Shown piece by piece: positions 1 through 64,000 of a stretch of DNA of 64,000 nt. Numbering within the stretch: position 1 is the first letter of the stretch; each line of letters begins with the position of its first letter. The notes under the pieces were generated by a model. It was not told where the DNA came from and did not search any database. It saw nothing but the letters and a program-made list of their open reading frames with translations. The stretch covers positions 1-64,000 of IMG/VR virus record IMGVR_UViG_3300036851_000157; one strand, written 5' to 3'. Both the position numbers and the translations under genes were made by a program. This stretch comes from a virus.

Positions 1-241
1 TAAAGATGTTGACATTAGACGCTGGAACTCCCTGATCCGTCTCGGCAAAGTACTCCGGTGCGTAACGATTGAGATTCGGAATTGTCACAAAGCTTGATGT
101 ATCCGGAGTTCCCATTTCGTCATAGGAGCCAGCTCCCCCAGGATCAGTAGCATTCCAAGCACCAAGATCGATTGTGATCGGTCCCTCTTCGAAGCAGTTC
201 GCTAACATCTTGGAGTTGTCTAAAACCAGTTCAAACGTCAT
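1..241 (-). CDS. Tail-region protein, N-terminal part (cut by window edge)
   Basis: Starts with ATG at 241 inside an ATGA overlap with the stop of the preceding gene and is open to base 1. The first 19 residues (MTFELVLDNSKMLANCFEE) are almost identical to the start of the neighbouring 203-residue protein, so the two tandem genes share a duplicated leader. After that the sequences diverge. Its position after the tail-assembly gene suggests a virion tail or adhesin component. The C-terminus lies outside the window and may be the fragment at 63852-64000 if the genome is circular. Confidence 0.75.
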   Translation of the reverse strand, partial: MTFELVLDNSKMLANCFEEGPITIDLGAWNATDPGGAGSYDEMGTPDTSSFVTIPNLNRYAPEYFAETDQGVPASNVNIF

Positions 242-849
242 GGGCATCCCACCTCAATCCAGGCTTCATATACTCTAATCGTAGGTGGCGTATCCCAGTT
301 AGAATTCACAATCATGTTAAAATCCAGGAAAGCTCCTGCCATCAAAGCATTTGCCACGTCTTGTACCGTGTTTCCACCCCAAGCACCCATACTCAGAGAA
401 ACTGTTAGCTCTTGAATGGTTCCATTTACTAGTGGAATGTTGAAGCCGAAACCGCTTGTGCTTCCGTCGGAGAAGCCTCCGATTTCATCTGCTGAGTTTC
501 CAACACCGCCAGATGTTGCAATGAACACCTCGCCATGGGCATTCACAGGAGATCCTCCTCCAGTCACAGAAACCCGAATATGAAGCGTGATCGGACTGCC
601 CGTGCTGTAGCTACCCAAGGTCTCTAGACCATAGGTGTATGGGAACTGATCTTCTGCCGATTGAACGTAGCTGGCATCGGAACTATCGGCTAACACTGGC
701 TGAGAGCCAACAATGGTTGGTTCACCAAAGGGCCCTCCACCAGTATTCGCATAAGCCCCTGTAGGACGAATAATCTGAGATGAACAAGGTACCTCCTCGA
801 AGCAATTTGCCAGCATCTTCGAGTTATCTAGTACGAGCTCGTACGTCAC
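238..849 (-). CDS. Tail adhesin-domain protein
   Basis: 203 residues, GTG start at 849. Residues about 40-200 repeat a domain found in the middle of the upstream 588-residue protein: both have TIVG, then a D-A-(T/S)-Y-V stretch, LHIR(V/M)S, (I/A)GGFSDG, A-L-(E/M)-AGAF(L/I)(D/N)F and a closing VRVY/IRVY strand. The pattern is an all-beta, lectin- or carbohydrate-binding-like domain (inference). It is part of the late operon, overlaps the next gene by 4 bases, and probably acts on the tail surface. No catalytic motif seen. Confidence 0.8.
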   Translation of the reverse strand: MTYELVLDNSKMLANCFEEVPCSSQIIRPTGAYANTGGGPFGEPTIVGSQPVLADSSDASYVQSAEDQFPYTYGLETLGSYSTGSPITLHIRVSVTGGGSPVNAHGEVFIATSGGVGNSADEIGGFSDGSTSGFGFNIPLVNGTIQELTVSLSMGAWGGNTVQDVANALMAGAFLDFNMIVNSNWDTPPTIRVYEAWIEVGCP

Positions 850-867
850 CTTGCCACCTCCTCATCA

Positions 868-2634
868 TTATCCAACAAATCCGGCATTGTGTATCACTTG
901 AGCAGTGGGGTCGACCGTTGGTGTCAAGTTTCGATCAATCAGATAGATAGTAGAGCTCGCGTCTCTAGCCCACACCTTGACGTTGGCAGATCCCCACGTC
1001 CAGTAGAGTCTCGCTCTGTACCAAACCTCAGGAGTGAGGTTAACCGCAACGTCAGCAGTCACGCTTCCATCGTCGTACCAAGCAGCTCTGGCAACGCCAG
1101 CTACTACTTGGGCCTTGAGAGTACCTACGTCACCACCAGCAAACTCGATGATGTTTCGGCTGACTCCATCATACGCATCGTTTTCAGGAATGCTCTTGAC
1201 CTTGAAGTCAACAAACGTGGTGAATGCTGTTTCTTGATCGATCGACCCTCCGTAGGTAGTTCGAATGTGCTGCTCAGCAACACCAACACCCGTAGTAGGG
1301 TCAGGACGCAAATATCTGTCACTATCAGTGTTGTTGATAATGACGATCTTGGCGTTGTAGACCCGAACTTCTACAGGAAGTTCCACTGGATCCGAATTGA
1401 AGTTGGAAGCTCCGAGGAAATTGATGAACGCTCCAGCCTCTAGCGCAGCAACAACATCCGCTTCTGTCGAGTTGATCCATGCGTCCATCCGAAGAGGAAT
1501 CACATAATCGACCGGCGTACCTACAACGTCACTCAGTTTGAAGGCCATACCTTCTTGAGCGCCGTCAGAGAAGCCACCAACAGTCAGTTCTCCTTCGACA
1601 TCTGTGGAAATATGTACCTGAGCCTCAGCAGCGAGATTGTCCGGATCGTCGGGATTGATCGAACCGTCGATGGACATACGAATATGCAGCTCGAGTCGAC
1701 TACCTACTGTATACCCACCAGTCAGCAGAGGAATCGGGAACGTATACCCAAGATCTCCTTCACCAGACGTAACATACGTAGCGTCATCGTCATCGCTAAG
1801 AATATTTCCCGTGCCTACAATCGTAGGTAGGGCTGCTGAAGCGTTGTCTTCCATAGAGGATCCAAGAATCGGAATCGTGACGATATCCAATCCGTTGTTG
1901 ACTACTCCTTGAAGAATGATCTCCGTGTTGTTCGTGTCTTCCGTGATGTCCTCATTTAGAACCTGTCCAGGATTGTAGCCCTGGAAGTCTGCTGTGAAGT
2001 TGATGCAATCGCTCTCTTCGTCTGGTGGCGGAGGCGGGCCGACCGAAAGAAGATTACATGGAGGAAGAGTTCCACCAAGAATCGTCGCAAGGAGCGCGTC
2101 GACGTCTGCCTCCCGCGAGTCGAAACTGTAATAGGACCAGATCCCACAAGCAGGAGTAGTCTTGATAGAAATTGACCGCGACTCCGGGGTGGAAATATCC
2201 GTCCTGGTCTGGTATGAGCGACCGGCTGGCTGCGCTTGAGCGTTGTACACGATGTGAAGACGGTATCCAAGTTCTTCCGTCTCATCGTTTCCGATTCGAG
2301 TGACCCAAGCCAAATTGAACTTGATACGAGGGTTCATGTGCGTGTACATTCCCGGGTAGTCAGTGCTCTCATACACACCTTCACACTGCAGAAACGCCTT
2401 TGGCGTGTTCACACACTGGATGTCGGCACCGAACTCCTCGGCCTCGATCTTCTCGTAGTACGGAACACCATCGTAGTACCACTTCTCAGATTCGTTCTGA
2501 GTCGTGGGGTTAATGTTGACGGCCTGGAAACCGTTCCAAACGTAAGCCCCACCGGTGTGCGGGAATAGAACGGCCTTGGAGGAACCGTACTCGTAGAAAC
2601 GTTCGCCTGGTGCGTCATGCACGAGCTCTGTCAT
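868..2634 (-). CDS. Major-tail-protein paralogue fused to beta-rich adhesin domains
   Basis: 588 residues with AAAGGAGG before the ATG at 2634. Residues 1-200 resemble the true major tail protein: both open with a G-x-R-(F/K)-(Y/F)-E motif, then VLFP/ILFP, a GG and WNG, and later share a C-x-x-(P)-(K/R)-(A/E)-F-L-(Q/E)-C segment. After a proline-rich hinge (about 200-207) comes the beta domain shared with the next gene, and the last ~150 residues look like a concanavalin-type lectin fold. Likely a decorated tail-tube or tail-tip variant that binds host surface glycans. The MTP resemblance is visible; the function is inferred. Confidence 0.8.
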   Translation of the reverse strand: MTELVHDAPGERFYEYGSSKAVLFPHTGGAYVWNGFQAVNINPTTQNESEKWYYDGVPYYEKIEAEEFGADIQCVNTPKAFLQCEGVYESTDYPGMYTHMNPRIKFNLAWVTRIGNDETEELGYRLHIVYNAQAQPAGRSYQTRTDISTPESRSISIKTTPACGIWSYYSFDSREADVDALLATILGGTLPPCNLLSVGPPPPPDEESDCINFTADFQGYNPGQVLNEDITEDTNNTEIILQGVVNNGLDIVTIPILGSSMEDNASAALPTIVGTGNILSDDDDATYVTSGEGDLGYTFPIPLLTGGYTVGSRLELHIRMSIDGSINPDDPDNLAAEAQVHISTDVEGELTVGGFSDGAQEGMAFKLSDVVGTPVDYVIPLRMDAWINSTEADVVAALEAGAFINFLGASNFNSDPVELPVEVRVYNAKIVIINNTDSDRYLRPDPTTGVGVAEQHIRTTYGGSIDQETAFTTFVDFKVKSIPENDAYDGVSRNIIEFAGGDVGTLKAQVVAGVARAAWYDDGSVTADVAVNLTPEVWYRARLYWTWGSANVKVWARDASSTIYLIDRNLTPTVDPTAQVIHNAGFVG

Positions 2635-2645
2635 GGTGCCTCCTT

Positions 2646-3185
2646 TCAGCCATTGGAACCGGTCTCTTTAAGTCTCTGGGCATTGATGCGCATAATCTCC
2701 TGTTGACGATTGCGTGCGCTCTGCTGCCTGGGTTTGTTATCGGCCTTGACGCTATGAATCTTGATTAACGTAAGAAGTTTGTTAAGGTGCCAATACTGGG
2801 TTTCCCAGTTAATACCGAACCCGTCCATCCAATAATAGACAAGTTCGGCTGTGATGGCTTCCCCACTTTTCGGTTCGGGCCGATCCGCAAACCAAGTGGC
2901 AGAAGCTTTCTTCTCAAGATACTTGGAAACTTGTTCCTGTTGCTCTTCGGTGAGTTTCCAGAAAACCTCCGGAGCAATATTAGGAGTCAAACACATGCAT
3001 TCCAAGTAGCTAACGCTTTGTTCATCCGTTTTGTCTGGCGATGACAGAAGAGGAATCTCCCATTTCTCTTCCCATTTTGACAGAGAAGCCAGAGAATGCT
3101 CTAGCTCGATGTCCACAGTCTCGACGATAAACTTCTTGGTCTTCTCGTCGTAGGTGTCGGACACAACAACACTGAGTTTGAGCAT
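2646..3185 (-). CDS. Tail assembly protein (chaperone-like)
   Basis: 179 residues. I place the start at the ATG at 3185 because AAAGGAAG lies just upstream; a longer frame to 3350 has no ribosome site. Residues 28-110 (LEHSL, KWE, SVSYLECM, ATWF) match a conserved phage protein usually placed directly after the major tail protein. Together with that position this argues for the tail assembly chaperone, which would coat the tape measure during tube growth. No programmed frameshift product could be recognised. C-terminus is basic. Confidence 0.65.
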   Translation of the reverse strand: MLKLSVVVSDTYDEKTKKFIVETVDIELEHSLASLSKWEEKWEIPLLSSPDKTDEQSVSYLECMCLTPNIAPEVFWKLTEEQQEQVSKYLEKKASATWFADRPEPKSGEAITAELVYYWMDGFGINWETQYWHLNKLLTLIKIHSVKADNKPRQQSARNRQQEIMRINAQRLKETGSNG

Positions 3186-3207
3186 TCTCTGGCTTCCTTT
3201 CTGTCTG

Positions 3208-4089
3208 TCAGTACTCGTACGACCAGTCGGTATCGCCCGAAAGGGTGTAACCAGCTGCCGCATGGGCAGTGACCTCGGCAACTTCGCCGACAGCCAGAGC
3301 CGGCTGAGCACCAGTGGAAACGTCCTCGCCGTTGATCTTCCAGGTAACACCCGTGACCACCGGAATCGTGATCACGTGAGTGCCCGAGTTGTAGCTCGGC
3401 TGGTTGGCAAGAGTCAGCATGTTCACCACAGTCAGACCAGTGCCCATGGCGTTGAGGACCTCATCGGGAGTAGGCATGCGCGGGTCGACTCCAACCGCGC
3501 CCTCCACGATGACGAGCAGAGCCGCCAACAGGGTAGGATCCGCTGCGGGATCCGTACTGTCGATCGTCAGAAGTGACGTCGGACGAAGATCGTCGAAGTC
3601 CACATCAAGGAAAGCGACTGGCGTCGATTCGAACTCCCAGCTCAGGCTGGTCATCTCCGGGCTGTCGTTCACGGTGCCGTACGCCTTCTCCGAAGGAGAG
3701 GTCGTAAGACCGTAGCCGAAGTGATGCTTGAAACCTGCATCGGGGTCGAGGTCAGAACCGACCTTCGTCCTGTAGTACAGATCGAAAGGCTTGCGGGCCT
3801 GCTGGCCGACGGCAACGCCGTTGACGATCACAAAGCCGTCGCACTCGAGGAACTCCCTGGGGCACATATATGCCTCGACAGTTCCACCAAAGGTTTCGGC
3901 CGCGCGAATCGCACCGTACACGATGTTGTCCGCGTACGTCTTGGTGTTGTCAGCACCAGCAGGGGTTTCGGTGACAGTGGTGAGACCGTTCCAGGCCACA
4001 CCATCGCCACCACTCGGGAACAGGATCCCGTGGTCAACGCCAGTCTCAAACTTGCGCTGACCCGGTCCGTCCCAGGTGAGCTTAGCCAT
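3208..4089 (-). CDS. Major tail protein with C-terminal Ig-like domain
   Basis: 293 residues, AGGAGGAAG before the ATG. N-terminal ~215 residues form the tail-tube domain (LTWDGPGQRKFETG, ILFPSGGDGVAWNG). The last ~65 residues (from about 228) form an Ig-like bundle with VITIPVVTGV, GAQPALAVGE and a final W-S-Y. The same domain closes the capsid fusion protein at 4726-6921, so head and tail are decorated by related domains. Gene order connector, terminator, this, tail assembly protein is canonical for siphoviruses. Confidence 0.85.
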   Translation of the reverse strand: MAKLTWDGPGQRKFETGVDHGILFPSGGDGVAWNGLTTVTETPAGADNTKTYADNIVYGAIRAAETFGGTVEAYMCPREFLECDGFVIVNGVAVGQQARKPFDLYYRTKVGSDLDPDAGFKHHFGYGLTTSPSEKAYGTVNDSPEMTSLSWEFESTPVAFLDVDFDDLRPTSLLTIDSTDPAADPTLLAALLVIVEGAVGVDPRMPTPDEVLNAMGTGLTVVNMLTLANQPSYNSGTHVITIPVVTGVTWKINGEDVSTGAQPALAVGEVAEVTAHAAAGYTLSGDTDWSYEY

Positions 4090-4097
4090 TCTTCCTC

Positions 4098-4406
4098 CTA
4101 GAAGAACAATGTGAAAACATCGTGGTTGAGGTTGTCTGCCGGGAACGACCTGTTATGTCGTGCTCTGGGCAGTGATGCCAACAGGTCATACCAAGGACCC
4201 TCTGGATCCTCATCAATAGCTGTTAGCGTGTACCGCTTTTGATGGCGGAATGGGGCGTTGTCAGCGAACGCCGTATCCCCAACATCGCGAGTAATCGCAA
4301 TACAAGGATATGACATCTTCATGCCTTCCGGGGGCTGAATATACAACGCCGCTTCCAGTTCTTTTTCCTCAAGAATGTTCTTAAGGTACAACCGGAGCTG
4401 GTCCAT
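4098..4406 (-). CDS. Tail terminator protein
   Basis: 102 residues from the ATG at 4406, which has AGGAGG eight bases upstream; a GTG at 4415 would lie inside that ribosome site. Small alpha/beta protein lying between the head-closure protein and the major tail protein, the slot of the tail terminator (lambda gpU-like) that caps the tube and joins it to the head. Assignment rests mainly on size and synteny. Confidence 0.6.
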   Translation of the reverse strand: MDQLRLYLKNILEEKELEAALYIQPPEGMKMSYPCIAITRDVGDTAFADNAPFRHQKRYTLTAIDEDPEGPWYDLLASLPRARHNRSFPADNLNHDVFTLFF

Positions 4407-4713
4407 TGTATACACCTCCTAGCCTCATGATTAGACGGGGATGCTGGACTTCCACTGAAGGAACTTTCCACTTAGTCCCCGCCCAATCAACGTAGCGGAT
4501 GGCAATGAAGTGTTCGTTGGCAAATGCATCTGCGACGATCTCGATAAGGTTCTCGACACCAATCTCGTCGTTAACCTTGTCTTCGGTACGAACCTGGCGT
4601 GCGACTCTTTTGACATCACCGAAATATGATCTCTCAGTGATAATATCCTTCCACACGCCAGGTCGTACCTCAGTAGAGACGCCGAATCCAACCTTGCCGG
4701 CGAATCTTGCCAT
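4381..4713 (-). CDS. Head closure / head-tail connector protein
   Basis: 110 residues. Beta-rich; contains ITERSYFGDV, an ADAFANEHF(I/Y)xIRYV segment, GTKWKVPSVEVQHPRL and GGVYNG, a set conserved in phage head-closure proteins lying between capsid and tail terminator. It overlaps the following gene by 26 bases. Expected to close the portal channel after packaging and to offer the docking face for the tail. Confidence 0.7.
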   Translation of the reverse strand: MARFAGKVGFGVSTEVRPGVWKDIITERSYFGDVKRVARQVRTEDKVNDEIGVENLIEIVADAFANEHFIAIRYVDWAGTKWKVPSVEVQHPRLIMRLGGVYNGPAPVVP

Positions 4714-4725
4714 CAGCTACTCCGC

Positions 4726-6921
4726 TCAGTCGCGGGTGAAGCTCCACGTAGCGTCGAAGTTGTGCGGGAAGTAGTACCCGGTGTCCGGGTAAGCTCGCAC
4801 ATACACCGTCGCGCCCGAAGCGATCGCGGTCTGAGCACCAGCAGTCAGAGTCGCGTTCGTCTCGTCGTTCTTGTAGATCACGCCAGTGACCGAAGGAACC
4901 GTCAGAACACCCGTAGAGGTGACGAAGGTCGGAATGGTCGGAGTGACCTCAGTGCCGTTCGCACGCAGAAGAGCAAGCGCAGCCTTGTACTTGGTCAGAG
5001 CACCGGAGATCCGGGTCTCGATCAGGTACTTGTACTGGTTGTAGTCGATGTCGAAGTCATCAAACAGGCCGATGGCCGCACCCTTGTCCGCACCGACGGT
5101 GTAGTCGATCAGGTTGACGATGATTCCGAGGAGCTCACCGTCGTCCGTCTGCACACCCTCCATGACCTCGACGGTCACGATGTTCTTCACGCGAAGCGCA
5201 ACCGCGACGTCGTTCTCGGTCGGGTAGAGGCGACGCCCCATCCGGTCCTTCTCGAGAAGGAAGTTCGCGAGCTCGTCGTCGGTGGTGTAGAACGTCGGGT
5301 TGCCCGAGCCCTTGTAGTACTTCCTGGCACGCAGGATGAGCTCCACCTTGTCGTCGACCGTGGCGTTGGCCGGCGCAATCACCTTGTGGGTGTAGACGTC
5401 GTCATCGAACGCGATGGGACGGATGCCTGCGCCGTCACCAGCAGTCGGCGGCTCCTTGATCTTGTCGTCATCGTCGACCTCACGACCGTCACCCACGAGG
5501 ATCGCACGAGCGATCTCCTCGTCGAGCATGACACGCATCTCAGCCTTCATCCAGGCCACCACGTCGATCTCAGTGATGTCGAGAATGTCGTCGCGGTCCA
5601 GCTTCTGCTTCTTGTAGATGGTGGCCGGCGTGGTGACACGCTTCGACAGCGTGAACCACTCGTCCTTCTTCAGGTTGCCCTTGGCGTAGCCCTTGGCACG
5701 CGCCTCGTCGGCGGTAATGTCGGCCAGCATCGTCTTGACGCGACTGAAGGGAGAGTGACGAACGCCGTTGAGGACCCCGTCAACCCACTCGGTCCGACGC
5801 TTGATGAACTCCGGAGAGTCCTGAACCATGCGGGCGTCGGGGAACAGGTAGTCGATGTTCTCGATGCCGTAGGTAACGGCGTGACCGAGATGGTCCGACG
5901 CTGCCTGGGCGAGGTGGGCACGAAGGCTGGAGACGCCGCTGCCTTCACGACGGGTATCACCCATCGCGGCGTGCAGAAGCTCCTGCATCTCATCGGGCCC
6001 CCAGCGCTTGTCGAGCTCGAGCCCGCTGTGCTGGAGAGAAACCGTCTGCCCCGGGTTGCGGGTGAAACCGGCCTGCTCGAAGACGTTTCGAGTCATTTCT
6101 TGTGATCCTTCCTGGGTGTGGGTGAGGTCGCCCTCGTGGGTCTCTTCGGACTGGGCCAGCGAGTCTTCTCCTTGAAGACCCAGCCCAACTGCAATCACTT
6201 CACGGACGAGGGCCTCCTGGTCCTCATTCAGGCTGTCCCAGATCTCCTGCTTGGTAGCATGCTCGATCTCTTCGGTCTCGCCTTCTCCTTCGTCTGACTC
6301 CTCCGAATGCTCGATCTCTTCGGACTCGTCCTCGACAGACTCCTCCGCTTCCTCCGACACAGCGGACTCTTCGTTCTCATCCTCCTCGACAAAGTGCTCG
6401 AGGTTGCCGCCCAACACGATGAACGCGTCGTGCTGCAAAGTTTCCACCTGATCCGGGTCCTCCGGGTCATCTGGATTGTCGCTGTGAGCGACCTGAACGT
6501 TGTCTATCTTTGCGCCGGAGTTAGCGCCAGAAAGAGCCAGCGACACCTCCTTGATGCCGCCATGCATGACGCGCTTGACGCCATTGACGATCTTCTCCTT
6601 GAGCTCGTTTGCCCAGATGGACATCGAGTCGAGGTCGCCGTGTTCAACGGTCTCCTTGGCGTGTTGCCCCTTGGGGGTGCCGTTGATGTAGACATACCCG
6701 TAGGTACCGGCTCCATCGGGGTGGGACGTGTCTCGCTCTTCCAGAAGCACGTGGCCCAGGACATTCTCAACGTCCTTGTGACCGTGCTGCCAGACAAACG
6801 GCACCTTGGTGCCATTCTGATGTGCGAAAGCACCAGGCTCGATGACGCGGCCGTCGGTGCACACGATCCCCGCCTTGGTCACGTAGCCACTGAAGTTGGG
6901 CTTACGCTTTTCATTTCCCAT
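4726..6921 (-). CDS. Capsid maturation protease - major capsid protein fusion
   Basis: 731 residues. Residues 1-145 are an HK97-type prohead protease (WQHGH around residue 44, LDSMSIWA, then KEVSLALSGANSGA). Residues ~150-270 are extremely acidic and act plausibly as a scaffold/delta segment. From residue 276 follows an HK97-fold capsid protein, ending in an Ig-like domain (~655-731) shared with the major tail protein. Met276 (base 6096) is preceded by AGGAAGGA, so free capsid protein could also be made by internal initiation. One chain thus carries protease, scaffold, shell protein and surface domain. Confidence 0.85.
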   Translation of the reverse strand: MGNEKRKPNFSGYVTKAGIVCTDGRVIEPGAFAHQNGTKVPFVWQHGHKDVENVLGHVLLEERDTSHPDGAGTYGYVYINGTPKGQHAKETVEHGDLDSMSIWANELKEKIVNGVKRVMHGGIKEVSLALSGANSGAKIDNVQVAHSDNPDDPEDPDQVETLQHDAFIVLGGNLEHFVEEDENEESAVSEEAEESVEDESEEIEHSEESDEGEGETEEIEHATKQEIWDSLNEDQEALVREVIAVGLGLQGEDSLAQSEETHEGDLTHTQEGSQEMTRNVFEQAGFTRNPGQTVSLQHSGLELDKRWGPDEMQELLHAAMGDTRREGSGVSSLRAHLAQAASDHLGHAVTYGIENIDYLFPDARMVQDSPEFIKRRTEWVDGVLNGVRHSPFSRVKTMLADITADEARAKGYAKGNLKKDEWFTLSKRVTTPATIYKKQKLDRDDILDITEIDVVAWMKAEMRVMLDEEIARAILVGDGREVDDDDKIKEPPTAGDGAGIRPIAFDDDVYTHKVIAPANATVDDKVELILRARKYYKGSGNPTFYTTDDELANFLLEKDRMGRRLYPTENDVAVALRVKNIVTVEVMEGVQTDDGELLGIIVNLIDYTVGADKGAAIGLFDDFDIDYNQYKYLIETRISGALTKYKAALALLRANGTEVTPTIPTFVTSTGVLTVPSVTGVIYKNDETNATLTAGAQTAIASGATVYVRAYPDTGYYFPHNFDATWSFTRD

Positions 6922-6947
6922 TTTGACGGTTCTCCTTCCACTTCATC

Positions 6948-7535
6948 TCAACGGCCGTTCGATGCCGTTTGGGGTCGAGCTCGATCTAGTACAGCTCTCA
7001 GTTTTGCCTCCACATCCTTGATCACTGACCGAAGATGCGCGATTTGCTCTTCTTTCGAAGGTGCTTCCTTCTTGTTCGGCTCTTTCTTAGCTTCCCTAGC
7101 CCTTTCTTCACGGGCTTTCTTAAGAGCCTTTTCGGCAGCGGCCTTCTGCTTGGCGGTTTTTGGCTTCTCAGGTCCATCGGATTTCTCCGAACCGCCGCCC
7201 TTCTTAGAAGAGCTGCTGGATGAGGTACTACTCGAACCCGACTTTGCTTCGGCGAGTAGCTTTTCAAGGGCCGCCCTCAGAGTGGTAAGGCGGCTTCGTA
7301 GGGCTGCAGCCTGCCGGGATGCAGATGCAGCTTGATTCGCTTGCGTATGCAAGGTAGGACCTCTTGACCGGATAACGCTTCCATTCGGACTACTTCCATT
7401 ACTGGACTGCCCACCTGGTAGCTGCTGTCCTGGCTTACGGCCTTTGAGTTCCCTGTCTCGGAGATAACGCTCTCGACGAGCGGCTGGATCGTAGACGCCG
7501 GCGTGAACCAGGATGTCGTCTACACTAGAGGGCAT
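6948..7535 (-). CDS. Capsid scaffold-like protein
   Basis: 195 residues from the ATG at 7535 (a second ATG at 7541 is possible); start overlaps the portal stop. N-terminus has HAGVYDPAARRERYLRDREL then KGRKPG, a motif seen in phage head-assembly proteins. The middle is a serine/glycine linker, residues ~115-165 are an alanine/lysine-rich helix and the C-terminus is coiled-coil. Position between portal and protease-capsid gene suggests assembly scaffolding. Function inferred. Confidence 0.5.
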   Translation of the reverse strand: MPSSVDDILVHAGVYDPAARRERYLRDRELKGRKPGQQLPGGQSSNGSSPNGSVIRSRGPTLHTQANQAASASRQAAALRSRLTTLRAALEKLLAEAKSGSSSTSSSSSSKKGGGSEKSDGPEKPKTAKQKAAAEKALKKAREERAREAKKEPNKKEAPSKEEQIAHLRSVIKDVEAKLRAVLDRARPQTASNGR

Positions 7536-8877
7536 TCTCATCCACCCCCAAGTCCTTGAATGCGTCGTCAAGAACTTTGTTCATCTCTTCGAAGAGATCT
7601 CCTTCAGAACCTCCTACTGCAGACGCTGCTGGAGCGGCTACAGGATGCCCATTTGCGTCCAGATCCGCAGCAGTGTTTCCAGGCATGTTCGGGTTGCCCA
7701 ACTTGTCAGCATTCGGATCTGTAGAAGGCTTGTAACCGAGCTTCGGACGGATCTCATTGGCCGTGAGAACCTCGTTTCGGATCAACTTGTCCGCGATTTC
7801 AGCAATAGCCGAAAGCGGAAGGAAGGCGAACGGATCCCAGAAGGTCATGACTGACTGACCTTGAGTACGAGCAGTTTTAGTCAGGAATGAACGAATCATG
7901 CCTTGCCTGACAGCTGTGTACAAAGGCTTGATTGTTCGATTCATGTAGTTCAGCATAGCTGCTTCATCTGCGGAACCATTCATGATCTCTGGAGTGAGTC
8001 CGAGCTGGGTATAAAGCAGATTGACCAAATACTCGATCTGAGTCATGAGACTGTTTTCTGCCGGTCGGTTAAGCTGGATCACCTTGTCTGTAGCATCGAT
8101 ATAGCCGATACCAAGCGGACTGTTCTTCAGCTGTTCCTGCAGATCCTTAGTTCGATCCTCAGCCTGCTTCTTCCTCGTTGCTCCTCGAACCGTGTACGGA
8201 AGCTGAACAAGAACATCCAACTTTCCGTTTGCCGATGCTTCGTCAACGACATCGAGAATGCTGAGCTTCCGAGTAAGTCTCTGAAGAACCGAAGATCCAT
8301 CGTTCATCACCGAGAAGAACGGGTTGTAAACGACAGCAACGAACTTCTTCTCGAGAATCAAATCTCGACGATCGCCGATCTTCTCATCCCAGACTGAAAC
8401 ACAAACATGCTGAGGATAGAACTGTCTGATCATCCCTACACGCATGTTAGTGACGTCCCAGCCACCAGATAGTTCGGGATCGAGCGTTGTATCGACTGGC
8501 ACAATGGCGATGTAGCCCTCATCGAAGAGGGACATGTAGACATCGAGAAAGAAGGCGGCAGATGCCTGATCGACGTTTGCCTCGACAGAGAGACATTCAT
8601 TCAAACCAGACTTGATCGTCTCCTTGTATTGCTCGTTCTCGTCCAGTCGAACGTGACGAAACTCCACACCGGCGGCATCGACAGCCATTCGGACATAGAT
8701 CGCAGTCAGGAGCGTCTTGTCATTGACGTGTCGCATCCGATTGGTATCGGGCCGTCCCGTAGAAGGTCCGTACCAAGGGGAAACTTGTGAAGAGTTGCGA
8801 AGAGATGTGGCTTGTCGGTCTGCTACGAAAGCATTCCAAGCATGCCGAAGCTGCTTTCCGATTCGTTCTCGTGCCAT
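7525..8877 (-). CDS. Portal protein
   Basis: 450 residues, HK97/SPP1-type portal. Diagnostic parts: the stem region with LTRKLSILDVVDEA, QLNRPAENSLMTQIEYLVNL, an LGLTPEIMNGSADEAAMLNYM segment and the C-terminal crown with LTANEIRPKLGY. It follows TerL and precedes the scaffold-like and capsid genes. It forms the twelve-fold ring at the unique vertex for DNA entry and exit. Confidence 0.9.
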   Translation of the reverse strand: MARERIGKQLRHAWNAFVADRQATSLRNSSQVSPWYGPSTGRPDTNRMRHVNDKTLLTAIYVRMAVDAAGVEFRHVRLDENEQYKETIKSGLNECLSVEANVDQASAAFFLDVYMSLFDEGYIAIVPVDTTLDPELSGGWDVTNMRVGMIRQFYPQHVCVSVWDEKIGDRRDLILEKKFVAVVYNPFFSVMNDGSSVLQRLTRKLSILDVVDEASANGKLDVLVQLPYTVRGATRKKQAEDRTKDLQEQLKNSPLGIGYIDATDKVIQLNRPAENSLMTQIEYLVNLLYTQLGLTPEIMNGSADEAAMLNYMNRTIKPLYTAVRQGMIRSFLTKTARTQGQSVMTFWDPFAFLPLSAIAEIADKLIRNEVLTANEIRPKLGYKPSTDPNADKLGNPNMPGNTAADLDANGHPVAAPAASAVGGSEGDLFEEMNKVLDDAFKDLGVDENAL

Positions 8878-8896
8878 GAGTCACCTCCTTCCTGTG

Positions 8897-10651
8897 TCAT
8901 TCGAACATCTCCTTGTTGAGTTTCCAAGCAACGAAAGCGTCCATAAGAGCAGACACGTTATCGATCTTCTCCTCACGTCGCTTCTTGTGTAGCTTTCGAT
9001 TGAAATTGGTGTCTTCCTCAACAACGGCGTGACTCATGCAGAACTGCATGAGAAGCTCATCAAACAAGAGGAGACGTTCTTCAGCCAGGTTCTTGATCTC
9101 TCCAAGAGGCACCGACTCTGTTCTCGAGCCTTGTCGGACTTTCTCCATGCCGAATGGGCCGTTCATGCTCGCCCATCGAGCAGCAAACGCATCGGCACCG
9201 TAGACGTCGTAGCCAAAAGTCACTACCGTGTAGTCACATTCTTGGATGTGTTTATCGAGATCGTCAAATATCTCGCCATCTATGTCCAAGATGGTTCCCG
9301 GCATGACGTGAAGACTGCCCTCTGCGACAAACTCGTCATACTTCTGACGCATAGCGCCGGGAAGACGAGCCATCGTTCTTTCTGTGATGTAGCTCCGAAC
9401 CTTTACGCCAAACTTACCATTTCCGAGCGGAAACAGAAAGGTGAATGCACAGAAGTCATCACCCTGTGACAGGTCGGCACCAAGAGAACACGGTAGTCCC
9501 CAGAATTTACGCTTACGATGGGGCAAAGTATCTTCGTATGTGAAGAAGTATGTGTAGCCCGCACGTGGAATTCCGAAACGCTTCGCGAGGATGTCGTTTC
9601 GAGTCGACGGGGCCTTCTCAGCTCGCTCCACCGCTTTGTGGTACGTGGAATATGAGACAGTCTTGCCAAGATTGGGCTGAGCCTTAAGCCACATGTCAGG
9701 ATTCTTGACTTCTTCAAGACTGTCAAGCTTGTAATGCCAGATAGAAACATCCGGAGCAACATACTCACCTCTCAAAATATCCTGAAGGGTCATCTTGATG
9801 GTGTCGCCGGCCCCGTTTCGAACCGTTCCTTCTGAACTAACAGCCACGATTAACCAATCGTCAACCTTGGATGCACCCTGCTCGATAGCCTCGATAACAT
9901 CCTCTCGAATGTCGCCAGAAAGCCACTCGTCTACGGTGTTGTACTTGGAGCGAAGTCCTTGAAGCTTGTCGATGCTCATTGGTCGCACTTCTAAGAGCGA
10001 ACCCGTGAGGAAGTTCTCAACGCCCTTCTTCGTAGGAACGAGCTTCTGTCGAAGCGCTCGATTTCCCGTAGTGTTCTGAAGAGAGCCTTCAGTCAAGAAC
10101 TTGAAGAGTGGCCCGCGTGCGCGCGTGATGGACGTGCGAATCGGACCGATAATCTCTTCTGCCTGCTTCATTGTTGGGGCAGTTGTGATCTGATGGGTTG
10201 TATGAGTGTCGATGTTCAACCCATAGCTCTGAATGCAAGACTCATACAAGGACTTTGCAGCTCCACGAGCCACGATTAGGTACTGCTTGTTAACTAGCCG
10301 GCGCTTCATTCGTTTAGTGATCCAACGAGTTCCCCGCCCATCAGGATTTGGAACGTTGTCGTCGATCTCTTCGAAGTAGTACCAGCCAAAAATGGACTCC
10401 GCCCAAAGCTTGAACGTATCCAAAAGTTCAAGGGGCTCACCGTTCGTAAGCGTGAGCTCCCCTTCGCAGTAACGTACAAACCCTTCTACTGCTTCGTCGT
10501 CGTAGTAGACGCGAGGGCTGGCAATGAGTGCTTCGATTCGATCCATCTCCATGAGAATCTCCCGGCAAACCGGAATATGCCCACTCAGGACGTTCTCTCG
10601 AAACTCGCCATAGTAAATCGGAGTTGCCCGATTAGATAACGTCATCGCCAA
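8897..10651 (-). CDS. terL: Terminase large subunit
   Basis: 584 residues. ATPase part: Walker A VARGAAKS (about 131-138, a deviant GxxxxGK(S/T) loop typical of large terminases), Walker B YNTVDEW. Nuclease part: GADLSQGDD with the first acidic residue, GYDVYGAD, and a final DNVSALMDAFVAWK. HK97-like terminase that translocates and cuts DNA. Followed directly by the portal gene. Confidence 0.92.
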   Translation of the reverse strand: MAMTLSNRATPIYYGEFRENVLSGHIPVCREILMEMDRIEALIASPRVYYDDEAVEGFVRYCEGELTLTNGEPLELLDTFKLWAESIFGWYYFEEIDDNVPNPDGRGTRWITKRMKRRLVNKQYLIVARGAAKSLYESCIQSYGLNIDTHTTHQITTAPTMKQAEEIIGPIRTSITRARGPLFKFLTEGSLQNTTGNRALRQKLVPTKKGVENFLTGSLLEVRPMSIDKLQGLRSKYNTVDEWLSGDIREDVIEAIEQGASKVDDWLIVAVSSEGTVRNGAGDTIKMTLQDILRGEYVAPDVSIWHYKLDSLEEVKNPDMWLKAQPNLGKTVSYSTYHKAVERAEKAPSTRNDILAKRFGIPRAGYTYFFTYEDTLPHRKRKFWGLPCSLGADLSQGDDFCAFTFLFPLGNGKFGVKVRSYITERTMARLPGAMRQKYDEFVAEGSLHVMPGTILDIDGEIFDDLDKHIQECDYTVVTFGYDVYGADAFAARWASMNGPFGMEKVRQGSRTESVPLGEIKNLAEERLLLFDELLMQFCMSHAVVEEDTNFNRKLHKKRREEKIDNVSALMDAFVAWKLNKEMFE

Positions 10652-10663
10652 CCCTCCTTTCGT

Positions 10664-12043
10664 CTATCCGCCACCCTTCTTCTTGGGCTTGAGACGAATA
10701 CCTGTCTCAGTAAGGATGTCAGCAACATCCTTCGCCTTGCCACCCTTCTTTCCAACATGAATACCGGCCTGTTCGAGTGCCTTCTCGACGGCGATGTCGA
10801 TCGCCTTATCTGTGACACGAGTGAACTGCCTCTTGCCCTGTGTTGCAAGGAACCTCTGGATGAAGGGCTTAGAACGTTGAGCCTCCTGAGAAGATCGAGC
10901 TCGATTGAACTCTTGCTCCCGCTGAATTCTTGTGGAGAAATCCTGGAGATCCTTGTTCGAAAGGGCCGAGACTCCGCCAGAGTGTAGTTTCTTGGCGATT
11001 CGATCAACATGGATCTGGTCTGCGGAAGAGGTTCGAGCCACGAGACCCGTCTTGGGGTCTACTCGGCGACGAACACCCCACTTCATTCCTTTGACACCTG
11101 ATTGTTCAGCGTCTTCCTCAGTCGGCTCGACGATTGCCTTGACTCCGTGATGCTCGAGGAATTTGTCAATTGCCTCAGACATAGCAGCAAAGTCGCCTTC
11201 GCCTGTCGGGCCGAGAGCAAACTCGATCCGCTCGTCGTTCCACCAGACGGCTAGACGATCGAATCGAATTCGATGAACTCCATCCATCAGCAGACGAAGA
11301 ACCATCTCCTCAGCGAAATCGGGACGACCCAACGTGACATGCGGCGTGAACGAAGGGAATTGAGACGTGTTGTCCAAATATCCCTTCACAGCAGGATTCA
11401 TCATGAAGAGATTTCGCACTTGACTCAGGTTGTCGTTTGACAACATCGCCACAAGAGCTGGTGGGTTCTCTTCGCCAAGCCTAGAAACCTTGTACGTGGT
11501 TTCCGAGAATCGAAACAGCATGGCGCACGCCATCTTTACCGACTCAACCAGAATATCCTTGGCATCGTCGGGCAACGTGTTCGTTTCTCCGAAGAACAGA
11601 AGAGTTGCATGCTTGTCTTCGTCTCCAACGAGATGAATGCTCTCCAACGGGGCAGGGATCGCCATGATCGCTGCGACTGTTTTCGTCCCGGACACTGCAT
11701 GTTCGAGAAAGTCTCCAGCATCAAGCGAATGCGCCATGCTCTTGAGGGAATCCGGAGGGTCCTTTTCGATCGTTCCGTACAAACGAATCAATGCCCGAGC
11801 GGCTTTTGTCTTCAGTTCCGTCGAAGCCTTCACACCTCCTCGAGCTCCTGCAAGAGCGGCTGCCGCAGCGGCAATCGCATTCTTGTTGAGAGTTCCATCA
11901 GGCTCACGAACAGGGAGGCTTCCCCGTTGTTTTGCAGTGCCTGCTTCAGAACCTCGGTCTATCAGGCAAGCACGAAGCCATTGCGCATCGTCGTAGTCAC
12001 TTTCCTTGAAATTCGACCAAGGTTTGGTTGACACTGTGGGCAT
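10664..12043 (-). CDS. 2H-phosphoesterase fused to phage head-protein domains
   Basis: 459 residues, AAGGAGG before ATG. Residues ~40-92 (GSLPVREPDG, ALAGARGGVK, ARALIRLY) match a small helical domain found in phage head proteases. Residues ~125-280 carry two H-x-T-x motifs, HATL (His145) and HVTL (His235), the signature of the 2H/LigT phosphoesterase superfamily, which acts on cyclic or 2',5'-linked nucleotides. Residues 319-326 are GMKWGVRR, a motif of phage head assembly proteins, followed by a basic helical tail. Sits immediately before TerL. A packaged phosphoesterase, for example an anti-cyclic-nucleotide factor, is an inference. Confidence 0.7.
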   Translation of the reverse strand: MPTVSTKPWSNFKESDYDDAQWLRACLIDRGSEAGTAKQRGSLPVREPDGTLNKNAIAAAAAALAGARGGVKASTELKTKAARALIRLYGTIEKDPPDSLKSMAHSLDAGDFLEHAVSGTKTVAAIMAIPAPLESIHLVGDEDKHATLLFFGETNTLPDDAKDILVESVKMACAMLFRFSETTYKVSRLGEENPPALVAMLSNDNLSQVRNLFMMNPAVKGYLDNTSQFPSFTPHVTLGRPDFAEEMVLRLLMDGVHRIRFDRLAVWWNDERIEFALGPTGEGDFAAMSEAIDKFLEHHGVKAIVEPTEEDAEQSGVKGMKWGVRRRVDPKTGLVARTSSADQIHVDRIAKKLHSGGVSALSNKDLQDFSTRIQREQEFNRARSSQEAQRSKPFIQRFLATQGKRQFTRVTDKAIDIAVEKALEQAGIHVGKKGGKAKDVADILTETGIRLKPKKKGGG

Positions 12044-12058
12044 GAGTTACCTCCTTTC

Positions 12059-12988
12059 TTAGATGACGTACCGAACAATTACAACACCAGAACCACCGTT
12101 ACCACCAGCAGAACTGCCTGCGCCTCCGCCTCCGCCACCTCCGGTATTCGCCATACCGGCAGTTGCATTGAGGTTGTTATCGCCGTCTCCTCCGCCTCCC
12201 ATACCGCCTAGTCTAGCGGCGCCAGCTCCGTTATTGTCTCCCCCTGCGCCTCCAGCACCAAACCAGCCACTTTCTCCGACGGAAGTTCCAACAAATGCTG
12301 AATGATCGACTCCATCACCCCCAGTCCCGAGATCGGTAGTTCCGGTAGCAGCATTAGCACCGGCTTCGCCCATACCTCCGCCTCCGCCACCTCGACGACC
12401 GGGACTAGTAGTTGTACCAGCACCGGAACCACCGTTAAAACCAACAGATCCGGTTCCTCCCGCAGGAAACACGCTACTGCTTGTACTACCAGATCCTCCG
12501 CCACCACAAGCGCCATTGTGACCGACACGACCACTTCCTGAACCGCCGCCTCCACCGCCAACTGCAGTATAGGTAGTGGTAGAACCAACGAAAGATGAAG
12601 AACTTCCGTCTCCACCATCAGAGCCTACTGCTGCTCCAGTACCGCCTCCACCTACAGTCACAGTACAGGTTCCACCAGAAGTTACGTCAACAGAGAGTTG
12701 TTTCTTAACTTCTCCACCACCACCACCGCCTCCAGCGTTGCTGCCCGAGAAAGTTGTACCTCCGCCTCCACCCCCGCCGACGACTAGAATATCGACAGAA
12801 GTGACGCCAACAGGAACATTGAATGTTCCACTCGCAGTGAAGACATCTTGGTGTTGGGTTGCTCCTCCACTGAGAACCTCAGAAGCAGCAATAACGCCAG
12901 CACTCATGTTGTAGACAGTTGGTCGACGAAGAAAACGGCGATGCTTAGGATGAACCCGACGTCTAGCCGGCCTTGTCGTCGTTATCAT
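12059..12988 (-). CDS. Glycine-rich tail adhesin
   Basis: 309 residues from ATG at 12988 (ATGA overlap with the fibre gene). Basic N-terminus, then FTASGTFNVPVGVTSVDILVV followed by about 230 residues of polyglycine blocks with interspersed short variable segments, ending GGNGGSGVVIVRYVI. This is the glycine-rich sandwich architecture of phage receptor-recognising adhesins such as T4 gp38-type tips. Acts with the collagen-like fibre encoded just upstream. Confidence 0.75.
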   Translation of the reverse strand: MITTTRPARRRVHPKHRRFLRRPTVYNMSAGVIAASEVLSGGATQHQDVFTASGTFNVPVGVTSVDILVVGGGGGGGTTFSGSNAGGGGGGGEVKKQLSVDVTSGGTCTVTVGGGGTGAAVGSDGGDGSSSSFVGSTTTYTAVGGGGGGSGSGRVGHNGACGGGGSGSTSSSVFPAGGTGSVGFNGGSGAGTTTSPGRRGGGGGGMGEAGANAATGTTDLGTGGDGVDHSAFVGTSVGESGWFGAGGAGGDNNGAGAARLGGMGGGGDGDNNLNATAGMANTGGGGGGGAGSSAGGNGGSGVVIVRYVI

Positions 12989-14466
12989 GCCGCCAGTCTT
13001 CCGTACAGAACCCACTCGTCGGTGGCGATCTTCATCAGACCGTAAACACCGTACTGAGCAGCGATCTTGAGACCTGGCACGTTGCGAATCGTCACACCAG
13101 AGCCTTGTGCAAAGGTGACCTGACCCGCACCGAGCTGAGCACCCTCGATCTGAGTGCCTACAGGGAACGCAACCGAAGAGTTCGGCGGAACAGTAACGGT
13201 GACTGCGCTTGCGTTGTTGAACGACACCCACTTGTTCTGATCTGTCAGAACAAAGATGTAGGTTGTACCTGTTTGCGCATTGATCGTCACAGCCTTAGTC
13301 TGCAACTTGAGCGGAGTAACTGCTCTTGCGTTATCGGTACCTGTATCTGTTTCGCTTTGCGTAGCTAACTCAATGATGCCTTGCGCCGACTCGGAAGTGG
13401 CAGACAACAGCGCCATCAATGCTGCTTGGTTTGCCAGCTCCAAGAATGCGCGCCCATACGAGGTTGTAGAGAGCGCCGCAAGAGCAGTCAAATCAGAATC
13501 TAAAGGCTGCGCGAAAGCAGCTAAACGAGTCTGGAGTTTGAGCGGAGTGACAATTCTTGCATCGTCGGTGCCTGTATCAGTTTCTGCTTGAGTTGCGAGC
13601 TCGGCAATACCTTGAACGGTCTCTGAAGCCGAGGCAACGCCGCTAGGATCGATCCATTCGGTATCGTAGTCAGTTCCGCTGTTCTTGGCTAGAATCTGAC
13701 CAATCGTGCCTCCGATCGGAACTCCTTGCCCGGCGGTACCCGCAGGACCTACAAGTGACGTACCCGATCCCCAAGCGCCCGCAGTCTTTGGGCCATAGAT
13801 CTCATCAGCCGCCGTGTCGATGTAGAAATCTCCATCCACACCAAGTGCTCCTGAAGGGGCGCCAGTTCCATTCCGGACTGTCTTACCATCAGCTCCTGCT
13901 GAGCCCGTTGCGCCCGCATCTCCCGTTGCACCTGCTGCACCCGTCTCTCCCGTCGGACCCACAAGCGAAGTGCCTGAACCCCAGGCACCGGCAGCTTTAG
14001 GACCAAAGATCGCATCAGCGTCCGTGTCGATATAGAAATCACCGTCTACTCCCAACCCCGATGAAGGGACTCCTGTGCCGTTTCGTACGGTCTTACCATC
14101 AGCTCCAGCAGTTCCATCAGCGCCCGCCGGTCCAGTAGCACCAGCAGTGCCGGCGTCTCCAGGATCTCCTTGGGGTCCTTGAGGGCCAGCTGGTCCGGCA
14201 GGTCCCTGCGGACCTGTAGCTCCATCAGAACCAGGAGCACCATCCGTTCCATCCGATCCAGCCGGGCCAGCCGGTCCCTGACTTCCTGCGGCACCGGTAG
14301 CACCGGCAGGTCCCTGGGGACCGGTCGCTCCTGGTTCACCTTGTACTCCCTGAGGACCCGCAGCGCCCTGTGCACCGCGACCTTGATCGACGTTCAAATG
14401 AATAGGCGAAGGGATAGTGAGCTCTAGCGTGGACCCATCTCGAACCTCGAGAATCATTTGACTCAT
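12985..14466 (-). CDS. Collagen-like tail fibre protein
   Basis: 493 residues. Residues ~32-125 are G-X-Y collagen repeats (GPQG, GPAG, GATG). Two near-identical modules follow, each DGKTVRNGTG then LGVDGDFYIDT, GPK-AGAWGSGTSLVGP, separated by another collagen stretch. Later come two repeats of the type ATQ(A/S)ETDTGTD-AR-VTPLKLQT. A trimeric fibre shaft with repeated side modules, probably anchored through the short N-terminal head. Slippage within GXY and tandem modules would allow fibre length change. Confidence 0.85.
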   Translation of the reverse strand: MSQMILEVRDGSTLELTIPSPIHLNVDQGRGAQGAAGPQGVQGEPGATGPQGPAGATGAAGSQGPAGPAGSDGTDGAPGSDGATGPQGPAGPAGPQGPQGDPGDAGTAGATGPAGADGTAGADGKTVRNGTGVPSSGLGVDGDFYIDTDADAIFGPKAAGAWGSGTSLVGPTGETGAAGATGDAGATGSAGADGKTVRNGTGAPSGALGVDGDFYIDTAADEIYGPKTAGAWGSGTSLVGPAGTAGQGVPIGGTIGQILAKNSGTDYDTEWIDPSGVASASETVQGIAELATQAETDTGTDDARIVTPLKLQTRLAAFAQPLDSDLTALAALSTTSYGRAFLELANQAALMALLSATSESAQGIIELATQSETDTGTDNARAVTPLKLQTKAVTINAQTGTTYIFVLTDQNKWVSFNNASAVTVTVPPNSSVAFPVGTQIEGAQLGAGQVTFAQGSGVTIRNVPGLKIAAQYGVYGLMKIATDEWVLYGRLAA

Positions 14467-14873
14467 CGTGTCACCTGCCCACTCGGCTTAGCCGGCCCAT
14501 ACAGTAGCGTCTGAGGATCTCCGGCTGGATCTGTGAGCTGAAAATCCCATCGACCAGAAGCAAGACCATCGAGCTTCGTCGATTCCGCAGGACTCAGATA
14601 AGCCGCGATTTCTCCAGTTCCGTCAAGAACGTTGAACGCGAATGAAGCAATAATCGGGTCCGTCTTTTTCCTGCTCTTTCGAATTTGAGCAGCAACGCTC
14701 CACCCAGTAAGATCCCGAGGAATCATGTCGGGCGTGTTGGGGGGATCGGCGAGTGGGTCAGGGTCAACCCAAGCCGGATCGGGATCCAAGATCGTCAACC
14801 AGAACCGAAGCGCATCGCCGACGATGAAAATCAGCGTTGTTTCCTCTTCGGGAAGTTGCTTAATTTCCGCCAT
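14463..14873 (-). CDS. Fibre-associated or baseplate-type protein
   Basis: 136 residues; start overlaps the previous stop (TGATG) and its own stop overlaps the fibre start. Contains LTGWSVAAQIRKSRKK, GEIAAYLSP and GRWDFQLTDPAGDPQTLL, a beta-sandwich pattern seen in N-terminal domains of phage baseplate upper proteins. Likely links fibre to virion. Moderate confidence. Confidence 0.6.
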   Translation of the reverse strand: MAEIKQLPEEETTLIFIVGDALRFWLTILDPDPAWVDPDPLADPPNTPDMIPRDLTGWSVAAQIRKSRKKTDPIIASFAFNVLDGTGEIAAYLSPAESTKLDGLASGRWDFQLTDPAGDPQTLLYGPAKPSGQVTR

Positions 14874-15238
14874 CAGCCGGCCTCCTCTGCGTTGATATCG
14901 TCTTGGGCAAGTTTCAATCGGTAGAGTTGCTCCTCCAGCTGCTTCTCCATCATGCCGATGGCGAATGAACTGGCGGGTGGGTCGAAGAACAGCCGCACCC
15001 GAAGCCCGATGAAAGTCTTGATTTGGTTGAGCCGAGGCTCTTCCTCTACGAAATCATCCCAAAGGTCGTTCTCGTCGAGGATTTGAAAACCCTGCTGTGG
15101 ACCGATGCCGATTTGGTGAAGATCGGACAGCGCACTGTTGATGTACAGGATGAAATCGTCGTCAAAAGCCGTGTAGTCGGCCGGGACGTTGTTCAGCTTC
15201 TTGATGCTCAGCAGAATGCTGTCCGTTACCGTAGACAT
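14873..15238 (-). CDS. gp6-like head-tail connector
   Basis: 121 residues from ATG at 15238 with AAGGAGG upstream. Features: ILLSIKKLNNVPADYTAFDD, INSALSDLHQIGIGP, then RLFFDPPASSF and a final amphipathic helix, the pattern of phage head-tail adaptor proteins that dock under the portal. Its place upstream of TerL rather than after the capsid gene is unusual. Confidence 0.65.
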   Translation of the reverse strand: MSTVTDSILLSIKKLNNVPADYTAFDDDFILYINSALSDLHQIGIGPQQGFQILDENDLWDDFVEEEPRLNQIKTFIGLRVRLFFDPPASSFAIGMMEKQLEEQLYRLKLAQDDINAEEAG

Positions 15239-15250
15239 GGTCACACCTCC

Positions 15251-15445
15251 TTAGGACTTCTTGGTCGTGGTCTTCTTCGCGGCGGTTTTCTTCGTGGTTG
15301 AAGCCTTGTTCGCAGCAGTCTTCTTGACACCGACGTTGTGCTGCTTCGTCGGCACACCCTCAGCCCGAAGCTGAACTGCGCGAGCCTTGTAGCCCTTCCT
15401 CACGGCATCCTCAAGATGCGCAGTCTTGTCGATTGAGTACGACAT
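15251..15445 (-). CDS. Small histone-H1-like basic protein
   Basis: 64 residues, GGGAGGTG upstream. N-terminal 40 residues are an ordinary amphipathic domain; the last ~25 are alternating KKTAA and KKTTT, as in histone H1 or HU tails. Probably binds DNA, perhaps during packaging or as a structural lysine-rich tail of the virion. No family recognised. Confidence 0.7.
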   Translation of the reverse strand: MSYSIDKTAHLEDAVRKGYKARAVQLRAEGVPTKQHNVGVKKTAANKASTTKKTAAKKTTTKKS

Positions 15446-15486
15446 GGTTCACCTCCCTCAAATCGTTTCTCATTTTGACAGTTCTG

Positions 15487-16236
15487 CTACGGCATCTGAT
15501 CGTCATCTGGGTTGTCGACACCAGTAACGCTCTGATTCTCCTTAAGCCAGGTCAAGATCCGTTCTTTGGCCCGACGAAGCTCGAGCTTCGTAGCATCATC
15601 AGCCGTGCTGTTGATCAATGTGGTGATGAGATCCACCATCTGACCTTGCTGAGTAACCATCTCGGTAAAGCGACGCTTGTCGCGATCCGCCTCGGCCTGA
15701 TCTCTCTGAACTTCTCCTTCTCGGAACGCGTCAAGCACTCGACCGATCCGGAACAGCTCTTGGCGCTCTTCTGCATCCATGTCTTCCTCCAGAAACACAT
15801 AATCGTGGATTGGGTTGGGGCGATAGGGCTGCCAGTCGCCTTCAGTTCCAGAAACGCCGTCGCCGCCAGCCTTGTAGCTAACTACCTGTTGAATAGCCAT
15901 TGGGTCCATAATGCCGGGAACGTCATCGCCGATCGTGCAATCATGAAAGTGAGGGTCGAAGCCTTGCCCAGTTGTTCGTTCATGACAAGTGCCCATCAAG
16001 TCTCGACCAACGATAGTCACGCGATGCGCTTGCTCATTGTTTAGATTCCAACGACGGTAGTCCGCAACTCCCAAAAGGAAGTGTGTACTAGCAGAATCCG
16101 GTGCGCCAGAGCGACCGCCCTGCACAACCACTAGCCTGCCTCCGATTATCGGATCGGCATTCATTCGATCGATTCTCTGCCAATGTTGTCTGGTCAGCAC
16201 GAACCCATCGCGCCAAACTTCATCATGTTTGTTCAT
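15487..16236 (-). CDS. M15-like peptidase with C-terminal coiled coil (lysin candidate)
   Basis: About 249 residues from ATG at 16236; the exact start is uncertain. N-terminal domain has VLTRQHWQRID, IIGGRLVVVQGG, then STHFLLGVADYR and QGFDPHFHDCTIGD. The H...D and H-x-H spacing resembles zinc D,D-carboxypeptidase-like (M15) domains found in actinobacterial and phage proteins. Residues ~170-245 form a charged coiled coil. Candidate endolysin or virion peptidoglycan hydrolase. Family assignment is by motif only. Confidence 0.5.
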   Translation of the reverse strand: MNKHDEVWRDGFVLTRQHWQRIDRMNADPIIGGRLVVVQGGRSGAPDSASTHFLLGVADYRRWNLNNEQAHRVTIVGRDLMGTCHERTTGQGFDPHFHDCTIGDDVPGIMDPMAIQQVVSYKAGGDGVSGTEGDWQPYRPNPIHDYVFLEEDMDAEERQELFRIGRVLDAFREGEVQRDQAEADRDKRRFTEMVTQQGQMVDLITTLINSTADDATKLELRRAKERILTWLKENQSVTGVDNPDDDQMP

Positions 16237-16258
16237 GACTGTCTTTTTAGCCCCTCCC

Positions 16259-16666
16259 TTACCACAAAGTGGTATCGCCAGGCCTACGCTCAATGAGTCC
16301 CCGGGGAAGTTGGGACTCATCACCGTAGTGAATGGCGTTATGTGTCTTCAAAGAGCAGGAGATCAAGTACTCCATGTTGAGGTTGTCAGGATCATCCTGC
16401 GAAAAGTCTGCAGCCATTATTGGGTTCATGTGATGAACTATGATGTTTTCATGAAGGTCGTATCCCGCAACCCCCAAGTCACATCCTTCGTCCCTAACAA
16501 TCACATCACGCCGAATCTGTTTCCATTCGTAGCTTGTGTAGAACCTCTGGTTGGCCCAGCGCTCCCAACCGAACGTCCTTTCGCCCACAACACCCCGAAG
16601 AGCGAGGTAATGGTATCGCTCTTCGAGGGTTGTGAGACGACTTAGCTCTGTGTATGTCCTAATCAT
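16259..16666 (-). CDS. HNH endonuclease
   Basis: About 135 residues; start chosen at ATG 16666 (MIRTYTEL), overlapping the preceding stop; an in-frame ATG lies at 16675. Contains TSYEWKQIRRDVIVRDEGCD, IIVHHMNPI with the catalytic histidines, and SLKTHNAIHYGD, the standard phage HNH protein found beside terminase small subunits. Such HNH proteins stimulate terminase cutting at cos sites in other phages; here that role is inferred. Confidence 0.8.
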   Translation of the reverse strand: MIRTYTELSRLTTLEERYHYLALRGVVGERTFGWERWANQRFYTSYEWKQIRRDVIVRDEGCDLGVAGYDLHENIIVHHMNPIMAADFSQDDPDNLNMEYLISCSLKTHNAIHYGDESQLPRGLIERRPGDTTLW

Positions 16667-16994
16667 CCGGATCATCCGACAGAGGAGGAGCATAGGAGCG
16701 GAAAGCTTCAAGGGCAGCCTCAATTGAGGCTTCCATTCGACTGGCCGCCTCCATCTGCTCGATTCGAGCAAGCAGAAGTCTGTTGTCATTGCGCAGACGT
16801 TCCATCTCCAGCTGTTCTCGCTCACTACCACCCTTCAGAAAATGCGTGAGCACTTGAGAAGAAGCCTTGTGTTCGGTGATCAGCCGTTCAGCTTCGTCAT
16901 ACGCCAGATTCTGCAGTTGCTTTTCGCGTTCCTCGGGAGAGTGCGCTGGCCGGCCCCGCTTCTTCGGGGGATCCGAGGGATTGCGTACCGCCAT
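16659..16994 (-). CDS. Putative terminase small subunit
   Basis: 111 residues. Basic N-terminus KKRGRPAHSPEEREKQL, then AYDEAERLITEHKASSQVLTHFLKGGS and a coiled coil. This arrangement is typical of proteins annotated as small terminase subunits next to HNH genes. No direct proof of DNA binding; a generic coiled-coil phage protein is the alternative. Confidence 0.55.
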   Translation of the reverse strand: MAVRNPSDPPKKRGRPAHSPEEREKQLQNLAYDEAERLITEHKASSQVLTHFLKGGSEREQLEMERLRNDNRLLLARIEQMEAASRMEASIEAALEAFRSYAPPLSDDPDD

Positions 16995-17017
16995 GGCACC
17001 TCCTTAAATGAACTTGG

Positions 17018-17332
17018 TCATGCGTCCTTCCCGAAGCTCGAGTTACGAGCTTCTTGAAGAGCACGAATGAGTCTGTTTGTGGCATTTCGATCAAGCGTCA
17101 TGAAAACGCCTTCTGCGGGTTGATCTCTGGATGGATCAAACGAAGCGACGCCGATCTCGACGTACTGCTTGTTCTTCATCCATCCAACCTGCACACCGCG
17201 GCGGGTCCACTTTGCTTCGTCGAAGCCTTCTGCTGGATAGTTAGCTTGTCCCAAACTTTCTGGGACCTCACTTCCATCCGGGTACTTCAGGAAGATCGGA
17301 CTGTCGTCCGAATATGTAATCTTCTTGGGCAT
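17018..17332 (-). CDS. Hypothetical late-operon protein
   Basis: 104 residues from the ATG at 17332, six bases after GGAGG; ATG 17335 is too close. Contains EAKWTRRGVQVGWMKNKQYVEIGV and FMTLDRNATNRLIRALQEAR. No family recognised. Mixed alpha/beta soluble protein. Confidence 0.7.
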   Translation of the reverse strand: MPKKITYSDDSPIFLKYPDGSEVPESLGQANYPAEGFDEAKWTRRGVQVGWMKNKQYVEIGVASFDPSRDQPAEGVFMTLDRNATNRLIRALQEARNSSFGKDA

Positions 17333-17418
17333 CATGCCCTCCTCATCTGAGGTTAACCCCATCATGGGGTATCAACCACCTGGTTGTGGTTGAAGTTCAA
17401 AGTAGTTGTCGTACTAGA

Positions 17419-17667
17419 TCAGACAGTGTCGATGAGACCAGAGGCCTCAAGCTTCCCGATGATGGCGACAATAGCCGTCCTCAGAGCGACGACCTCGGCC
17501 TCGACATACGTTGCGCCAGGGACACCAGGGTCAGCAATCGTTCCACCGACCTTCTCGACGAAATCGGACGATCCGGTGACTTCGTAGTCTTCCATGCGCT
17601 GGTCAACTACCGCCTCGACATCTTCCTGATGAAGAATGGTCTGATCCTCGGGTGGGGTGTAGGTCAT
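17419..17667 (-). CDS. Small acidic protein, possibly fibre- or baseplate-related
   Basis: 82 residues from ATG 17667 (AAAGGA upstream). Acidic N-terminus with HQEDVEAVVDQRMEDYEVTG, then GVPGATYVEAEVVALRTAIVAIIGKLEA. The second half is a pattern common in short peptides beside tail fibre genes. Function unknown. Confidence 0.65.
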   Translation of the reverse strand: MTYTPPEDQTILHQEDVEAVVDQRMEDYEVTGSSDFVEKVGGTIADPGVPGATYVEAEVVALRTAIVAIIGKLEASGLIDTV

Positions 17668-17799
17668 AACGAATCCTTTCTCAGTATGAAGCGACCGATT
17701 ACCGAAGTGTAATCGGAGATTTGTATGGTGAATGGAATACACCAAACCCTCGACGTTCCACGCCTCATCGGTATGTACTAGTATTGGGCTTGGATACTA

Positions 17800-18075
17800 C
17801 TAGATGAAATCGTAGTAGTAACCGGCCTTCGGCATTCCCTGAGTGTTGATCTTGTGGTTGACAGATGTCATGTTGCGCTCGATCTGTCGACCATAAGAAT
17901 CGCCCTTACTCGCATCAGGGCTCACGTAGACAACGTTGACGAGCGGAGGAATCCAATCATCTCCTCGCTCGTAACCCGATCCGTGAACCGCCGTGACGAG
18001 TCCAAAAGTTTCGACGTAGTCGGCCGTAACGATTCGAACGGCATCGCCAATCTTCGGAATTCTCTGGTCGGTCAT
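17800..18075 (-). CDS. Conserved phage protein, SH3-like
   Basis: 91 residues from ATG 18075 with AAGGAGG upstream. IGDAVRIVTADYVETFGLVTAVHG and LVNVVYVSPD followed by DSYGRQIERNMTSVNHK describe a small beta-barrel conserved in several phage late operons; I do not know its role. Confidence 0.65.
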   Translation of the reverse strand: MTDQRIPKIGDAVRIVTADYVETFGLVTAVHGSGYERGDDWIPPLVNVVYVSPDASKGDSYGRQIERNMTSVNHKINTQGMPKAGYYYDFI

Positions 18076-18090
18076 TCCATTCACCTCCTT

Positions 18091-18447
18091 TCAGTCGATC
18101 TTGTTCCAGACCCCGTGCTCTATGTAACCATGCCACTGTTCGGGACGACCTCGGTTGTACATGATTGAATTACTCGACCCATCTCCTGGCCGAACTGAGA
18201 TCGTACCATCCTTTTCTTCACGAACAGTATGGATCATTAAAGTTCCAATTCCACCATCGCTAGGAGAACAATAACCCCAAACAGTTCTATTAAGATTACC
18301 AACAAGTTGCTTTTCTGGAAGATTGATGTATGGTTCGGTTGGGGAACCATCATCATTCAAATACTTCCAATAATCGCCAGGCTTCAACACATCTAGCTCG
18401 AGCGGCAAATCTCCGAATCGAGTGTCTGGAAGTCGACGACCCTTCAC
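18091..18447 (-). CDS. Conserved phage protein
   Basis: 118 residues, GTG start in a GTGA overlap with the upstream gene. The C-terminal GSSNSIMYNRGRPEQWHGYI then HGVW is reminiscent of small phage proteins that bind a metal or peptide, but the cysteines usual in such domains are absent here. Function unknown. Confidence 0.7.
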   Translation of the reverse strand: MKGRRLPDTRFGDLPLELDVLKPGDYWKYLNDDGSPTEPYINLPEKQLVGNLNRTVWGYCSPSDGGIGTLMIHTVREEKDGTISVRPGDGSSNSIMYNRGRPEQWHGYIEHGVWNKID

Positions 18448-19184
18448 TTAGCTTTCCGAAGAGTAATGAACGTCCAGATGTGGTCCATGCCCTTGTTGAT
18501 CACGGAAGGATCGATGACTCTGAAGCCTCGAAGCTTGACGCCAAGGCCCTTGAACATCTGCCAGTCGATCTTGTGGTTCCTCCATTGCATATCGAGTCGC
18601 TCTGCCAGCTTGTTAGGATGAACCCATCGAGTGCCGACTCCGAGCTGAAGATCTCCACCGTTCAGCACGATGTCCGGATTGAATTCCTTCTCCAACTTTC
18701 GTTGGATCTCTTGAACTCTCTCCACAGAACGGCGATACTGAGGAAGAACCAGGTTGATGAACCTGAGAGGACCGGGCTGTGGGTGCCAAGCAACAAGGAG
18801 GACCGTTTGATCCTCAACTTTACTGACAATGGCCTTACCCCAACGCTCAGGCATGTACTTGAGAATCTTCGGAATCTCTCGCCCAACGAAGAACTCTTCC
18901 TTGTGAAGGATCTCGTGACCCTTCTTGATGGAGATGATCACATCATGATTCACAACTCGACCACGAGCATCCTTGCGCTTCGGTGGACCGATGAAGTGTT
19001 CATACTCCTTGGCTGTTTCAACCAAGTCTCCGATGTTGAAGTTCATCTCAGACCAGTCAATCAAATCCGGCTCCAAGTTCGTAGCCAGTTTGATGACGTT
19101 TGGTCCGATGGACCTGGAGTGTCCAGGTGCATGCAGCCACTTTAAGTCCACTTTTCCCTCCTCGGACAAAACTTCAGATACCAT
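18444..19184 (-). CDS. Endonuclease/exonuclease/phosphatase-like protein
   Basis: About 246 residues from ATG 19184; an earlier TTG at 19232 lacks a ribosome site. LLVAWHPQPGPLRFINLVLP and PDIVLNGGDLQLG resemble the HxQ and GDxN segments of the EEP (DNase I/exonuclease III) fold. The expected GDFN is GGDLQ, so catalytic competence is uncertain. First gene of the late operon after the GC-rich gap. Confidence 0.5.
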   Translation of the reverse strand: MVSEVLSEEGKVDLKWLHAPGHSRSIGPNVIKLATNLEPDLIDWSEMNFNIGDLVETAKEYEHFIGPPKRKDARGRVVNHDVIISIKKGHEILHKEEFFVGREIPKILKYMPERWGKAIVSKVEDQTVLLVAWHPQPGPLRFINLVLPQYRRSVERVQEIQRKLEKEFNPDIVLNGGDLQLGVGTRWVHPNKLAERLDMQWRNHKIDWQMFKGLGVKLRGFRVIDPSVINKGMDHIWTFITLRKAK

Positions 19185-19343
19185 GTATAGAACGACCCAA
19201 TACGTAATACCCACTAGGGATCCCCATCCCAATACGTAACTAGGTCGGACCGTTTTCCCGTGTTCCCCCCGGGGAATTTTTTAGGAGGGGCGCGATGAAG
19301 AGGGGGGGTACATCTCGCGTACCCCTCCCCCCCATAGCATGTG
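19185..19343. promoter_or_regulatory. GC-run intergenic region, cos or late-control candidate
   Basis: 159 bases without a gene, the only large gap between the RNA-polymerase-like gene cluster and the late operon. It holds a perfect 12-bp direct repeat CCCAATACGTAA at 19196 and 19228, runs of C and G (CCCCCCGGGG near 19266), an AATTTTTTAGG stretch and a hairpin GGGGTAC/GTACCCC (19305-19325) extended by G/C pairs. Packaging ends (cos) and late promoters commonly lie here, upstream of TerS. Neither is proven. Confidence 0.35.
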
Positions 19344-19577
19344 TCAAGGTCTCGTCACGATGATGTGTTTCCCTGTGACGTTCTCCTCAACAATTTCTCT
19401 CATTGCTTGCTCCCGATCAGCCTCTTGGTCTGCATCACTCAATGAATCAGAAGTAATGATGATCCTATCGAGGAGACCGGGTGTGTTGTATCCATGAACC
19501 ATGTCCCAGATGAACCACTCATCCCAGTTATCGAACGGATCGAAAGGATTATCTGATGTACTAAGCATTATAGCCAT
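19344..19577 (-). CDS. Small acidic protein paired with the RNA-polymerase-like gene
   Basis: 77 residues, ATG overlapping the stop of the 938-residue gene. MLSTSDNPFDPFDNWDEWF, HGYNTPG and SDSLSDADQE form a motif set that I recognise from small phage proteins neighbouring the same large protein in other phages. Translational coupling suggests a functional pair. Biochemical role unknown. Confidence 0.75.
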   Translation of the reverse strand: MAIMLSTSDNPFDPFDNWDEWFIWDMVHGYNTPGLLDRIIITSDSLSDADQEADREQAMREIVEENVTGKHIIVTRP

Positions 19578-22393
19578 CAGCTTTCTCCTCTCAAGCTGTT
19601 CTTCAGTGTAGTGAGTGATACACCCAGAGCTTGTGCTACCTCAGCCTGTGTGTGACCAGAGGCCAGCATGGCCTTGGCTCTAGGAAGTTGTGAACCACCC
19701 ATCAAAGTAGTCTGACGTGGGGTGGCTAGCTTCTTCACAGTCTCAAGGTCTGCATTGTCCAAGATAGACTTCAGCTTGCTAGGACTGATGGCTCTTGCTT
19801 GGATGGCGGTCCATTCTTGAGGGGTGATTTGGATCTGGTCCTTGCCAGCACCAACTCTAGACCTCGCCTGCTGTAGTGCTTGGAACTTCACCCTCTTGAT
19901 CTGGGCAGCATCCATGTCTGGAAGATCTACCCTCTTCTGAGCCAATGTAGTATTGGCATAGATCTGAGCTTGACGTTCCAAAGGTCTGTTCTGGATGGCC
20001 TGATTAAGCTTGGCCGTCAGAGACTTGACCTCTTGGTCATAAGCACGAGTAGCAGAAGGCACAGCTTTGTCAAGCTTGGTGTTGACAAGTTCTTTCCTTG
20101 CCAGGTTTGCCAATGCCTTCATCCTGTTGCTGTGTTCAGCATACGCCGCTTCGATGCTAGTGCCAGGTTTTTCCTTAGATCCACCTGATGTCAAAGCAAA
20201 CGCGTCCTCTGCAATCTCTAGCTTCTTGCGTGGCGCAGTTGGGAAGCGAGTCTTCCCCGTGACAGGATCAACCCATTCCTCACCTTTTGGTACCAAGATC
20301 CTTCGACCTGTGATTGGATCAATGCCGCGCTGCTTGACAGCACGAGCTTGCCTATCTACAGAGCCGGCCCTAGAGATCAAGGTTGACGCACCGCCAGCCG
20401 CTTGTCCTCCAGGTCGAGGTTGATACTTCTGTTGAAGGGCCTTGATGCCGTTGTCAATCTCTGATGCCTTGTAATCCAAGGAATGCTTCTCAGCATCAAT
20501 AACAACCATAGAGTGTTTGACAGCACGAGCAAGTTCATCGTTGCTGGCTCCACGAATCGTCATGTCAGTGATGAGATTTGACACCTTACCCATGTGTTGC
20601 TGCTTGCCTGAGGGAGAAGTCTTTCCTGGCGTGCCATCGGGCTTTACCCCATAATCGATCTTGCTGGCTTTAGCATCCCAACGTCCACCATCAATAGTCT
20701 TCATTCCATCGTAAGGAGGATACTCCCTTTGTGGATCAAAGTGCTTCAATTCTTCCAATGAAGGAGAGCTCTTAATGGTTGTTCCTGGTCGCTGCGGAAT
20801 GACAATGACAGAATCTCCATCAAAGTCAGCTCCCGACAACTTTGCTGCTACCTTGGGGTTGATGCCGATTGCGTCAGGCGGATGCTCACCAAACGCCTCT
20901 CTTGCAAGCTTGTGCCTGTTGTTGACAGTCAGCTCTGGAATCTCGAAGGTTCCGCCATGGGGGTAGCGGATAAGAACTACGCGATCGCCGTTTTTGTACG
21001 TCGGTGCGTAGACCTCCGTCTCTTTCATCGTTGGAATGGGGAGGATGACACGAGACGCCTGGCCCGGAAGAGCTGCTGCTTTTAGATGGACAGCCGACGA
21101 ATCCGCGCCATCCGCAAAGGACTCGAGAAGCTTCGCTCGAACTGCCGGATTGGTGAGTTGCATGATCTCGTCAAGCTTTTCGCGTTCTGCATCGTAAGTT
21201 GCCTGCAGTTGGCGCCTTGCGAGAGTCGGGCTCTGCTTCGACAGAAATTGAGACGACAAGTTATCGGACCAAGTATCCCAATTACCTTCTTCGTTGATCT
21301 TGTTCATCACAGAAGTGACTTTACCGGTTTTCTCGTCAATGACCTGTCCACCATTCGGCCTGATCTGTGCACCAAAGGGGTTATCACTGTCGATCGTTCC
21401 GTCGTCCTTCTTCTTGAGCTCCTTCATGACATCGATCTTGCTGCCACCAGGGTTCTTGTTGGTGTTAAACTGAAGATCTACACCCTTCGGCATATCTGGC
21501 TTGTAGACGGCCATCCCTTTGAGATAGTGCGTGCCGTCGACCATGATTCGAACCTGGGCATAATGTGCTGATCCAAGTGAGACATCTTTGACACCAGGCC
21601 TGACATAAATGACACCGTCTGCCTCCTTGCCTCCTTGATCTGCGTAAATGATGCCAACGCGTCGAGAAGAGATTGATAGAGGCGGTTTAATGCCAAGGAT
21701 AGTCTTTCCGTTATCCTTCGAGAATTTTCCAAGAGCGTCGAGCTGTTGGATTTCTCCTTTTCGAGCATTGAGCTCCTTGTATGTCGTGCCGGGCGGTGTG
21801 AGAACACGGATCGTGGTCTTGTTACCTGGTGCAGTGCCGAGTTGGTCGACCTGTACTTTGTGGACCATGTATCCCTTTTCTTTTAGCACCGCTACTGCCG
21901 CCTTGAGGCGAGACTCAGCGATACCAAGGTGTTGTTCCACGCCAGTTCCGATGTCGATGAAACGCTTAGATGCAACACCCTCTTCCAACATCCGAGAAAC
22001 GTTGTGAAGAGCATCGATCTTCGCGCGAGCGTCATCAGCAAGCAGCGAACGAATCGTTGATTCCTTCGACTTGGTACCGAACATCTTCTCCGCAATAGCC
22101 GTGTGTGACCATCCTTGATCGCGAAGCTTCTGAGCTTGATGGATCTGCTGCTGCTTTTGTTGAGCCTTGGCAATTGTCCTAGCGGCACGGTATTCGGTAG
22201 TGCTGATACCGACCATCTTACAAGCCTCGGTAATGGACATATTGCCCTCGGACTTAATCTTGTCGAAGTACGCCAAGAACTCGCGATTTCTCACATTCTC
22301 GGTGCTACCTGAACCCCAAGGATAGCGGCCCGACCTACGAAGGATGCCGTAGTGAGCCAGATAGTCATCTTTTTCAATGAGCTCGCTCACCAT
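19577..22393 (-). CDS. Two-barrel RNA-polymerase-like protein with HTH segments
   Basis: 938 residues. N-terminus YLAHYGILRRSGRYPWGSG followed by two HTH-like stretches (~52-75 and ~90-118). Residues ~245-315 (VGIIYADQGG, LKGMAVY, GVDLQFNTNK) resemble the lysine-bearing first double-psi barrel, and 476-533 (RYPHGGTFEIPEL, then GADFDGDSVIVIP) resemble the beta-prime barrel with the DFDGD metal-binding motif at 523-527. This is the signature of single-chain polymerases such as YonO, crAss-phage RNAP and QDE-1. A further HTH (HTQAEVAQALGVSLTTLKNSL minus a few residues) closes the protein. Likely a phage transcriptase or a relative that has kept the fold. Confidence 0.65.
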   Translation of the reverse strand: MVSELIEKDDYLAHYGILRRSGRYPWGSGSTENVRNREFLAYFDKIKSEGNMSITEACKMVGISTTEYRAARTIAKAQQKQQQIHQAQKLRDQGWSHTAIAEKMFGTKSKESTIRSLLADDARAKIDALHNVSRMLEEGVASKRFIDIGTGVEQHLGIAESRLKAAVAVLKEKGYMVHKVQVDQLGTAPGNKTTIRVLTPPGTTYKELNARKGEIQQLDALGKFSKDNGKTILGIKPPLSISSRRVGIIYADQGGKEADGVIYVRPGVKDVSLGSAHYAQVRIMVDGTHYLKGMAVYKPDMPKGVDLQFNTNKNPGGSKIDVMKELKKKDDGTIDSDNPFGAQIRPNGGQVIDEKTGKVTSVMNKINEEGNWDTWSDNLSSQFLSKQSPTLARRQLQATYDAEREKLDEIMQLTNPAVRAKLLESFADGADSSAVHLKAAALPGQASRVILPIPTMKETEVYAPTYKNGDRVVLIRYPHGGTFEIPELTVNNRHKLAREAFGEHPPDAIGINPKVAAKLSGADFDGDSVIVIPQRPGTTIKSSPSLEELKHFDPQREYPPYDGMKTIDGGRWDAKASKIDYGVKPDGTPGKTSPSGKQQHMGKVSNLITDMTIRGASNDELARAVKHSMVVIDAEKHSLDYKASEIDNGIKALQQKYQPRPGGQAAGGASTLISRAGSVDRQARAVKQRGIDPITGRRILVPKGEEWVDPVTGKTRFPTAPRKKLEIAEDAFALTSGGSKEKPGTSIEAAYAEHSNRMKALANLARKELVNTKLDKAVPSATRAYDQEVKSLTAKLNQAIQNRPLERQAQIYANTTLAQKRVDLPDMDAAQIKRVKFQALQQARSRVGAGKDQIQITPQEWTAIQARAISPSKLKSILDNADLETVKKLATPRQTTLMGGSQLPRAKAMLASGHTQAEVAQALGVSLTTLKNSLRGES

Positions 22394-22902
22394 TGCTCCT
22401 CTTCTTCACGAAGGTCATCTACTCGCTTACTGAGGTATCGGTAACGCTCCATGTGGTGCATAATGTCGTCGCCATCAGGAATATGGGTACGAAATTCATC
22501 ATTCTGGTAAATCCGGCATTCCATCTTGATCTTGAATGGATTGATCAGATATTCCAGACAGAACAGCGCGCAATAAAGCTCGAGCTGCTTCCATGATGTC
22601 AACGCCTGTCCATTCTTCAAGTCGTGAACTCGAAGAAAATTCTTCCTGAAGCCGATCGCGTCGGGGGTGCCAAAAGCATTGGCGTTGTACATCAACATCT
22701 GCTCCGGTCGCATCATGTAACCGATTGCGTGGTTGACATACAGCGCTAACGTCGTCTGCCCCTTCAGCGGGATCTTAAGTCGAATAGCCTCAGCTGCGAA
22801 CTGGTGAAGTTCAGTTCCACGCTTGGCTTCCTGTTGCATGCGATAGACACGATCGAACTTATCGTCGTCGTATCCCAACCAGTGGTGTTTGCTCGCGCTC
22901 AA
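22387..22902 (-). CDS. RecB/Cas4-like PD-(D/E)XK nuclease
   Basis: About 171 residues, start uncertain (TTG 22902 giving LSASKHHWLGYDDDK; no clear ribosome site). Motifs: GTELHQFAAEAI, GTPDAIGFRKNFLRVHDLKNG with the D...D-x-K core, and QLELYCALFCLEY. Matches phage exonucleases of the RecB/Cas4 class that process DNA ends in replication-recombination. Overlaps the resolvase-like gene upstream. Confidence 0.7.
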   Translation of the reverse strand: MSASKHHWLGYDDDKFDRVYRMQQEAKRGTELHQFAAEAIRLKIPLKGQTTLALYVNHAIGYMMRPEQMLMYNANAFGTPDAIGFRKNFLRVHDLKNGQALTSWKQLELYCALFCLEYLINPFKIKMECRIYQNDEFRTHIPDGDDIMHHMERYRYLSKRVDDLREEEEQW

Positions 22903-23218
22903 ATGTGTCGCGTGCAAGCCGGTAAAGGCGGTATGTCTGTGCCAGATCATGCAGAACCTCTTCTTCGTTCTCTGGGTAGATAAATGCCCCGAAGGAGTGG
23001 ATGGCAGCCCAGTGGACATACCATTCTTGGTTAGGTTCTTGATCCGCGTCGCGTGAAATTTTCACTTCCAGCCATCCCCAGAAGCCTGGGAGAAAAACTG
23101 TGAGATCAGGAATGCCTTGACGATAGCCTGAGTTGTTCTTAAGGATGTCACACTCTCCCTTGGGAAAGCGACCTTTGATCCTAGGTATCAACTCTCGCTG
23201 ATAGTCTCTTTCTAGCAT
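22859..23218 (-). CDS. VRR-NUC-type / Holliday-junction-resolvase-like nuclease
   Basis: 119 residues from ATG 23218 with GGAGGTGAGA upstream. LERDYQRELIPRIKGRFP, NNSGYRQGIPDLTVFLP, WLEVKISRDADQEPNQEWYV, FIYPENEEEVL: the IPD...E-V-K core of PD-(D/E)XK enzymes in the VRR-NUC group. Preceded by its own copy of the phage promoter. Probably cuts branched DNA or trims replication intermediates. Confidence 0.75.
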   Translation of the reverse strand: MLERDYQRELIPRIKGRFPKGECDILKNNSGYRQGIPDLTVFLPGFWGWLEVKISRDADQEPNQEWYVHWAAIHSFGAFIYPENEEEVLHDLAQTYRLYRLARDTFEREQTPLVGIRRR

Positions 23219-23268
23219 TCTCACCTCCAAAAACAGACAAAAAGAATAGGGATATGGTCCCCTCTTCT

Positions 23269-23293
23269 ATTATAGTCTGCGTTTGCGACGCGA
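23269..23293 (-). promoter_or_regulatory. Phage cassette promoter (TCGC-N15-TATAAT)
   Basis: Coding-strand TCGC, 15 bases, TATAAT. Lies 50 bases before the resolvase-like gene. It belongs to the repeated 17-member promoter family of this genome. Confidence 0.65.
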
Positions 23294-23301
23294 GCCAATA
23301 C

Positions 23302-23808
23302 TTACTGTGTCACACGAGCAAATCGTTGCCACGTGGGGAAACAGGGGCTGCCGTTAACTACTGATTTCATCACATCTTCCTCTAAAAGACCGTATTTACA
23401 AGCAGCGACGCGAGAATCTTCATACTCCTCGCTGGTTTCCACGTCATAGATCTTCGCTCGGAACAGCGGAGTCTTGGACTCCTCGAACTGGTGAAAGAAC
23501 TTGACAGCGAACCACCTGGGACGCCACACTAGATTCTTCGCGTGATTATCGTTACGATCTCCATTCAGATTGATTGGTGTGTTGAACTGTGCTGACTTCC
23601 CTGTAACAAACATGGTTGCGACGAGGCGAGGAAGAGACAGTGTCATCTGCCGACCCTCGTCACGCTTCATCAAACCTACTCTGACTACCCCATACTGGTT
23701 CGGGGAGAGTTTGAGTAGGTTGTCCGTACGCTCATTCTTCACTGCGCCTTCGTCACTCACCATGTAACCAGGGAAGCCCATCGTGTCTAGGCTTTCCCAA
23801 TTCTCCAT
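23302..23808 (-). CDS. NUMOD4-type HNH homing-endonuclease-like protein, degenerate
   Basis: 168 residues. N-terminus ENWESLDTMGFPGYMVSDEG with a VKNER continuation is a NUMOD4 start; PINLNGDRNDNHAKNLVW occupies the HNH position but the first catalytic His appears as Asn (INLNGD instead of xxHxDG). Possibly an inactive remnant or a DNA-binding derivative. Overlaps its neighbour by one base. Confidence 0.65.
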   Translation of the reverse strand: MENWESLDTMGFPGYMVSDEGAVKNERTDNLLKLSPNQYGVVRVGLMKRDEGRQMTLSLPRLVATMFVTGKSAQFNTPINLNGDRNDNHAKNLVWRPRWFAVKFFHQFEESKTPLFRAKIYDVETSEEYEDSRVAACKYGLLEEDVMKSVVNGSPCFPTWQRFARVTQ

Positions 23809-24020
23809 CAGTTCTCCTGCTCCCGCTTCTGCTCATCGAGCCGCTTCTGCACAGACTTTCTCCACAGCTTCCATTCTTCAAAAAGTTTAAAGATCTGCTT
23901 GCCTGGGTGAAAGATTGTGCCCTTGTGCCAGATCATTGCAGCACTAGGCGAATAGAAAGGACCAACTCCAAGACCTCGACGGTAAAGCCAAACCTTGATT
24001 TTCATCCACATTCTCATCAA
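23808..24020 (-). CDS. Hypothetical basic protein
   Basis: 70 residues, start overlapping the upstream stop. Aromatic and basic: WMKIKVWLYRRGLG, AMIWHKG, FKLFEEWKLWRKSVQKRL. No family recognised; possibly a nucleic-acid-binding or membrane-peripheral helix. Confidence 0.6.
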   Translation of the reverse strand: MMRMWMKIKVWLYRRGLGVGPFYSPSAAMIWHKGTIFHPGKQIFKLFEEWKLWRKSVQKRLDEQKREQEN

Positions 24021-24250
24021 ACAACTCCTCTTAGAAGTTTTGAGCGCCGAACATAAACGGCGTCTACACTACGATCAAGCTTTAACGACACTTGCGTAAT
24101 GTCGAAAGGCTCAGTCATTATGAGTAGATCCTCGTCGGCTCCCCACCGCCTCCTTGAGCCGGGTCCTGACTTAGGTTTTGCCCCGCGATCAATCATTCGA
24201 GCTCTTGAGGCGCGATTGTGGTTTTTACGCTTTGCACCTTTACTCGGCAT
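24017..24250 (-). CDS. Small HTH/SANT-like DNA-binding protein
   Basis: 77 residues. Very basic N-terminus (KRKNHNRASRARMIDRG), then RRRWGADEDLLIM, FDITQVSLKLDRSVDAVYVRR, a three-helix Myb/SANT-like pattern with the conserved W and acidic first helix. Probably a small regulator. ATGA overlap with neighbours shows operon membership. Confidence 0.6.
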   Translation of the reverse strand: MPSKGAKRKNHNRASRARMIDRGAKPKSGPGSRRRWGADEDLLIMTEPFDITQVSLKLDRSVDAVYVRRSKLLRGVV

Positions 24251-24474
24251 CAGATTTCCGCCCAGTTTGTAGTTTCCGTGATCTCAATCACATCTCTACT
24301 CACAAGGGTTCCAAACTCAGGCTGACCCACAAACGGAAGTTTCGCATTATGCGCTATTCTAGCTACTTCTTGTTCTGCGTGAAGTTTTCCGTAGTATCCT
24401 CTACCTTTCGACACAATGGTCTGACTATCGCCTAAACGCACGCCATACTCAGTATAAGAGTTCTCAACACGCAT
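24250..24474 (-). CDS. Hypothetical protein
   Basis: 74 residues from ATG 24474, overlapping the previous stop. Beta-rich beginning (YTEYGVRLGDSQTIVSKG), then LHAEQEVARIAHNAK. No family recognised. Confidence 0.6.
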   Translation of the reverse strand: MRVENSYTEYGVRLGDSQTIVSKGRGYYGKLHAEQEVARIAHNAKLPFVGQPEFGTLVSRDVIEITETTNWAEI

Positions 24475-24638
24475 CAGTGCACAATCCCCTTCAATCCAAG
24501 CCAACGCAGATACTCAGGGACGGAATCGAATCCTGCCTTGAGTGCGTTCTCTGAGATCTTTATCAATTCGTCGATGTCAAGTCGCACACTCACCTGCTCT
24601 GTTCGGCGACGATTCTCAGTCCCTGATCGATTACCCAT
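24474..24638 (-). CDS. Ribbon-helix-helix protein
   Basis: 54 residues from ATG 24638. RRTEQVSVRLDIDELIKISEN followed by LKAGFDSVPEYLRWLGLKG has the strand-helix-helix layout of Arc/CopG-type repressors. Likely a DNA-binding regulator of this small-gene operon. Confidence 0.65.
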   Translation of the reverse strand: MGNRSGTENRRRTEQVSVRLDIDELIKISENALKAGFDSVPEYLRWLGLKGIVH

Positions 24639-24837
24639 CAGACTCCTTAGGAACAAGGCGCTTGTTTTCTCCGCCATTAGAAACCACAACAAACTTCTTT
24701 CCACAGGAACATATCCACTCATGCCCTTCTGCGTGGTGACTAACTGCCAACCTTGCAAAGAGGACTCCAATGTGGGGGCAAGTCAGCTTCGACGGTATTG
24801 CCGGTTGTTGCCAACCGGATCTCTTTTGTTCGCTCAT
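24631..24837 (-). CDS. Small putative zinc-binding protein
   Basis: 68 residues. TCPHIGVLFARLAVSHHAEGHE then WICSCGKKF gives C..H...H...C-x-C, compatible with zinc binding. Start overlaps the upstream stop. Role unknown. Confidence 0.6.
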   Translation of the reverse strand: MSEQKRSGWQQPAIPSKLTCPHIGVLFARLAVSHHAEGHEWICSCGKKFVVVSNGGENKRLVPKESDG

Positions 24838-24980
24838 CAGACATCCACCTCTTCGACAGTCAGTCGATGAATCACAGCGTCGTTGAGTCGTTCTTCCTTG
24901 GCCAACGCGTGACTAATCGTTTCAGCCACATCAACAACGGCCTGTCCGGGAACGCTGAGCTCAATTTCTACGCGGATCAT
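24837..24980 (-). CDS. Small hypothetical protein
   Basis: 47 residues (MIRVEIELSVPGQAVVDVAE...), start at 24980 and stop overlapping the next start. Strand followed by a helix. Operon-coupled on both sides, which supports its reality. Confidence 0.65.
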   Translation of the reverse strand: MIRVEIELSVPGQAVVDVAETISHALAKEERLNDAVIHRLTVEEVDV

Positions 24981-25333
24981 CAATTCCCCCTAAGATTGAT
25001 CGCATGGCCCGTACGTTGGTGATGCTTGTACCCGAGCTTTGCCAGCTTGTCCATGCTGTGACCAGACTCGAGGAACTGCCCACACGTACACTGGATGATG
25101 TGCCGCTTGTTCACTCCTGGCTGAAACCAGATGAAGTCTTTCTTGAGGTTGTCCTGCTCTTCAGACGTCAACCCGATCTGAAAGACCCCATATTCTTCAT
25201 CCGTCATGAAGAACCAGATGTCTCGAGTGAAGATCCCGGAGAATTCCTGAATCTCACTTTCGGTGTAATTGTACACAAACGTTCGTTCGTCATCCGTGGA
25301 GTAACAGAACACGCGTAGCTTGTCTTCTATCAC
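24980..25333 (-). CDS. Hypothetical protein with CxC-H zinc motif
   Basis: 117 residues. N-terminal alpha/beta part (FTRDIWFFMTDEEYGVFQIG) and C-terminal CTCGQFLESGHSMDKLAKLGYKHHQRTGH, a C-x-C...H...H cluster related to the C-terminal end of the protein at 30672-30995. Possibly binds nucleic acid. Overlaps the upstream gene by 4 bases. Confidence 0.65.
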   Translation of the reverse strand: MIEDKLRVFCYSTDDERTFVYNYTESEIQEFSGIFTRDIWFFMTDEEYGVFQIGLTSEEQDNLKKDFIWFQPGVNKRHIIQCTCGQFLESGHSMDKLAKLGYKHHQRTGHAINLRGN

Positions 25334-25512
25334 TTTGCATTCCTTCTGTTAGGTCGAGAAGCTAAACCAAGCCTTTTTGCTTGGTTTGTAACAGCGGTTA
25401 CTGAGACGTTGTACTTCTTAGCCATTTCTTGTCGAGGAAGGTTCATCGTCCAGTCTCTAATGAACTCTTCATCTCGACCAACAATGCCTTGCCTCCTGCC
25501 TGGTTGCGCCAT
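25330..25512 (-). CDS. Small HTH regulator
   Basis: 60 residues from ATG 25512. DEEFIRDWTMNLPRQEMAKK then YNVSVTAVTNQAKRLGL is a helix-turn-helix of the sigma-like/terminase-small type. It is first gene after an AT-rich gap with a tandem operator-like repeat, suggesting autoregulation. Confidence 0.65.
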   Translation of the reverse strand: MAQPGRRQGIVGRDEEFIRDWTMNLPRQEMAKKYNVSVTAVTNQAKRLGLASRPNRRNAK

Positions 25513-25786
25513 GTTCACCACCTTAGTTGGTCCGATACGTAGTTTTTATGTATTGCCAAGCTTTCTTGAAGAAAACTCTTTAGAATTCTCATTTCCAATA
25601 CTTATTCTTAATTTTAGCGCGTTGAATAAGGATTTACGTACTGGAAACGCCTGATAGAGAAGAGTTTTTTCCAAAAATCTTGGCAGTATTGGACTGGCAC
25701 TTGGATACTTAATTTTTGACGATTTCACGCGGTATACGTAAGTTGTATACGTAAAACATGAGTACGTCAAAAACGTGTCAAATCCG
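25513..25786 (-). promoter_or_regulatory. AT-rich gap with tandem TTACGTATAC operator candidate
   Basis: 274 bases without a convincing gene. On the coding strand the decamer TTACGTATAC occurs twice separated by AAC (25732-25741 and 25745-25754), giving a 13-base period; each copy has the palindromic cores TACGTA and GTATAC. A TTGACG element precedes it. Best read as promoter and operator for the HTH gene at 25330-25512. Confidence 0.45.
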
Positions 25787-28471
25787 TCAGAAGCCCAATT
25801 TTCCTGCTAATGCAGACTCATTGAAGCTCTTCTTCAACCCAAGAGCCTTAGCCACTGCCAAGTCGATCGCAGCCTTCGAAATGAGCCTGTAATAGTGCAA
25901 ATCCGAAAATGACGTGTTCATTCTGTCAATTCTGCCGTGTGCTTGGTGCCAATTCTTGTACGAATACGGCATCGAATAGAACACAATTGCGTCAGTCTCG
26001 GTACACTCCCAGGCTTCCGCCCCGGCCACATATTGAACAAGGTACACCCACGATGTGGTAGTGGGAACGTCCTCGTGTTTGTGTCCATTCCACTCCGCGA
26101 CCTGAAATTGCGGCGTAGATCCAGAACCGTTGCCAGTCGAGCATGGGTCCGACAATGGTTTCGATGGCCTCAATAACGCTTCGGTACTCGTCTTCGAGAG
26201 TCTGCCCGTGGGTGAGTCGGTATCGATCCCTGTTTTTGATGTACCGATCGCTAGCCTTGAGCCGTCCGAGGTCTTCGTATGCGCCGGTAGGTAACGGGTC
26301 TTCTGGTGTTTCTGACATTCGTCAGTCCTTTCTGCAATTACAGATGAGTTCTCCAGCATCGAGATGTCTCTTGAGATGGTTAGCCCTCTTCCATCGGTAG
26401 TAGAGAGTCTCTCGGACTGCTGCGTGTTCTTCTGATCCTTCTCGGAGAGATCTGAGGAATTTGATCTTGTCTTCGACTCGAGATCCCCAGACCCACTCTC
26501 CGAGCTTAGGGAATCCGTAGAACCCGATTGGCGGCACGTACAGGCCGTCGAAGAACATTCCTCCGGGTTGTTCTGACATTCCTCAGTCCCTTCTGACTGC
26601 TTCGACGTGGTAGTTCGGAACAGCGATCCACTCTCCGTTGAAGAAGACTCGGAAGTGGTCGATTCGGTCCCAATCGATGATGGGGTGTGTGGTACTGTCG
26701 GAAATGCTTTGGAACCACGCTCTGATGGCTCGTTGCTCGTCGTCAGTGAAATTTGTGTTGAGCACGAGCGGAGCCCATCGCAGGAACATGTCGGTGTGGC
26801 TTTCTCCTGAGACATCAACCCATCGTGAACCGTCCCAGTAATGTCCGTCTGGAGCGGGTCTAGGTGCTGGGGTTGTCGTGAGGTCTCGTCCATCCTCTCC
26901 CGGGATGAGTCCAAGAGCCTCGAGCTCCATCCGGATGAGTTGTTGAATTCCTCGTCGGGTCCACTTCCGTTCACTGTCAACATAATCGTACTCGGGTTTG
27001 TCGAGCTTGAGAGCAAGTCCAGGTCGTTCTGCTCCACAATTTGCGCAGGACTTGAGTGCCCAGAGCTCGATGGGGTTTTCCTTGTTGAGGAGTCGAGGAC
27101 AGTAGTGTGTCCATCTTTCCCCATCAATAAGATCTCGTTCGTTTGTTGCCATTGGCCATCCTCCTGTGTTTTCGATGAATTCTTCCACACCAACAGGGAG
27201 TTCGCTCTCAGTCCCTCCGGACTCAGTAGGTACTCCCATGGGTCGCTTAGGGTTTGCTCCTCGCCACAGCTCTGTTTGAAGTTGTTCAGAGAGTCCTTCT
27301 CGCAGTCTGTCAGCAAACTCTCCATACTCGAGGTAATCGGGTCGTTCGGACACATCCGCCCGTCGTGCTCGATTCTGCAGAGTTCGCAGAAGTTCGTCTC
27401 CCCGAAGGTGCGCCGCGGTCCCGTAATAGTGGAGCTCTTCCCCTTCAGACATTCTCTACACTCCTTCTTCCCAATTGACGAGTCCTGCGACATCTTCGGA
27501 GATGATGCTGAATCGTGCTCCGTGATTTCGGACCAACTCGTATTGCGCGTCTGTGAGGGTGAACTCTCGTTCCACGTAGTCTCCGACGTTGTCGCTCCAG
27601 ACCTTTCCTCTAATAATGTGGGGTCGGCGAGGGTCCTCAGAATCTCCAACTCGTAGTCGAAGTTGTAGAAGACAATCAACTTCGGATGCTTCTTCAGCAA
27701 TGAACGAATTGCCGTCAATCGAGAAGCGTCGGTGTACACAACCTTGCGTAGGACACGGAACAGTTCCCCGGCGTCCTGAATAGGTCTGTTTTCTAATACA
27801 TTCCATCTCTTGCTCACCAGCTCCTTTACTAGGTCTTTGTCAAAGTCAACTAGGATGTCGTGGTTGTGTCGGGTGGTGTGTCGCTCGTACGGCATGTCCA
27901 CAAGGAGCTGGTTTCTCCAGCGGACGAGCTTCCCAACATTCCGGTAACGAAGGAGCTGGTTGTATCGACCAGTCCACCGATACACGCAGTGATCATCCTT
28001 GAATTGCGTAAGATTCTTGACGAATCCATTTGCACGGAACACGGGCACGTAATCGAGCCAAGTGTCTCCCGGAGTTGCCGAAAGCATGATCCAGTGATTG
28101 TTCTTGGCAATCTCATAGAATGCCTTAACCCAGGCACCAGTTCCGACAAGTCTCTGCTCGTCGAAGATGAAGAAAGCATCTTTGCGCTCCTTGTACTTGT
28201 CGATGTTGTTCCAGGAGTCAACCTCTACGACTGCTCCCATGGTAGTGTCTGGGTGTCGCGTCATCCCAATCTGCACGAAGATGTTCTGCCAATCGAACTT
28301 ATCGCGCTTCTTGGCCGTAGTGATGACAATGATGTCCCGTGGTGCCTCGTTCTGAAGGTAGTAGCCAACCGCGGTATGGCTTTTGCCGACGCCCACACCC
28401 CCACAGAGGATGCAACCGTTGTGCATTTTGGCTACAGCCTTCTCTTGGTGTGGCTTCAGCTCGAAGGTCAA
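25787..28471 (-). CDS. SF2 helicase gene with a 1.5-kb internal insertion
   Basis: 894-codon frame, TTG start. Residues 1-285: Walker A GGVGVGKS (24-31), FIFDEQR (101-107, DEAD-box equivalent), MLSATPG (129-135), LIVFYNFDYELEILR (265-279). Residues 791-894 continue the same helicase: VAEWNGHKHED, YLVQYVAGAEAWECTETD, QAHGRIDRMNT (motif VI). In relatives these blocks are only about 15-25 residues apart; here about 505 Ser/Thr/Glu-rich residues separate them, and that stretch encodes normal-looking proteins in another frame. The helicase is therefore interrupted, spliced, or carries a dual-coded insert. Confidence 0.75.
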   Translation of the reverse strand: MTFELKPHQEKAVAKMHNGCILCGGVGVGKSHTAVGYYLQNEAPRDIIVITTAKKRDKFDWQNIFVQIGMTRHPDTTMGAVVEVDSWNNIDKYKERKDAFFIFDEQRLVGTGAWVKAFYEIAKNNHWIMLSATPGDTWLDYVPVFRANGFVKNLTQFKDDHCVYRWTGRYNQLLRYRNVGKLVRWRNQLLVDMPYERHTTRHNHDILVDFDKDLVKELVSKRWNVLENRPIQDAGELFRVLRKVVYTDASRLTAIRSLLKKHPKLIVFYNFDYELEILRTLADPTLLEERSGATTSETTWNESSPSQTRNTSWSEITEHDSASSPKMSQDSSIGKKECRECLKGKSSTITGPRRTFGETNFCELCRIEHDGRMCPNDPITSSMESLLTDCEKDSLNNFKQSCGEEQTLSDPWEYLLSPEGLRANSLLVWKNSSKTQEDGQWQQTNEILLMGKDGHTTVLDSSTRKTPSSSGHSSPAQIVEQNDLDLLSSSTNPSTIMLTVNGSGPDEEFNNSSGWSSRLLDSSRERMDETSRQPQHLDPLQTDITGTVHDGLMSQEKATPTCSCDGLRSCSTQISLTTSNEPSERGSKAFPTVPHTPSSIGTESTTSESSSTESGSLFRTTTSKQSEGTEECQNNPEECSSTACTCRQSGSTDSLSSESGSGDLESKTRSNSSDLSEKDQKNTQQSERLSTTDGRGLTISRDISMLENSSVIAERTDECQKHQKTRYLPAHTKTSDGSRLAIGTSKTGIDTDSPTGRLSKTSTEALLRPSKPLSDPCSTGNGSGSTPQFQVAEWNGHKHEDVPTTTSWVYLVQYVAGAEAWECTETDAIVFYSMPYSYKNWHQAHGRIDRMNTSFSDLHYYRLISKAAIDLAVAKALGLKKSFNESALAGKLGF
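25992..26318 (-). CDS. Nested small protein, C-terminus overprints the helicase
   Basis: 108 residues beginning MSETPEDPLPTGAYEDLG, coupled to the preceding gene (TGACGAATG with AAAGGA). Residues 1-71 look like an ordinary helical protein (LEDEYRSVIEAIETIVGPML). The last ~37 residues, with CSICG, are read out of frame across conserved helicase codons, so the original C-terminus was probably lost at the insertion junction near 26105. Confidence 0.5.
   Translation of the reverse strand: MSETPEDPLPTGAYEDLGRLKASDRYIKNRDRYRLTHGQTLEDEYRSVIEAIETIVGPMLDWQRFWIYAAISGRGVEWTQTRGRSHYHIVGVPCSICGRGGSLGVYRD
26322..26579 (-). CDS. Nested small protein
   Basis: 85 residues starting MSEQPGGMFFDGLYVPPIGF; ends KRHLDAGELICNCRKD. 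Lies inside the helicase frame but in a different phase. The junction to the next gene repeats the sequence AAGGACTGA plus two or so bases plus ATGTCAGAA, as at the previous junction. Balanced composition argues that this frame, not the helicase frame, is the natural one here. Confidence 0.6.
   Translation of the reverse strand: MSEQPGGMFFDGLYVPPIGFYGFPKLGEWVWGSRVEDKIKFLRSLREGSEEHAAVRETLYYRWKRANHLKRHLDAGELICNCRKD
26583..27452 (-). CDS. Nested 289-residue protein with zinc finger
   Basis: ATG preceded by GAAGGAGTGTAGAG. Balanced composition; contains LKSCANCGAERPG (CxxC), KWTRRGIQQLIRMELEALG and DGHYWDGSRWVDVSG, the last resembling the W-x-D-G-x-x-W motif of DUF2510-type domains. Completely inside the interrupted helicase gene but in another phase. 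No enzyme function recognised. Its cassette (three genes starting MSE) appears to have entered the helicase gene as a unit. Confidence 0.65.
   Translation of the reverse strand: MSEGEELHYYGTAAHLRGDELLRTLQNRARRADVSERPDYLEYGEFADRLREGLSEQLQTELWRGANPKRPMGVPTESGGTESELPVGVEEFIENTGGWPMATNERDLIDGERWTHYCPRLLNKENPIELWALKSCANCGAERPGLALKLDKPEYDYVDSERKWTRRGIQQLIRMELEALGLIPGEDGRDLTTTPAPRPAPDGHYWDGSRWVDVSGESHTDMFLRWAPLVLNTNFTDDEQRAIRAWFQSISDSTTHPIIDWDRIDHFRVFFNGEWIAVPNYHVEAVRRD
27456..27575 (-). CDS. Truncated gene at left junction of the insertion
   Basis: 39 residues if begun at GTG 27575 (GGAG five bases before). EREFTLTDAQYELVRNHGAR then FSIISEDVAGLVNWEEGV looks like natural coding sequence, and the frame is open further upstream into helicase codons, so this may be the 3' piece of a gene cut by the insertion event near 27616. 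Confidence 0.4.
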   Translation of the reverse strand: MEREFTLTDAQYELVRNHGARFSIISEDVAGLVNWEEGV

Positions 28472-28474
28472 GTG

Positions 28475-28648
28475 TTACTCTCTTCCATCCCAAGAGTTAT
28501 GGGTAATCAACCACCCATAACTACCGTCTTCACGTTCTACAGGTTCGACAATGGGCAAACAGCCACAATCAATTGGTTCGTGGGCTATACAATCTTTAAT
28601 CGGAACAACGTGTACTTCGTTGTCTACCATTCTTGTAACCCACATCAT
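28475..28648 (-). CDS. Conserved small phage protein
   Basis: 57 residues; ATG 28648 after GAGGAG. VDNEVHVVPIKDCIAHEPID, CGCLP and GWLITHNSWDGRE form a conserved block I know from many phage early regions, role unknown. The CxC and following residues could bind metal. An 8-bp inverted repeat at 28496-28521 lies inside this coding sequence. Confidence 0.75.
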   Translation of the reverse strand: MMWVTRMVDNEVHVVPIKDCIAHEPIDCGCLPIVEPVEREDGSYGWLITHNSWDGRE

Positions 28649-28668
28649 TTAACTCCTCAATGGGCTCC

Positions 28669-28860
28669 CTAGTGGTTACCTATCAGATACCGTCTGCGCA
28701 TGTAATGTCTGCGCCACATGGCCGGGTCTCCGCGACTGTTTCTCCATGGAGAGTCGTTTCCATTCTTGTCGACCGGATCGCCATGCCACTTGTTAACGCA
28801 GATGAATTCCCTACCGCTTACTAGTTCTATGTAGTTGCAATTTCCCTCGACCACAGACAA
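28669..28860 (-). CDS. Small hypothetical protein
   Basis: 63 residues if started at TTG 28860 (GGAGGTGAC upstream; GTG 28854 is the alternative). Contains ECNKW-like VNKWHGDPVDKNGN and a basic RRHYMRRRYL end. No family recognised. Confidence 0.5.
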   Translation of the reverse strand: MSVVEGNCNYIELVSGREFICVNKWHGDPVDKNGNDSPWRNSRGDPAMWRRHYMRRRYLIGNH

Positions 28861-28863
28861 TTG

Positions 28864-29091
28864 TCACCTCCTCCAACCAATCTTCACGTCCGTAGCGTTT
28901 AGCAGCTTCTGCCAGGATTCTAAGGACCCCCGCACTCGCCCGTTGACCATCTCACTGATTGTGGATCGACTCAGTCCAGTAGAGATTGACAGCTGTTGAT
29001 AGCTCATTGGGCTACTGCGAACAGCTTCAGACAACACTCTTTGAAGTTGAGTCATGCGAACGGGTCGATCTCTAAAGTAATCTCCTGCCAT
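28864..29091 (-). CDS. XRE-type HTH regulator
   Basis: 75 residues. MSYQQLSISTGLSRSTISEM then VNGRVRGSLESWQKLLNA is a canonical lambda-repressor-like HTH. Start overlaps the upstream stop by one base. Without a dimerisation domain it is more likely a Cro-like local regulator than a lysogeny repressor. Confidence 0.75.
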   Translation of the reverse strand: MAGDYFRDRPVRMTQLQRVLSEAVRSSPMSYQQLSISTGLSRSTISEMVNGRVRGSLESWQKLLNATDVKIGWRR

Positions 29092-29798
29092 TACCTAACA
29101 TCTCTCCATTCACCGTCAATAAATCGGACAAGGACGCCAATCTCTGACGCCCGGGCAGTCCACGCAGACATTCCCCGCATCACATCTGCTTCGGAGAACC
29201 ACGTTGGATCAAGAATCAACTCACCACCCGGTCGTCGAATACCATAGGGAGTCTGATCACTCATTGTTCGAACACGATAGCGGTCGTCGTGGCCTGGGTG
29301 ATTGTCTTTGAATTCTAACAGGACAAATGAGTGCCAGGCAACACACGTCATGTGATGTGAACCGGTGTGGTTGTAACAAGTGCTTCCTTGGGGAACTGAT
29401 CCAACCGGAACTGCCAGTTTGTACATCATGTCTTTGTGGCGAATTACTAATGGATCTCCTACGTCGATTTGTCGCTGGACTTCTCTAGAGTCAAGAGCCA
29501 AAACGATTGGTTTTTCTCCAGCTCGTGCCTCCACCAAGAATCCGCAAGCCTCCGGCTCATTCTCACAGACGTCGTAGTCATAGCCCGCCCAGAAGGCCGT
29601 AGAATGTCTCTGAATGGCGCTGTAAGACTTGCTCCACTCGTAGCCGACCCTCCACTGGTGTGCGTCGTACTTAGTGGCTCCACGGCCAAAATGCGTTGCC
29701 AGCTCAGTCAGCGGTCCAACAGGAATCAGATCGAATCGCTCGATCTTCACGCCCTTCTGGCCTCCGGTAGAGGACGTTGTCCTTTCTTCAAGACTCAA
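29091..29798 (-). CDS. dATP/dGTP pyrophosphohydrolase-like protein (DUF5664 type)
   Basis: 235 residues. N-terminal STGGQKGVKIERFDLIP, ELATHFGRGATKYDAHQWRV, GYEWSKSYSAIQRHSTAFW match the all-alpha NTP-pyrophosphohydrolase-like domain found in phages and linked to nucleotide-pool editing. The C-terminal 140 residues are a separate beta-rich region with several Cys/His. Could alter dNTP pools during replication. Confidence 0.65.
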   Translation of the reverse strand: MSLEERTTSSTGGQKGVKIERFDLIPVGPLTELATHFGRGATKYDAHQWRVGYEWSKSYSAIQRHSTAFWAGYDYDVCENEPEACGFLVEARAGEKPIVLALDSREVQRQIDVGDPLVIRHKDMMYKLAVPVGSVPQGSTCYNHTGSHHMTCVAWHSFVLLEFKDNHPGHDDRYRVRTMSDQTPYGIRRPGGELILDPTWFSEADVMRGMSAWTARASEIGVLVRFIDGEWRDVR

Positions 29799-29812
29799 TT
29801 TTTACTCCCTAG

Positions 29813-30046
29813 CTATACAGTTCGATATGGGTTCTGCGTCTGCTCTCTGGGCTCAACATCCGAGTATCCCTCAGAAAACCCAATATCATTAGCTTCTTGC
29901 CATACGTCGGCAATGATTGGGATCAATGAACTCGCTGATTGGATGTAGTGCTTATTCTCAGGAGACTTCCGATCCCATATTTCACGCGATCCGCCAAATA
30001 GCGTGAAGGCAAGCTTATCGATCAATTCATTAATCGTGTCGTTCAT
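29813..30046 (-). CDS. Small hypothetical protein
   Basis: 77 residues, ATGA overlap with the GH16-like gene. Mostly helical: TINELIDKLAFTLFGG, ASSLIPIIADVWQEANDIGF. No family recognised. Confidence 0.6.
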   Translation of the reverse strand: MNDTINELIDKLAFTLFGGSREIWDRKSPENKHYIQSASSLIPIIADVWQEANDIGFSEGYSDVEPREQTQNPYRTV

Positions 30047-30675
30047 TCACTCACCCTCACCCAGTCGCACAGAACGTAGTAGTCCTTCAGACGTACCATA
30101 TCCAGCCTCGGTCTCTCCCATGTATCTGACAGTAGAGAAATGATAATGTTCTTGGGGCGCTTGGAACCGAACCCGTCATCAGCACGCTTACTCTTACCGA
30201 CCTCAACGCCGTTGATTTTCCACGTGTAGCCACCTCGCCGACAGTCGACCTCGTAGACGTTCCACTTCGACGGTGTAAGATTTGCAGAATCCTTGTAGGG
30301 CTGCTTGGGAGGCCACGGACCCGTCCAGATCGAATGATGCACTGTCTTGTCGTCTCCAAAGTGCTCAGCGACGTCAATCTCATGATCGTCCACAGTCTCG
30401 TATGGCGTCACAGACTGAAGCCACGCAGCGCCGTGAGCCCCAGGAGGAGCGTGGAACTTCATGCAGAACTCAATGCGGCCTTCAGTGAAAGAGAACTTTG
30501 GATCCCAGACATGGCCGATCACCAACTGGTTGTTGAGCCGAAGCAACCGCAGCTCAAGCTTCCCGTTGACAATTTGCACAGCGTTTGGAGAAGTTGGGAG
30601 ATCCTGCACGACCGGAGCACGAGTCACAAACGAACCCATGCCGTCCTTGAAGTGGTGCTCGTAGATATAGGTCAT
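30043..30675 (-). CDS. GH16-like beta-glucanase / lectin-fold protein
   Basis: 210 residues. The sequence DDHEIDVAEHFG contains the GH16 catalytic motif E-x-D-x-x-E (EIDVAE, about residues 100-105), with EGRIEFCMKFHAPPGAHG before it and WKINGVEV after, all typical of a concanavalin-like jelly roll. Predicted endo-glycosidase that would act on extracellular or capsule glycans, although no signal peptide is seen and the gene sits among early genes instead of tail genes. Confidence 0.7.
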   Translation of the reverse strand: MTYIYEHHFKDGMGSFVTRAPVVQDLPTSPNAVQIVNGKLELRLLRLNNQLVIGHVWDPKFSFTEGRIEFCMKFHAPPGAHGAAWLQSVTPYETVDDHEIDVAEHFGDDKTVHHSIWTGPWPPKQPYKDSANLTPSKWNVYEVDCRRGGYTWKINGVEVGKSKRADDGFGSKRPKNIIISLLSDTWERPRLDMVRLKDYYVLCDWVRVSE

Positions 30676-30995
30676 GAGATCTTGTGTCCTGTCTTCTCAG
30701 CATGCTTGATAGCAGCCTTCTGAAGCACCTTGAATCGGTAGTGAGGCTTTCTCCACCCACAAGTGCAGATAGCCGCAGGAACGTCTCCAGTGCCCTCTGC
30801 AGGCTCGTAGTACACGAATGGCTCCTTGTACCGGTCTTCCTTTACAGGCTCTGCATTGGTCCTTAGAAGCTCGTTAACGCGTTCATTAGCTAAACGCGCC
30901 ATACCCTCACTGATCTTTTTATGCTCGAGTATCTCAGGCTCTGCGGTTCGCATCTCCTCGAGAGTCTGCATGTATGCCTTGTTTGCGTCTTCCAT
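30672..30995 (-). CDS. Hypothetical protein with C-terminal zinc motif
   Basis: 107 residues from ATG 30995 (GAAGGAG upstream; a GTG at 31034 is possible). Helical N-terminus, then AAICTCGWRKPHYRFKVLQK and HAEKTGH: C-x-C...H...H as in the protein at 24980-25333. Suggests two paralogous C-terminal zinc modules in the early region. Confidence 0.6.
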   Translation of the reverse strand: MEDANKAYMQTLEEMRTAEPEILEHKKISEGMARLANERVNELLRTNAEPVKEDRYKEPFVYYEPAEGTGDVPAAICTCGWRKPHYRFKVLQKAAIKHAEKTGHKIS

Positions 30996-31030
30996 GTCTA
31001 CTCCTTCTTTATTTAGGAAATTGAGCCATG

Positions 31031-31285
31031 TCACTTCTTGCGCTGCTCTTCGTGCCTATTCAGACACGGTCCGCACAGCTTCCGCTCTCCTGTGACCGAT
31101 TTTTCACAGTCGAGACACTTCCCTGTCGGACTTGCAGTGCTAACGAAATTCGGCTCAAGAGATTCTGCTAGGATTCGGTCGGCCTCAGATAGGTCGTAGT
31201 GGACCTTTTTGTGTCGTGGGGCAGATTTGAGAAACTTGTTGTAAAGCCACCCAACGATCCGAGTTCTATGCTTCCTGCGAGACAT
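31031..31285 (-). CDS. Small zinc-ribbon protein
   Basis: 84 residues. Basic N-terminus (MSRRKHRTRIVGWLYNKFLK) and a C-terminal CLDCEKSVTGERKLCGPC (two CxxC pairs nine residues apart), a compact zinc ribbon. Probably binds nucleic acid or protein. Confidence 0.65.
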   Translation of the reverse strand: MSRRKHRTRIVGWLYNKFLKSAPRHKKVHYDLSEADRILAESLEPNFVSTASPTGKCLDCEKSVTGERKLCGPCLNRHEEQRKK

Positions 31286-31300
31286 CTGATCTTCCCTTCC

Positions 31301-31534
31301 TCAACATCCACAATTCGGTGTGTGTCGGTCTCCATGCTTCCCGTCCAGACCGACTGGCCGCATCCGATCGCACTCATCAATGATCCGTTGAAGTCGATCG
31401 ACATGTTCTCGCATTCTTGGACCGCCAACAGCGAGAATTCCTTGTTGAGCAATACAGAGAGTTTCCTTCAACATCTTTGGGGTGTCTGGTAGAGCGTAAA
31501 CAAACAAGTCTGCGAGATCGTAGTTCTTTGCCAT
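31301..31534 (-). CDS. Small hypothetical protein
   Basis: 77 residues from ATG 31534 (AGGAG upstream). Helical, with a C-terminal HGDRHTPNCGC tail. No family recognised. Confidence 0.6.
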   Translation of the reverse strand: MAKNYDLADLFVYALPDTPKMLKETLCIAQQGILAVGGPRMREHVDRLQRIIDECDRMRPVGLDGKHGDRHTPNCGC

Positions 31535-31543
31535 TACCAACTC

Positions 31544-31789
31544 CTACTCATCCCAAGCGGATTTGTTGTTGCTGGTAAGATCTTCCTCTTTAGCAGTCAT
31601 CCACCCAAGGGTGAAGCCGATGAAACGCCCTGCTGCGGCTTCTTTTGCAACGAGCTCAGCTAATTCGTTGTCTTCAAATTTGAGTGTGATTTTTCCGTTC
31701 TCGACATCGAATCCACAGTGCAGTATCTTTGGGCCTGGAGTATCGATTCGCGTAAGCCCGCTGATCTGTTTTATGTAAGTGTGGTTCAT
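31544..31789 (-). CDS. Small hypothetical protein
   Basis: 81 residues. Beta-rich N-terminus (GPKILHCGFDVENGKITLKF) followed by an amphipathic helix ELAELVAKEAAAGRFIGF. No family recognised; one-base spacing to neighbours shows operon membership. Confidence 0.6.
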   Translation of the reverse strand: MNHTYIKQISGLTRIDTPGPKILHCGFDVENGKITLKFEDNELAELVAKEAAAGRFIGFTLGWMTAKEEDLTSNNKSAWDE

Positions 31790-32053
31790 CTAATCCCCCT
31801 GTTCGTTTCGGTCAAAATTGTTGATGATTTGTCTCTCTACAATGAGAGTGGCAAATCGCAAGAGCCCAAGACTAGTAGCAGGCTTCTGATCCTCGGCATG
31901 GACAGTAGCCCATCTACGACCTCCATCGCTGTCGATATAGTCGATAGTTCCGGAGAAACCTTGAGGGAAACCTCCTCCAAGCTCTCCCAATGCCGTCTCG
32001 ATGGCTCGATTCAAATGTCGAGCGAATACCTCTGCTGCTCCTTCGTCGCTCAC
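31790..32053 (-). CDS. Small hypothetical protein
   Basis: 87 residues, ATGA overlap with the upstream gene. AAEVFARHLNRAIETALGELG, then GTIDYIDSDGGRRWATVH. Function unknown. Confidence 0.6.
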   Translation of the reverse strand: MSDEGAAEVFARHLNRAIETALGELGGGFPQGFSGTIDYIDSDGGRRWATVHAEDQKPATSLGLLRFATLIVERQIINNFDRNEQGD

Positions 32054-32253
32054 CGACCTGCCCTCTTAGTGTCTCGGTAGATAGCCAGAGCCAACAGAAG
32101 ATTGGAACGGGCCAGAATCAGTGGCGTCAAGAGGAACGTCCCGTCGAGTGCTTGGAGTTCTTGGACCTCGACTCCTTGTCGCTTTGCCTCAGCAATGAGC
32201 GCTGCTCGTTGGGCGTCAACACGGTTGAGCTCAGAGCGGATCTGTGGTTCCAT
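32050..32253 (-). CDS. Small helical protein
   Basis: 67 residues from ATG 32253 with AGGAG upstream. Coiled-coil ELNRVDAQRAALIAEAKRQG and a hydrophobic segment LLTPLILARSNLLLALAIY that may be a membrane helix. Function unknown. Confidence 0.6.
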   Translation of the reverse strand: MEPQIRSELNRVDAQRAALIAEAKRQGVEVQELQALDGTFLLTPLILARSNLLLALAIYRDTKRAGR

Positions 32254-32261
32254 TTTTTCTC

Positions 32262-32552
32262 CTAATGCTCTGCGCAATGCCCGAACATGCGGTGGTTGAT
32301 TTCGTGGCCGGTCATTGTAATCAAGCCGGCGAGCTGAGTAACAGATGTAGGCGGTAGACTGAGATAGTCCGTTCTGTACATCTGATTACCGCTCTCGTCG
32401 AACTGCGAAGACTCAAATGCGATGACACAACCAGTCATGATGCTGGGCTCGTCACTATCGTCAGTGACATGAATCCACTCCTGCACACGCACACGGAGCT
32501 CTTCGATGAGCTCGTTCATACGCTTGCGTCGCTCTTCTTGATCCATCTCCAT
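32262..32552 (-). CDS. Small hypothetical protein
   Basis: 96 residues from ATG 32552. Charged helix EERRKRMNELIEELRVRVQEW then a beta-rich part and ITMTGHEINHRMFGHCAEH. Starts two bases after the previous stop. No family recognised. Confidence 0.6.
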   Translation of the reverse strand: MEMDQEERRKRMNELIEELRVRVQEWIHVTDDSDEPSIMTGCVIAFESSQFDESGNQMYRTDYLSLPPTSVTQLAGLITMTGHEINHRMFGHCAEH

Positions 32553-32554
32553 GA

Positions 32555-32701
32555 CTACTCCACTTCCTTTTTGAACCAAGCAGCGCCGTTCTCGAATCCG
32601 ACAAGCTCCCAGCCCTCTTCGCCTAGACGAGTGAATTGGATCTCGTCTGCGCGTGGGTGATACGGATTCATACCTATAGATATATAGATGAACTTCTTCA
32701 T
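32555..32701 (-). CDS. DUF4177-like small protein
   Basis: 48 residues; AAGGAG upstream of ATG 32701. FTRLGEEGWELVGFENGAAW followed by FKK is the LNxLGxEGWELV signature of DUF4177-type domains, small beta proteins of unknown role common in phages. Confidence 0.65.
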   Translation of the reverse strand: MKKFIYISIGMNPYHPRADEIQFTRLGEEGWELVGFENGAAWFKKEVE

Positions 32702-32703
32702 GA

Positions 32704-32940
32704 CTACTCCTTGTTGGTTTGTGGTACGAGTCCGAAGCGTTGTAATTGCTCAGCCATCTCATGCTCGGTTTCGCCTGCGAAGATGACCACGTCTTGCACA
32801 TCATTCAGATCTGAAGTTGCTAATAGTGCCTGGACATCGATCGGAATGGGCATGTCTTTATGCAATCGCGTCGTGTTCTCTCGAGAGAGGCCAAGAAGCA
32901 AGGTTCGGCGATTGTTGATAACTGCTACGACTTTGATCAT
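32704..32940 (-). CDS. Small hypothetical protein
   Basis: 78 residues, AAGGAG upstream. Alpha/beta: MIKVVAVINNRRTLLLGL, DVQDVVIFAGETEHEMAEQL. Begins just after a terminator hairpin (32963-32990) and has no recognisable cassette promoter, so it may depend on read-through. Confidence 0.6.
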   Translation of the reverse strand: MIKVVAVINNRRTLLLGLSRENTTRLHKDMPIPIDVQALLATSDLNDVQDVVIFAGETEHEMAEQLQRFGLVPQTNKE

Positions 32941-32955
32941 GGTTTCTCCTTCTAG

Positions 32956-32990
32956 CTTAAAAGGAGAGCCTATGTGGGTATAGGCCCTCC
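32956..32990 (-). terminator. Rho-independent terminator
   Basis: Coding-strand stem GGAG...GCCTAT/ATAGGC...CTCC with a six-base loop followed by TTTT, located just after the gene ending at 32998. Confidence 0.7.
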
Positions 32991-32997
32991 TGGAAGA

Positions 32998-33252
32998 CTA
33001 TTGGTTGAACAATCGAGTGGGAAGTACGTGGAAGGTTCCACGCTTCGTCATGTACGTGATTCCGTCACGTCCTCCGTCAACGAGGGATTGCTGAACGTCA
33101 TGCGGCAGATCGAGCAGGTCTCGCTTCCACGTCGATCCGACGTAGAAGGAGATAGCTCCAGCCGTGACTCCAGCAATCCACACGTAGGGGAGTGGGTGTT
33201 CGGTGATCTCGAGTTTGACTCTGGCGTATGCCTTCTTGAGCTTCTCGTTCAT
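32998..33252 (-). CDS. Small membrane-associated protein
   Basis: 84 residues with one hydrophobic segment (PLPYVWIAGVTAGAISFYVG) after a basic amphipathic helix. Cassette gene with its own promoter at 33277 and terminator at 32963-32990. Function unknown. Confidence 0.7.
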   Translation of the reverse strand: MNEKLKKAYARVKLEITEHPLPYVWIAGVTAGAISFYVGSTWKRDLLDLPHDVQQSLVDGGRDGITYMTKRGTFHVLPTRLFNQ

Positions 33253-33276
33253 GGTTCTCCTTTGGTTGGGATCTTC

Positions 33277-33301
33277 ATTATAGGCTACGTATTAACTGCG
33301 A
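33277..33301 (-). promoter_or_regulatory. Phage cassette promoter
   Basis: TATAAT (33277-33282 read on the minus strand) 15 bases from TCGC. 25 bases before the start of the gene at 33252. Confidence 0.7.
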
Positions 33302-33594
33302 AGAGGACGAATCATCTCGCCTTTAGCTGTATGTTCGAATCCGAATTTTGCGTAGAACGCCTCGAGTTGTTGCTGATCTAAGCTCGCGTCGTGACCATAT
33401 GGACGAGCTCGCAGAACCAGCCGCATCTGTAGCTCATCGCCAAACTCACATACAAGACCCATCAACCCTGTGCCATGTCCCCGCCCACGATTGTTAGCGA
33501 CAACATCAATCACCCGAATCGTTTTCTTCTCGTTAGAGATGAGCAAGAAGCAATGCGCTGATTTATAGCTGACGTATTTACTGTACTCCGGCAT
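33292..33594 (-). CDS. GNAT-type acetyltransferase-like protein
   Basis: 100 residues. NRGRGHGTGLMGLV matches GNAT motif A (the acetyl-CoA pyrophosphate loop R/Q-x-x-G-x-G/A) and QQLEAFYAKFGFE matches motif B. Shorter than usual (about 140), missing the N-terminal strands. Substrate unknown; could modify host proteins. Confidence 0.7.
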   Translation of the reverse strand: MPEYSKYVSYKSAHCFLLISNEKKTIRVIDVVANNRGRGHGTGLMGLVCEFGDELQMRLVLRARPYGHDASLDQQQLEAFYAKFGFEHTAKGEMIRPLRS

Positions 33595-33614
33595 GAGAAC
33601 CTTTCATACAGAAA

Positions 33615-33636
33615 GCGAGAGGCCTTGCGGCCTCTG
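33615..33636 (-). terminator. Terminator hairpin
   Basis: AGAGGCC / GGCCTCT stem with a four-base loop, then CGCTTTCTG on the coding strand; follows the gene ending at 33642. Confidence 0.6.
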
Positions 33637-33641
33637 CTTAG

Positions 33642-33845
33642 TTATGCCTCTCTGAATACGAGTCCGGGTAGAATAACGCGCTTTCGGCGTTCTAGTGTGA
33701 CAATCCAGAATCCGTCGGGCAGGTCCTCCGGAATGCCCACGTGTGTGATGTTCCACTTGATGTAGAGGTTTCGCAACGTGAGCCTTCCGTAGACCTGCGA
33801 GATGTCGGGTCCGTCTTTGTCGACGTAATAGCCTCGTTTTTGCAT
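33642..33845 (-). CDS. Small cassette protein
   Basis: 67 residues from ATG 33845. KRGYYVDKDGPDISQVYGRL then HVGIPEDLPDGFWIVTLERR: small beta protein. Own promoter 33870 and terminator 33615-33636. No family recognised. Confidence 0.65.
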   Translation of the reverse strand: MQKRGYYVDKDGPDISQVYGRLTLRNLYIKWNITHVGIPEDLPDGFWIVTLERRKRVILPGLVFREA

Positions 33846-33869
33846 TTTGGTCTCCTTCGTTGGGGTTCT

Positions 33870-33894
33870 ATTAAAGCCCATGTAAACAAAGCGA
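33870..33894 (-). promoter_or_regulatory. Phage cassette promoter
   Basis: TCGC-N15-TTTAAT, 25 bases before the gene at 33845; the upstream TCGC element overlaps the terminator of the preceding cassette (33894-33914). Confidence 0.65.
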
Positions 33895-33914
33895 GAGGGC
33901 TTGTTAGGGCCTCT
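33894..33914 (-). terminator. Terminator hairpin overlapping a promoter
   Basis: AGAGG / CCTCT stem with one mismatch and extra G-C pair, followed on the coding strand by CGCTTTGTTT. Ends the cassette at 33922-34086. Confidence 0.5.
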
Positions 33915-33921
33915 GCTAGTG

Positions 33922-34086
33922 CTACCGTGTGTGGTCTTGATGCTTCAAGCAGAAAATGCTCGGGTAGTTGACGCCGAGGTACTCGTTGCACACCTCGCCA
34001 GCTGCGTCTTTTGCTTCGCAGTATTGAGTGGTTACGTAGTACCCGTCGCCAACATACTCGAAATGGGTGTCTGATGTTTCAAGCAT
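33922..34086 (-). CDS. Small zinc-binding cassette protein
   Basis: 54 residues from ATG 34086. FEYVGDGYYVTTQYCEAKDA, then GEVCNEYLGVNYPSIFCLKH: three Cys plus CLKH at the end can bind a zinc ion. Own promoter (34108) and terminator. Confidence 0.65.
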   Translation of the reverse strand: MLETSDTHFEYVGDGYYVTTQYCEAKDAAGEVCNEYLGVNYPSIFCLKHQDHTR

Positions 34087-34107
34087 AATGCCTCCTTGGT
34101 AGGTTCT

Positions 34108-34132
34108 ATTAAACACCATGTATTGGCTGCGA
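34108..34132 (-). promoter_or_regulatory. Phage cassette promoter
   Basis: TCGC-N15-TTTAAT; 22 bases before the gene at 34086. T-tract of the preceding terminator runs into its TCGC element. Confidence 0.65.
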
Positions 34133-34160
34133 AAAACGCAGAGCCCGTGTAGGGCCCTGC
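34131..34160 (-). terminator. Terminator hairpin
   Basis: Nine-pair stem GCAGGGCCC / GGGCTCTGC (one G-T wobble on the coding strand) with a five-base loop, then GTTTTT. Ends the cassette at 34168-34413. Confidence 0.7.
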
Positions 34161-34167
34161 GAGTGGT

Positions 34168-34413
34168 TCAAGACGTGTGGTGATCGATGGCGATTACCTC
34201 GCCACCCATCTTCTCTTTCACGAGCGCAACTGCCTCGTCCATCGAGGCGATGGTCTCCTTGTCGAAGTCGCGGGAGGACTGCATGGCCTTTGCCTTCGCC
34301 TTGCGGCGCTTGGCGCGGGTCCTGCCGTCCTGCCACTCTTCAAACGAAGCGTGAGCCATCACTCCGATCACGAAGAACAGAATGGCTGTGATGAAGAAAG
34401 CATAGGTGGTCAT
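34168..34413 (-). CDS. Small membrane protein, cassette gene
   Basis: 81 residues from ATG 34413. One N-terminal membrane helix (YAFFITAILFFVIGVMAHA), then a very basic stretch (RTRAKRRKAKAKAM) and an acidic/amphipathic end. Single-pass, N-out/C-in orientation expected. Own promoter at 34444. Confidence 0.7.
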   Translation of the reverse strand: MTTYAFFITAILFFVIGVMAHASFEEWQDGRTRAKRRKAKAKAMQSSRDFDKETIASMDEAVALVKEKMGGEVIAIDHHTS

Positions 34414-34443
34414 GGTTCTCCTTCTTACAGTTGGGGTCTTTTC

Positions 34444-34468
34444 ATTAGAGGCCATGAATTTGTTGCGA
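34444..34468 (-). promoter_or_regulatory. Phage cassette promoter
   Basis: TCGC-N15-TCTAAT, 31 bases before ATG 34413. Confidence 0.6.
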
Positions 34469-34546
34469 GCAGTTTAACGATCATGCTCAGGACGGCGTGA
34501 GTACAAGGCGCAACGGCCAAATTAAAACTCGCATATGGTTAGAAAT

Positions 34547-34593
34547 GCCAAGAGGCTAGGAGTCTCTTGCGAGTCTTCAACTAGCCTCTTGGC
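34547..34593 (-). terminator. Long terminator hairpin
   Basis: 13-pair perfect stem (GCCAAGAGGCTAG and its complement) with a 21-base loop, followed by ATTTCT on the coding strand. Follows the small gene ending at 34614. Confidence 0.65.
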
Positions 34594-34613
34594 GTGTTGC
34601 CCCCCGGCAACAT

Positions 34614-34718
34614 TCAGCGGTTCTTGATGTACAGCACGATGCGGGAAGCGTTGTTGCACTGAGCGACGTACTGGTTGTAGTCGACTCGGGCAGCAAGCAT
34701 TCGCTTGGTGAGGTTCAT
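34614..34718 (-). CDS. 34-residue cassette peptide
   Basis: MNLTKRMLAARVDYNQYVAQ... ending VLYIKNR, with AAGGAGA upstream, a promoter at 34751 and a terminator downstream. The complete expression signals make this tiny gene credible. Basic and helical; function unknown. Confidence 0.65.
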   Translation of the reverse strand: MNLTKRMLAARVDYNQYVAQCNNASRIVLYIKNR

Positions 34719-34750
34719 TTCTTCTCCTTGTTGGGTGTCTATGGGGGTCT

Positions 34751-34775
34751 ATTATGGGCGTTGTAATTCTTGCGA
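34751..34775 (-). promoter_or_regulatory. Phage cassette promoter
   Basis: TCGC-N15-CATAAT, 33 bases before ATG 34718. Confidence 0.65.
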
Positions 34776-34816
34776 GGGGGTAGAGATTTGGACGCCAGTC
34801 ACGGCCCTCTACCCCC
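34776..34816 (-). terminator. Terminator hairpin
   Basis: Ten-pair stem GGGGGTAGAG / CTCTACCCCC, immediately followed by the TCGC element of the next promoter. A second hairpin (11 pairs, 34834-34871) starts right after the stop codon of the 25-residue gene. Confidence 0.55.
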
Positions 34817-34871
34817 TCTATTAAGAGGGATTCTTCACAAAAGGTTTTCTCATCTCAGTGCCTTTTGTGAA

Positions 34872-34949
34872 CTATCTCTTGGGCACCACCAACAGGATTG
34901 CGATGGTCGAAGCAACCAGCGAGATGACACTCATCGTGTAGGCGGACAT
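34872..34949 (-). CDS. 25-residue membrane peptide
   Basis: MSAYTMSVISLVASTIAILL plus VVPKR; GAGGAGG seven bases before the ATG. Almost wholly a single membrane helix. It lies at the 3' side of the large non-coding RNA and would share its transcript. Function unknown. Confidence 0.6.
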   Translation of the reverse strand: MSAYTMSVISLVASTIAILLVVPKR

Positions 34950-34984
34950 CGTACTCACCTCCTCTTTCTCTAACTGTAGACAAA

Positions 34985-35978
34985 TAAAGGGGCGCAAGGC
35001 AGTTCCAGTCTCGGATGATAACTGCGGCTGTCATTTAAGACCGAGCGAATGCGCTTCCCCACGCCGCTGATCCCCACAAAGTATAGGTGTTCCTGGGCTG
35101 ACTCAACGACTAAAATGCCGAGGCTACCAGCCAGTAGCTTTAAGGTTAACATAGCAGGAACGTGCGTTTATATGCAGCAAGACCTCGCCAGGCCTTATGG
35201 GATTCGGCAATTCGTGTCCTCACCCATGGATAGTTCGCTACGCGTTCTACCCGCGTCTGTGTGAGCAGTTTAGTAGCCAGACATGCTCAGGTCTGATGGG
35301 ATTCGGGCCAACTCCCTCACCCATGGACACCGCTCGGCGGAACGGAGAAACGCCGTCACGGCACCCGCGTCTTCAGAGTACGCCGCCTATCCTCAAGAAT
35401 TTTACTCCCCGTCGTGTTTTTATTCACAAGAGAGAGCAAAGAAGAGGAAGCCTAGGACTTGTCAACGACGTACCCCGTCTAAAGAACAGCAAGTGGGGAC
35501 GAGTCAACCCCTAAAGACTTATCTGAAGTCACCTTGTTGTTCGGCTTGAGTGCGGCTTTTAGCGTCACGGCTTCTCACCCGTGTACCAGTCATCCGCCAG
35601 GACTGTGCCCCGGTGTAGTTTTATTTAACAACCCGATCAAACCAGTTTACTCGTTTAAGAGGACTTAAAGATCACCGATTTGTCGTAGCGGAATATCAGG
35701 TCAACCTCTCCTTGCTCTGGCCATGCTTAATCAGGAGGTTCGTTACTGCATGGTAAAACCTGATGCTCAAGTAGGTGCCTGAATTGTTATCCCGGTACAG
35801 GCTCCCGGGGTGGGTGCCTCCAACGCCGACGTAAATGCCGGCCGCTGAAGAGGACTGCCATCCGACTGCTTCGCCGTCCTTGGCAGAGGACGCTTATCGC
35901 AAATGAGTCACCTATAACACGCTGCCTCATGGCCTTATTAGTACCCACTTCTTCAATCCTCGTAAGGATTGAAGAAAT
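34985..35978 (-). ncRNA. Large structured non-coding RNA candidate (GOLLD/ROOL style)
   Basis: About 1 kb without a plausible gene, flanked by packed genes. Four H-type pseudoknot candidates: 35777-35809 (GCCTG/CAGGC with CCCGG/CCGGG); 35855-35891 (CTGCCA/TGGCAG with GTCCT/AGGAC); 35703-35753 (AACCTCTCC/GGAGGTT with CCATGC/GCATGG), enclosed by ATCAGGT/ACCTGAT (35695-35764); and 34999-35045 at the 3' end (GCAGTT/AACTGC with CTCGG/CCGAG). A motif ATGGG-TGA...GAAT-CCCAT occurs twice (35197-35227, 35296-35324). Helices at 35825-35842 and 35181-35194 contain G-U pairs only when read on the minus strand, giving the orientation. A 12-bp perfect hairpin (35949-35976) marks the 5' side. Size and context resemble the ornate phage RNAs GOLLD and ROOL; identity unproven. 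Confidence 0.65.
35949..35976 (-). other. Perfect 12-bp hairpin at 5' edge of the large RNA
   Basis: TTCTTCAATCCT, tetraloop TACG (coding strand), AGGATTGAAGAA. It starts three bases after the stop of the preceding gene but is not followed by a T-tract, so it looks more like a processing site or the first helix of the non-coding RNA than a terminator. Confidence 0.6.
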
Positions 35979-36182
35979 CTACTTCGGGCAACCGTAGTTG
36001 CTGTTGTGCGCCAAAACCTTCACATTGGATCGTGGGTCGGCGTAGATCTTGCAGCCGTACCGGCAGTCGCTCAGAGCGAACTCGTACATTCGAGCCACAA
36101 CTGTCGGGTCCGGGTGAAGTGCCTCACTGGAACCCACCTCGTAGGTCACTTCGATCTTCTCGTCAATGTCAATCCAGTCCAT
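35979..36182 (-). CDS. Small hypothetical protein
   Basis: 67 residues from ATG 36182 (GGGAG upstream; a longer frame to 36224 lacks one). MDWIDIDEKIEVTYEVGSSE, ARMYEFALSDCRYGCKIYAD; three to four cysteines. Last gene before the large non-coding RNA. Confidence 0.6.
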   Translation of the reverse strand: MDWIDIDEKIEVTYEVGSSEALHPDPTVVARMYEFALSDCRYGCKIYADPRSNVKVLAHNSNYGCPK

Positions 36183-36190
36183 GTGTCTCC

Positions 36191-36454
36191 CTAACTCCAG
36201 GATCGCAAGTTCTCCTCGCCCCATCCATGACCTCGCATCTGAGTCCAGGGGATCTTACGCCTACGATTCTTCTTGCTTTTCATGCGCTTAGCCCATCGAG
36301 CCTGCTTGGGACCAACGCCCACCTCTGCGTAGCTCCATCTGAAGTCTCGCGGCACAGAGAACGTGCTACGGCCCTTGTAGGCGTACTCGAACTCCTCGGC
36401 TCCGACCTCACGCAGTCGAACCCAAGAAGGTTTGGTTTTGTCGGTTTTCGACAT
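36191..36454 (-). CDS. Small basic protein
   Basis: 87 residues, GAAGGAGG upstream. SWVRLREVGAEEFEYAYKG, FSVPRDFRWSYAEVG and a basic KRMKSKKNRRRKIPW segment. Preceded by a five-codon open frame (36469-36483: MLFT stop) with its own strong ribosome site. Function unknown. Confidence 0.6.
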   Translation of the reverse strand: MSKTDKTKPSWVRLREVGAEEFEYAYKGRSTFSVPRDFRWSYAEVGVGPKQARWAKRMKSKKNRRRKIPWTQMRGHGWGEENLRSWS

Positions 36455-36524
36455 GTCATCTACCTCCTTCAGGTAAATAACATGTGACCACCTCCTTCTA
36501 GTTATGAGACAAACACTTCAAAGC

Positions 36525-36568
36525 CCTACCCAGGGCGTGAGCGGGGGATTCACACAACCCTGGGTAGG
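36525..36568 (-). terminator. Inverted repeat, terminator candidate
   Basis: Eleven-pair perfect stem CCTACCCAGGG/CCCTGGGTAGG with a 22-base loop between the gene ending at 36580 and the next ribosome site. The T-rich stretch after it on the coding strand is weak (GCTTTGAAGTGTTTG). Confidence 0.5.
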
Positions 36569-36579
36569 ACGTTCAGGTG

Positions 36580-37020
36580 TCAACTACGGTCGTAACCGAT
36601 CACATGACGGCGTGTGATGCGTGCCTTGGTTCCGTACTTAGCGGCTCCATATGTCATGTTCGTACGGACAGGCTCGTGGTCGTCCTCAGTCGTCTCGAGG
36701 AATGCCTTGAGTTCCTTGTCGACGGCGAGCTCGCACTCCACCCAATACACACCCTCTGGCTTGCGACCGGGCTTCTGGTTGATGATGTTGTACTTCTTTG
36801 TAAACTCCTTGTTGCTGATCCAGAGGTTGTGGACCGTCACAAGCGGAGAGAAGTTGTCTCCATCGAAGGAATTTCGGTCGTACGAACCTGGTACGTTGAT
36901 GACGAGCCAGTATCCATTCACGTTGGCGAACGGGTAGGCCGCGAACCCGGCCGGTAAACAGGCAACAGCGATCGGGTAGGTTTCCTCGTTGATAAGGATG
37001 GCCTGCGTCTTGATTCGCAT
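36580..37020 (-). CDS. Hypothetical protein
   Basis: 146 residues from ATG 37020 (GAAGGAGGAGAC upstream). AILINEETYPIAVACLPAG, GYWLVINVPGSY, KPEGVYWVECELAVDKELKA, a mostly beta protein. No family recognised. Followed by a strong inverted repeat. Confidence 0.65.
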   Translation of the reverse strand: MRIKTQAILINEETYPIAVACLPAGFAAYPFANVNGYWLVINVPGSYDRNSFDGDNFSPLVTVHNLWISNKEFTKKYNIINQKPGRKPEGVYWVECELAVDKELKAFLETTEDDHEPVRTNMTYGAAKYGTKARITRRHVIGYDRS

Positions 37021-37057
37021 GTCTCCTCCTTCTTTGTAGAGATACCACTGTGATACC

Positions 37058-37228
37058 TCAAAGCCTGGCACAGATCCCACGCCACATGTTAAGGAGATGG
37101 TCTCCTACACAGCGGGGTCCCGGAACAAGTCTAGAAACGGGACGGCTTTCGGTGACGAGAGCTCCAAAGATCTGTGCCAGACGTTCAGATATCCGTTCTT
37201 GTTGTTGATCAACCTTGGACAATGTCAT
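37058..37228 (-). CDS. Doubtful small gene
   Basis: 56 codons from ATG 37228 (TLSKVDQQQERISERLAQIF). No clear ribosome site, and it overlaps an alternative 22-codon membrane peptide (37209-37277, MFLLTLAVLGAFSVCLYDIV). One of the two is probably real in this 210-base stretch; I cannot decide. Confidence 0.3.
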   Translation of the reverse strand: MTLSKVDQQQERISERLAQIFGALVTESRPVSRLVPGPRCVGDHLLNMWRGICARL

Positions 37229-37287
37229 ACAGACAAACGGAGAATGCGCCCAAGACTGCAAGAGTTAGCAGAAACATCTTCGCCTGG

Positions 37288-37440
37288 TCACTCTTCCTCA
37301 TTGGGATGATCCCGACGTACATGGTTGTTGATGAGAGCAATCGCGACATCAGGATTCATATCGCTTCTCGTTTCAGAACACGTAGAGTAAGGACACCTGA
37401 CAATTTTGCCCTCAGAAATGCTGTCGATGACGTCACCCAT
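37288..37440 (-). CDS. 50-residue C2H2-type zinc-finger protein
   Basis: Start overlaps the upstream stop (TGATG). The motif CPYSTC (C-x4-C) followed about 19 residues later by HVRRDH (H-x4-H) is a classical zinc-finger layout. Small acidic ends. Likely binds nucleic acid or protein in the early phase. Confidence 0.6.
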   Translation of the reverse strand: MGDVIDSISEGKIVRCPYSTCSETRSDMNPDVAIALINNHVRRDHPNEEE

Positions 37441-37982
37441 CACTTCCCCCAGGCGTCGTACTCGGCCTTGGTGATCGTTTCACCAGCGGCGTTGAAGTAT
37501 ACGGTCTCATCGTCGTGGACCTCCCAGTAGGGTTGGCCGTGCTTGGGCTCATCGAGACTCTCAGGCTTCTTGACGGGAACCGGATGATCTGGCTCCTCGA
37601 CATGTGAGATGGTCTCCACGACAGTGGTGTCCGGGTTGGCCTCTGCTTCCTTGTGTGAGACGAACATACCTGTGCCGGCACTGCGAGCTATCGTCTTGTG
37701 ACCGGCTGAGCCAACAACAGGCTCAAAGGACTTTTTGAAGGCCTTCTCGGTGAATGCCTTGAACGACGTTCCTGTCTCCGACATCTTGAGAACGTAGTCG
37801 TCCACGAAGGCCTTCGCCTGTCGTGTGCTGATAGCGTTCTTATCGACGATCTTGACGAAGCGCTCCTTACCCTCACCACCGATCTCGCCGTTGCACCAGG
37901 CAGCGACCTCTTCGATGTTCTCTTCTGACACAATGACGTAGGTCACGTCAAAGCTCTTGCGCCTTGCATTCTTGATATCCAT
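37440..37982 (-). CDS. Hypothetical protein
   Basis: 180 residues. N-terminal alpha/beta domain (VTYVIVSEENIEEVAAWCNG, FVKIVDKNAISTRQAKAFVDDY), a linker of Glu/Pro/Val, and a C-terminal PYWEVHDDETVYFNAAGET strand pair. Related early genes follow without gaps. Function unknown. Confidence 0.65.
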   Translation of the reverse strand: MDIKNARRKSFDVTYVIVSEENIEEVAAWCNGEIGGEGKERFVKIVDKNAISTRQAKAFVDDYVLKMSETGTSFKAFTEKAFKKSFEPVVGSAGHKTIARSAGTGMFVSHKEAEANPDTTVVETISHVEEPDHPVPVKKPESLDEPKHGQPYWEVHDDETVYFNAAGETITKAEYDAWGK

Positions 37983-38027
37983 CGTCTTCTTTCTTTTCTC
38001 AGTTCTTGATGGGGTGGGTGGACGGGA

Positions 38028-38411
38028 TCAGTCCGTATGAGTCTTCGACGTATGGATCGTCTCCACACCCTTCTCCTGATCTGCCAGGAGGGTGTAGGTC
38101 TTTCCCCCGTCCTTGGAGAAGGCTGTACTGTCGCGCTTGTTCTGCCAGATGCCTCCCTCTTCTCCCCAGACATCTGCGCCATGGAAGAACCACTCGTCCG
38201 GATCATCTGTGAGATCGCTGAGCGGCTGGAAACTGAGCAAACGGGTTATGACGGGAATCGCCACCGAAGCTGAACCCCCAGAATGTCCGAATGAGACAAA
38301 CGCACGAACAACATTCAAGTACATCGCAACAATCTCCGGCTCTTCGCCGATGATCTCAAGTTCGCGCTGAGCATGCTTGACGAGATTGGTGTCGGTTTCT
38401 GTCTCGGTCAT
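38028..38411 (-). CDS. Conserved phage early protein
   Basis: 127 residues. AFVSFGHSGGSASVAIPVIT, LSDLTDDPDEWFFH, WQNKRDSTAFSKDGGKTYTL form a block conserved in many phages of Gram-positive hosts; function not known. The GGSAS and DDPDEW parts are the strongest. Confidence 0.75.
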   Translation of the reverse strand: MTETETDTNLVKHAQRELEIIGEEPEIVAMYLNVVRAFVSFGHSGGSASVAIPVITRLLSFQPLSDLTDDPDEWFFHGADVWGEEGGIWQNKRDSTAFSKDGGKTYTLLADQEKGVETIHTSKTHTD

Positions 38412-38647
38412 GATTCCTTCCCTTCAAGCTTCGGCGGAGGCTTTGGCTTAGGTTTCTCCTCGACCAGCTCTTCCTTCTCGGCGTGGTTCACATGCTCCCA
38501 GACAGTCGTGAGAAACTCTCGCAGCTCATCGACAGTCATCCCCCACATGTATGCGCGCTCTCGCTCGTTGTAACCCTGATCTTTGAGCTTGTTGTTCACG
38601 CGGAGGACTGCAGCGTTCGTCTTAGATTCCAAATTGTTCTCACTCAT
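38408..38647 (-). CDS. Small helical protein
   Basis: 79 residues from ATG 38647. VLRVNNKLKDQGYNERERAY, TVDELREFLTTVWEHVNHAE then a Glu/Pro/Lys tail. Overlaps both neighbours by 4-8 bases. Function unknown. Confidence 0.6.
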   Translation of the reverse strand: MSENNLESKTNAAVLRVNNKLKDQGYNERERAYMWGMTVDELREFLTTVWEHVNHAEKEELVEEKPKPKPPPKLEGKES

Positions 38648-38828
38648 GGGCATCCTTCTCGTTCGGATTGTCCTCAGTAATCTCTACCACGATTACCTTG
38701 GTTTGCAGGTTCCATGACTGGTCATGGAAAAACCACTCCTTAAGAACTTCTTCTTCGATTCCTGAGAGTTTTGCGATTACAGGAATCGTCTCCTCGTCAA
38801 GAAGAAAGGCGGTCGCCTTCTTTTCCAT
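38640..38828 (-). CDS. Small acidic protein
   Basis: 62 residues: KKATAFLLDEETIPVIAKLS, EWFFHDQSWNLQTKVIVVEI. One-base overlap with the upstream gene. Function unknown. Confidence 0.6.
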   Translation of the reverse strand: MEKKATAFLLDEETIPVIAKLSGIEEEVLKEWFFHDQSWNLQTKVIVVEITEDNPNEKDAHE

Positions 38829-39025
38829 TACGTTTGCTCGTCCGGATTGTTCTTAGCGACTTCACCGAGCAGGAGAAACTCCTCCCAGCCCTCCAGCTCG
38901 ATGATCTCGATGTGGTTCAAGTCGCCTTCGGTCTGAGCCTTCTGGAGATGCGTCTTGAGAGCAGTCCAGTCAGGGTACGACCCATGACAAGCCGGACAGT
39001 AACGAGACTCTCCGATTTCAGCCAT
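38828..39025 (-). CDS. Small C2H2-like zinc-finger protein
   Basis: 65 residues. RYCPACHGSYPDWTALKTHLQ has the CxxC, aromatic, leucine, H pattern of a zinc finger, missing an obvious second His. The rest is acidic. Probably a nucleic-acid or protein adaptor. Confidence 0.6.
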   Translation of the reverse strand: MAEIGESRYCPACHGSYPDWTALKTHLQKAQTEGDLNHIEIIELEGWEEFLLLGEVAKNNPDEQT

Positions 39026-39236
39026 TGGCGATCCTCCTCTCGATTCCTTTTCGAACAGATGGTAGAACGTCGTTCATCTCCAAGAGTTGAACAACCTGCT
39101 CGAGAGAGACGTAGTACTTCCCGTCAATCTTCTTGGCATTCCAAGCAGGAGCCTTCTCCGGCTTCTTCTCTTCTTTCTTGCTGAAGGAAGTATTGAACAA
39201 ATCGCCGAAACCGGTACCCCATCCGCCTTCACCCAT
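39018..39236 (-). CDS. Small hypothetical protein
   Basis: 72 residues. Gly-rich head, KKEEKKPEKAPAW linker, then GKYYVSLEQVVQLLEMNDVL. Overlaps neighbours at both ends. Function unknown. Confidence 0.6.
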   Translation of the reverse strand: MGEGGWGTGFGDLFNTSFSKKEEKKPEKAPAWNAKKIDGKYYVSLEQVVQLLEMNDVLPSVRKGIERRIANG

Positions 39237-39562
39237 TATTCCACCGGCTTTCCGTGACTTTCGTAAGAAAGGTAGTCAATCGACAATTCATTTGCCATGC
39301 GCTCTACCTGATCCTTGATTCGGTCGAAATTGTCCGGAGTGGTAGCAAGACCGATCTTGAATAGATACTCCTCATCGGCCAGCACCGGCTGAGGATCACC
39401 TACAGGCGGGAAACACCTGAAGATGAATGTGTTGTAGTCAATGTCGTATGCGTCTCGATAGACCTCGTGAACTGAACGAACCATGCCGAAATGATCCTGA
39501 CGAGTAAACAACTCGGCGTTCTCATCGTCCAATGCCTCTATGACTACAATGTACTTAGCCAT
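39236..39562 (-). CDS. Small hypothetical protein
   Basis: 108 residues. Alpha/beta: KYIVVIEALDDENAELFTRQ, FIFRCFPPVGDPQPVLADEE, DRIKDQVERMANELSIDYL. No family recognised. Confidence 0.65.
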   Translation of the reverse strand: MAKYIVVIEALDDENAELFTRQDHFGMVRSVHEVYRDAYDIDYNTFIFRCFPPVGDPQPVLADEEYLFKIGLATTPDNFDRIKDQVERMANELSIDYLSYESHGKPVE

Positions 39563-39935
39563 TCGGAATTACTCCTTCCGGAATCTTCGGGTACGCAGCA
39601 CTCATGATGATCACTACGGCCCTGAGAGTAGCCTTGTGGATGATCTTCAGGTCCTCGAAGCGCTCATCAGTGACATTAGTGCCGTACATCGAGACATCGA
39701 CGTCATGATTCTTCAAGAGAATCTCAATGCTTTCGCCATCTTCTGGCTTGTTGAACACTAACTCAGTAGTGATTGCTCCATCGTCTTCTCGACGAATATC
39801 TGTTGCCTTGCCAATAGGAAGACGCTGCCAGTCGTAGCCCCATGTGAGAGGAACTTCATCCGGAAACTCAATTGCATCCTTGATGATGAACCATTCGTAC
39901 TGAATGGCATCCTCAAAGCAGATCTCGACGCGCAT
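39555..39935 (-). CDS. Hypothetical protein
   Basis: 126 residues from ATG 39935 (AAGGAG upstream). RVEICFEDAIQYEWFIIKDA, FEDLKIIHKATLRAVVIIMS. Mostly beta. Function unknown. Confidence 0.65.
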   Translation of the reverse strand: MRVEICFEDAIQYEWFIIKDAIEFPDEVPLTWGYDWQRLPIGKATDIRREDDGAITTELVFNKPEDGESIEILLKNHDVDVSMYGTNVTDERFEDLKIIHKATLRAVVIIMSAAYPKIPEGVIPNG

Positions 39936-40024
39936 CAGTTCTCCTTCTTTGCAGGCCACTTAGCCCCACAGCTGGAACAACCTTGATATGGCTTTCGCTC
40001 TGCGCCGCATATTCCACACGTCAT
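39935..40024 (-). CDS. 29-residue zinc-ribbon microprotein
   Basis: MTCGICGAERKPYQGCSSCG plus AKWPAKKEN: two CxxC pairs twelve apart in 29 residues. ATG overlaps the upstream stop and its stop overlaps the next start, so it is translationally coupled on both sides and almost certainly expressed. Minimal zinc ribbon of unknown partner. Confidence 0.7.
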   Translation of the reverse strand: MTCGICGAERKPYQGCSSCGAKWPAKKEN

Positions 40025-40347
40025 CAGACACTCATTCCTGCCTTGCGCTCCACCCGAGTAAAGCGAGCGTCCGCTGCGGAAATCCAACCACCAAGAGTCA
40101 TTCCGTTGGGAAGCTTCGTGCCGAGAACGTCAGCCGCAGGTCCAGGAGGGCCAGCTGGACCCGTAGCGCCAGTAGCTCCTATAGGACCAACAGGACCAGG
40201 AACGTTCATTGGGGGGCACTCGTTCATATCCCACTTCTTCTCTTCAGCCTTCTCCTCGAGCTTCATGTGGTATCCGCCGTAGATTCCGACGATCAGAACG
40301 ACAAATGACCACAGAGATACCACCACTGCTGTCCAAAAGAAATTCAT
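40024..40347 (-). CDS. Membrane protein with a collagen-like tract
   Basis: 107 residues. Membrane helix (WTAVVVSLWSFVVLIVGIYG), a short charged stalk, then about seven G-X-Y repeats (GPVGPIGATGATGPAGPPGP, residues ~52-71) and a 30-residue cap. Single-pass trimeric stalk is the obvious model. Unusual for a phage early-region membrane protein. Confidence 0.75.
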   Translation of the reverse strand: MNFFWTAVVVSLWSFVVLIVGIYGGYHMKLEEKAEEKKWDMNECPPMNVPGPVGPIGATGATGPAGPPGPAADVLGTKLPNGMTLGGWISAADARFTRVERKAGMSV

Positions 40348-40757
40348 AGACGAAGCCTCCCTTCTGAATCCTCATGTTCTGGGTTGATGTGAGCCCACTG
40401 CTTGATGCAAGTGGTTCCCTTACCGAGTTCGTGATCGAAGTGCACCGGCTCGTTGCAGAACCGGCCGAACACAACACCCTTATGAATCACTTGCACAACT
40501 TCGTCATGTTCCATGTTCAAGAAGACGTCCTCGTCTGAAGCGGCGGGGTACATCTCTTCTTCCTGAGCAGCAGGAGCGAAGTTCTTGAGATGCTTATCGA
40601 TCTCGTCCTGGACCCGGTTCTCGAGAGCATCCGAAATATCCTGAAGCTTCTCCATCTGCTCCTTCGTCGGATCCTTGATTCCGAATTCGTTTGCCAACGC
40701 CAGGAGCGACCGAAGAGTCGCGTCCCGGACGTTGAACTTGTCAAGCTTGAGGTCCAT
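40344..40757 (-). CDS. Hypothetical protein
   Basis: 137 residues. Helical N-terminus (LRSLLALANEFGIKDPTKEQ, LENRVQDEIDKHLKNFAP) and a C-terminal region with HDEVVQVIHKGVVFGRFCNE. Overlaps the microprotein upstream and the collagen-like gene downstream. Function unknown. Confidence 0.65.
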   Translation of the reverse strand: MDLKLDKFNVRDATLRSLLALANEFGIKDPTKEQMEKLQDISDALENRVQDEIDKHLKNFAPAAQEEEMYPAASDEDVFLNMEHDEVVQVIHKGVVFGRFCNEPVHFDHELGKGTTCIKQWAHINPEHEDSEGRLRL

Positions 40758-40843
40758 TAGTCCTTACCTCCTTCAAGAATCCAACCGAACATGAAGAGTC
40801 CTGTTGCAATCAGGATAAGACCAATAATCAGTAACCAAATCAT
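40757..40843 (-). CDS. 28-residue membrane peptide
   Basis: MIWLLIIGLILIATGLFMFG plus WILEGGKD, one membrane helix. Paralogous to the next peptide (shared M-x-W, LxLG/IxIG, IATG). Translationally coupled on both sides. Confidence 0.65.
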   Translation of the reverse strand: MIWLLIIGLILIATGLFMFGWILEGGKD

Positions 40844-40926
40844 CAGTCATCCCAAACTAACGCTAAGATGGCCAGAACAACACCGGTTGCGATCATGAAG
40901 CTCCCGAGAACCAATACCGCCCACAT
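40843..40926 (-). CDS. 27-residue membrane peptide
   Basis: MWAVLVLGSFMIATGVVLAI plus LALVWDD. Start overlaps the stop of the gene before. With its neighbour it forms a tandem pair of similar micro membrane proteins. Confidence 0.65.
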   Translation of the reverse strand: MWAVLVLGSFMIATGVVLAILALVWDD

Positions 40927-41270
40927 CAGACAGCCCTCCCCGCGACGAGATTACTGACCGTCAGAGAGATGGCCTTCGGTTCGCCATCTCTCTCCCAGGA
41001 GCTTCGAAGCATAGAATACTCGTCCGTTCGCATTTCTATCGAGCTTCCTTCGTCGAGCGTTCGCTGGAAGAAGATGTACTCCTCCGATGGCTGATCCGGA
41101 GAGAGCTCGAGGATCACACTGCGTATGAGCAGGTCGTCTGCCTCCGACGGCTGGATGATCGTCTGGTTGATCACGTGAGACTTTCTAAACTGGGGCCACC
41201 CCATGAGGATGACCACTACAGCGGCGGACTTGATGAGCGTCCGGACAACACTCGCAGTTCCTTCGTTCAC
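40926..41270 (-). CDS. Membrane-anchored protein
   Basis: 114 residues from GTG 41270 (AAGGAG upstream, GTGA overlap). N-terminal membrane helix (SVVRTLIKSAAVVVILMGW) and a soluble domain with DDLLIRSVILELSPDQPSEE. Function unknown. Confidence 0.6.
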   Translation of the reverse strand: MNEGTASVVRTLIKSAAVVVILMGWPQFRKSHVINQTIIQPSEADDLLIRSVILELSPDQPSEEYIFFQRTLDEGSSIEMRTDEYSMLRSSWERDGEPKAISLTVSNLVAGRAV

Positions 41271-41584
41271 TTCACCACTCCTTCTTGCTTGGGGTTGCTC
41301 CAACCCTTGACTTGGAACATATCGTCGAGATTCACTCCGGAGAACCATTCCTCGACTGCTTCCTTGACCTCGAATCGCCCTTCGGTGAGGCCCTCCTCGA
41401 CGAGAGAACTAACCACACTTGTGAGATCGCCGTTGACGACGTAGTCCTCAATCAGCTTGGCAACGATAATGAGTGTCTCTCCCGACTCGAAAGCATTGTT
41501 GAGATACTCCAACGCCTTTTCGATCGAGTAGGCTCGAACTTGCTGATTAAAATTCGCTCGCCCAAAATCCGCGAAATCGATCAC
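41267..41584 (-). CDS. Hypothetical helical protein
   Basis: 105 residues: SIEKALEYLNNAFESGETLI, LIEDYVVNGDLTSVVSSLVE, EVKEAVEEWFSGVN. Acidic helices. Follows the SSB-like gene with a 4-base overlap, so a replication accessory role is possible but unproven. Confidence 0.65.
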   Translation of the reverse strand: MIDFADFGRANFNQQVRAYSIEKALEYLNNAFESGETLIIVAKLIEDYVVNGDLTSVVSSLVEEGLTEGRFEVKEAVEEWFSGVNLDDMFQVKGWSNPKQEGVVK

Positions 41585-42144
41585 GCTTCACCCCTTGCGT
41601 CCTTTTGGAGCTCGTCCCACTTCATGTCGAGCTCATCCTCGATGACCACGACATACATGGTCTTGAGGTAAGCAGCAACGCCGTCAGTCTCCTGCGGCGT
41701 GCCCTCGAACATCGTGTAGAAGTACGGAACGAACGATAGGTCCACCGTAGCGATATCCGCATCGTCGAGAAGGCCGATGTTTTCTTGCGTCAGAAGCGTC
41801 TCATTGCGAGACTTGTCGCCGATCATCTTGACCCGAGGCGGGTTGACCTTGTAGCCGACTTTGCACTTCAGAACGCAGCGTTCGATCTGATCCTCGTCGT
41901 CCTCGCGAGGCAGCTTGCACTTGACATTCCAGCCCTCCGCGCCGAGATCGTCTGCCTCCTTCTTGGTGAGATGGATGTTGAAGTTCCGGTCGCCTTCTGA
42001 GTTATACGGGGTCTTACTTCCGCTGAAGTTGGGCCACAGAATGCGCTCACGAAGCGTGTCGTCATCCTGCACTACGACAACATCCCCTCGCGCGATCTTG
42101 ATTCCCAAGTGCTCAAGAGGGTACTTACCCTTTGACAGTGCCAT
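41581..42144 (-). CDS. Single-stranded-DNA-binding-like protein
   Basis: 187 residues. RILWPNFSGSKTPYNSEGDR and NFNIHLTKKEADDLGAEGWNVK, then NPPRVKMIG, ADIATVDLSFVPYFY, GVAAYLKTMYVVVIEDE match a phage protein family annotated as ssDNA-binding in replication modules. Near the polymerase gene. Expected to coat replication intermediates. Confidence 0.6.
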   Translation of the reverse strand: MALSKGKYPLEHLGIKIARGDVVVVQDDDTLRERILWPNFSGSKTPYNSEGDRNFNIHLTKKEADDLGAEGWNVKCKLPREDDEDQIERCVLKCKVGYKVNPPRVKMIGDKSRNETLLTQENIGLLDDADIATVDLSFVPYFYTMFEGTPQETDGVAAYLKTMYVVVIEDELDMKWDELQKDARGEA

Positions 42145-42146
42145 GC

Positions 42147-42302
42147 TCAGTTCTCCTTGCCGTTGAGGATGTACTCCTCGATCTTGGCTGCTATGTCGAT
42201 AAGGCCTCGGCCCATGTCAGACACCGAGCTACGAGCGATGTTGGCCTGAGCCACCGATTCCAACCGAATGCGCTGTTCTACTGTGAGCTTATCTTCGATC
42301 AT
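42147..42302 (-). CDS. Small hypothetical protein
   Basis: 51 residues from ATG 42302, AAGGAG upstream. EDKLTVEQRIRLESVAQANI, GLIDIAAKIEEYILNGKEN. Helical. Coupled to its neighbours. Function unknown. Confidence 0.65.
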   Translation of the reverse strand: MIEDKLTVEQRIRLESVAQANIARSSVSDMGRGLIDIAAKIEEYILNGKEN

Positions 42303-42442
42303 CACTTCTCCTTGTGGTCCGACTTGAAGGAACCGACGAACTTCTGTCGTCGGTTCCGCTTGCTCCCCGCTGCCTTGCGACGCGAGATGGATCGGTTTGT
42401 CAGTGCTCGCAAACGGAACGGCTTGTGCGGCCTCTCGGTCAT
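42302..42442 (-). CDS. Small very basic protein
   Basis: 46 residues, GAAGGAG upstream of ATG 42442. RPHKPFRLRALTNRSISRRK, KRNRRQKFVGSFK. Highly basic; may bind nucleic acid. Third of four short, basic, overlapping genes. Confidence 0.65.
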   Translation of the reverse strand: MTERPHKPFRLRALTNRSISRRKAAGSKRNRRQKFVGSFKSDHKEK

Positions 42443-42558
42443 GATTTCTCCTTCTTGAAGATCTCCTTGAGGAGCTCTCGATTCTTGTCCTGACGATCCT
42501 TGGCGGATCCTTGGCGACGAAGTTTCGCTTCTCGTCCATTCCGCTTGTGCGGCTTCAT
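42439..42558 (-). CDS. 39-residue basic peptide
   Basis: MKPHKRNGREAKLRRQGSAK, DRQDKNRELLKEIFKKEKS. Start and stop overlap the adjacent genes. Basic helix; function unknown. Confidence 0.6.
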   Translation of the reverse strand: MKPHKRNGREAKLRRQGSAKDRQDKNRELLKEIFKKEKS

Positions 42559-42821
42559 CAGTTCTTCTTTCCGTTGATCTTCTTCCGAGCCTGCTTCGGA
42601 AGGGGCTTGTGAGTCGGCTTCTTAGCAACTCCGTTTTTCTGGGCGAGTTCCTTGGACTTCACGATCTTCTTCTTCTTGAGTTCCTCCTGAGCTCGCTTAG
42701 CCTCCTCTTCGCGCTGGTTGCGTACCTTGTTCAAAACATCGAGATTGCCTTCCTTCACCGTCGTCATGAACATCTCCCTCTTTTCGAGAGCGCGCTGGTG
42801 CTTGATCTTGCGGGCAGTCAT
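42558..42821 (-). CDS. Small basic coiled-coil protein
   Basis: 87 residues from ATG 42821 with AAGGAG upstream. ARKIKHQRALEKREMFMTTV, RNQREEEAKRAQEELKKKK and a lysine-rich end. Probably binds nucleic acid. Confidence 0.65.
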   Translation of the reverse strand: MTARKIKHQRALEKREMFMTTVKEGNLDVLNKVRNQREEEAKRAQEELKKKKIVKSKELAQKNGVAKKPTHKPLPKQARKKINGKKN

Positions 42822-42832
42822 CTCAGTTCTCC

Positions 42833-43264
42833 TTAGTTTTCTCTTGAAATGGATCCATCGGGCCAAACAATCATCAGAGTTGTGTTTGTCTTTCTCGCAT
42901 AACGAATCGTCGCCCAGGTTCCAGAACCTCGAAACTGTTCTGTTGTTTCGCCTGGAGTGGCGATCATGAGATCGACAGAATCCACAATGATCTTGTTTCG
43001 AACTAGAGGCGGCAACTCCTCGTAATCAACGTCGCACTCACTGTAAGCTCGCTGATTCGAGAGGTTACAGGGGTGTGAGTGAATGTACACTCCAGGAAAA
43101 GTTGAAACCACGTCGCGAGCCTCCGCGTCAGCTCCAATACAATCCCCGTCATGCCACTCTCTCACGCCCAGATCTTTCCGCCAATTCTCTTCAAGAATAT
43201 GCTGAAGAGCATCGTCCTGCTGGTGGGTCATGCCACGTCTTGTACCGGTGAACCCAATTTTCAT
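42833..43264 (-). CDS. SLOG-like nucleotide-binding protein
   Basis: 143 residues. MKIGFTGTRRGMTHQQ, WHDGDCIGADAEARDV, VYIHSHPCNLSNQRAY, VRNKIIVDSVDLMIATPGET and GSGTWATIRYARK are the typical SLOG (DprA/LOG-related Rossmann) phage motif series. Could sense or bind a nucleotide ligand. Upstream neighbour is the replication fusion. Confidence 0.75.
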   Translation of the reverse strand: MKIGFTGTRRGMTHQQDDALQHILEENWRKDLGVREWHDGDCIGADAEARDVVSTFPGVYIHSHPCNLSNQRAYSECDVDYEELPPLVRNKIIVDSVDLMIATPGETTEQFRGSGTWATIRYARKTNTTLMIVWPDGSISREN

Positions 43265-43278
43265 CCTTCTTGCTCCTT

Positions 43279-46200
43279 CTAGCTAGTGAATTCCTCGACC
43301 GGAACAAACGCCTCGATCGTCTTCTTGGCTGCGTCCATCAGTTTGTCGAAATATCTGTAGTCAATGTACTCGTCCGAGAACTCTCCAAGAGTCTTAGCGA
43401 CCTCGGCCTCGATCCACAAATACCCCTTCGTGCCTGTAACGCTGAAGAGCTTGTCCTCCTCGCTACAGCGATAAAGAACCCCGGCCCCGCGAGTTCCTTC
43501 CTTCACCGGATAGAACAGTCCGCTCTTACCGATGTAACGCATTCCTTCCTTGACGGGAGGAGGCTTGTCGTACTCGAGATCCAAGTACATGACACCCTTC
43601 GTAACCTGCTTGGCCTGAGCCAGATCACGGAGATTGGTAATCTCTCCTGAGAAGAGATTCTTGAAGATCCAGGGCTCCTGGAACTGAGCGCCGGTTGCAG
43701 TCCACTGTCCTGCCATAGCAGGGTCATCAGCCTTCCACTTGTATCGGCCCACATAAACGGCGTCGTTCGCTAGAAGCAGCTTGTCGAACGTGGCTTCATG
43801 CTCGAACGTGTAACCGTACTTCTCGCCATATAACATGACCTCACGGATGATAAAGTCATCGGCATTCGGAATCTTCACCGAGTCCGTCTTGATGTGAGCT
43901 ACAGTGTAACCCAGGCTCTGGATGTGGTGCTTCAGATCGATCATGAACAGAGCACCGCGCTTCGCTACGATGTTATCTCTGTTACGATCGTCCTTGAATT
44001 TGTTTGGGAACCGCGCTGCAGTCAGCCCGTACACAATGTTGATAACGATCTTCAGAGCATCAGACAGAGCCTTCAGCTCAGACTTCTCACCACCAAGAAA
44101 CGGCTTGAGTCTCCCATCGAGGAGTTTAGCGGCACGATTTAGGTCGCCACCCTTGATGGCAAGTCGGGCATCGACAAGATCGTTGAACTGCTTGGTGTAA
44201 GGACCGAAAAGGTTGAGGACTCGAATCGACGTCGGATGCATAGAAGCAACGTCCAAAAGAGCAGCATCCTCATAGTAGCCGGGCTCGGCGTATACGTAAC
44301 CGCCCTCACCCGGGTCTTCGTCTCGATAGACAGACTTACCTTGATCGTAGGCATAACCCTTGAACTCCTTACCCAAGTCCGTGTAAACGAAACTTGCTTG
44401 CGGGTTGCGGTCATCCCCGAAGATGATCTTTGCAGTATGAGCTTGGGTTGTGTGATTGACACTTAGCCCACTCAACTCGGCAAGGATCTGTCGAGCTTTG
44501 AAGTCACCTTCTCGATCGTCTGCTACCTCATCCGTGGTTTGGACGTCATTCCTGCAGTACTTCAGAATCTCAGGAATCTGCTCTTCTCGAACATCCTTAT
44601 CCCAAGGAATGTTGCTCTCCATGTGGCGCAGTCCCAAATCGATCTGGAACTTCTTAAGAGACTTCTTGATGCTGCTATAGTCCCAAATATCCGCGTAGGA
44701 AAGGTTGTACGCCTCTCCAAAGAGCGCGTCGTTTCTGTTACCCACGATGATCTTCTGAGTCAGATCGAACAACTGCTTGTTGGAATATCCGAGCATACGT
44801 GCGTACAGGATGTGGTTATCGAAGCGTCGGTTGTAGAACCCGATGAGCCGATAGGTGGAAACCAACTCCTCAATTTGCTGAGGAGTCGGATTGACCATGT
44901 CAGTGATCGTGCTTTCGTGTGCGCCACGAAGTTTCCAGCACACCACAAACAGATTCGGATAGACCTCAACGTCGTAAACGGCGATCGGCTTCTCCGGCTG
45001 ATCCTGCATGAGAGCATCCTCATCGACCAGTTCCGACTTCCAGTGGATCTTCATCACAACGTTTAGCGCCGCCGAAGACTGATTCGACGACTGGTTCGCG
45101 AAAGAGATGATTCGAGGCTTGAGGTCTGTAACGTCGTACGACATTCCAGAATCGTAAGCCTCGTCTGTCACCTTCTGGATGAAGTCCACATTCGACTTAG
45201 TGTGCGGATGAACTCGTTTCCTGAGAGCTCCCTCAATGAGGTTCCTCAAGTGACGCTCATCCTGAACGATCTTCTCCGCTAACACACGTTTCTCCTTGAG
45301 CGGGAGGGCTCCTTCTCGCAACGTACTGATTGGGATGTTGTTACACCGAGTAAGGCGACGTCGGAGAGAGGAGTTTCCATCAAAGGATTTGACCTCGATT
45401 CCGCGAGAGTGAGTAAGGGACAGTTCCGACACGTCTCCATCGTAGAGATAGTGAAGGTGCACCCCATTTCCACCTTGAGAAAGTTCACCATATGTCGCAG
45501 GCCAATTGGACGCCGCTTCGAGATTTCTCTCAAGCGACTTGTTTCCGGACTCGTCCGTGATGTCGAAGTCGATGACGATGTGGTTCTTGGGTACCTTGAC
45601 ATAATGAAGTTCGGAAGTATCGAGATCGGCCAGTATTGTGCTGGCGTTTTCCCACTTGTACTTCGGACGCCAAAGTTGCTTTTCGTCATCGAAGACTGCT
45701 TGTTGAGCCGAACAGTCAGCCAAGACTTCGTCGAGAAGACTCTCCTCGAGATCCAAGACCAAACTGTATGCATGCGCCCCCTTGATAGGAGCCTTGAAAG
45801 GATGAGCGTTGAAGCCAGTGTAAAGACTCCTAACGTCAGCGTTATTGAACCGTCCACGGTCTTTGTACTCCTTGAAGTAACTCTTCAACTCTTCACGGAT
45901 CTCATACATGGGGCGCACCTTCTCGATGTTTGCCTCGCTGCAGTATTGCTTATAGAGTTGGTACGCCTGAGAGAGCGTCGTACCATCCTGCTGCTTGAAG
46001 ACATCCCAGTTGTACTCGATGTAGTTGAAGAACACGTTAGTCTGGAGCATCATTTGATTCGGACGATATCCAGAGTAGTACGCCTTCCCCATCTCGCGAT
46101 AAACCTTAAGACAATGCGCAGCAATCGCGCCCAACTCAAAGTCTATTTGTGCCATGAGAGCGTGGTAGTGGTTTTCTGGCAGGTTTACACCGGTCGGGTT

Positions 46201-47091
46201 GATGTCGATCATTCGTCGAAGAAGACCCGACTTAGACGACGTGATTTTGACCGGTTCGTTGGTGCCGACAAGCAAGAAAGCGTTTACCCTACTTGAGTGA
46301 GTGGGCTTGTACTTCTCGTTCATCAGCATCTTTTCGTGTGAGACGATTGAGTTGATCTTAGTATTATCGCTTACGCGACTAAGATCTGCATCCTGCTGAA
46401 TCGCTACGAGAGGGTTCTTTCCGAACGCTTCGGTTGCGAACTGAGCGTTACTGTTCCCCAGAGCCTTGGCATCGAACGAAGTGGTGTATCCATGGAACAA
46501 TCTCTCGATGATATCGAGAACCGTCCCCTTACCAGATCCTGGAGGACCGTAGAACACACCAAACTTTTGAATGTACTTGCTGTCACCAGCAACAATACAT
46601 CCAATAATCCACTCAATTTTCGCACGCTCTTCCACAGAATAAAGAGTGCCAAGCAGCTCATCGTAAGCAGGACAATCTCCAGAAACAAGAGCGTAAGGAA
46701 GACGGTGTGAAACATAATCCTCCTTCTTGACGTCTGTGTTTAGGAATGTGAGGGTGCTGTTCAGTTCATGACTGTTGTCGCTAAGAAGGCTGATGAAATT
46801 CCGGAATGCCCTCCAACTTCCGTTGGCCGAGGAGCGAAGATACTTGACCGAGAACGGTGCTGAGATATCCAGATTGTCCGCGTACTTCTTCAACTCAGCA
46901 TCAACGAGCCGCTGTACATCGTATTCGTCTGTGCTCCACAGACCCTTCTCCTCATCCCAGATAGCATAGAATTGCTTCCCCTTGACCATCAGATCCGTGA
47001 ATCTGTTGACCTGGAAGTCTGGGATGATGTCGTATTCACCCTTTCGCGGTCCGCTCTTTACTTCGCTAAGAACAATCTTGAAGAAATCCAT
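43279..47091 (-). CDS. Helicase - primase - family B DNA polymerase fusion
   Basis: 1270 residues, start 47091. Residues ~150-320: SF3/D5-like helicase, Walker A GPPGSGKGT (182-190), Walker B PLVAIQQDAD (227-236), sensor region FLLVGTNEP (272-280). Residues ~480-590: AEP-like primase, IVIDFDITDE (505-514, DxD), GVHLHYLY (543-550), GIEVKSF (564-570). Residues ~700-860: 3'-5' exonuclease, YDVEVYPN, YNRRFDNH, YCRNDV. Residues ~940-1120: polymerase palm with motif A DVASMHP (947-953), motif B KIVINIVYG (1014-1022) and motif C KTDSV (1068-1072). All catalytic motifs are present, so one chain could unwind, prime, extend and proofread. Confidence 0.85.
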   Translation of the reverse strand: MDFFKIVLSEVKSGPRKGEYDIIPDFQVNRFTDLMVKGKQFYAIWDEEKGLWSTDEYDVQRLVDAELKKYADNLDISAPFSVKYLRSSANGSWRAFRNFISLLSDNSHELNSTLTFLNTDVKKEDYVSHRLPYALVSGDCPAYDELLGTLYSVEERAKIEWIIGCIVAGDSKYIQKFGVFYGPPGSGKGTVLDIIERLFHGYTTSFDAKALGNSNAQFATEAFGKNPLVAIQQDADLSRVSDNTKINSIVSHEKMLMNEKYKPTHSSRVNAFLLVGTNEPVKITSSKSGLLRRMIDINPTGVNLPENHYHALMAQIDFELGAIAAHCLKVYREMGKAYYSGYRPNQMMLQTNVFFNYIEYNWDVFKQQDGTTLSQAYQLYKQYCSEANIEKVRPMYEIREELKSYFKEYKDRGRFNNADVRSLYTGFNAHPFKAPIKGAHAYSLVLDLEESLLDEVLADCSAQQAVFDDEKQLWRPKYKWENASTILADLDTSELHYVKVPKNHIVIDFDITDESGNKSLERNLEAASNWPATYGELSQGGNGVHLHYLYDGDVSELSLTHSRGIEVKSFDGNSSLRRRLTRCNNIPISTLREGALPLKEKRVLAEKIVQDERHLRNLIEGALRKRVHPHTKSNVDFIQKVTDEAYDSGMSYDVTDLKPRIISFANQSSNQSSAALNVVMKIHWKSELVDEDALMQDQPEKPIAVYDVEVYPNLFVVCWKLRGAHESTITDMVNPTPQQIEELVSTYRLIGFYNRRFDNHILYARMLGYSNKQLFDLTQKIIVGNRNDALFGEAYNLSYADIWDYSSIKKSLKKFQIDLGLRHMESNIPWDKDVREEQIPEILKYCRNDVQTTDEVADDREGDFKARQILAELSGLSVNHTTQAHTAKIIFGDDRNPQASFVYTDLGKEFKGYAYDQGKSVYRDEDPGEGGYVYAEPGYYEDAALLDVASMHPTSIRVLNLFGPYTKQFNDLVDARLAIKGGDLNRAAKLLDGRLKPFLGGEKSELKALSDALKIVINIVYGLTAARFPNKFKDDRNRDNIVAKRGALFMIDLKHHIQSLGYTVAHIKTDSVKIPNADDFIIREVMLYGEKYGYTFEHEATFDKLLLANDAVYVGRYKWKADDPAMAGQWTATGAQFQEPWIFKNLFSGEITNLRDLAQAKQVTKGVMYLDLEYDKPPPVKEGMRYIGKSGLFYPVKEGTRGAGVLYRCSEEDKLFSVTGTKGYLWIEAEVAKTLGEFSDEYIDYRYFDKLMDAAKKTIEAFVPVEEFTS

Positions 47092-47103
47092 CTCACCTCC
47101 CTT

Positions 47104-47616
47104 CTAGCTCATCTCAAGAATGTAAGACTCCATCTGGAACCAAAGTTCCACGTCTCTCTGATCTTCTCGAGGCTCTTGGAGCGGGAACAGCCCGCCGTTT
47201 CCGTCATAGCTGTACTGTCTCCAGACCAACCTCTCAATGATCTCGTCCACACGGTTACGGTGGTATCGACTATTCGAATATCGGGCAAGACCCAAGTTGT
47301 TGATGAGATGCCAGAACCACTCGCCCACCTCTCCTTCGGCTGTGAAAGAGAGATGGCGAGCAACCCCGACCAACATTTCCAGCACTGAGCAACCCAACTC
47401 CATCCAATGATGGGTTGGACGCATGCGTCCAGATCGAACAAATTCCTTTCGGAGAGCTAATCCATCCGCACAACGGTTATCGTCATTCGGAACAAGCATT
47501 ACAAACTCTCGCTCAAAGAGATGTTTCAACAGACGATCGTGCTGAATTCCCTGCTCTTGAGGCCCTACCAGGTCTTGTAGCCACTCCAGGTAGGCGGCAT
47601 CAAGCTGTTCACTCAT
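47104..47616 (-). CDS. Conserved phage protein next to polymerase
   Basis: 170 residues. EREFVMLVPNDDNRCADGLAL, GCSVLEMLVGVARHLSF, WFWHLINNLGLARY, GGLFPLQEPREDQRDVELWF minus edges: a conserved set in phages of Gram-positive bacteria, function unknown. Soluble, helical, directly upstream of the replication fusion. Confidence 0.7.
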   Translation of the reverse strand: MSEQLDAAYLEWLQDLVGPQEQGIQHDRLLKHLFEREFVMLVPNDDNRCADGLALRKEFVRSGRMRPTHHWMELGCSVLEMLVGVARHLSFTAEGEVGEWFWHLINNLGLARYSNSRYHRNRVDEIIERLVWRQYSYDGNGGLFPLQEPREDQRDVELWFQMESYILEMS

Positions 47617-48421
47617 CGTGCAGACGGAACTTTCTTGATTGCGAATGCTTCAGATGTGGCTGATCTTCGTCAAGACCCATGACCTCATCCGTGTAACGAC
47701 CGGTAGACCTTGTGATGTAGAGGTCAAGGGGTGGGTCCAACGTTTCATTGCGGACGAACAGCGAGTGCTCATCGCCTGACCCGTAACCGAAACGAAGGAG
47801 ATTGTCGTCTCCCACCACTCGCTCAGTATCCATGATCGGGTTGTACTCGTCTTGATCGTCGACCAGGACTTGATCGCCATCGTAGTACGTGAAGCGCTTC
47901 TGCTCGTGATCAGGCTCATTTTCGTAGTACTCGCTCTTCGTGATGATGTACGGCTCGGACGGGTCTCGATCAGCCATGAGTGCATCCATGACTTCATCAC
48001 CAGGTGCCTGGTAATCCGCGAAGGTGTTTCGCGTCGTGGGCTCTCGCTTCTCCACGCCTTCGTGATCTTCAGCAGGAGGAACATAGGTGCCCATCGCCTT
48101 CATGGCATTGGTCATGAGCCGATCCTGGACAACCTCTTCCAACTCATCCCAGGTGCCTGCAGGAGCTTCTTCATCTCCCTCTTCGGGATCCTCTTCAACC
48201 TCAGACTCAGGCTGAAGCACCAACGGAGAACGGGAATACATCCGCTGATAGAGAACGCGTGCTTCCGCAATTTCCTTGTCAGCCAGCTCCCTGTACTTCT
48301 TCTCCAGGATCTTGGAGGCCACTACATACCCCACAGCGGCTCCTACGCCGGCGGCAACCGTCAGGCCAGAGGGCACAAGAAGCTTGAGATTGACCGTCTC
48401 CGTTTTCGCTAGCCACTTCAT
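47609..48421 (-). CDS. Membrane-anchored phage protein
   Basis: 270 residues. N-terminal membrane helix (LTVAAGVGAAVGYVVASKIL), acidic linker (about 75-90), and a conserved C-terminal region: FADYQAPGDEVM, SEPYIITKSEYYENEPDHEQ, FTYYDGDQVLVDDQ and VGDDNLLRFGYGSGDEHSLF. Found with DUF6353-like proteins in this operon. Cytoplasmic domain expected. Confidence 0.7.
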   Translation of the reverse strand: MKWLAKTETVNLKLLVPSGLTVAAGVGAAVGYVVASKILEKKYRELADKEIAEARVLYQRMYSRSPLVLQPESEVEEDPEEGDEEAPAGTWDELEEVVQDRLMTNAMKAMGTYVPPAEDHEGVEKREPTTRNTFADYQAPGDEVMDALMADRDPSEPYIITKSEYYENEPDHEQKRFTYYDGDQVLVDDQDEYNPIMDTERVVGDDNLLRFGYGSGDEHSLFVRNETLDPPLDLYITRSTGRYTDEVMGLDEDQPHLKHSQSRKFRLHDE

Positions 48422-49296
48422 CGGCTCATCTTTGCATCGTCAAGCATGTGGTGGACCATGCCGGCGACATTGAAGTCGAGCAAGAGCGAGCGCTGCTGAT
48501 TGTACATCTCCGTCCACTTGATCTCGACGAAATCATCGCTCTTATCTGATGGAATGATCCAACCACAAAGCTGACCGTTCTGGGTGACCGGAATGTCGAA
48601 CGCCTCGTACACTGTATTCAGGAACAAATATCCCTGAGCACGAAGCTTGTCCGTGAGGAAGTCCTGCTGCAGCTTGATGTAATGAATGTTGTACTCAGGA
48701 AGATGCTGGAAAGTGCTACTCCGCTCATCCCAGAGCACAGCGTACGGACCGCCCTCAGTGGGCCGCTGAACCGTGGTCTTTTTGGTGCCCTTGCCAGTTG
48801 TCTCGGTCAGCTCAACGGGAGTCGAAGCATAGTAAACATCCTTCTCCCTTTCCTCCCCGATCTCCTTGCGAACTCGAGCACGATATCCATCCAGAAACTG
48901 CTGGAGGGAGACGTACGCTCCTGTCAAGGCAGCGTTGCGTTGAGTCAACTGACGGTGTGACTTGGTCAGACAGAAGATCGACACCGAACCGAGGATGACC
49001 GACGGCGCGTACAGCTTGGTAACCTCGATCGCGGTATTGAGCATGATGTGAGCCCTCTGCTGTCGGGCTTCCTCCTGGTCGACCTGCTTCCGCGACTGAA
49101 TCACGTCAACGTTGATCAGGTCTTTCTTCATGTGATCCACGACAGGCTGTGCCTTCAGCGTGGCTCGGCAAGCAAGCACGGTCGCTGTGACCGCACCAGT
49201 CACGCCGGCGACGAAGAGAATCGTCGGCGAGTTCTTCTGGGTCTTGAGAACCGTTCGGCCCACTACACGAGTGACGGCCTGCGGCACATACTTCAT
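48418..49296 (-). CDS. DUF6353-like membrane protein A
   Basis: 292 residues. Two N-terminal hydrophobic segments (SPTILFVAGVTGAVTATVLA and a second near 90-115), then an outside-looking domain with LRAQGYLFLNTVYEAFDIPV and NGQLCGW. The same R-G/A-x-FLN-x-x-Y-x-x-x-x-(I/L)-x-x-T-x-x-G-x-x-x-GW core occurs at 52146-52907 and 53539-53874. Envelope protein of unknown role. Confidence 0.7.
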   Translation of the reverse strand: MKYVPQAVTRVVGRTVLKTQKNSPTILFVAGVTGAVTATVLACRATLKAQPVVDHMKKDLINVDVIQSRKQVDQEEARQQRAHIMLNTAIEVTKLYAPSVILGSVSIFCLTKSHRQLTQRNAALTGAYVSLQQFLDGYRARVRKEIGEEREKDVYYASTPVELTETTGKGTKKTTVQRPTEGGPYAVLWDERSSTFQHLPEYNIHYIKLQQDFLTDKLRAQGYLFLNTVYEAFDIPVTQNGQLCGWIIPSDKSDDFVEIKWTEMYNQQRSLLLDFNVAGMVHHMLDDAKMSR

Positions 49297-49529
49297 CGCT
49301 TCTCCTTGTGAAGAGTTCGAGGGCTCTTGGAGGGAACCCCGTTATAGATCTTGGTGGCTCGAACGTTGCAGATTCCGGCGTAGTACCCCTCGTGCGAGTC
49401 CATACGTAAATGGAAACAGGGAATTCCCACCGGAGCAGAATGACGCTCGCAATTCGTCTCAGCAAGAACTTCGCGGATCTTTCGGGTGAAGTCCATCACC
49501 TTGCTTGGTACGAACTTAGGTCGAGACAT
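49293..49529 (-). CDS. Small hypothetical protein
   Basis: 78 residues, ATGA overlap with the next gene. VMDFTRKIREVLAETNCERH, GIPCFHLRMDSHEGYYAGIC. Function unknown. Confidence 0.6.
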   Translation of the reverse strand: MSRPKFVPSKVMDFTRKIREVLAETNCERHSAPVGIPCFHLRMDSHEGYYAGICNVRATKIYNGVPSKSPRTLHKEKR

Positions 49530-49537
49530 GTTCGCTC

Positions 49538-50152
49538 CTATTTGCTGCTGAGACGGATGGGGTCAGGAAGATCGAGGAAGTACATCCCCTTGGACGAAAC
49601 GACATGCGCCTCGCCTAGCTCTTCCCAGCCGAGTCCAAAGTCGACATGGGTAGGAGTGATTCGAACAAGTCGCTTGAAATCGGCCATTGAGCACTGGTCG
49701 AACTGATCGATCAGGAGATTCATCTGGTTCAGAACTTCCTGTGCTTCAACACGAGAATCGAGCTCGACAACACTCGTGTCACCATCGCGAAGTGCATCGT
49801 CGCGGTATCGATTGTCCGCCCCGCGCCCGAGGGCCTTGTCGGGATTGTGTTTGCTGATGTTATGGCCTCGGTACAACCCTCCGTAACGGCTACGGCTGCG
49901 TCCAGCCGTAGAATATCCGCCGAACAGTGCATCAATGCCGTTGTGCACAGCATCTGCGAAGTTGTCTCGCAGATTTGGAAAGAAGGTGTCCCAGATCATG
50001 CTCGTCCACACGCTCCGAGCATCACCTTGAAATATCGTCTCCTTGAGCCTTCGACCTGCTGGCGCGGCGCGAACTCTTCCGGGATTCGTTGTCACCGGCT
50101 CAACAACTCTCGGCTCACGACTCTTGTGGCTCTGAGATGGGAACTCAGTCAT
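49538..50152 (-). CDS. Conserved phage protein
   Basis: 204 residues. LKETIFQGDARSVWTSMIWD, NFADAVHNGIDALFGG, DKALGRGADNRYRDDALRDG, LDSRVEAQEVLNQMNLLIDQ: a conserved early-region phage protein I know only as a hypothetical. No enzyme motif. Confidence 0.65.
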   Translation of the reverse strand: MTEFPSQSHKSREPRVVEPVTTNPGRVRAAPAGRRLKETIFQGDARSVWTSMIWDTFFPNLRDNFADAVHNGIDALFGGYSTAGRSRSRYGGLYRGHNISKHNPDKALGRGADNRYRDDALRDGDTSVVELDSRVEAQEVLNQMNLLIDQFDQCSMADFKRLVRITPTHVDFGLGWEELGEAHVVSSKGMYFLDLPDPIRLSSK

Positions 50153-50176
50153 GCTTTCTCCTTGGACAGAAACTAA

Positions 50177-50193
50177 GAGCCCAGGTTGGGCTC
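50177..50193 (-). terminator. Terminator hairpin
   Basis: GAGCCCA/TGGGCTC with a three-base loop, then TTAGTTTCTG on the coding strand; follows the gene ending at 50209. Confidence 0.6.
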
Positions 50194-50208
50194 TCAGCGG
50201 GATGAGTG

Positions 50209-50370
50209 TTACGAAGTCTCTTTCTTCTCTTCGTTCTTCGGTGGGAAGTACTTCTCCTCAATCTCGTCGAGGGCTTGCGCTTCTGCCTTGATGATCATTC
50301 CGATCACTGCAGCAGTGACAGCGCCAATCGACAACTTGATGATCAGCATCTTCGTCTTGTTGCGAAGCAT
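50209..50370 (-). CDS. Small membrane protein, cassette gene
   Basis: 53 residues. KMLIIKLSIGAVTAAVIGMI (membrane helix) and a charged cytoplasmic tail. Own promoter (50391) and terminator. Confidence 0.7.
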   Translation of the reverse strand: MLRNKTKMLIIKLSIGAVTAAVIGMIIKAEAQALDEIEEKYFPPKNEEKKETS

Positions 50371-50390
50371 GAAGATCTCCTTTCGGTCTC

Positions 50391-50415
50391 ATTAAAGACC
50401 GGGTATTTCGTGCGA
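50391..50415 (-). promoter_or_regulatory. Phage cassette promoter
   Basis: TCGC-N15-TTTAAT; 21 bases before ATG 50370. The preceding terminator (50420-50447) runs into its upstream part. Confidence 0.65.
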
Positions 50416-50419
50416 AAAG

Positions 50420-50447
50420 GATAGAGCCCTATTTCTAGAGCTCTATC
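50420..50447 (-). terminator. Terminator hairpin
   Basis: GATAGAGC/GCTCTATC stem followed by CTTTT, then the next promoter. Confidence 0.6.
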
Positions 50448-50454
50448 GGATGAA

Positions 50455-50667
50455 CTACTTGGTCTTGGCCGTCTTCTTGTCGGACTTGACGCGACGGTCG
50501 ACTTCCTTCTTCCAGGCCTTGGAATTGCGGCTGTTCGCGCGTGCGTTGAGGAGCTTCGCAGCTCCGGAGAGCGCGGTCGCTCCTGCGAGCAAGCATAGAG
50601 CAGTGTTTTCCTCCCAGGCCTTCTTGATGTCAGCCTTGATCTTGTCAGCATTCAAGTTGATGTTCAT
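50455..50667 (-). CDS. Small basic protein with short hydrophobic helix
   Basis: 70 residues: LNADKIKADIKKAWEENTAL, LLAGATALSGAAKLLNARAN, a lysine-rich tail. Own promoter at 50693. Role unknown. Confidence 0.7.
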   Translation of the reverse strand: MNINLNADKIKADIKKAWEENTALCLLAGATALSGAAKLLNARANSRNSKAWKKEVDRRVKSDKKTAKTK

Positions 50668-50692
50668 GGCGGTACCTTTCTAAAGTGGGTTC

Positions 50693-50717
50693 ATTAGAGG
50701 CTGTGTTTCATTTGCGA
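50693..50717 (-). promoter_or_regulatory. Phage cassette promoter
   Basis: TCGC-N15-TCTAAT, 26 bases before ATG 50667. Confidence 0.65.
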
Positions 50718-50782
50718 GACGGGAAGTACGGCGAGACCCCAATCCAGCCAGTGAACTCCCCGCCTCGCAAATATCCGACCGA

Positions 50783-51550
50783 TTACTCGGTCGTCCCCCC
50801 GGGCTCTTCGGCACCCTCGGCCATCTTACGACGCTGACGGATGTTTAGAAGCATTGTCGGGATGTTCTTTCCCTGCCGCGCTTCTGCGTAAAGCGTTTCG
50901 AACTCATTCCGATTCATCTCTAGAAGTTGGTCGGGGGTGTAGTCCGACCAGGTCTTCTTGACTGGATTATCCATGTAGAGAGGATCGCCATGATTCTGCT
51001 CAGGGCTGTCGATCGACGGAATTCCATCGTCGCCTGGATAGACCGGAGCCTCGTTGGCGACGTTGGTCAGAGGGTTCTCCAGATCCGGCACAGGACTGAG
51101 ATCGGCACGCTGGCTCTTCTCGTAGTCCTTCTGAACCACTTCAGGCCAGATCTTGGTCATGAAATAATTCGCACGATCGGTGTTCTCGAAGAGGTACAGC
51201 ACGAAGGCATTGAAGGCGCCTGTCGAAACGAATCGACGCCAAATATCCCCGCTTCCGTGCGGATCGTCCTTGTCGAACTGCTCACCGTCAGGGCCTTGCG
51301 AACGAACTCCGTAGGAGTGCTTGATGAGAACCTTGACGATATCGAGCATCTCACGCTTCTCAGGAGCGGTAAGTTCGCGCACAAGAGTCTTATCGTCGCC
51401 GATAACCTCGTCCTGGAAACGTTCCAAGCGCTCCTTGAGAACCTCCAGCTCCATGTCGTGCGAGACCTCGAACTCGTCAAGGTGGAAATGAAGCGTTCGA
51501 GAAACCGGATTACCGCTTGGACTCTTGAACGAGATGAACTGCTTGATCAT
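50783..51550 (-). CDS. Possible tail-assembly-chaperone-like protein
   Basis: 255 residues. FHLDEFEVSHDMELEVLKER, ELTAPEKREMLDIVKVLIKH, GDIWRRFVSTGAFNAFVLYL and ENTDRANYFMTKIWP resemble phage tail-assembly chaperone family proteins (a STGAFNAF segment plus RANxFM). If correct, a tail gene sits in the early cassette region. Family assignment is from motif memory only. Confidence 0.45.
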   Translation of the reverse strand: MIKQFISFKSPSGNPVSRTLHFHLDEFEVSHDMELEVLKERLERFQDEVIGDDKTLVRELTAPEKREMLDIVKVLIKHSYGVRSQGPDGEQFDKDDPHGSGDIWRRFVSTGAFNAFVLYLFENTDRANYFMTKIWPEVVQKDYEKSQRADLSPVPDLENPLTNVANEAPVYPGDDGIPSIDSPEQNHGDPLYMDNPVKKTWSDYTPDQLLEMNRNEFETLYAEARQGKNIPTMLLNIRQRRKMAEGAEEPGGTTE

Positions 51551-51560
51551 TGTGTTCCTT

Positions 51561-51743
51561 TCAGAACAGCGCTTCTGCGCCGTGCGTGAGATTCTTGGTT
51601 TGGATGATTTCGCCGCCGACTTCAGAAATCATGCCGGAGTGCCACCGTTCATACACGGCCTCCGCATCCTCAAGAAATGTCGTCTGTGCAATCTCCGTGA
51701 ATGAATGGTCGGGCAGCTGCCGAAAGACCCGGTAGCGAAACAT
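51561..51743 (-). CDS. Small hypothetical protein
   Basis: 60 residues, AAAGGAG upstream. FRYRVFRQLPDHSFTEIAQT, LEDAEAVYERWHSGMISEVG. Lies between a terminator and the chaperone-like gene. Function unknown. Confidence 0.6.
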   Translation of the reverse strand: MFRYRVFRQLPDHSFTEIAQTTFLEDAEAVYERWHSGMISEVGGEIIQTKNLTHGAEALF

Positions 51744-51763
51744 TCTTCTCCTTTAGAGAAATA

Positions 51764-51799
51764 GAGAGGCCTAGTAGTGTGGGGACTACCAGGCCTCTC
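51764..51799 (-). terminator. Strong terminator hairpin
   Basis: GAGAGGCCT/AGGCCTCTC plus GTAGT/ACTAC with a six-base loop; TATTTCTC follows. Ends the gene at 51815. Confidence 0.65.
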
Positions 51800-51814
51800 G
51801 GCTTGGGGAACTGT

Positions 51815-52021
51815 TCAGTTATCGGTGGAGTCGTCGGACTCGACGTGGACGTCCGCGGACACCGAGCCCTTCGCGTTGAGCCGGTTCTTCAGCCACAGGA
51901 CACCGGCAGCAACTCCGCCGATGATGGCGGCGCGCTTGGCGTTCTTGCGAGTGAAGACTCGGTCCTTCAGCGAGGTGGTCTCGGGGGTCTCGGGGACGGT
52001 CTGGTCGTTGGTCTCGGTCAT
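51815..52021 (-). CDS. Small membrane protein, cassette gene
   Basis: 68 residues from ATG 52021. VFTRKNAKRAAIIGGVAAGV, LWLKNRLNAKG then an acidic end. Membrane helix with positive N-side. Own promoter at 52055. Confidence 0.7.
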   Translation of the reverse strand: MTETNDQTVPETPETTSLKDRVFTRKNAKRAAIIGGVAAGVLWLKNRLNAKGSVSADVHVESDDSTDN

Positions 52022-52054
52022 GATTCCTTCTTTCTTAGGAACAGGTTTCCGTTC

Positions 52055-52079
52055 ATTATGAGCGATGTAATTCCTGCGA
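52055..52079 (-). promoter_or_regulatory. Phage cassette promoter
   Basis: TCGC-N15-CATAAT, 34 bases before ATG 52021. Confidence 0.65.
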
Positions 52080-52145
52080 TTTAATCGCAGTTCCATTCAC
52101 ATGGGGGCTCAAATATCCAGTCGAGCGGATGCCTTGAGCCCCTTA

Positions 52146-52907
52146 TTAGAAACCCGGCTTAGGCTGCTGCCTGAACTTGATTTCCGTCACAGCCATTCCG
52201 TTGTCCAACAACACCGGCGAGAACACGATATCAAGCGCCTCTCCCGCCGCCCATCCGAGGATGTGTCCGACACCTGTTGGATCGAGCCCAAGCTCGTCGT
52301 AAAAGGTGTTCAAGGACGCACCGCGTTGGTTGTTGGCCTCGAAATTCACGAAGTTCATGGCCTTCTTAACCGATTCCTGCGTCGAAAGGAAGTAACGGCC
52401 CGAAGAGTTGTCCTTGAACCAGGACAGGCCCTCATTTGTAACGGCCCCGGGCGGAATGAACTCTCGATCGATCTTGTCGCGGGCAATCGAGTTGTCGATT
52501 TCATCCATCTTCTTGAATCCCAACTGCTCGGCAGCCTTGTCACGGAACTCATCGAAATCTCCTGAGAGCAGCCCGTAAGCAGCAGCCAGTGCAGCGTATC
52601 GACGCGCCTGGACACGATTTGCAGCCACGATGCAGCCGACGGCCATTACCCCTGTCGCTGCAGCGGGGATGTAAAGCTTCCAGACCTTCTCGAAACGAGC
52701 CTTGTTGTTGAGTTGGAAAGACTGATCGTCGTTTTCAACCTTTCCCACGATTTCTTCGTGCTGGATCTGCTGTGCGGCCTTCCAGGTTGCCTTGCCTGTG
52801 AGATAGACCGTCACGCCAGCGCCAGCAATCCCCAGGATGGTGAGGATCTGAGGCGATTCCTTGGTGACGAACTTCCCAAGGTCCTTGGTGATGTGCTTGA
52901 GGTTCAC
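52146..52907 (-). CDS. DUF6353-like membrane protein B
   Basis: 253 residues, GTG start. Two hydrophobic segments (SPQILTILGIAGAGVTVYLT; IPAAATGVMAVGCIVAANRV) and a domain ending in GASLNTFYDELGLDPTGVG, HILGWAAG, similar to proteins A and C. Closely follows five small overlapping genes transcribed from the promoter at 53973. Confidence 0.7.
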   Translation of the reverse strand: MNLKHITKDLGKFVTKESPQILTILGIAGAGVTVYLTGKATWKAAQQIQHEEIVGKVENDDQSFQLNNKARFEKVWKLYIPAAATGVMAVGCIVAANRVQARRYAALAAAYGLLSGDFDEFRDKAAEQLGFKKMDEIDNSIARDKIDREFIPPGAVTNEGLSWFKDNSSGRYFLSTQESVKKAMNFVNFEANNQRGASLNTFYDELGLDPTGVGHILGWAAGEALDIVFSPVLLDNGMAVTEIKFRQQPKPGF

Positions 52908-53020
52908 TCGTAATCCTCGTCTTCATTGTTGAAGTCTTGCACGAACTGCTCTACCGGTGGGTAAAGCACGATGAAGGCGATCCCGAGAATCGCCAACCAT
53001 TGAAATATCTCGTTGATCAT
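52904..53020 (-). CDS. 38-residue membrane peptide
   Basis: MINEIFQWLAILGIAFIVLY then PPVEQFVQDFNNEDEDYE: membrane helix with acidic tail. Start and stop overlap the neighbouring genes. Confidence 0.65.
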   Translation of the reverse strand: MINEIFQWLAILGIAFIVLYPPVEQFVQDFNNEDEDYE

Positions 53021-53205
53021 CCCTTCCCTCGAATCGTTTTCTCCATGTCCTGAGGACATATTTCACCATCATCACCGCTGTACCAACCCATTGCTGAGCC
53101 AGTCACTACCTGCAGAGGAGAATAATCGTAAGCATCCATAGGATGCTCAGATCCGACTCCACCCAGTGTTCGTTCACGTTGACACATAACACACTTCGGA
53201 ATCAT
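53017..53205 (-). CDS. Small cysteine-containing protein
   Basis: 62 residues: MIPKCVMCQRERTLGGVGSE, then GDDGEICPQDMEKTIRGKG; CxxC plus a later C may bind zinc. Overlaps both neighbours. Confidence 0.65.
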   Translation of the reverse strand: MIPKCVMCQRERTLGGVGSEHPMDAYDYSPLQVVTGSAMGWYSGDDGEICPQDMEKTIRGKG

Positions 53206-53351
53206 CGTCTTACCTCTCTAATGATCCACCAGATGGCCCAGAGACCAGAGGTGGCGAACGTCAGCACCAAGTCGCCGACGAGATTTGAAAGGCCGTACCC
53301 ACGAGGTTTCTTTGGGGGTCTCGGCTTGTACTCGATCCAAGCAACCTCCAT
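53202..53351 (-). CDS. 49-residue membrane protein
   Basis: MEVAWIEYKPRPPKKPRGYG, then LVGDLVLTFATSGLWAIWWI and a basic end: proline-rich positive head, one membrane helix. Stop overlaps next start. Confidence 0.65.
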   Translation of the reverse strand: MEVAWIEYKPRPPKKPRGYGLSNLVGDLVLTFATSGLWAIWWIIREVRR

Positions 53352-53362
53352 GATTCTTCCTT

Positions 53363-53530
53363 TCAGAGGTCGGCAACGGCCTTCTTGAGAGCGTTGATCT
53401 TGCTTTCGGCCGTCTGGGTAGCTTCGGTAACCATTGCCAGAGCCCGCTTAGCTCCGACCAGAATCACCACAAGCGTGGTCGCGGAGACTGCCAAACTGGC
53501 AGACGCGACGATGAGTGACGCAAGTTGCAT
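53363..53530 (-). CDS. 55-residue membrane protein
   Basis: MQLASLIVASASLAVSATTL, VVILVGAKRALAMV then a soluble helix (TEATQTAESKINALKKAVAD). AGGAGG-like site upstream. Membrane-anchored coiled helix. Confidence 0.65.
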   Translation of the reverse strand: MQLASLIVASASLAVSATTLVVILVGAKRALAMVTEATQTAESKINALKKAVADL

Positions 53531-53538
53531 GACTCCTC

Positions 53539-53874
53539 CTAGAGCGTGTGCCAGATGAACTTGGCATTCTTAAGGACGATCCGTCCGCCCTCGCTGTCTG
53601 AGGTGAACGAGAAATCCATTCTCTCTCCGAAGTTGTTCCAGCCGAGAAGCTGTCCCTCGGGAGTGCGCGGGATTCCGAGATAATCCAGAACTTCGTTGAC
53701 AAACAAAGAACCCCGAGCCATACACTTGTCTTGCATGAAACTCATGACGTGTTTCACGAAGAAATGATTGTACTCCTGGTCGTTGTGCCAGTTGGAATTT
53801 GACTGATCAAAAACGACTCGGATCTCTACGTCCGAATCGATCTGGTTGTATTTCTCGAACTGTACCTTCTCCAT
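53539..53874 (-). CDS. Soluble DUF6353-C-terminal-domain protein (C)
   Basis: 111 residues. QDKCMARGSLFVNEVLDYLG then IPRTPEGQLLGW is the conserved domain of proteins A and B, here without membrane segments; the rest is beta-rich. Suggests a free-standing partner of the membrane forms. AAGGAG upstream. Confidence 0.7.
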   Translation of the reverse strand: MEKVQFEKYNQIDSDVEIRVVFDQSNSNWHNDQEYNHFFVKHVMSFMQDKCMARGSLFVNEVLDYLGIPRTPEGQLLGWNNFGERMDFSFTSDSEGGRIVLKNAKFIWHTL

Positions 53875-53972
53875 GGATGGATCTCCTTAGCTCTTCTAAC
53901 ATGGACAGAAAATATAAGAGAAGCTGTTCGTACCCGTATAGGGTGATCAGGGTAGACTACTACCGTCTTCTC

Positions 53973-53997
53973 ATTAGAGGGGTTGTATTTCTTGCGA
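53973..53997 (-). promoter_or_regulatory. Phage cassette promoter
   Basis: TCGC-N15-TCTAAT, unusually far (about 100 bases) from the first gene at 53874, leaving a long 5' leader that may be structured. Confidence 0.6.
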
Positions 53998-54029
53998 CGA
54001 AGAAATAAAGTGAGAAGAGGTACAACGTC

Positions 54030-54130
54030 CAACTAAAACGTTGTCGTTAAGCAGCTGTTTGGTCCGTGCTGCCACGCCAGCCAGGATTCGAACCTGGACA
54101 TTAGTGTCTTGGCAACCCTTTCGGGTCCTC
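54030..54130 (-). ncRNA. Small RNA with tRNA-like T arm
   Basis: A cassette promoter (54136-54160) drives no protein here. The coding strand has a perfect T arm (CCAGG, loop TTCGAAT, CCTGG; 54081-54097), a 7-bp helix GTTGCCA/TGGCAGC around it (54068-54074 with 54110-54116), a GAAA-loop hairpin ACCC/GGGT (54115-54126) and a downstream ACAACG/CGTTGT hairpin. No canonical D arm, anticodon stem or adjacent acceptor can be drawn, so it is not an ordinary tRNA. Likely a tRNA-mimicking or degenerate tRNA transcript. Confidence 0.5.
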
Positions 54131-54135
54131 TTCTC

Positions 54136-54160
54136 ATTACAGCACCTGTTTTTCCTGCGA
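54136..54160 (-). promoter_or_regulatory. Phage cassette promoter for the small RNA
   Basis: TCGC-N15-TGTAAT. Transcript would start near 54129, just before the tRNA-like element. Confidence 0.6.
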
Positions 54161-54169
54161 CAGACAAAT

Positions 54170-54195
54170 AGAGAGCCCTTGTTACGGGGCTCTCT
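54170..54195 (-). terminator. Terminator hairpin
   Basis: AGAGAGCCC/GGGCTCTCT followed by ATTTGTCTG; ends the gene at 54203. Confidence 0.65.
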
Positions 54196-54202
54196 CGGAA
54201 GA

Positions 54203-54433
54203 CTACATGCCTCTGGTGACTTGCTCCCAGAACTTGGCGGTATCGAGCTTCTTGTCCAGGCCGGCGGTGAGTTGGCCCATCTTTTCTATCCACTCGAGCT
54301 GTCGTTCGTGTTGGAGTTTAGCTTCTTCAGCTTTGTCCCAACCCTTGATGATGTCGAGTGTCTTGAGGATGACGAGTCCAGTCCACGCAGCGGTGGCTAA
54401 ACCAGCTAGCAGTGCGATCTGCTTTTTGTTCAT
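54203..54433 (-). CDS. Small membrane protein, cassette gene
   Basis: 76 residues. KKQIALLAGLATAAWTGLVI membrane helix then a coiled region (EEAKLQHERQLEWIEKMGQL). Own promoter 54462, terminator 54170-54195. Confidence 0.7.
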   Translation of the reverse strand: MNKKQIALLAGLATAAWTGLVILKTLDIIKGWDKAEEAKLQHERQLEWIEKMGQLTAGLDKKLDTAKFWEQVTRGM

Positions 54434-54461
54434 GGTTGTGTCTCCTTAATGTGGGGTCTTC

Positions 54462-54486
54462 ATTATAGGAAAGGAATAACCAGCGA
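54462..54486 (-). promoter_or_regulatory. Phage cassette promoter
   Basis: TCGC-N15-TATAAT, 29 bases before ATG 54433; the terminator 54493-54514 of the previous cassette ends just upstream. Confidence 0.7.
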
Positions 54487-54492
54487 CAAAGA

Positions 54493-54514
54493 GAAAGCCG
54501 ATGTACTGGCTTCC
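54493..54514 (-). terminator. Terminator hairpin
   Basis: Seven pairs (GGAAGCC/GGCTTTC on the coding strand, one G-T wobble) then TCTTTG, next to the following promoter. Confidence 0.55.
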
Positions 54515-54523
54515 TCCCTGAAT

Positions 54524-54667
54524 CTACTTGAAGAGAGCGTGCTTGGTCTTCTTGGTCGTCTTCGTGAACGCTCTCGCGAGCTTGCTGATGACGAGGTACG
54601 GGATGTACAACAGCATCAGCGCGAACGCGATCTGGAACATGAGAAAGACGAACTGGAAAGCATCCAT
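54524..54667 (-). CDS. 47-residue membrane protein, cassette gene
   Basis: MDAFQFVFLMFQIAFALMLL, YIPYLVISKLARAFTKTTKK: membrane helix with strongly basic tail. GGAG upstream; own promoter 54693. Confidence 0.7.
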   Translation of the reverse strand: MDAFQFVFLMFQIAFALMLLYIPYLVISKLARAFTKTTKKTKHALFK

Positions 54668-54692
54668 GGGGTCTCCTTCGGTGTGGGTATTC

Positions 54693-54717
54693 ATTATAGG
54701 GGTGGAATATCCCGCGA
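54693..54717 (-). promoter_or_regulatory. Phage cassette promoter
   Basis: TCGC-N15-TATAAT, 26 bases before ATG 54667. Confidence 0.7.
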
Positions 54718-54725
54718 TAAGAGAA

Positions 54726-54750
54726 GTAGAGCCCGGGTAAGGGGCTCTAC
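54726..54750 (-). terminator. Terminator hairpin
   Basis: GTAGAGCCC/GGGCTCTAC, seven-base loop, then TTCTCTT; ends the gene at 54758. Confidence 0.65.
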
Positions 54751-54757
54751 TGGGTGA

Positions 54758-54952
54758 TCAGTCCTCGGGGTCGGGAACGATCTCAAGGTCAGGCTTCTTG
54801 GTCTTCTTTTCCTTCCAGTCGACGTACGATCCGACTGCGAACACGGCAACCAGCAATCCTGCTTCGATACCGATGATGGTACGATTGAGGTTGCGGTTGA
54901 CCTTGCGCATGTGGATGACGTCAGGGCAGGTGTAGACGTGTCGCTTGAGCAT
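54758..54952 (-). CDS. Small membrane protein, cassette gene
   Basis: 64 residues from ATG 54952 (AAAGGAG). MLKRHVYTCPDVIHMRKVNR basic/Cys head, then TIIGIEAGLLVAVFAVGSYV membrane helix, acidic tail. Own promoter 54978. Confidence 0.7.
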   Translation of the reverse strand: MLKRHVYTCPDVIHMRKVNRNLNRTIIGIEAGLLVAVFAVGSYVDWKEKKTKKPDLEIVPDPED

Positions 54953-54977
54953 GGGGTCTCCTTTGTTGGGGTCTGTC

Positions 54978-55002
54978 GTTATAGGCGATGTAAATATAGC
55001 GA
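54978..55002 (-). promoter_or_regulatory. Phage cassette promoter
   Basis: TCGC-N15-TATAAC, 26 bases before ATG 54952. Confidence 0.65.
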
Positions 55003-55005
55003 AAA

Positions 55006-55027
55006 GCAGACCCAATGAAGGGTCTGC
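55006..55027 (-). terminator. Terminator hairpin
   Basis: GCAGACCC/GGGTCTGC with six-base loop, then TTTTCGC shared with the next promoter; ends the gene at 55034. Confidence 0.7.
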
Positions 55028-55033
55028 TAGGCC

Positions 55034-55306
55034 TTACTTGGCGAGGCCTTCCATCCACTTGAGGTTGTTGAGTCTGGCTTCCCAGTGGGATGCGTTCTCT
55101 TCTGCCAGCCGGAGAGCGGTCCGTTCGTACAGGGCGAGATGGGTCTGCATCTGCTCGATGAGGGAGATGACGAGGGGTTCGTCGTCATACTTCGATCGGA
55201 GCCGAGCAGCCTGTTCGCACAGTGCTACGGAATGGTCGTGGGCCAACATCAGGAACTGCATCTCCATTGAGATGATCTCAGTGTTCTCTTCTTCAAGATT
55301 GGACAT
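55034..55306 (-). CDS. Small helical protein, cassette gene
   Basis: 90 residues from ATG 55306. MSNLEEENTEIISMEMQFLM, ALCEQAARLRSKYDDEPLVI: all-helical, soluble. Own promoter 55331. Function unknown. Confidence 0.7.
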   Translation of the reverse strand: MSNLEEENTEIISMEMQFLMLAHDHSVALCEQAARLRSKYDDEPLVISLIEQMQTHLALYERTALRLAEENASHWEARLNNLKWMEGLAK

Positions 55307-55330
55307 GGTGGTTCTCCTTTGGTTGGGGTC

Positions 55331-55355
55331 ATTATAGGCTATGAATATCCCGCGA
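55331..55355 (-). promoter_or_regulatory. Phage cassette promoter
   Basis: TCGC-N15-TATAAT, 25 bases before ATG 55306. Confidence 0.7.
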
Positions 55356-55362
55356 AAAGCCA

Positions 55363-55379
55363 TAGTCCATGTAGGACTA
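55363..55379 (-). terminator. Terminator hairpin
   Basis: TAGTCC/GGACTA with five-base loop, then TGGCTTTTCGC, merging into the next promoter; ends the gene at 55391. Confidence 0.6.
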
Positions 55380-55390
55380 CAGCTCTTGAG

Positions 55391-55612
55391 CTACACCTTT
55401 TTCAAGGCGAGAATGAACGGGTGCCAGCCTTTGATGTCGAATCTCTCAGCCAGCTCCTTCTCGGTCACGATCTCATTGTGGATGTCGCTGCCCAACACCG
55501 CGTCGAAAACAAGATATGTCGTCTTCTTTTCGATGTCGGGTGTAACGCCTCCGTTCAGGAAAGTGATGAGGGGAAGCTGGGACTTTTGGATCTTGATGGC
55601 GTACATTTCCAT
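55391..55612 (-). CDS. Small cassette protein
   Basis: 73 residues from ATG 55612 (AGGAGAAC upstream). MEMYAIKIQKSQLPLITFLN, KTTYLVFDAVLGSDIHNEIV. Beta-rich, soluble. Own promoter 55640. Confidence 0.7.
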   Translation of the reverse strand: MEMYAIKIQKSQLPLITFLNGGVTPDIEKKTTYLVFDAVLGSDIHNEIVTEKELAERFDIKGWHPFILALKKV

Positions 55613-55639
55613 GTTGTTCTCCTTTGTTGGGTGGTGCTC

Positions 55640-55664
55640 GTTAGAGGCTATGTACGTATTGCGA
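55640..55664 (-). promoter_or_regulatory. Phage cassette promoter
   Basis: TCGC-N15-TCTAAC, 28 bases before ATG 55612. Confidence 0.6.
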
Positions 55665-55671
55665 CACAAAA

Positions 55672-55710
55672 ATATAGAGCCCCTGTAGATTTCGCTACAG
55701 GGGTCTATAT
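55672..55710 (-). terminator. Strong terminator hairpin
   Basis: Seventeen-position stem (ATATAGA-CCCCTGTAG with a single mismatch) and ATTTTTGTG on the coding strand; ends the gene at 55728. Confidence 0.75.
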
Positions 55711-55727
55711 CGTCCGTTTGTGGTGAC

Positions 55728-56012
55728 TCAGCGGAGTTTGCCGACTTGGCTCATTGCTTTCGATCCGATCACGTGGCTGTGTTCGTACGCGACGATGATG
55801 ATGATGCCAAGGAGGTTGCCTCCTACAATGAGCAGGGTGTCGGGATTGAACCCTCTCTTGGAGTGTTTCTCCTTGAGCTTGTACAATCTCTCCAGCCTGT
55901 TCAGGCAGGTTGCATATTCCTCGGAATCACCACTCATCGATCGCATGTCGTCTTCGAGCATCTGGATCGTCTGGTCAAGACTCTGAGCTTCGTCCGAGCG
56001 TTTGCTCAGCAC
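55728..56012 (-). CDS. Conserved small phage membrane protein
   Basis: 94 residues, GTG start. SLDQTIQMLEDDMRSMSGDS, EYATCLNRLERLYKLKEKHS, NPDTLLIVGGNLLGIIIIVA, HSHVIGSKAM: a conserved small phage protein with helix pair plus one membrane segment, widespread in phages of Gram-positive bacteria. Role unknown. Own promoter at 56037. Confidence 0.75.
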   Translation of the reverse strand: MLSKRSDEAQSLDQTIQMLEDDMRSMSGDSEEYATCLNRLERLYKLKEKHSKRGFNPDTLLIVGGNLLGIIIIVAYEHSHVIGSKAMSQVGKLR

Positions 56013-56036
56013 TGGGGTCTCCTTTCATTGGGATTC

Positions 56037-56061
56037 ATTATAGACCATGAATCCCTCGCGA
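56037..56061 (-). promoter_or_regulatory. Phage cassette promoter
   Basis: TCGC-N15-TATAAT, 25 bases before the GTG at 56012; last member before the lysis/tail genes. Confidence 0.7.
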
Positions 56062-56067
56062 CCCCGG

Positions 56068-56400
56068 TCAGACGTCGACCTCTTCGGTTCTGACATTCAG
56101 AGTGACGTTCTGACCGTCCTTGAGAGTGCCTGGATGGTCATTCCAGTCAACGCTCTGATAGACCTCTCCATCCTTCACGTCCTTGTGGAGAACCAAGTCC
56201 CCAGCGCCCTCGTAGCTGGCTGCCTGACGGCTCAGAAACAGCCCTAGGAACGCTGCAACTGCCGCGATGGTTCCGGCCACTGCCGTTGGCTCCGGAAGGC
56301 TCCAGAGCTGCGCAAGGCCTACGTAGAGGGCCGCTAGGCCCGGCAGAACGATTTGCACAAGGAACTTGAGCTTATCGTAGGCAGAATTACTGAGATTCAC
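56068..56400 (-). CDS. Holin candidate
   Basis: 110 residues. LSNSAYDKLKFLVQIVLPGL, AALYVGLAQLWSLPEPTAVA, GTIAAVAAFLGLFLSRQA: two membrane segments and charged C-terminus in the style of r1t-type phage holins. Follows the tail genes. The extended C-terminus (beta-like, 40 residues) is unusual. Confidence 0.65.
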   Translation of the reverse strand: MNLSNSAYDKLKFLVQIVLPGLAALYVGLAQLWSLPEPTAVAGTIAAVAAFLGLFLSRQAASYEGAGDLVLHKDVKDGEVYQSVDWNDHPGTLKDGQNVTLNVRTEEVDV

Positions 56401-56737
56401 GTTGGTTCTCCTCTGGTGGCTTTATGCCAAGTCGTTGTTCTAGATGCGCGACACGAAGCCTCAAAGCCAAGATCTGAGCATCCTTCTCATCGAGTTTCTC
56501 GCTGAGATCTTGAATCTCTTCTTCTTGGTGCGCGATCTTTTGATCCTGTCTAGATATGGTGTCGATGTCGAACTTCCTCGCACGCTCGTAGGCCTGCTCC
56601 AGTCTCTTACCTTCGACTGAAGTGGTTGTGTTTTTGGTTGACGCATTGGCCGATGCTCTCGCGGCGCCATATGCCGAAGCGGCACCCACAATCGCAGCGA
56701 TCACACTCCCGATAACGGTGATCACAACAGAATCCAT
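56387..56737 (-). CDS. Membrane-anchored coiled-coil protein
   Basis: 116 residues. Membrane helix SVVITVIGSVIAAIVGAASA, then a coiled coil (SRQDQKIAHQEEEIQDLSEK). Overlaps the holin candidate; possible spanin-like or lysis accessory function (inference). Confidence 0.65.
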   Translation of the reverse strand: MDSVVITVIGSVIAAIVGAASAYGAARASANASTKNTTTSVEGKRLEQAYERARKFDIDTISRQDQKIAHQEEEIQDLSEKLDEKDAQILALRLRVAHLEQRLGIKPPEENQRESQ

Positions 56738-56739
56738 GT

Positions 56740-57192
56740 TTACACCGTCTTAGATTCTATTGCTTCAACTCTAGGTGGGTTAACCAAACCGCTAACTCCC
56801 CACCATACGAAAGCAAGTAGCCCCCAAATAAAAGAACCTCGAAGATTTGAAATCGGAGCAAGATCGAACAGAACGCCAACACCATAGAAAGTGGCCCAAG
56901 TTGCAGAGAGACCGGTCAGAACCACGTAGCCCCACGTTGTGGAAATTGCAGGCCATCGCGACGATATGACAGCCAGCCAACCAGCAAACATGAAGATGAT
57001 TCCCCACACGTCCATTCCCCACCAAGACAGAGCAACGTGAAGAGCACGCTCATTCGCGGCCGTGATTTCCGTTGTGTAGAACGAGACACCAATGGCTATG
57101 TAGACCAAGCCCGCGATGAGAAGAACAAAGCTGTGTCTTTCCCATGGACGAAGTGATTTCCATGGATGTAGATGCGGATACAAATGTTGCAT
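56740..57192 (-). CDS. Four-helix membrane protein
   Basis: 150 residues, about four membrane segments (FVLLIAGLVYIAIGVSFY, VWGIIFMFAGWLAVIS, YVVLTGLSATWATFYG, FIWGLLAFVWWGVSG). Between tail and holin candidates; could be an alternative holin or a receptor-blocking protein. No family recognised. Confidence 0.65.
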   Translation of the reverse strand: MQHLYPHLHPWKSLRPWERHSFVLLIAGLVYIAIGVSFYTTEITAANERALHVALSWWGMDVWGIIFMFAGWLAVISSRWPAISTTWGYVVLTGLSATWATFYGVGVLFDLAPISNLRGSFIWGLLAFVWWGVSGLVNPPRVEAIESKTV

Positions 57193-57204
57193 GCCTCCTC
57201 CTTT

Positions 57205-58365
57205 CTAAGAAAGCCTTGACGACAACGTCGGATATCCAACCTCGCCGTTTTCGTCCTGTGTGCGAATGAATTCAGTCACATACTCGTTCGACGATCCATA
57301 TCGTCCTTGCACCTTAACGCGATCCCCAAGCCGGTAGTCCACGTTATACTTGAAATTGATGAAAGGAGAGATCTGAGCATCGACAGTACGAATTCTACTG
57401 CCTTCTTTTCGCACAGCCCTTAGACCTTTGTCTTCAAGACCTTCCTCAAAGTCATCAGCATCTTCAGCGGTCTCTTTCGTGCCTCCGTCTACGAATGTGT
57501 CTCGACGGTTCCACCCAGTATTCGTACCAGGAAGTTCGTCTGGATCGGTGTAGTAGTGGTTGCGAGGATCGCCCACAACATACGCACCTGTTTTCAAATT
57601 TTCACTCGAGAAGAGGTATTTGGGGCTGTCCAAGTGTCCGGCTTTCCAGCTGAAGACAACCGAATCTGTCAAGTCACGACCCTTGTAGATATCAAATCTA
57701 CAGTTGGTGATGTTGGTCTCAGGAGTAGTGCTGAACGCACCTCCACTGCCAAAGCTCACTTTGCGACCATTAGTCCCATTCGGTCGAATGATCCGAATGC
57801 CCAATTTTCCTGAAGCCAGGAATGTCATCAACTGATCGTAGATGATGCCGTTCTCTATCTTCCTTGCCTTGACTGCTCCGTCGTCCGTTCCGGCAGGCAT
57901 CGATACCGTGCAGATCACGTGAGGAATTGAGTTCCCTGCAGGATACGTTGAGGTTACCCGTAGAACATCATCCCCAGTGTCGTTGACCACAGCAGTCCAC
58001 ACCAATGCTGCACAAGCCTGCTTGATGGTGTATTTGGTTTGCATTTTGACGGATTTGCCGTATGGAGCGTTCTTCCAGACTCGGTTCATCAGGAAGGCAT
58101 CGATCGTCCTCCCCTTTATCGTCAGTTGAGGGACCCCATCGTCATTCTCTTGGATTTCGTGGGAGTCAACCATCATCACTTCGTTGCTGTCGAGCAGTGT
58201 GCAAAGACTACGTTCGGGCAAAAGCTCCCTGGTGTAGTCAATGTCTTCAGTGTGCAGCTCGAAGTCTCCGTACGGCTGAAAACGCTCCGTCCATATAAGA
58301 CTTCGGTAACCCTCGACTAACTCCTTGACTGAAAAGTCGTTCCGGTTCATCGTGAGAAGATCCAT
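57205..58365 (-). CDS. Gp37-like tail protein
   Basis: 386 residues; start ATG 58365 overlaps the previous stop (TGATG). RNDFSVKELVEGYRSLIWTE, RFQPYGDFELHT and RSLCTLLDSNEVMMVDSHEI, GRTIDAFLMNRVW resemble the ReqiPepy6 Gp37-like tail family; C-terminus FKYNVDYRLGDRVKVQG. Baseplate/tail-tip (Tal-like) component binding the Dit hub. Confidence 0.75.
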   Translation of the reverse strand: MDLLTMNRNDFSVKELVEGYRSLIWTERFQPYGDFELHTEDIDYTRELLPERSLCTLLDSNEVMMVDSHEIQENDDGVPQLTIKGRTIDAFLMNRVWKNAPYGKSVKMQTKYTIKQACAALVWTAVVNDTGDDVLRVTSTYPAGNSIPHVICTVSMPAGTDDGAVKARKIENGIIYDQLMTFLASGKLGIRIIRPNGTNGRKVSFGSGGAFSTTPETNITNCRFDIYKGRDLTDSVVFSWKAGHLDSPKYLFSSENLKTGAYVVGDPRNHYYTDPDELPGTNTGWNRRDTFVDGGTKETAEDADDFEEGLEDKGLRAVRKEGSRIRTVDAQISPFINFKYNVDYRLGDRVKVQGRYGSSNEYVTEFIRTQDENGEVGYPTLSSRLS

Positions 58366-59198
58366 CAGACCCCCCAGTACTGCGCAGTGAACGTCAAAGG
58401 GCCCTTCCACTGCCACTTGGTAGTCCCTGGAGGAACCTTGAAGTGGTTATAGCCTGGGTGGAGGGTAATCCACTCTGAGTCGGCTCGAAGAATGCCCATC
58501 TTGTTCTGAACAGTTCCTTGCTTCTTGTTCCAGTGGATGTATCTCTTGCCTGGGATTGTCGATACGGCCAAAATGTCTCCGACAGCAAATGCTTTGTCGA
58601 ACGTCATTCCAATCGAGTCATCTTCCGCCACACGGAGATACCAATGCTGCATAGTATCTGTGAACTTCACAGCAAACTGGAAGCCAGTATCAGCAGTTCC
58701 AGGGTTGTAGACGTTGGGATTCGTTTCGCTGAGAGCTGTTGCTGGATAAGACGTAGCCGCCGGCTCCCGAAACTTGTCATGAAGCGTTCGAAACGTGAGT
58801 TGAACTGCTGGTTCCTTGACGAACAGCGCCGACTCAAACTTCGAACAGTACGCTTCTACCGTGGCGAAGAGTACTCCTCCCGCCATGAGATCGATCCAGA
58901 CCTTAGGGTCGTAACCCGTCCGGAGCATTGTGTAGAGGTTGTTTCGAAGGTTCTTCACGTCACCATGTAGCATAACCAAAGCCACGACATCGCGGTCTTC
59001 CGATTGGATTCCTTGGAACTTCCCCCCAGAGCCAGTTTTGGCGATCGCCACGGTCTGGTCCGGGGGGTCAATCCCATCGATGTTTTTCACAACGTACGGA
59101 TCAGAATCCGTAGAGTAAGGGGTGAAGGGCAAGTTCACCACGTCAAGCCCCCGAAGCCGGATCGAAGTGATCACCGGCGTTCTCAACAGTACTGTCAT
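58365..59198 (-). CDS. Distal tail protein (Dit)
   Basis: 277 residues. Starts in the stop of the tape measure gene. SRLRGLDVVNLPF-like beginning, LVMLHGDVKNLRNNLYTMLR, YPATALSETNPNVYNPGTAD typical of Dit-type tail proteins; WITLHPGYNHFKVPPGTTKW near the end belongs to the galectin-like half. Forms the ring between tube and tip. Confidence 0.8.
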   Translation of the reverse strand: MTVLLRTPVITSIRLRGLDVVNLPFTPYSTDSDPYVVKNIDGIDPPDQTVAIAKTGSGGKFQGIQSEDRDVVALVMLHGDVKNLRNNLYTMLRTGYDPKVWIDLMAGGVLFATVEAYCSKFESALFVKEPAVQLTFRTLHDKFREPAATSYPATALSETNPNVYNPGTADTGFQFAVKFTDTMQHWYLRVAEDDSIGMTFDKAFAVGDILAVSTIPGKRYIHWNKKQGTVQNKMGILRADSEWITLHPGYNHFKVPPGTTKWQWKGPLTFTAQYWGV

Positions 59199-62100
59199 TA
59201 GCCCTTCACCTCCCTAAATAGCGCGAATTGGGACTTTGTTCCACGGTAGATCTCAACCTTGTTCACCGGTTTCGGTGAGTTGATGGTTTGGTTGAAGTTG
59301 TAGGTCTCGTTGATCGAGGCCACAGCGTCAGCTCTTCGACGCCCTTCGATTCCTGAAATATCCGAAGCCTTGCGTCCGGACAGTCCAGTGTTGATCGTGT
59401 GCCTTCCGGACAGATGCCCACTGATCGCCGTAGCGTCCTTCTCGAGCTGAGTCAGGTCCAGAACTGGTGCAATAGTAGGACGAATATCCCGGAGACTATC
59501 GCCCATCTTGCGCGAGTTATTGAATGCGTATCGCATTGCATCCAGACTCCGGTCTGCTAGCTCCTTAGAAGACTTCTCAGCGGCGCCAACATGCTGATGA
59601 ATTCCATCAGCAACGCCCTTGGCAACCCATTGACCGACCTCATCTCGCATGACCTTGGATGGGCTATCAATACCGAGAACCTTCCTCATCCATCCAGGAA
59701 GTGCACCGGCAATAGCCGAAGCAGCGCTTCTGAGAAGATCCATGCCGGTAGTCCATAGATACGATGTTATACCCGTAATCAAATCTACAGCTATACCGCC
59801 TCCAGCAGTGGCTAGTTGTCCCCCTATACCCTTCACTGCCGACACGATTTCAACAGCCAAGAATCCGATGAACTGGATCGCCCTGCGCTTGACCCTTGGA
59901 TACTCAGCTTCGATCGCATCCATAAATGCAATGACGATGTTGGCCGCCTTGTGAGCAATCCTAGGAATTGCCTCTTCGATGCCTGTCAGGAACGCGATTA
60001 TGACACGAATACCGAATCTGATGAATCGTCCAATGTACGACTCAAGAACACTGAACGCAGTCTCGATGAGAGCTCGGAATACCTGGCGAAGCTTGGGTTG
60101 GAACTTGATGAACGCGTCGGCCATGACCGTCAACAACTTGTAAATCGCCTTTGTCAGAGGCACTGCCGCGTCTACAAACCCTTGAATGAGCCCCAGAACG
60201 AAAGCGCCAACAGCCTTGGCAATCTCAGGTACCAACTTCAGTAGAAGAATGACACCGTCGTAGACTGCCTGGAATCCCGCAGGACCCACAATGGCAAGAA
60301 CACCCAGGGCCGTCGCAAACGCCAGAACACCCAAGCCGGCCAGAGCAATTGCCTGGCCGATGAGCAACGCTGCAGCACCGAAAGCCATGATGGCTGGGAT
60401 AGCTGGCAAGAGGCCGTTGGCTGCAATTACGAGTGCCGTCAGCGCAAGACCGATGAACACGAAAGCCTTCGTCAGATCATCTGCCGGAATCTTTGCCAGA
60501 ATCTCCAACGCCTTAGCAATGACGATCATTGCAGCAGCGCCAGCAAGTAATCCAACCGCTCCGCCACCACTCAAAGCCATGCCAGCAAGAGCTACAGCAC
60601 CAATAGTGACAACCAAAGCAGTCAGAGCGTCACCAAGTCTTTCACTATCGATCTTTGCCACCTTCTCGAGCGACTTAGCCAAGATCAAGAGCCCAACGGA
60701 GGCGATAAGCAAGCCAATGGACCCGGTGACCGCAAATTTACCGAAGGCACGCATAGCCAGACCAAGACCGAGAATCACAGCAGCAGCCTTACCGCCACCG
60801 TCAATGATCATGTCCCAGCTGAGCTTGGAGTAGATCTTCATGGTTCCAGCGAACGCTACAAGGGCCCCAGAAAGCACGAGAAGGGCCGCTGCAGTCGCAA
60901 ATATCGTGGCTCCGCCTCCCGTCTTGGACAAGATCGCGGTAGCCGCCACAACGCCTGCTACAATGGCTCCAATGGCCTTCAAACCATTGACCACTTCCTC
61001 TGGATCCATCTTGCCGAGGATTCTCACAGCACCTGCCAGAATTACGACTGCCGTAGAGAACGCAACCATGGCCACGCCCATTCCGGTCATCGCAGCGCTC
61101 TTCTTAGCGATGTCCTTCACGCTTAGACTGGTATCGCCACCAATTAGAATCTTCATCGAAGCGACAAGAGCGGTCATCAAACCCGCAATCGCGCCCATGG
61201 AGTATGCCAGCTGCTTTCCATCAAGTTGTGACAGAATATAAGCTGCACCGGCAAGCAACAGAACGGATATGGCAATCTTCTTGATAATGTCTGCCTTGAC
61301 ATCTTGCTGCATGACCTTCAAGCTGCTCGAAATCCGATCCAGAACGCCACTTGCACTCTTTGAGATTCCGCTGAATGCTCTTGCGACATTCGTCGCTGCA
61401 AGTAGAAAGCCTCCTGTCAGGAGCGTGTTAACAATCTCCAAGAAACTTTCGAGATCCATACTCGCCATGGAATTCTTGAATGCCGACCCAAGACCCTCGA
61501 CGAATACCCCAAGGCCAGCAGCCATGAACTCGAATGTTTTCCTGAGAGCCTCAAGTAGGAACGGTCCTGCGTCAATAATTCCCTGTCCAATACCCAGAAC
61601 TATGTTGACTCCGATCGGAATCATAGTCTCTGCTGGTGAGTGAATACCCAGAGCGTCCTTGACCCACGTAACGATGTTGTTGGCAAAATTCACCAGAGCC
61701 GCTTGAATGCTTGCACCGTTGATACCATCAATAATGCCGTCAATCAGACCCTTGGCAATATCTCCACCTTCGGACGCCAAACTTGCGATGCTGTCACCAA
61801 TTGCCTGGATGACTGGCACGAGAGGCTGCAAAGCCCGGAAGAATGCAGTTGCAATGTTGGAAACACCCTTAAGCATCTTCTCGAGCTTCTTACCTTCCCG
61901 AACCCAATCCACGAAAGATTCGATGGTCTCTACAATGGTGTCCAGGAAACCACCGCCATCACCAGCACCCGAGCCCAGCAAGCCAAAGAGGCTGCCGAGC
62001 ATCTTGATAGCGAAGCCAACAATTGTTCCAAGGAACTTGACCGCAGTAAATATCCCGACGAAGACGACGCGAATCGCGTGCATCTGCTTCACGTTTAGAC

Positions 62101-63421
62101 GGAATAGTTCAAAGAACGAGTGGAATGCCTCGCTCATAGTTACAAGAATCTTGGCGGATCCTGGAGGGAAGACTTCCTTGAACGCATTCTTGATTGGGAC
62201 GAAGAAACGCACAAGATCCTTGAATGCCTGCTTCAAGCCTTCAATGACTTCTACTCGGCCGCCAAACTTGTTCCAGTAGGCGAGAGCCTTGTTGATCTTG
62301 GCGAAGAAACCTGCAACTCCGTCTGTGATGTACTTGGTAACTCCGGTCCAAAGCTTCTTGGACTGGTTGAAGTTACCAAAGATGTTCTGGAAAACCTGAG
62401 CCCAACCAGAACCGATCGATTCCTTGACAACATCGTAAGCCTGACCGATGGTCTTGACCTTGGTCGCTGACTCAATAGAAGCCTGCGAAAGCCGATTGAG
62501 TTCCTCAGCAGCTTGCTGAGAATATCCCATTCCCTTAAGCTGCTCAACCGAGAACGCCTTGTAACCACCAGTGGTCTTGTCGATTTGCCCAGCCATCACC
62601 TTCATCGTCTTGGTGAAGATGTCGCCGGTCAACCAGCCCGCCTGAAGCGAATCACGGAAACTTCCAGTGCTAGCAATAGCATCCTTCATGGCCGCGCCAG
62701 CATCTTCACCAGACTCAGCAGTTGCTTGAAGCGCCTTCTGAATGTTCGTACCACCCATGTTGGCATTTGCCAACGAGTTCCAGTCCATTAGGCGAATAAC
62801 ACCTGTGCTGAGCGCCTGCGACATCTGATACATCGCGCTGTTGAGCTGTTCCGAGGTAGCGCCAGACAGAGCAGCAACGTTTGCCATACCCTTGATGGCG
62901 TCAGTGGCAGGACCCATAGCGACGCCCGCCGCAGTGAATCGACCGATGTTCTGAGCCATCTGACTGAAGTTGTAGATGGTCTTGTCCGAGTACTCATTCA
63001 ACTGCCTCAGCGTGTTGTTGACCGCAGGCAGCTTGGCTCCAGTATTCGCAATGATCGTCTGGATAGAGTTGAGATTCGTGCTGTATTCACTGAAGCCGGC
63101 AGTGAGTGGGTCGATCGTCAAACTCTTACCTATCTTGAGAGCCGAATCGACCACCTTGTTGGTGATGTTAGAGATTGCCGTGACAGCTACGGTTGTGAGA
63201 CCGAGCCACATTTTGCTGACGCCCTCAATGGCAGAGGCCATCGGGTGCATGTTGAACCCGGAAACCGAACGGTTGATATCCTCAATACCCTTACCGGCTC
63301 CCGAGAAAGACATTGCAGCCTTCAGCTTGTCGAGGGTACCAAGGGATTGCGAAACACCGGACTCAAACTGCTTGTTGTCAAAATGCATTGCCACGATTTG
63401 ATCTTCAACGGTGTTGCTCAT
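59198..63421 (-). CDS. Tape measure protein
   Basis: 1407 residues, the longest late gene. N-terminal tape-measure domain (~95-250): SEYSTNLNSIQTIIANTGAK, YSDKTIYNFSQMAQNIGRFT, ALSGATSEQLNSAMYQMSQAL, NSLANANMGG. Then multiple hydrophobic alanine/glycine-rich segments (~650-1080) that presumably insert in the host membrane, and an amphipathic C-terminus. Length predicts a tail around 200 nm using the usual 0.15 nm per residue. Confidence 0.9.
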   Translation of the reverse strand: MSNTVEDQIVAMHFDNKQFESGVSQSLGTLDKLKAAMSFSGAGKGIEDINRSVSGFNMHPMASAIEGVSKMWLGLTTVAVTAISNITNKVVDSALKIGKSLTIDPLTAGFSEYSTNLNSIQTIIANTGAKLPAVNNTLRQLNEYSDKTIYNFSQMAQNIGRFTAAGVAMGPATDAIKGMANVAALSGATSEQLNSAMYQMSQALSTGVIRLMDWNSLANANMGGTNIQKALQATAESGEDAGAAMKDAIASTGSFRDSLQAGWLTGDIFTKTMKVMAGQIDKTTGGYKAFSVEQLKGMGYSQQAAEELNRLSQASIESATKVKTIGQAYDVVKESIGSGWAQVFQNIFGNFNQSKKLWTGVTKYITDGVAGFFAKINKALAYWNKFGGRVEVIEGLKQAFKDLVRFFVPIKNAFKEVFPPGSAKILVTMSEAFHSFFELFRLNVKQMHAIRVVFVGIFTAVKFLGTIVGFAIKMLGSLFGLLGSGAGDGGGFLDTIVETIESFVDWVREGKKLEKMLKGVSNIATAFFRALQPLVPVIQAIGDSIASLASEGGDIAKGLIDGIIDGINGASIQAALVNFANNIVTWVKDALGIHSPAETMIPIGVNIVLGIGQGIIDAGPFLLEALRKTFEFMAAGLGVFVEGLGSAFKNSMASMDLESFLEIVNTLLTGGFLLAATNVARAFSGISKSASGVLDRISSSLKVMQQDVKADIIKKIAISVLLLAGAAYILSQLDGKQLAYSMGAIAGLMTALVASMKILIGGDTSLSVKDIAKKSAAMTGMGVAMVAFSTAVVILAGAVRILGKMDPEEVVNGLKAIGAIVAGVVAATAILSKTGGGATIFATAAALLVLSGALVAFAGTMKIYSKLSWDMIIDGGGKAAAVILGLGLAMRAFGKFAVTGSIGLLIASVGLLILAKSLEKVAKIDSERLGDALTALVVTIGAVALAGMALSGGGAVGLLAGAAAMIVIAKALEILAKIPADDLTKAFVFIGLALTALVIAANGLLPAIPAIMAFGAAALLIGQAIALAGLGVLAFATALGVLAIVGPAGFQAVYDGVILLLKLVPEIAKAVGAFVLGLIQGFVDAAVPLTKAIYKLLTVMADAFIKFQPKLRQVFRALIETAFSVLESYIGRFIRFGIRVIIAFLTGIEEAIPRIAHKAANIVIAFMDAIEAEYPRVKRRAIQFIGFLAVEIVSAVKGIGGQLATAGGGIAVDLITGITSYLWTTGMDLLRSAASAIAGALPGWMRKVLGIDSPSKVMRDEVGQWVAKGVADGIHQHVGAAEKSSKELADRSLDAMRYAFNNSRKMGDSLRDIRPTIAPVLDLTQLEKDATAISGHLSGRHTINTGLSGRKASDISGIEGRRRADAVASINETYNFNQTINSPKPVNKVEIYRGTKSQFALFREVKG

Positions 63422-63807
63422 ACCTTGGTCACCTCCTCAAAGACAGTCTTCGCAATTTCGTCGAAGAGCGGTTGAACAACCGGATTGATGAAATCTCGTC
63501 CAATCACATAGCCACCAGTGCGAGTTCCATGACCATACTGGATGAGAATTGCAATGACCTGTCCGTCCTCAACATGGCTATTGTGGAAGTCCAGGTAGTA
63601 CTGTCCGTTTTGCTGACCAGTTGTGTAGTACCATCCGGCCGCAGTTTCACCACTCTCAACCGGCGTTGCCGCTTTTAGAGCCTCAACTCCGCGGGGGCCA
63701 TATTGGTTGAGAATAGTCAGAATGCGATTCTGCTTCAGCTTGTTGAGATAGGCAGAGGTTTTCGAGAACTTTCCTGATGCCGAAAGGCTAATCGTAGGGC
63801 CGGCCAC
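63418..63807 (-). CDS. HK97 gp10-like tail completion protein
   Basis: 129 residues. ALKAATPVESGETAAGWYYT, IAILIQYGHGTRTGGYVIGR, DFINPVVQPLFDEI match gp10-like neck/tail-completion proteins. It overlaps the tape measure gene by 4 bases; such genes usually sit with the head connectors, so the position is atypical. Confidence 0.65.
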   Translation of the reverse strand: MAGPTISLSASGKFSKTSAYLNKLKQNRILTILNQYGPRGVEALKAATPVESGETAAGWYYTTGQQNGQYYLDFHNSHVEDGQVIAILIQYGHGTRTGGYVIGRDFINPVVQPLFDEIAKTVFEEVTKV

Positions 63808-63851
63808 TGCCTACCTCCTTTCAAGACTGATTGATGGTTTCTTTTCTCCGT

Positions 63852-64000
63852 TTATGCTGGGTTGTAGTACAGGCGAATGGCAAAATATGCCACATCGATT
63901 GTGGCAGATCCTTGCCCTGTCCCCGGAATGAAATCCTCTACCCAGATGCGGTTCGCCGGAATTTGAGCACCCGGAGCACCTGTAAGTCTCGAAAGAACCT
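63852..64000 (-). CDS. C-terminal end of a late structural protein (cut by window edge)
   Basis: 49 codons ending in TAA at 63852: SRLTGAPGAQIPANRIWVED, FIPGTGQGSATIDVAYFAIR, LYYNPA. Beta-rich. May be the C-terminus of the tail protein that starts at 241 if the genome is circular. The start lies beyond the window. Confidence 0.7.
   Translation of the reverse strand, partial: VLSRLTGAPGAQIPANRIWVEDFIPGTGQGSATIDVAYFAIRLYYNPA

What the first reader, a model, noticed from the sequence alone, without database searches (positions are those of the whole stretch)
34985..35978. A ~1-kb non-coding RNA packed with pseudoknots
In a genome where genes overlap, about 1 kb has no plausible ORF. It contains at least four H-type pseudoknots built from 5-9 bp complementary segments (35777-35809, 35855-35891, 35703-35753, 34999-35045) and a repeated internal-loop motif. 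Two hairpins have G-U pairs that exist only on the minus strand. This is the behaviour of ornate giant RNAs such as GOLLD and ROOL, which are phage-borne; the sequence may be a member or a new class.
Basis: partly seen in the sequence, partly recalled or inferred. Interest (0 to 1): 0.93.

Follow-up and report, generated by a model that had tools for sequence, protein, structure and literature searches.

The report
A 1-kb structured phage non-coding RNA
An uncultured phage, related to viruses of soil bacteria such as Streptomyces and Gordonia, carries a one-kilobase structured RNA that codes for no protein and ends in a small RNA module shared, unannotated, by about a hundred known phages, where the module's loop looks built to pair with the starts of many phage messenger RNAs.

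Summary
The observation largely holds: 34988-35978 is a real structured RNA, read on the minus strand. It has no conserved frame. Its minus strand folds better than shuffles (z -2.8; -3.9 in a 95%-identical relative), its plus strand hardly (-0.3, -1.7). A divergent homologue (L002) keeps its blocks in order and shows compensatory changes in seven helices; L003 adds one. Two of the four pseudoknots are supported; one is undecided and one is better read as helices P1/P4 of a 3' domain. No Rfam family matches, so it is not GOLLD, ROOL, OLE or HEARO.

Not foreseen: the last ~110 nt are a diverged copy of a small RNA element (covariance model, E=4e-5) that I found in roughly 100 Streptomyces, Gordonia and Rhodococcus phage records and about 40 viral contigs, typically after the tail-assembly-chaperone gene. 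Its helices covary strongly. Its apical loop (UAGGGGUCUC) is complementary to the leader GAGACCCCUA before many small genes in those phages, and loops match their own phage's leaders better than others' (6/5000 permutations). I infer a base-pairing regulator. In the window that loop lies in a separate hairpin (50709-50773); what the 1-kb RNA itself does is not shown.

The parts
34988..35978 (-). the structured non-coding RNA as a whole (5' end at 35978 and 3' end at 34988 are inferred limits)
   Evidence: no conserved ORF; homologues L003 (about 95%) and L002 (blocks of 82-90%, same order); minus-strand folding energy
35949..35976 (-). 5' hairpin directly after the stop codon of the upstream gene
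   Evidence: 11-12 bp perfect; in L002 a hairpin of different sequence in the same place with 4 doubly changed pairs
35855..35892 (-). pseudoknot a (stem CGUCC/GGACG; loop pairing CUGCCA/UGGCAG)
   Evidence: two doubly changed pairs in L002, loop pairing invariant
35777..35809 (-). pseudoknot b (CCCGG/CCGGG and GCCUG/CAGGC, conserved loop UAACAAUU)
   Evidence: two doubly changed pairs and one C-G to U-G change in L002
35703..35753 (-). possible third pseudoknot, absent from L002
   Evidence: only in window and L003; undecided
35627..35684 (-). helix GACAAAUCGGU/AUCGGGUUGUU closing a conserved block
   Evidence: two one-sided compatible changes in L002
35484..35542 (-). three-way junction: outer helix plus two hairpins
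   Evidence: inner hairpin GACUU/AAGUC becomes ACCUU/AAGGU in L002 (two double changes); GGGG/CCCC becomes GGAG/CUCC in L003
35267..35373 (-). most conserved block, 89% identical to L002 over 109 nt
   Evidence: hairpin CAGAC/GUCUG becomes CAGUC/GACUG in L002
35278..35327 (-). repeat copy 1: hairpin AUGGG-UGA-GG..CC-GAAU-CCCAU followed by a second hairpin
   Evidence: conserved in L003 and L002
35179..35230 (-). repeat copy 2 of the same two hairpins
   Evidence: conserved in L003, absent from L002
34978..35085 (-). 3' domain: diverged member of the small RNA family (P0 GGGG/CCCC, P1 GAUC-AGC/GCU-C-GGUC, core UUAAAUGACAGCCG, P4 CAGUU/AACUG, UGCGCCCC)
   Evidence: covariance model R1: 24.5 bits, E=4e-5 over the whole window, the only significant hit; L003 6.7e-7, L002 4.4e-6
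34872..34949 (-). 25-aa hydrophobic ORF directly after the RNA, with a Shine-Dalgarno sequence
   Evidence: about 90% identical DNA in L002, changes synonymous or conservative (read and the sequence)
35979..36224 (-). gene upstream of the RNA (phrog_25998, unknown function)
50709..50773 (-). hairpin after the tail-assembly-chaperone gene whose loop UUGGGGUCUC (50733-50742) fits the window's CCCCAAC leaders
   Evidence: same loop in L058; canonical phages have UAGGGGUCUC with CCCCUA leaders
50783..51550 (-). tail assembly chaperone gene (PF23803); in related phages the small RNA element lies directly after it
34428..34443 (-). example of a window leader (GAAAAGACCCCAACUG), complementary over 9 nt to the loop at 50733-50742

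Best explanation
The region encodes, on the minus strand, a multi-domain structured non-coding RNA of about 1 kb. Its 3' domain is a diverged member of a small RNA family widespread in phages of Streptomyces, Gordonia and Rhodococcus. SHOWN by comparison: the structure, its strand, the homologues, and membership of the 3' domain. SHOWN for the family: a closed domain (P0, P1, P2, an invariant core UUAAACGACAGCCG) whose P2 loop is complementary to the leader that precedes many small phage genes, with loops and leaders matched within phages. INFERRED: the family works by base pairing to the 5' ends of these mRNAs just upstream of the Shine-Dalgarno sequence, so that one RNA regulates a whole set of phage mRNAs. 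INFERRED for the window: this lineage split the ancestral element. The pairing loop stayed as a hairpin behind the tail-assembly-chaperone gene (50709-50773), and the core domain now ends a larger RNA that has gained further domains and belongs to the same post-transcriptional control system (as protein-binding platform or scaffold, and possibly as cis-control of the 25-aa peptide that follows).
For: Homologues in order with compensatory changes: 17 doubly changed pairs across eight helices (seven helices from L002, one from L003). Minus-strand-only folding signal. 3' domain hit by R1 at E=4e-5 in the window, 6.7e-7 and 4.4e-6 in L003 and L002. Family: 37 sequences, 91% of cells paired against 30-50% when slid, 11 of 16 pairs with double changes; outer helix P0: own flanks pair better than permuted ones, 0/300. 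Distribution: 64 and 70 phage records with two queries, about 40 viral contigs. Loop against leader: summed match 272 in 29 phages against 132 for shuffled loops (maximum 152) and 258 for loops paired with other phages' leaders (6/5000 as high); in window and L058 loop UUGGGGUC goes with CCCCAA leaders where other phages have UAGGGGUC with CCCCUA.
Against: Complementarity of the 1-kb RNA itself to the window's leaders is at chance (114 against 115), and its P2 loop (CGUGGGGAAG) lacks the seed. An automatic count of compensatory changes on a crude alignment was only weakly above chance (80/500 for L002, 16/500 for L003); the 17 come from helices that I aligned by hand. Only two homologues exist in the collections searched. 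L002 has protein ORFs between conserved blocks, which argues against one compact fold. No transcript data; where the leaders start is inferred from sequence. L057, a relative, keeps the hairpin but its leaders do not fit it well.
Confidence: 0.5

Rival explanations
1. The region is a chain of separate structured elements (UTR or intergenic RNAs) in a polycistronic phage mRNA, each acting in cis on neighbouring genes such as the 25-aa peptide, rather than one functional RNA.
For: L002 has three ORFs between the conserved blocks; no clear promoter or terminator borders the RNA; genes lie close on both sides on the same strand; L061 carries two tandem copies of the element in a 608-nt gap.
Against: Order, both ends and all main blocks are kept between window and L002; the 5' hairpin directly follows the stop codon of unrelated upstream genes in the two phages, as for one unit.
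Confidence: 0.25
2. It is a giant ornate RNA that works like GOLLD or ROOL, assembling into an RNA-only cage or multimer.
For: Size, phage origin, several pseudoknots; like GOLLD, a conserved 3' part and a variable 5' part (GOLLD description in PMC12286853).
Against: No Rfam match; no tRNAs nearby; ORFs interrupt the L002 version; the 3' domain belongs to a ~110-nt stand-alone family.
Confidence: 0.12
3. The DNA itself is the functional element (origin, packaging or regulatory DNA) or the region is a decayed gene cluster, and the RNA signal is incidental.
For: Folding energy in plain 200-nt windows is ordinary.
Against: The folding signal is on one strand only; compensatory changes include one-sided changes to G-U; a covariance model built on other phages finds the 3' domain.
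Confidence: 0.06

Closest known systems
GOLLD RNA (Rfam)
   Same: phage-borne, near 1 kb, pseudoknots, conserved 3' part with variable 5' part
   Different: no covariance-model match at E up to 10, no tRNA neighbours, 3' domain belongs to another small family, ORFs between blocks in L002
ROOL RNA (Rfam)
   Same: phage-borne, large, multiple pseudoknots, no known protein partner
   Different: no covariance-model match
Base-pairing bacterial small RNAs (trans-acting antisense RNAs that bind mRNA 5' leaders)
   Same: for the small family: a loop complementary to many mRNA leaders next to the Shine-Dalgarno sequence, co-varying with them
   Different: phage-encoded, closed by a P0 helix, with an invariant core; the window's 1-kb RNA has lost the seed
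HEARO RNA (HNH endonuclease-associated RNA)
   Same: large structured RNA that can have an embedded or adjacent ORF, as in L002
   Different: no Rfam match; the L002 ORF has no HNH match

Membership tests
GOLLD / ROOL / OLE / HEARO (Rfam) | match to the family covariance model | tested here: not met
   no match at gathering score in the window nor at E up to 10 for 34700-36200; the L002 homologue has only chance matches to other families
GOLLD / ROOL | location near tRNA islands (usual, not strict) | tested here: not met
   ARAGORN finds no tRNA in the 64-kb window
GOLLD / ROOL | RNA-only multimer or cage, abundant transcript | not testable with these tools
   needs RNA-seq, Northern blot, cryo-EM
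new small RNA family (tail-chaperone-downstream element) | covariance-model match of the 3' domain | tested here: met
   window 34978-35085 minus, 24.5 bits, E=4e-5; L003 and L002 independently
new small RNA family (tail-chaperone-downstream element) | core UUAAANGACAGCCG after P1 | tested here: met
   GUCUUAAAUGACAGCC at 35026-35041, the only exact match in the window
new small RNA family (tail-chaperone-downstream element) | UCCGGA before the 3' arm of P1 | tested here: not met
   missing in window, L003 and L002 (alignments): a diverged branch
new small RNA family (tail-chaperone-downstream element) | P2 loop complementary to own mRNA leaders | tested here: not met
   P2 loop is CGUGGGGAAG; complementarity of the 1-kb RNA to the leaders is at chance; the complementary loop is in a separate hairpin at 50709-50773
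new small RNA family (tail-chaperone-downstream element) | position directly after the tail-assembly-chaperone gene | tested here: not met
   chaperone gene at 50783-51550; the 1-kb RNA lies about 15 kb away

The most novel reading that the evidence does not exclude
A phage-wide RNA regulon: one small structured RNA, unannotated in about a hundred sequenced actinobacterial phages, recognises by base pairing a common 5' leader on ten or so phage mRNAs; in the window's lineage its core has been built into a 1-kb RNA of a new class.
Probability: 0.4. Interest if true: 0.85.

Novelty: new variant of a known kind. Interest (0 to 1): 0.7.

Why it matters
Large structured RNAs of phages are few, and those compared here (GOLLD, ROOL) have no settled function. 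This one matches no Rfam family, and its 3' domain links it to a small RNA family present in phages that are in laboratory collections (Gordonia, Streptomyces and Rhodococcus phages). The seed-leader matching gives a direct, cheap test of function, which giant RNAs such as GOLLD and ROOL have lacked. If the pairing holds, a whole set of phage genes is controlled post-transcriptionally by one RNA that annotation has overlooked.

Tried and rejected
Genome-wide search with the most conserved 17-mer: 50 bacterial hits, all chance matches of 17-33 nt. Search of 395 genomes of one bacterial class with the covariance model (none) and with the DNA (one 43-nt match, E=1.6e-4, judged chance). Automatic compensatory-change tests on crude alignments: weak. 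Complementarity of the 1-kb RNA itself to window leaders: none above chance. Additional diverged copies of the element inside the 1-kb RNA: none. Reading the fourth pseudoknot (34999-35045) as drawn: rejected in favour of P1/P4. The helix UUUAAG/CUUAAA (near 35650-35670) is not conserved in L002. Pattern hits L065, L066 and L131 judged chance (inside apparent coding sequence). Literature searches for this RNA or its leaders found nothing; the library lacks most subscription journals, and nothing outside it was searched.

Full report
Setting. The window is a 64.4-kb virus record with nearly all genes on the minus strand. Its DNA primase-polymerase is about 55% identical to those of Gordonia, Arthrobacter and Rhodococcus ReqiPepy6-like phages, and it has a polymerase of the kind annotated as RNA-dependent RNA polymerase in PHROGs (19577-22393). 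No near DNA relative is in the phage collection.

Observation. The region 34985-35978 holds the only long stretch on the coding strand without a credible ORF. Nothing in Rfam matches it, even at E=10. The minus strand folds 24 kcal/mol better than dinucleotide shuffles (z -2.83), the plus strand not (z -0.32); in L003 the values are -3.88 and -1.70. In 200-nt windows the energy is ordinary, so comparison is needed.

Homologues. Patterns from separate conserved blocks returned the same two other viral contigs: L003 (about 95% identical over the RNA) and L002, part of a 43-kb contig with an 88%-identical polymerase. L002 keeps the 5' hairpin, both pseudoknots, the three-way junction, the repeat hairpin (one copy) and the 3' domain, in the same order, and ends before the same 25-aa ORF. 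Helices compared by hand show 17 doubly changed pairs, 4 one-sided compatible changes and 6 gains or losses of a pair. The changes include a thorough rewriting of the 5' hairpin and of P4 in L002. One helix (GGGG/CCCC to GGAG/CUCC) changed between the close relatives window and L003. A blind count on a rough alignment was only weakly above chance (80/500 for L002, 16/500 for L003); I treat the helix evidence as good but not formal.

Insertions. Between conserved blocks L002 holds ORFs of 118, 62 and 53 aa. The N-terminal part of the 118-aa protein is 53% identical to a gene of the window at 24029-24250. The RNA therefore tolerates inserted genes between its domains, which suggests modules rather than one compact body.

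The 3' domain. The pattern CGGCTGTCNTTTAAGAC from the 3' end also hit two unrelated contigs, L067 and L068, in a structured intergenic stretch. Similarity searches with that stretch found it in 64 phage records (Streptomyces 44, Gordonia 16, Rhodococcus 4), and a Gordonia copy as query found 70 (Gordonia 55, Streptomyces 11, Rhodococcus 4). A pattern search of viral contigs gave about 40 contigs. In the records read it lies between two genes. The gene before it in Gordonia phage Perkunas and in ReqiPepy6 is the tail assembly chaperone PF23803. Thirty-seven sequences align into P0 (GGG/CCC), P1, P2 and the invariant stretches UCCGGA and AAACGACA. Eleven of 16 pairs have double changes, 91% of cells pair, and sliding the partners destroys this. 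The outer part of P0 is supported separately: own flanks pair better than permuted flanks, 0/300. A covariance model from these 37 sequences, which contain neither the window nor its two relatives, hits the window at 34978-35085 with E=4e-5 as its only significant match, and L003 and L002 in the corresponding place. The window's P1 carries a one-base bulge (GCU-C-GGUC) of a kind also seen in other members, such as L084 and L111. Rfam has nothing for this element either.

What the family may do. Related phages have about 8-10 copies, in the parts read, of a promoter-like sequence TCGCA-N-TACA-N-CCTATAATGAGACCCCTA followed by a Shine-Dalgarno sequence and a small gene. The P2 loop reads GUAGGGGUCUC, the reverse complement of GAGACCCCUAC. 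In 29 dereplicated phages the best loop-leader matches sum to 272, against 132 for shuffled loops (maximum 152 in 300). If leaders are exchanged between phages the sum falls to 258 on average and reaches 272 in only 6 of 5000 permutations, so loop and leader co-vary. L116 is the clearest case: loop GUGAAGGGGUCU, leader AGACCCCUUCAC. That the leader is transcribed from GAGACCCC on is inferred from the sequence and from where the complementarity ends; it was not measured.

The window's version. Window leaders often read ...CCCCAAC. Behind the window's own chaperone gene lies a hairpin (50709-50773) with the loop UUGGGGUCUC, shared with L058: loop and leader have changed together relative to the other phages. 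The 1-kb RNA carries the core of the family but not this loop, and its complementarity to the leaders is at chance. The most economical reading is that the ancestral element was split, the pairing loop staying behind the chaperone gene and the core being elaborated into the 1-kb RNA. L061 shows another route of growth: two diverged copies in tandem in a 608-nt gap (E 0.00062 and 0.018 in a search of that gap alone).

Verdict. A real, new, multi-domain phage RNA on the minus strand; not a member of GOLLD, ROOL, OLE or HEARO; its 3' domain belongs to a widespread and, as far as the searches here show, undescribed small RNA family with a likely base-pairing function. The function of the 1-kb RNA itself is inferred, not shown.

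Noticed in passing
L061:17275-17330: Pistol self-cleaving ribozyme above its Rfam gathering score in a related phage contig.
   Followed up: no
L061:4729-5336: 608-nt non-coding gap after the tail-chaperone gene with two diverged copies of the small RNA element and more structure around them.
   Followed up: partly
window 50709-50773: Long hairpin after the tail-chaperone gene with loop UUGGGGUCUC, matching the window's CCCCAAC leaders; same in L058, variant in L057.
   Followed up: partly
window 56060, 55354, 54716, 52078, 50716, 50414, 34774, 34467, 34131, 33300 (minus): Repeated promoter-like sequence TCGC[AG]-N-TACA-N-CCTMTAATGA before small genes, resembling the repeated leaders of ReqiPepy6 and Gordonia phages; possibly the promoter of the phage's own RNA polymerase.
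   Followed up: partly
L054:29786 and L054:36758 (ReqiPepy6): Two further places with AGGGGTCTC in a hairpin loop, one of them close to the cos end.
   Followed up: no
window 53880-53985 (minus): Promoter-like sequence followed by about 100 nt without an immediate start codon, conserved in L058 (GGTAGTAGTCTACCCTG); perhaps a structured leader or small RNA.
   Followed up: no
L002:3420-3776: 118-aa protein inserted between RNA blocks, its N-terminal part 53% identical to window 24029-24250 and its C-terminal part with CxxC-like motifs.
   Followed up: partly
window 34872-34949 (minus): Conserved 25-aa hydrophobic peptide directly after the RNA, with the look of a single membrane helix.
   Followed up: partly
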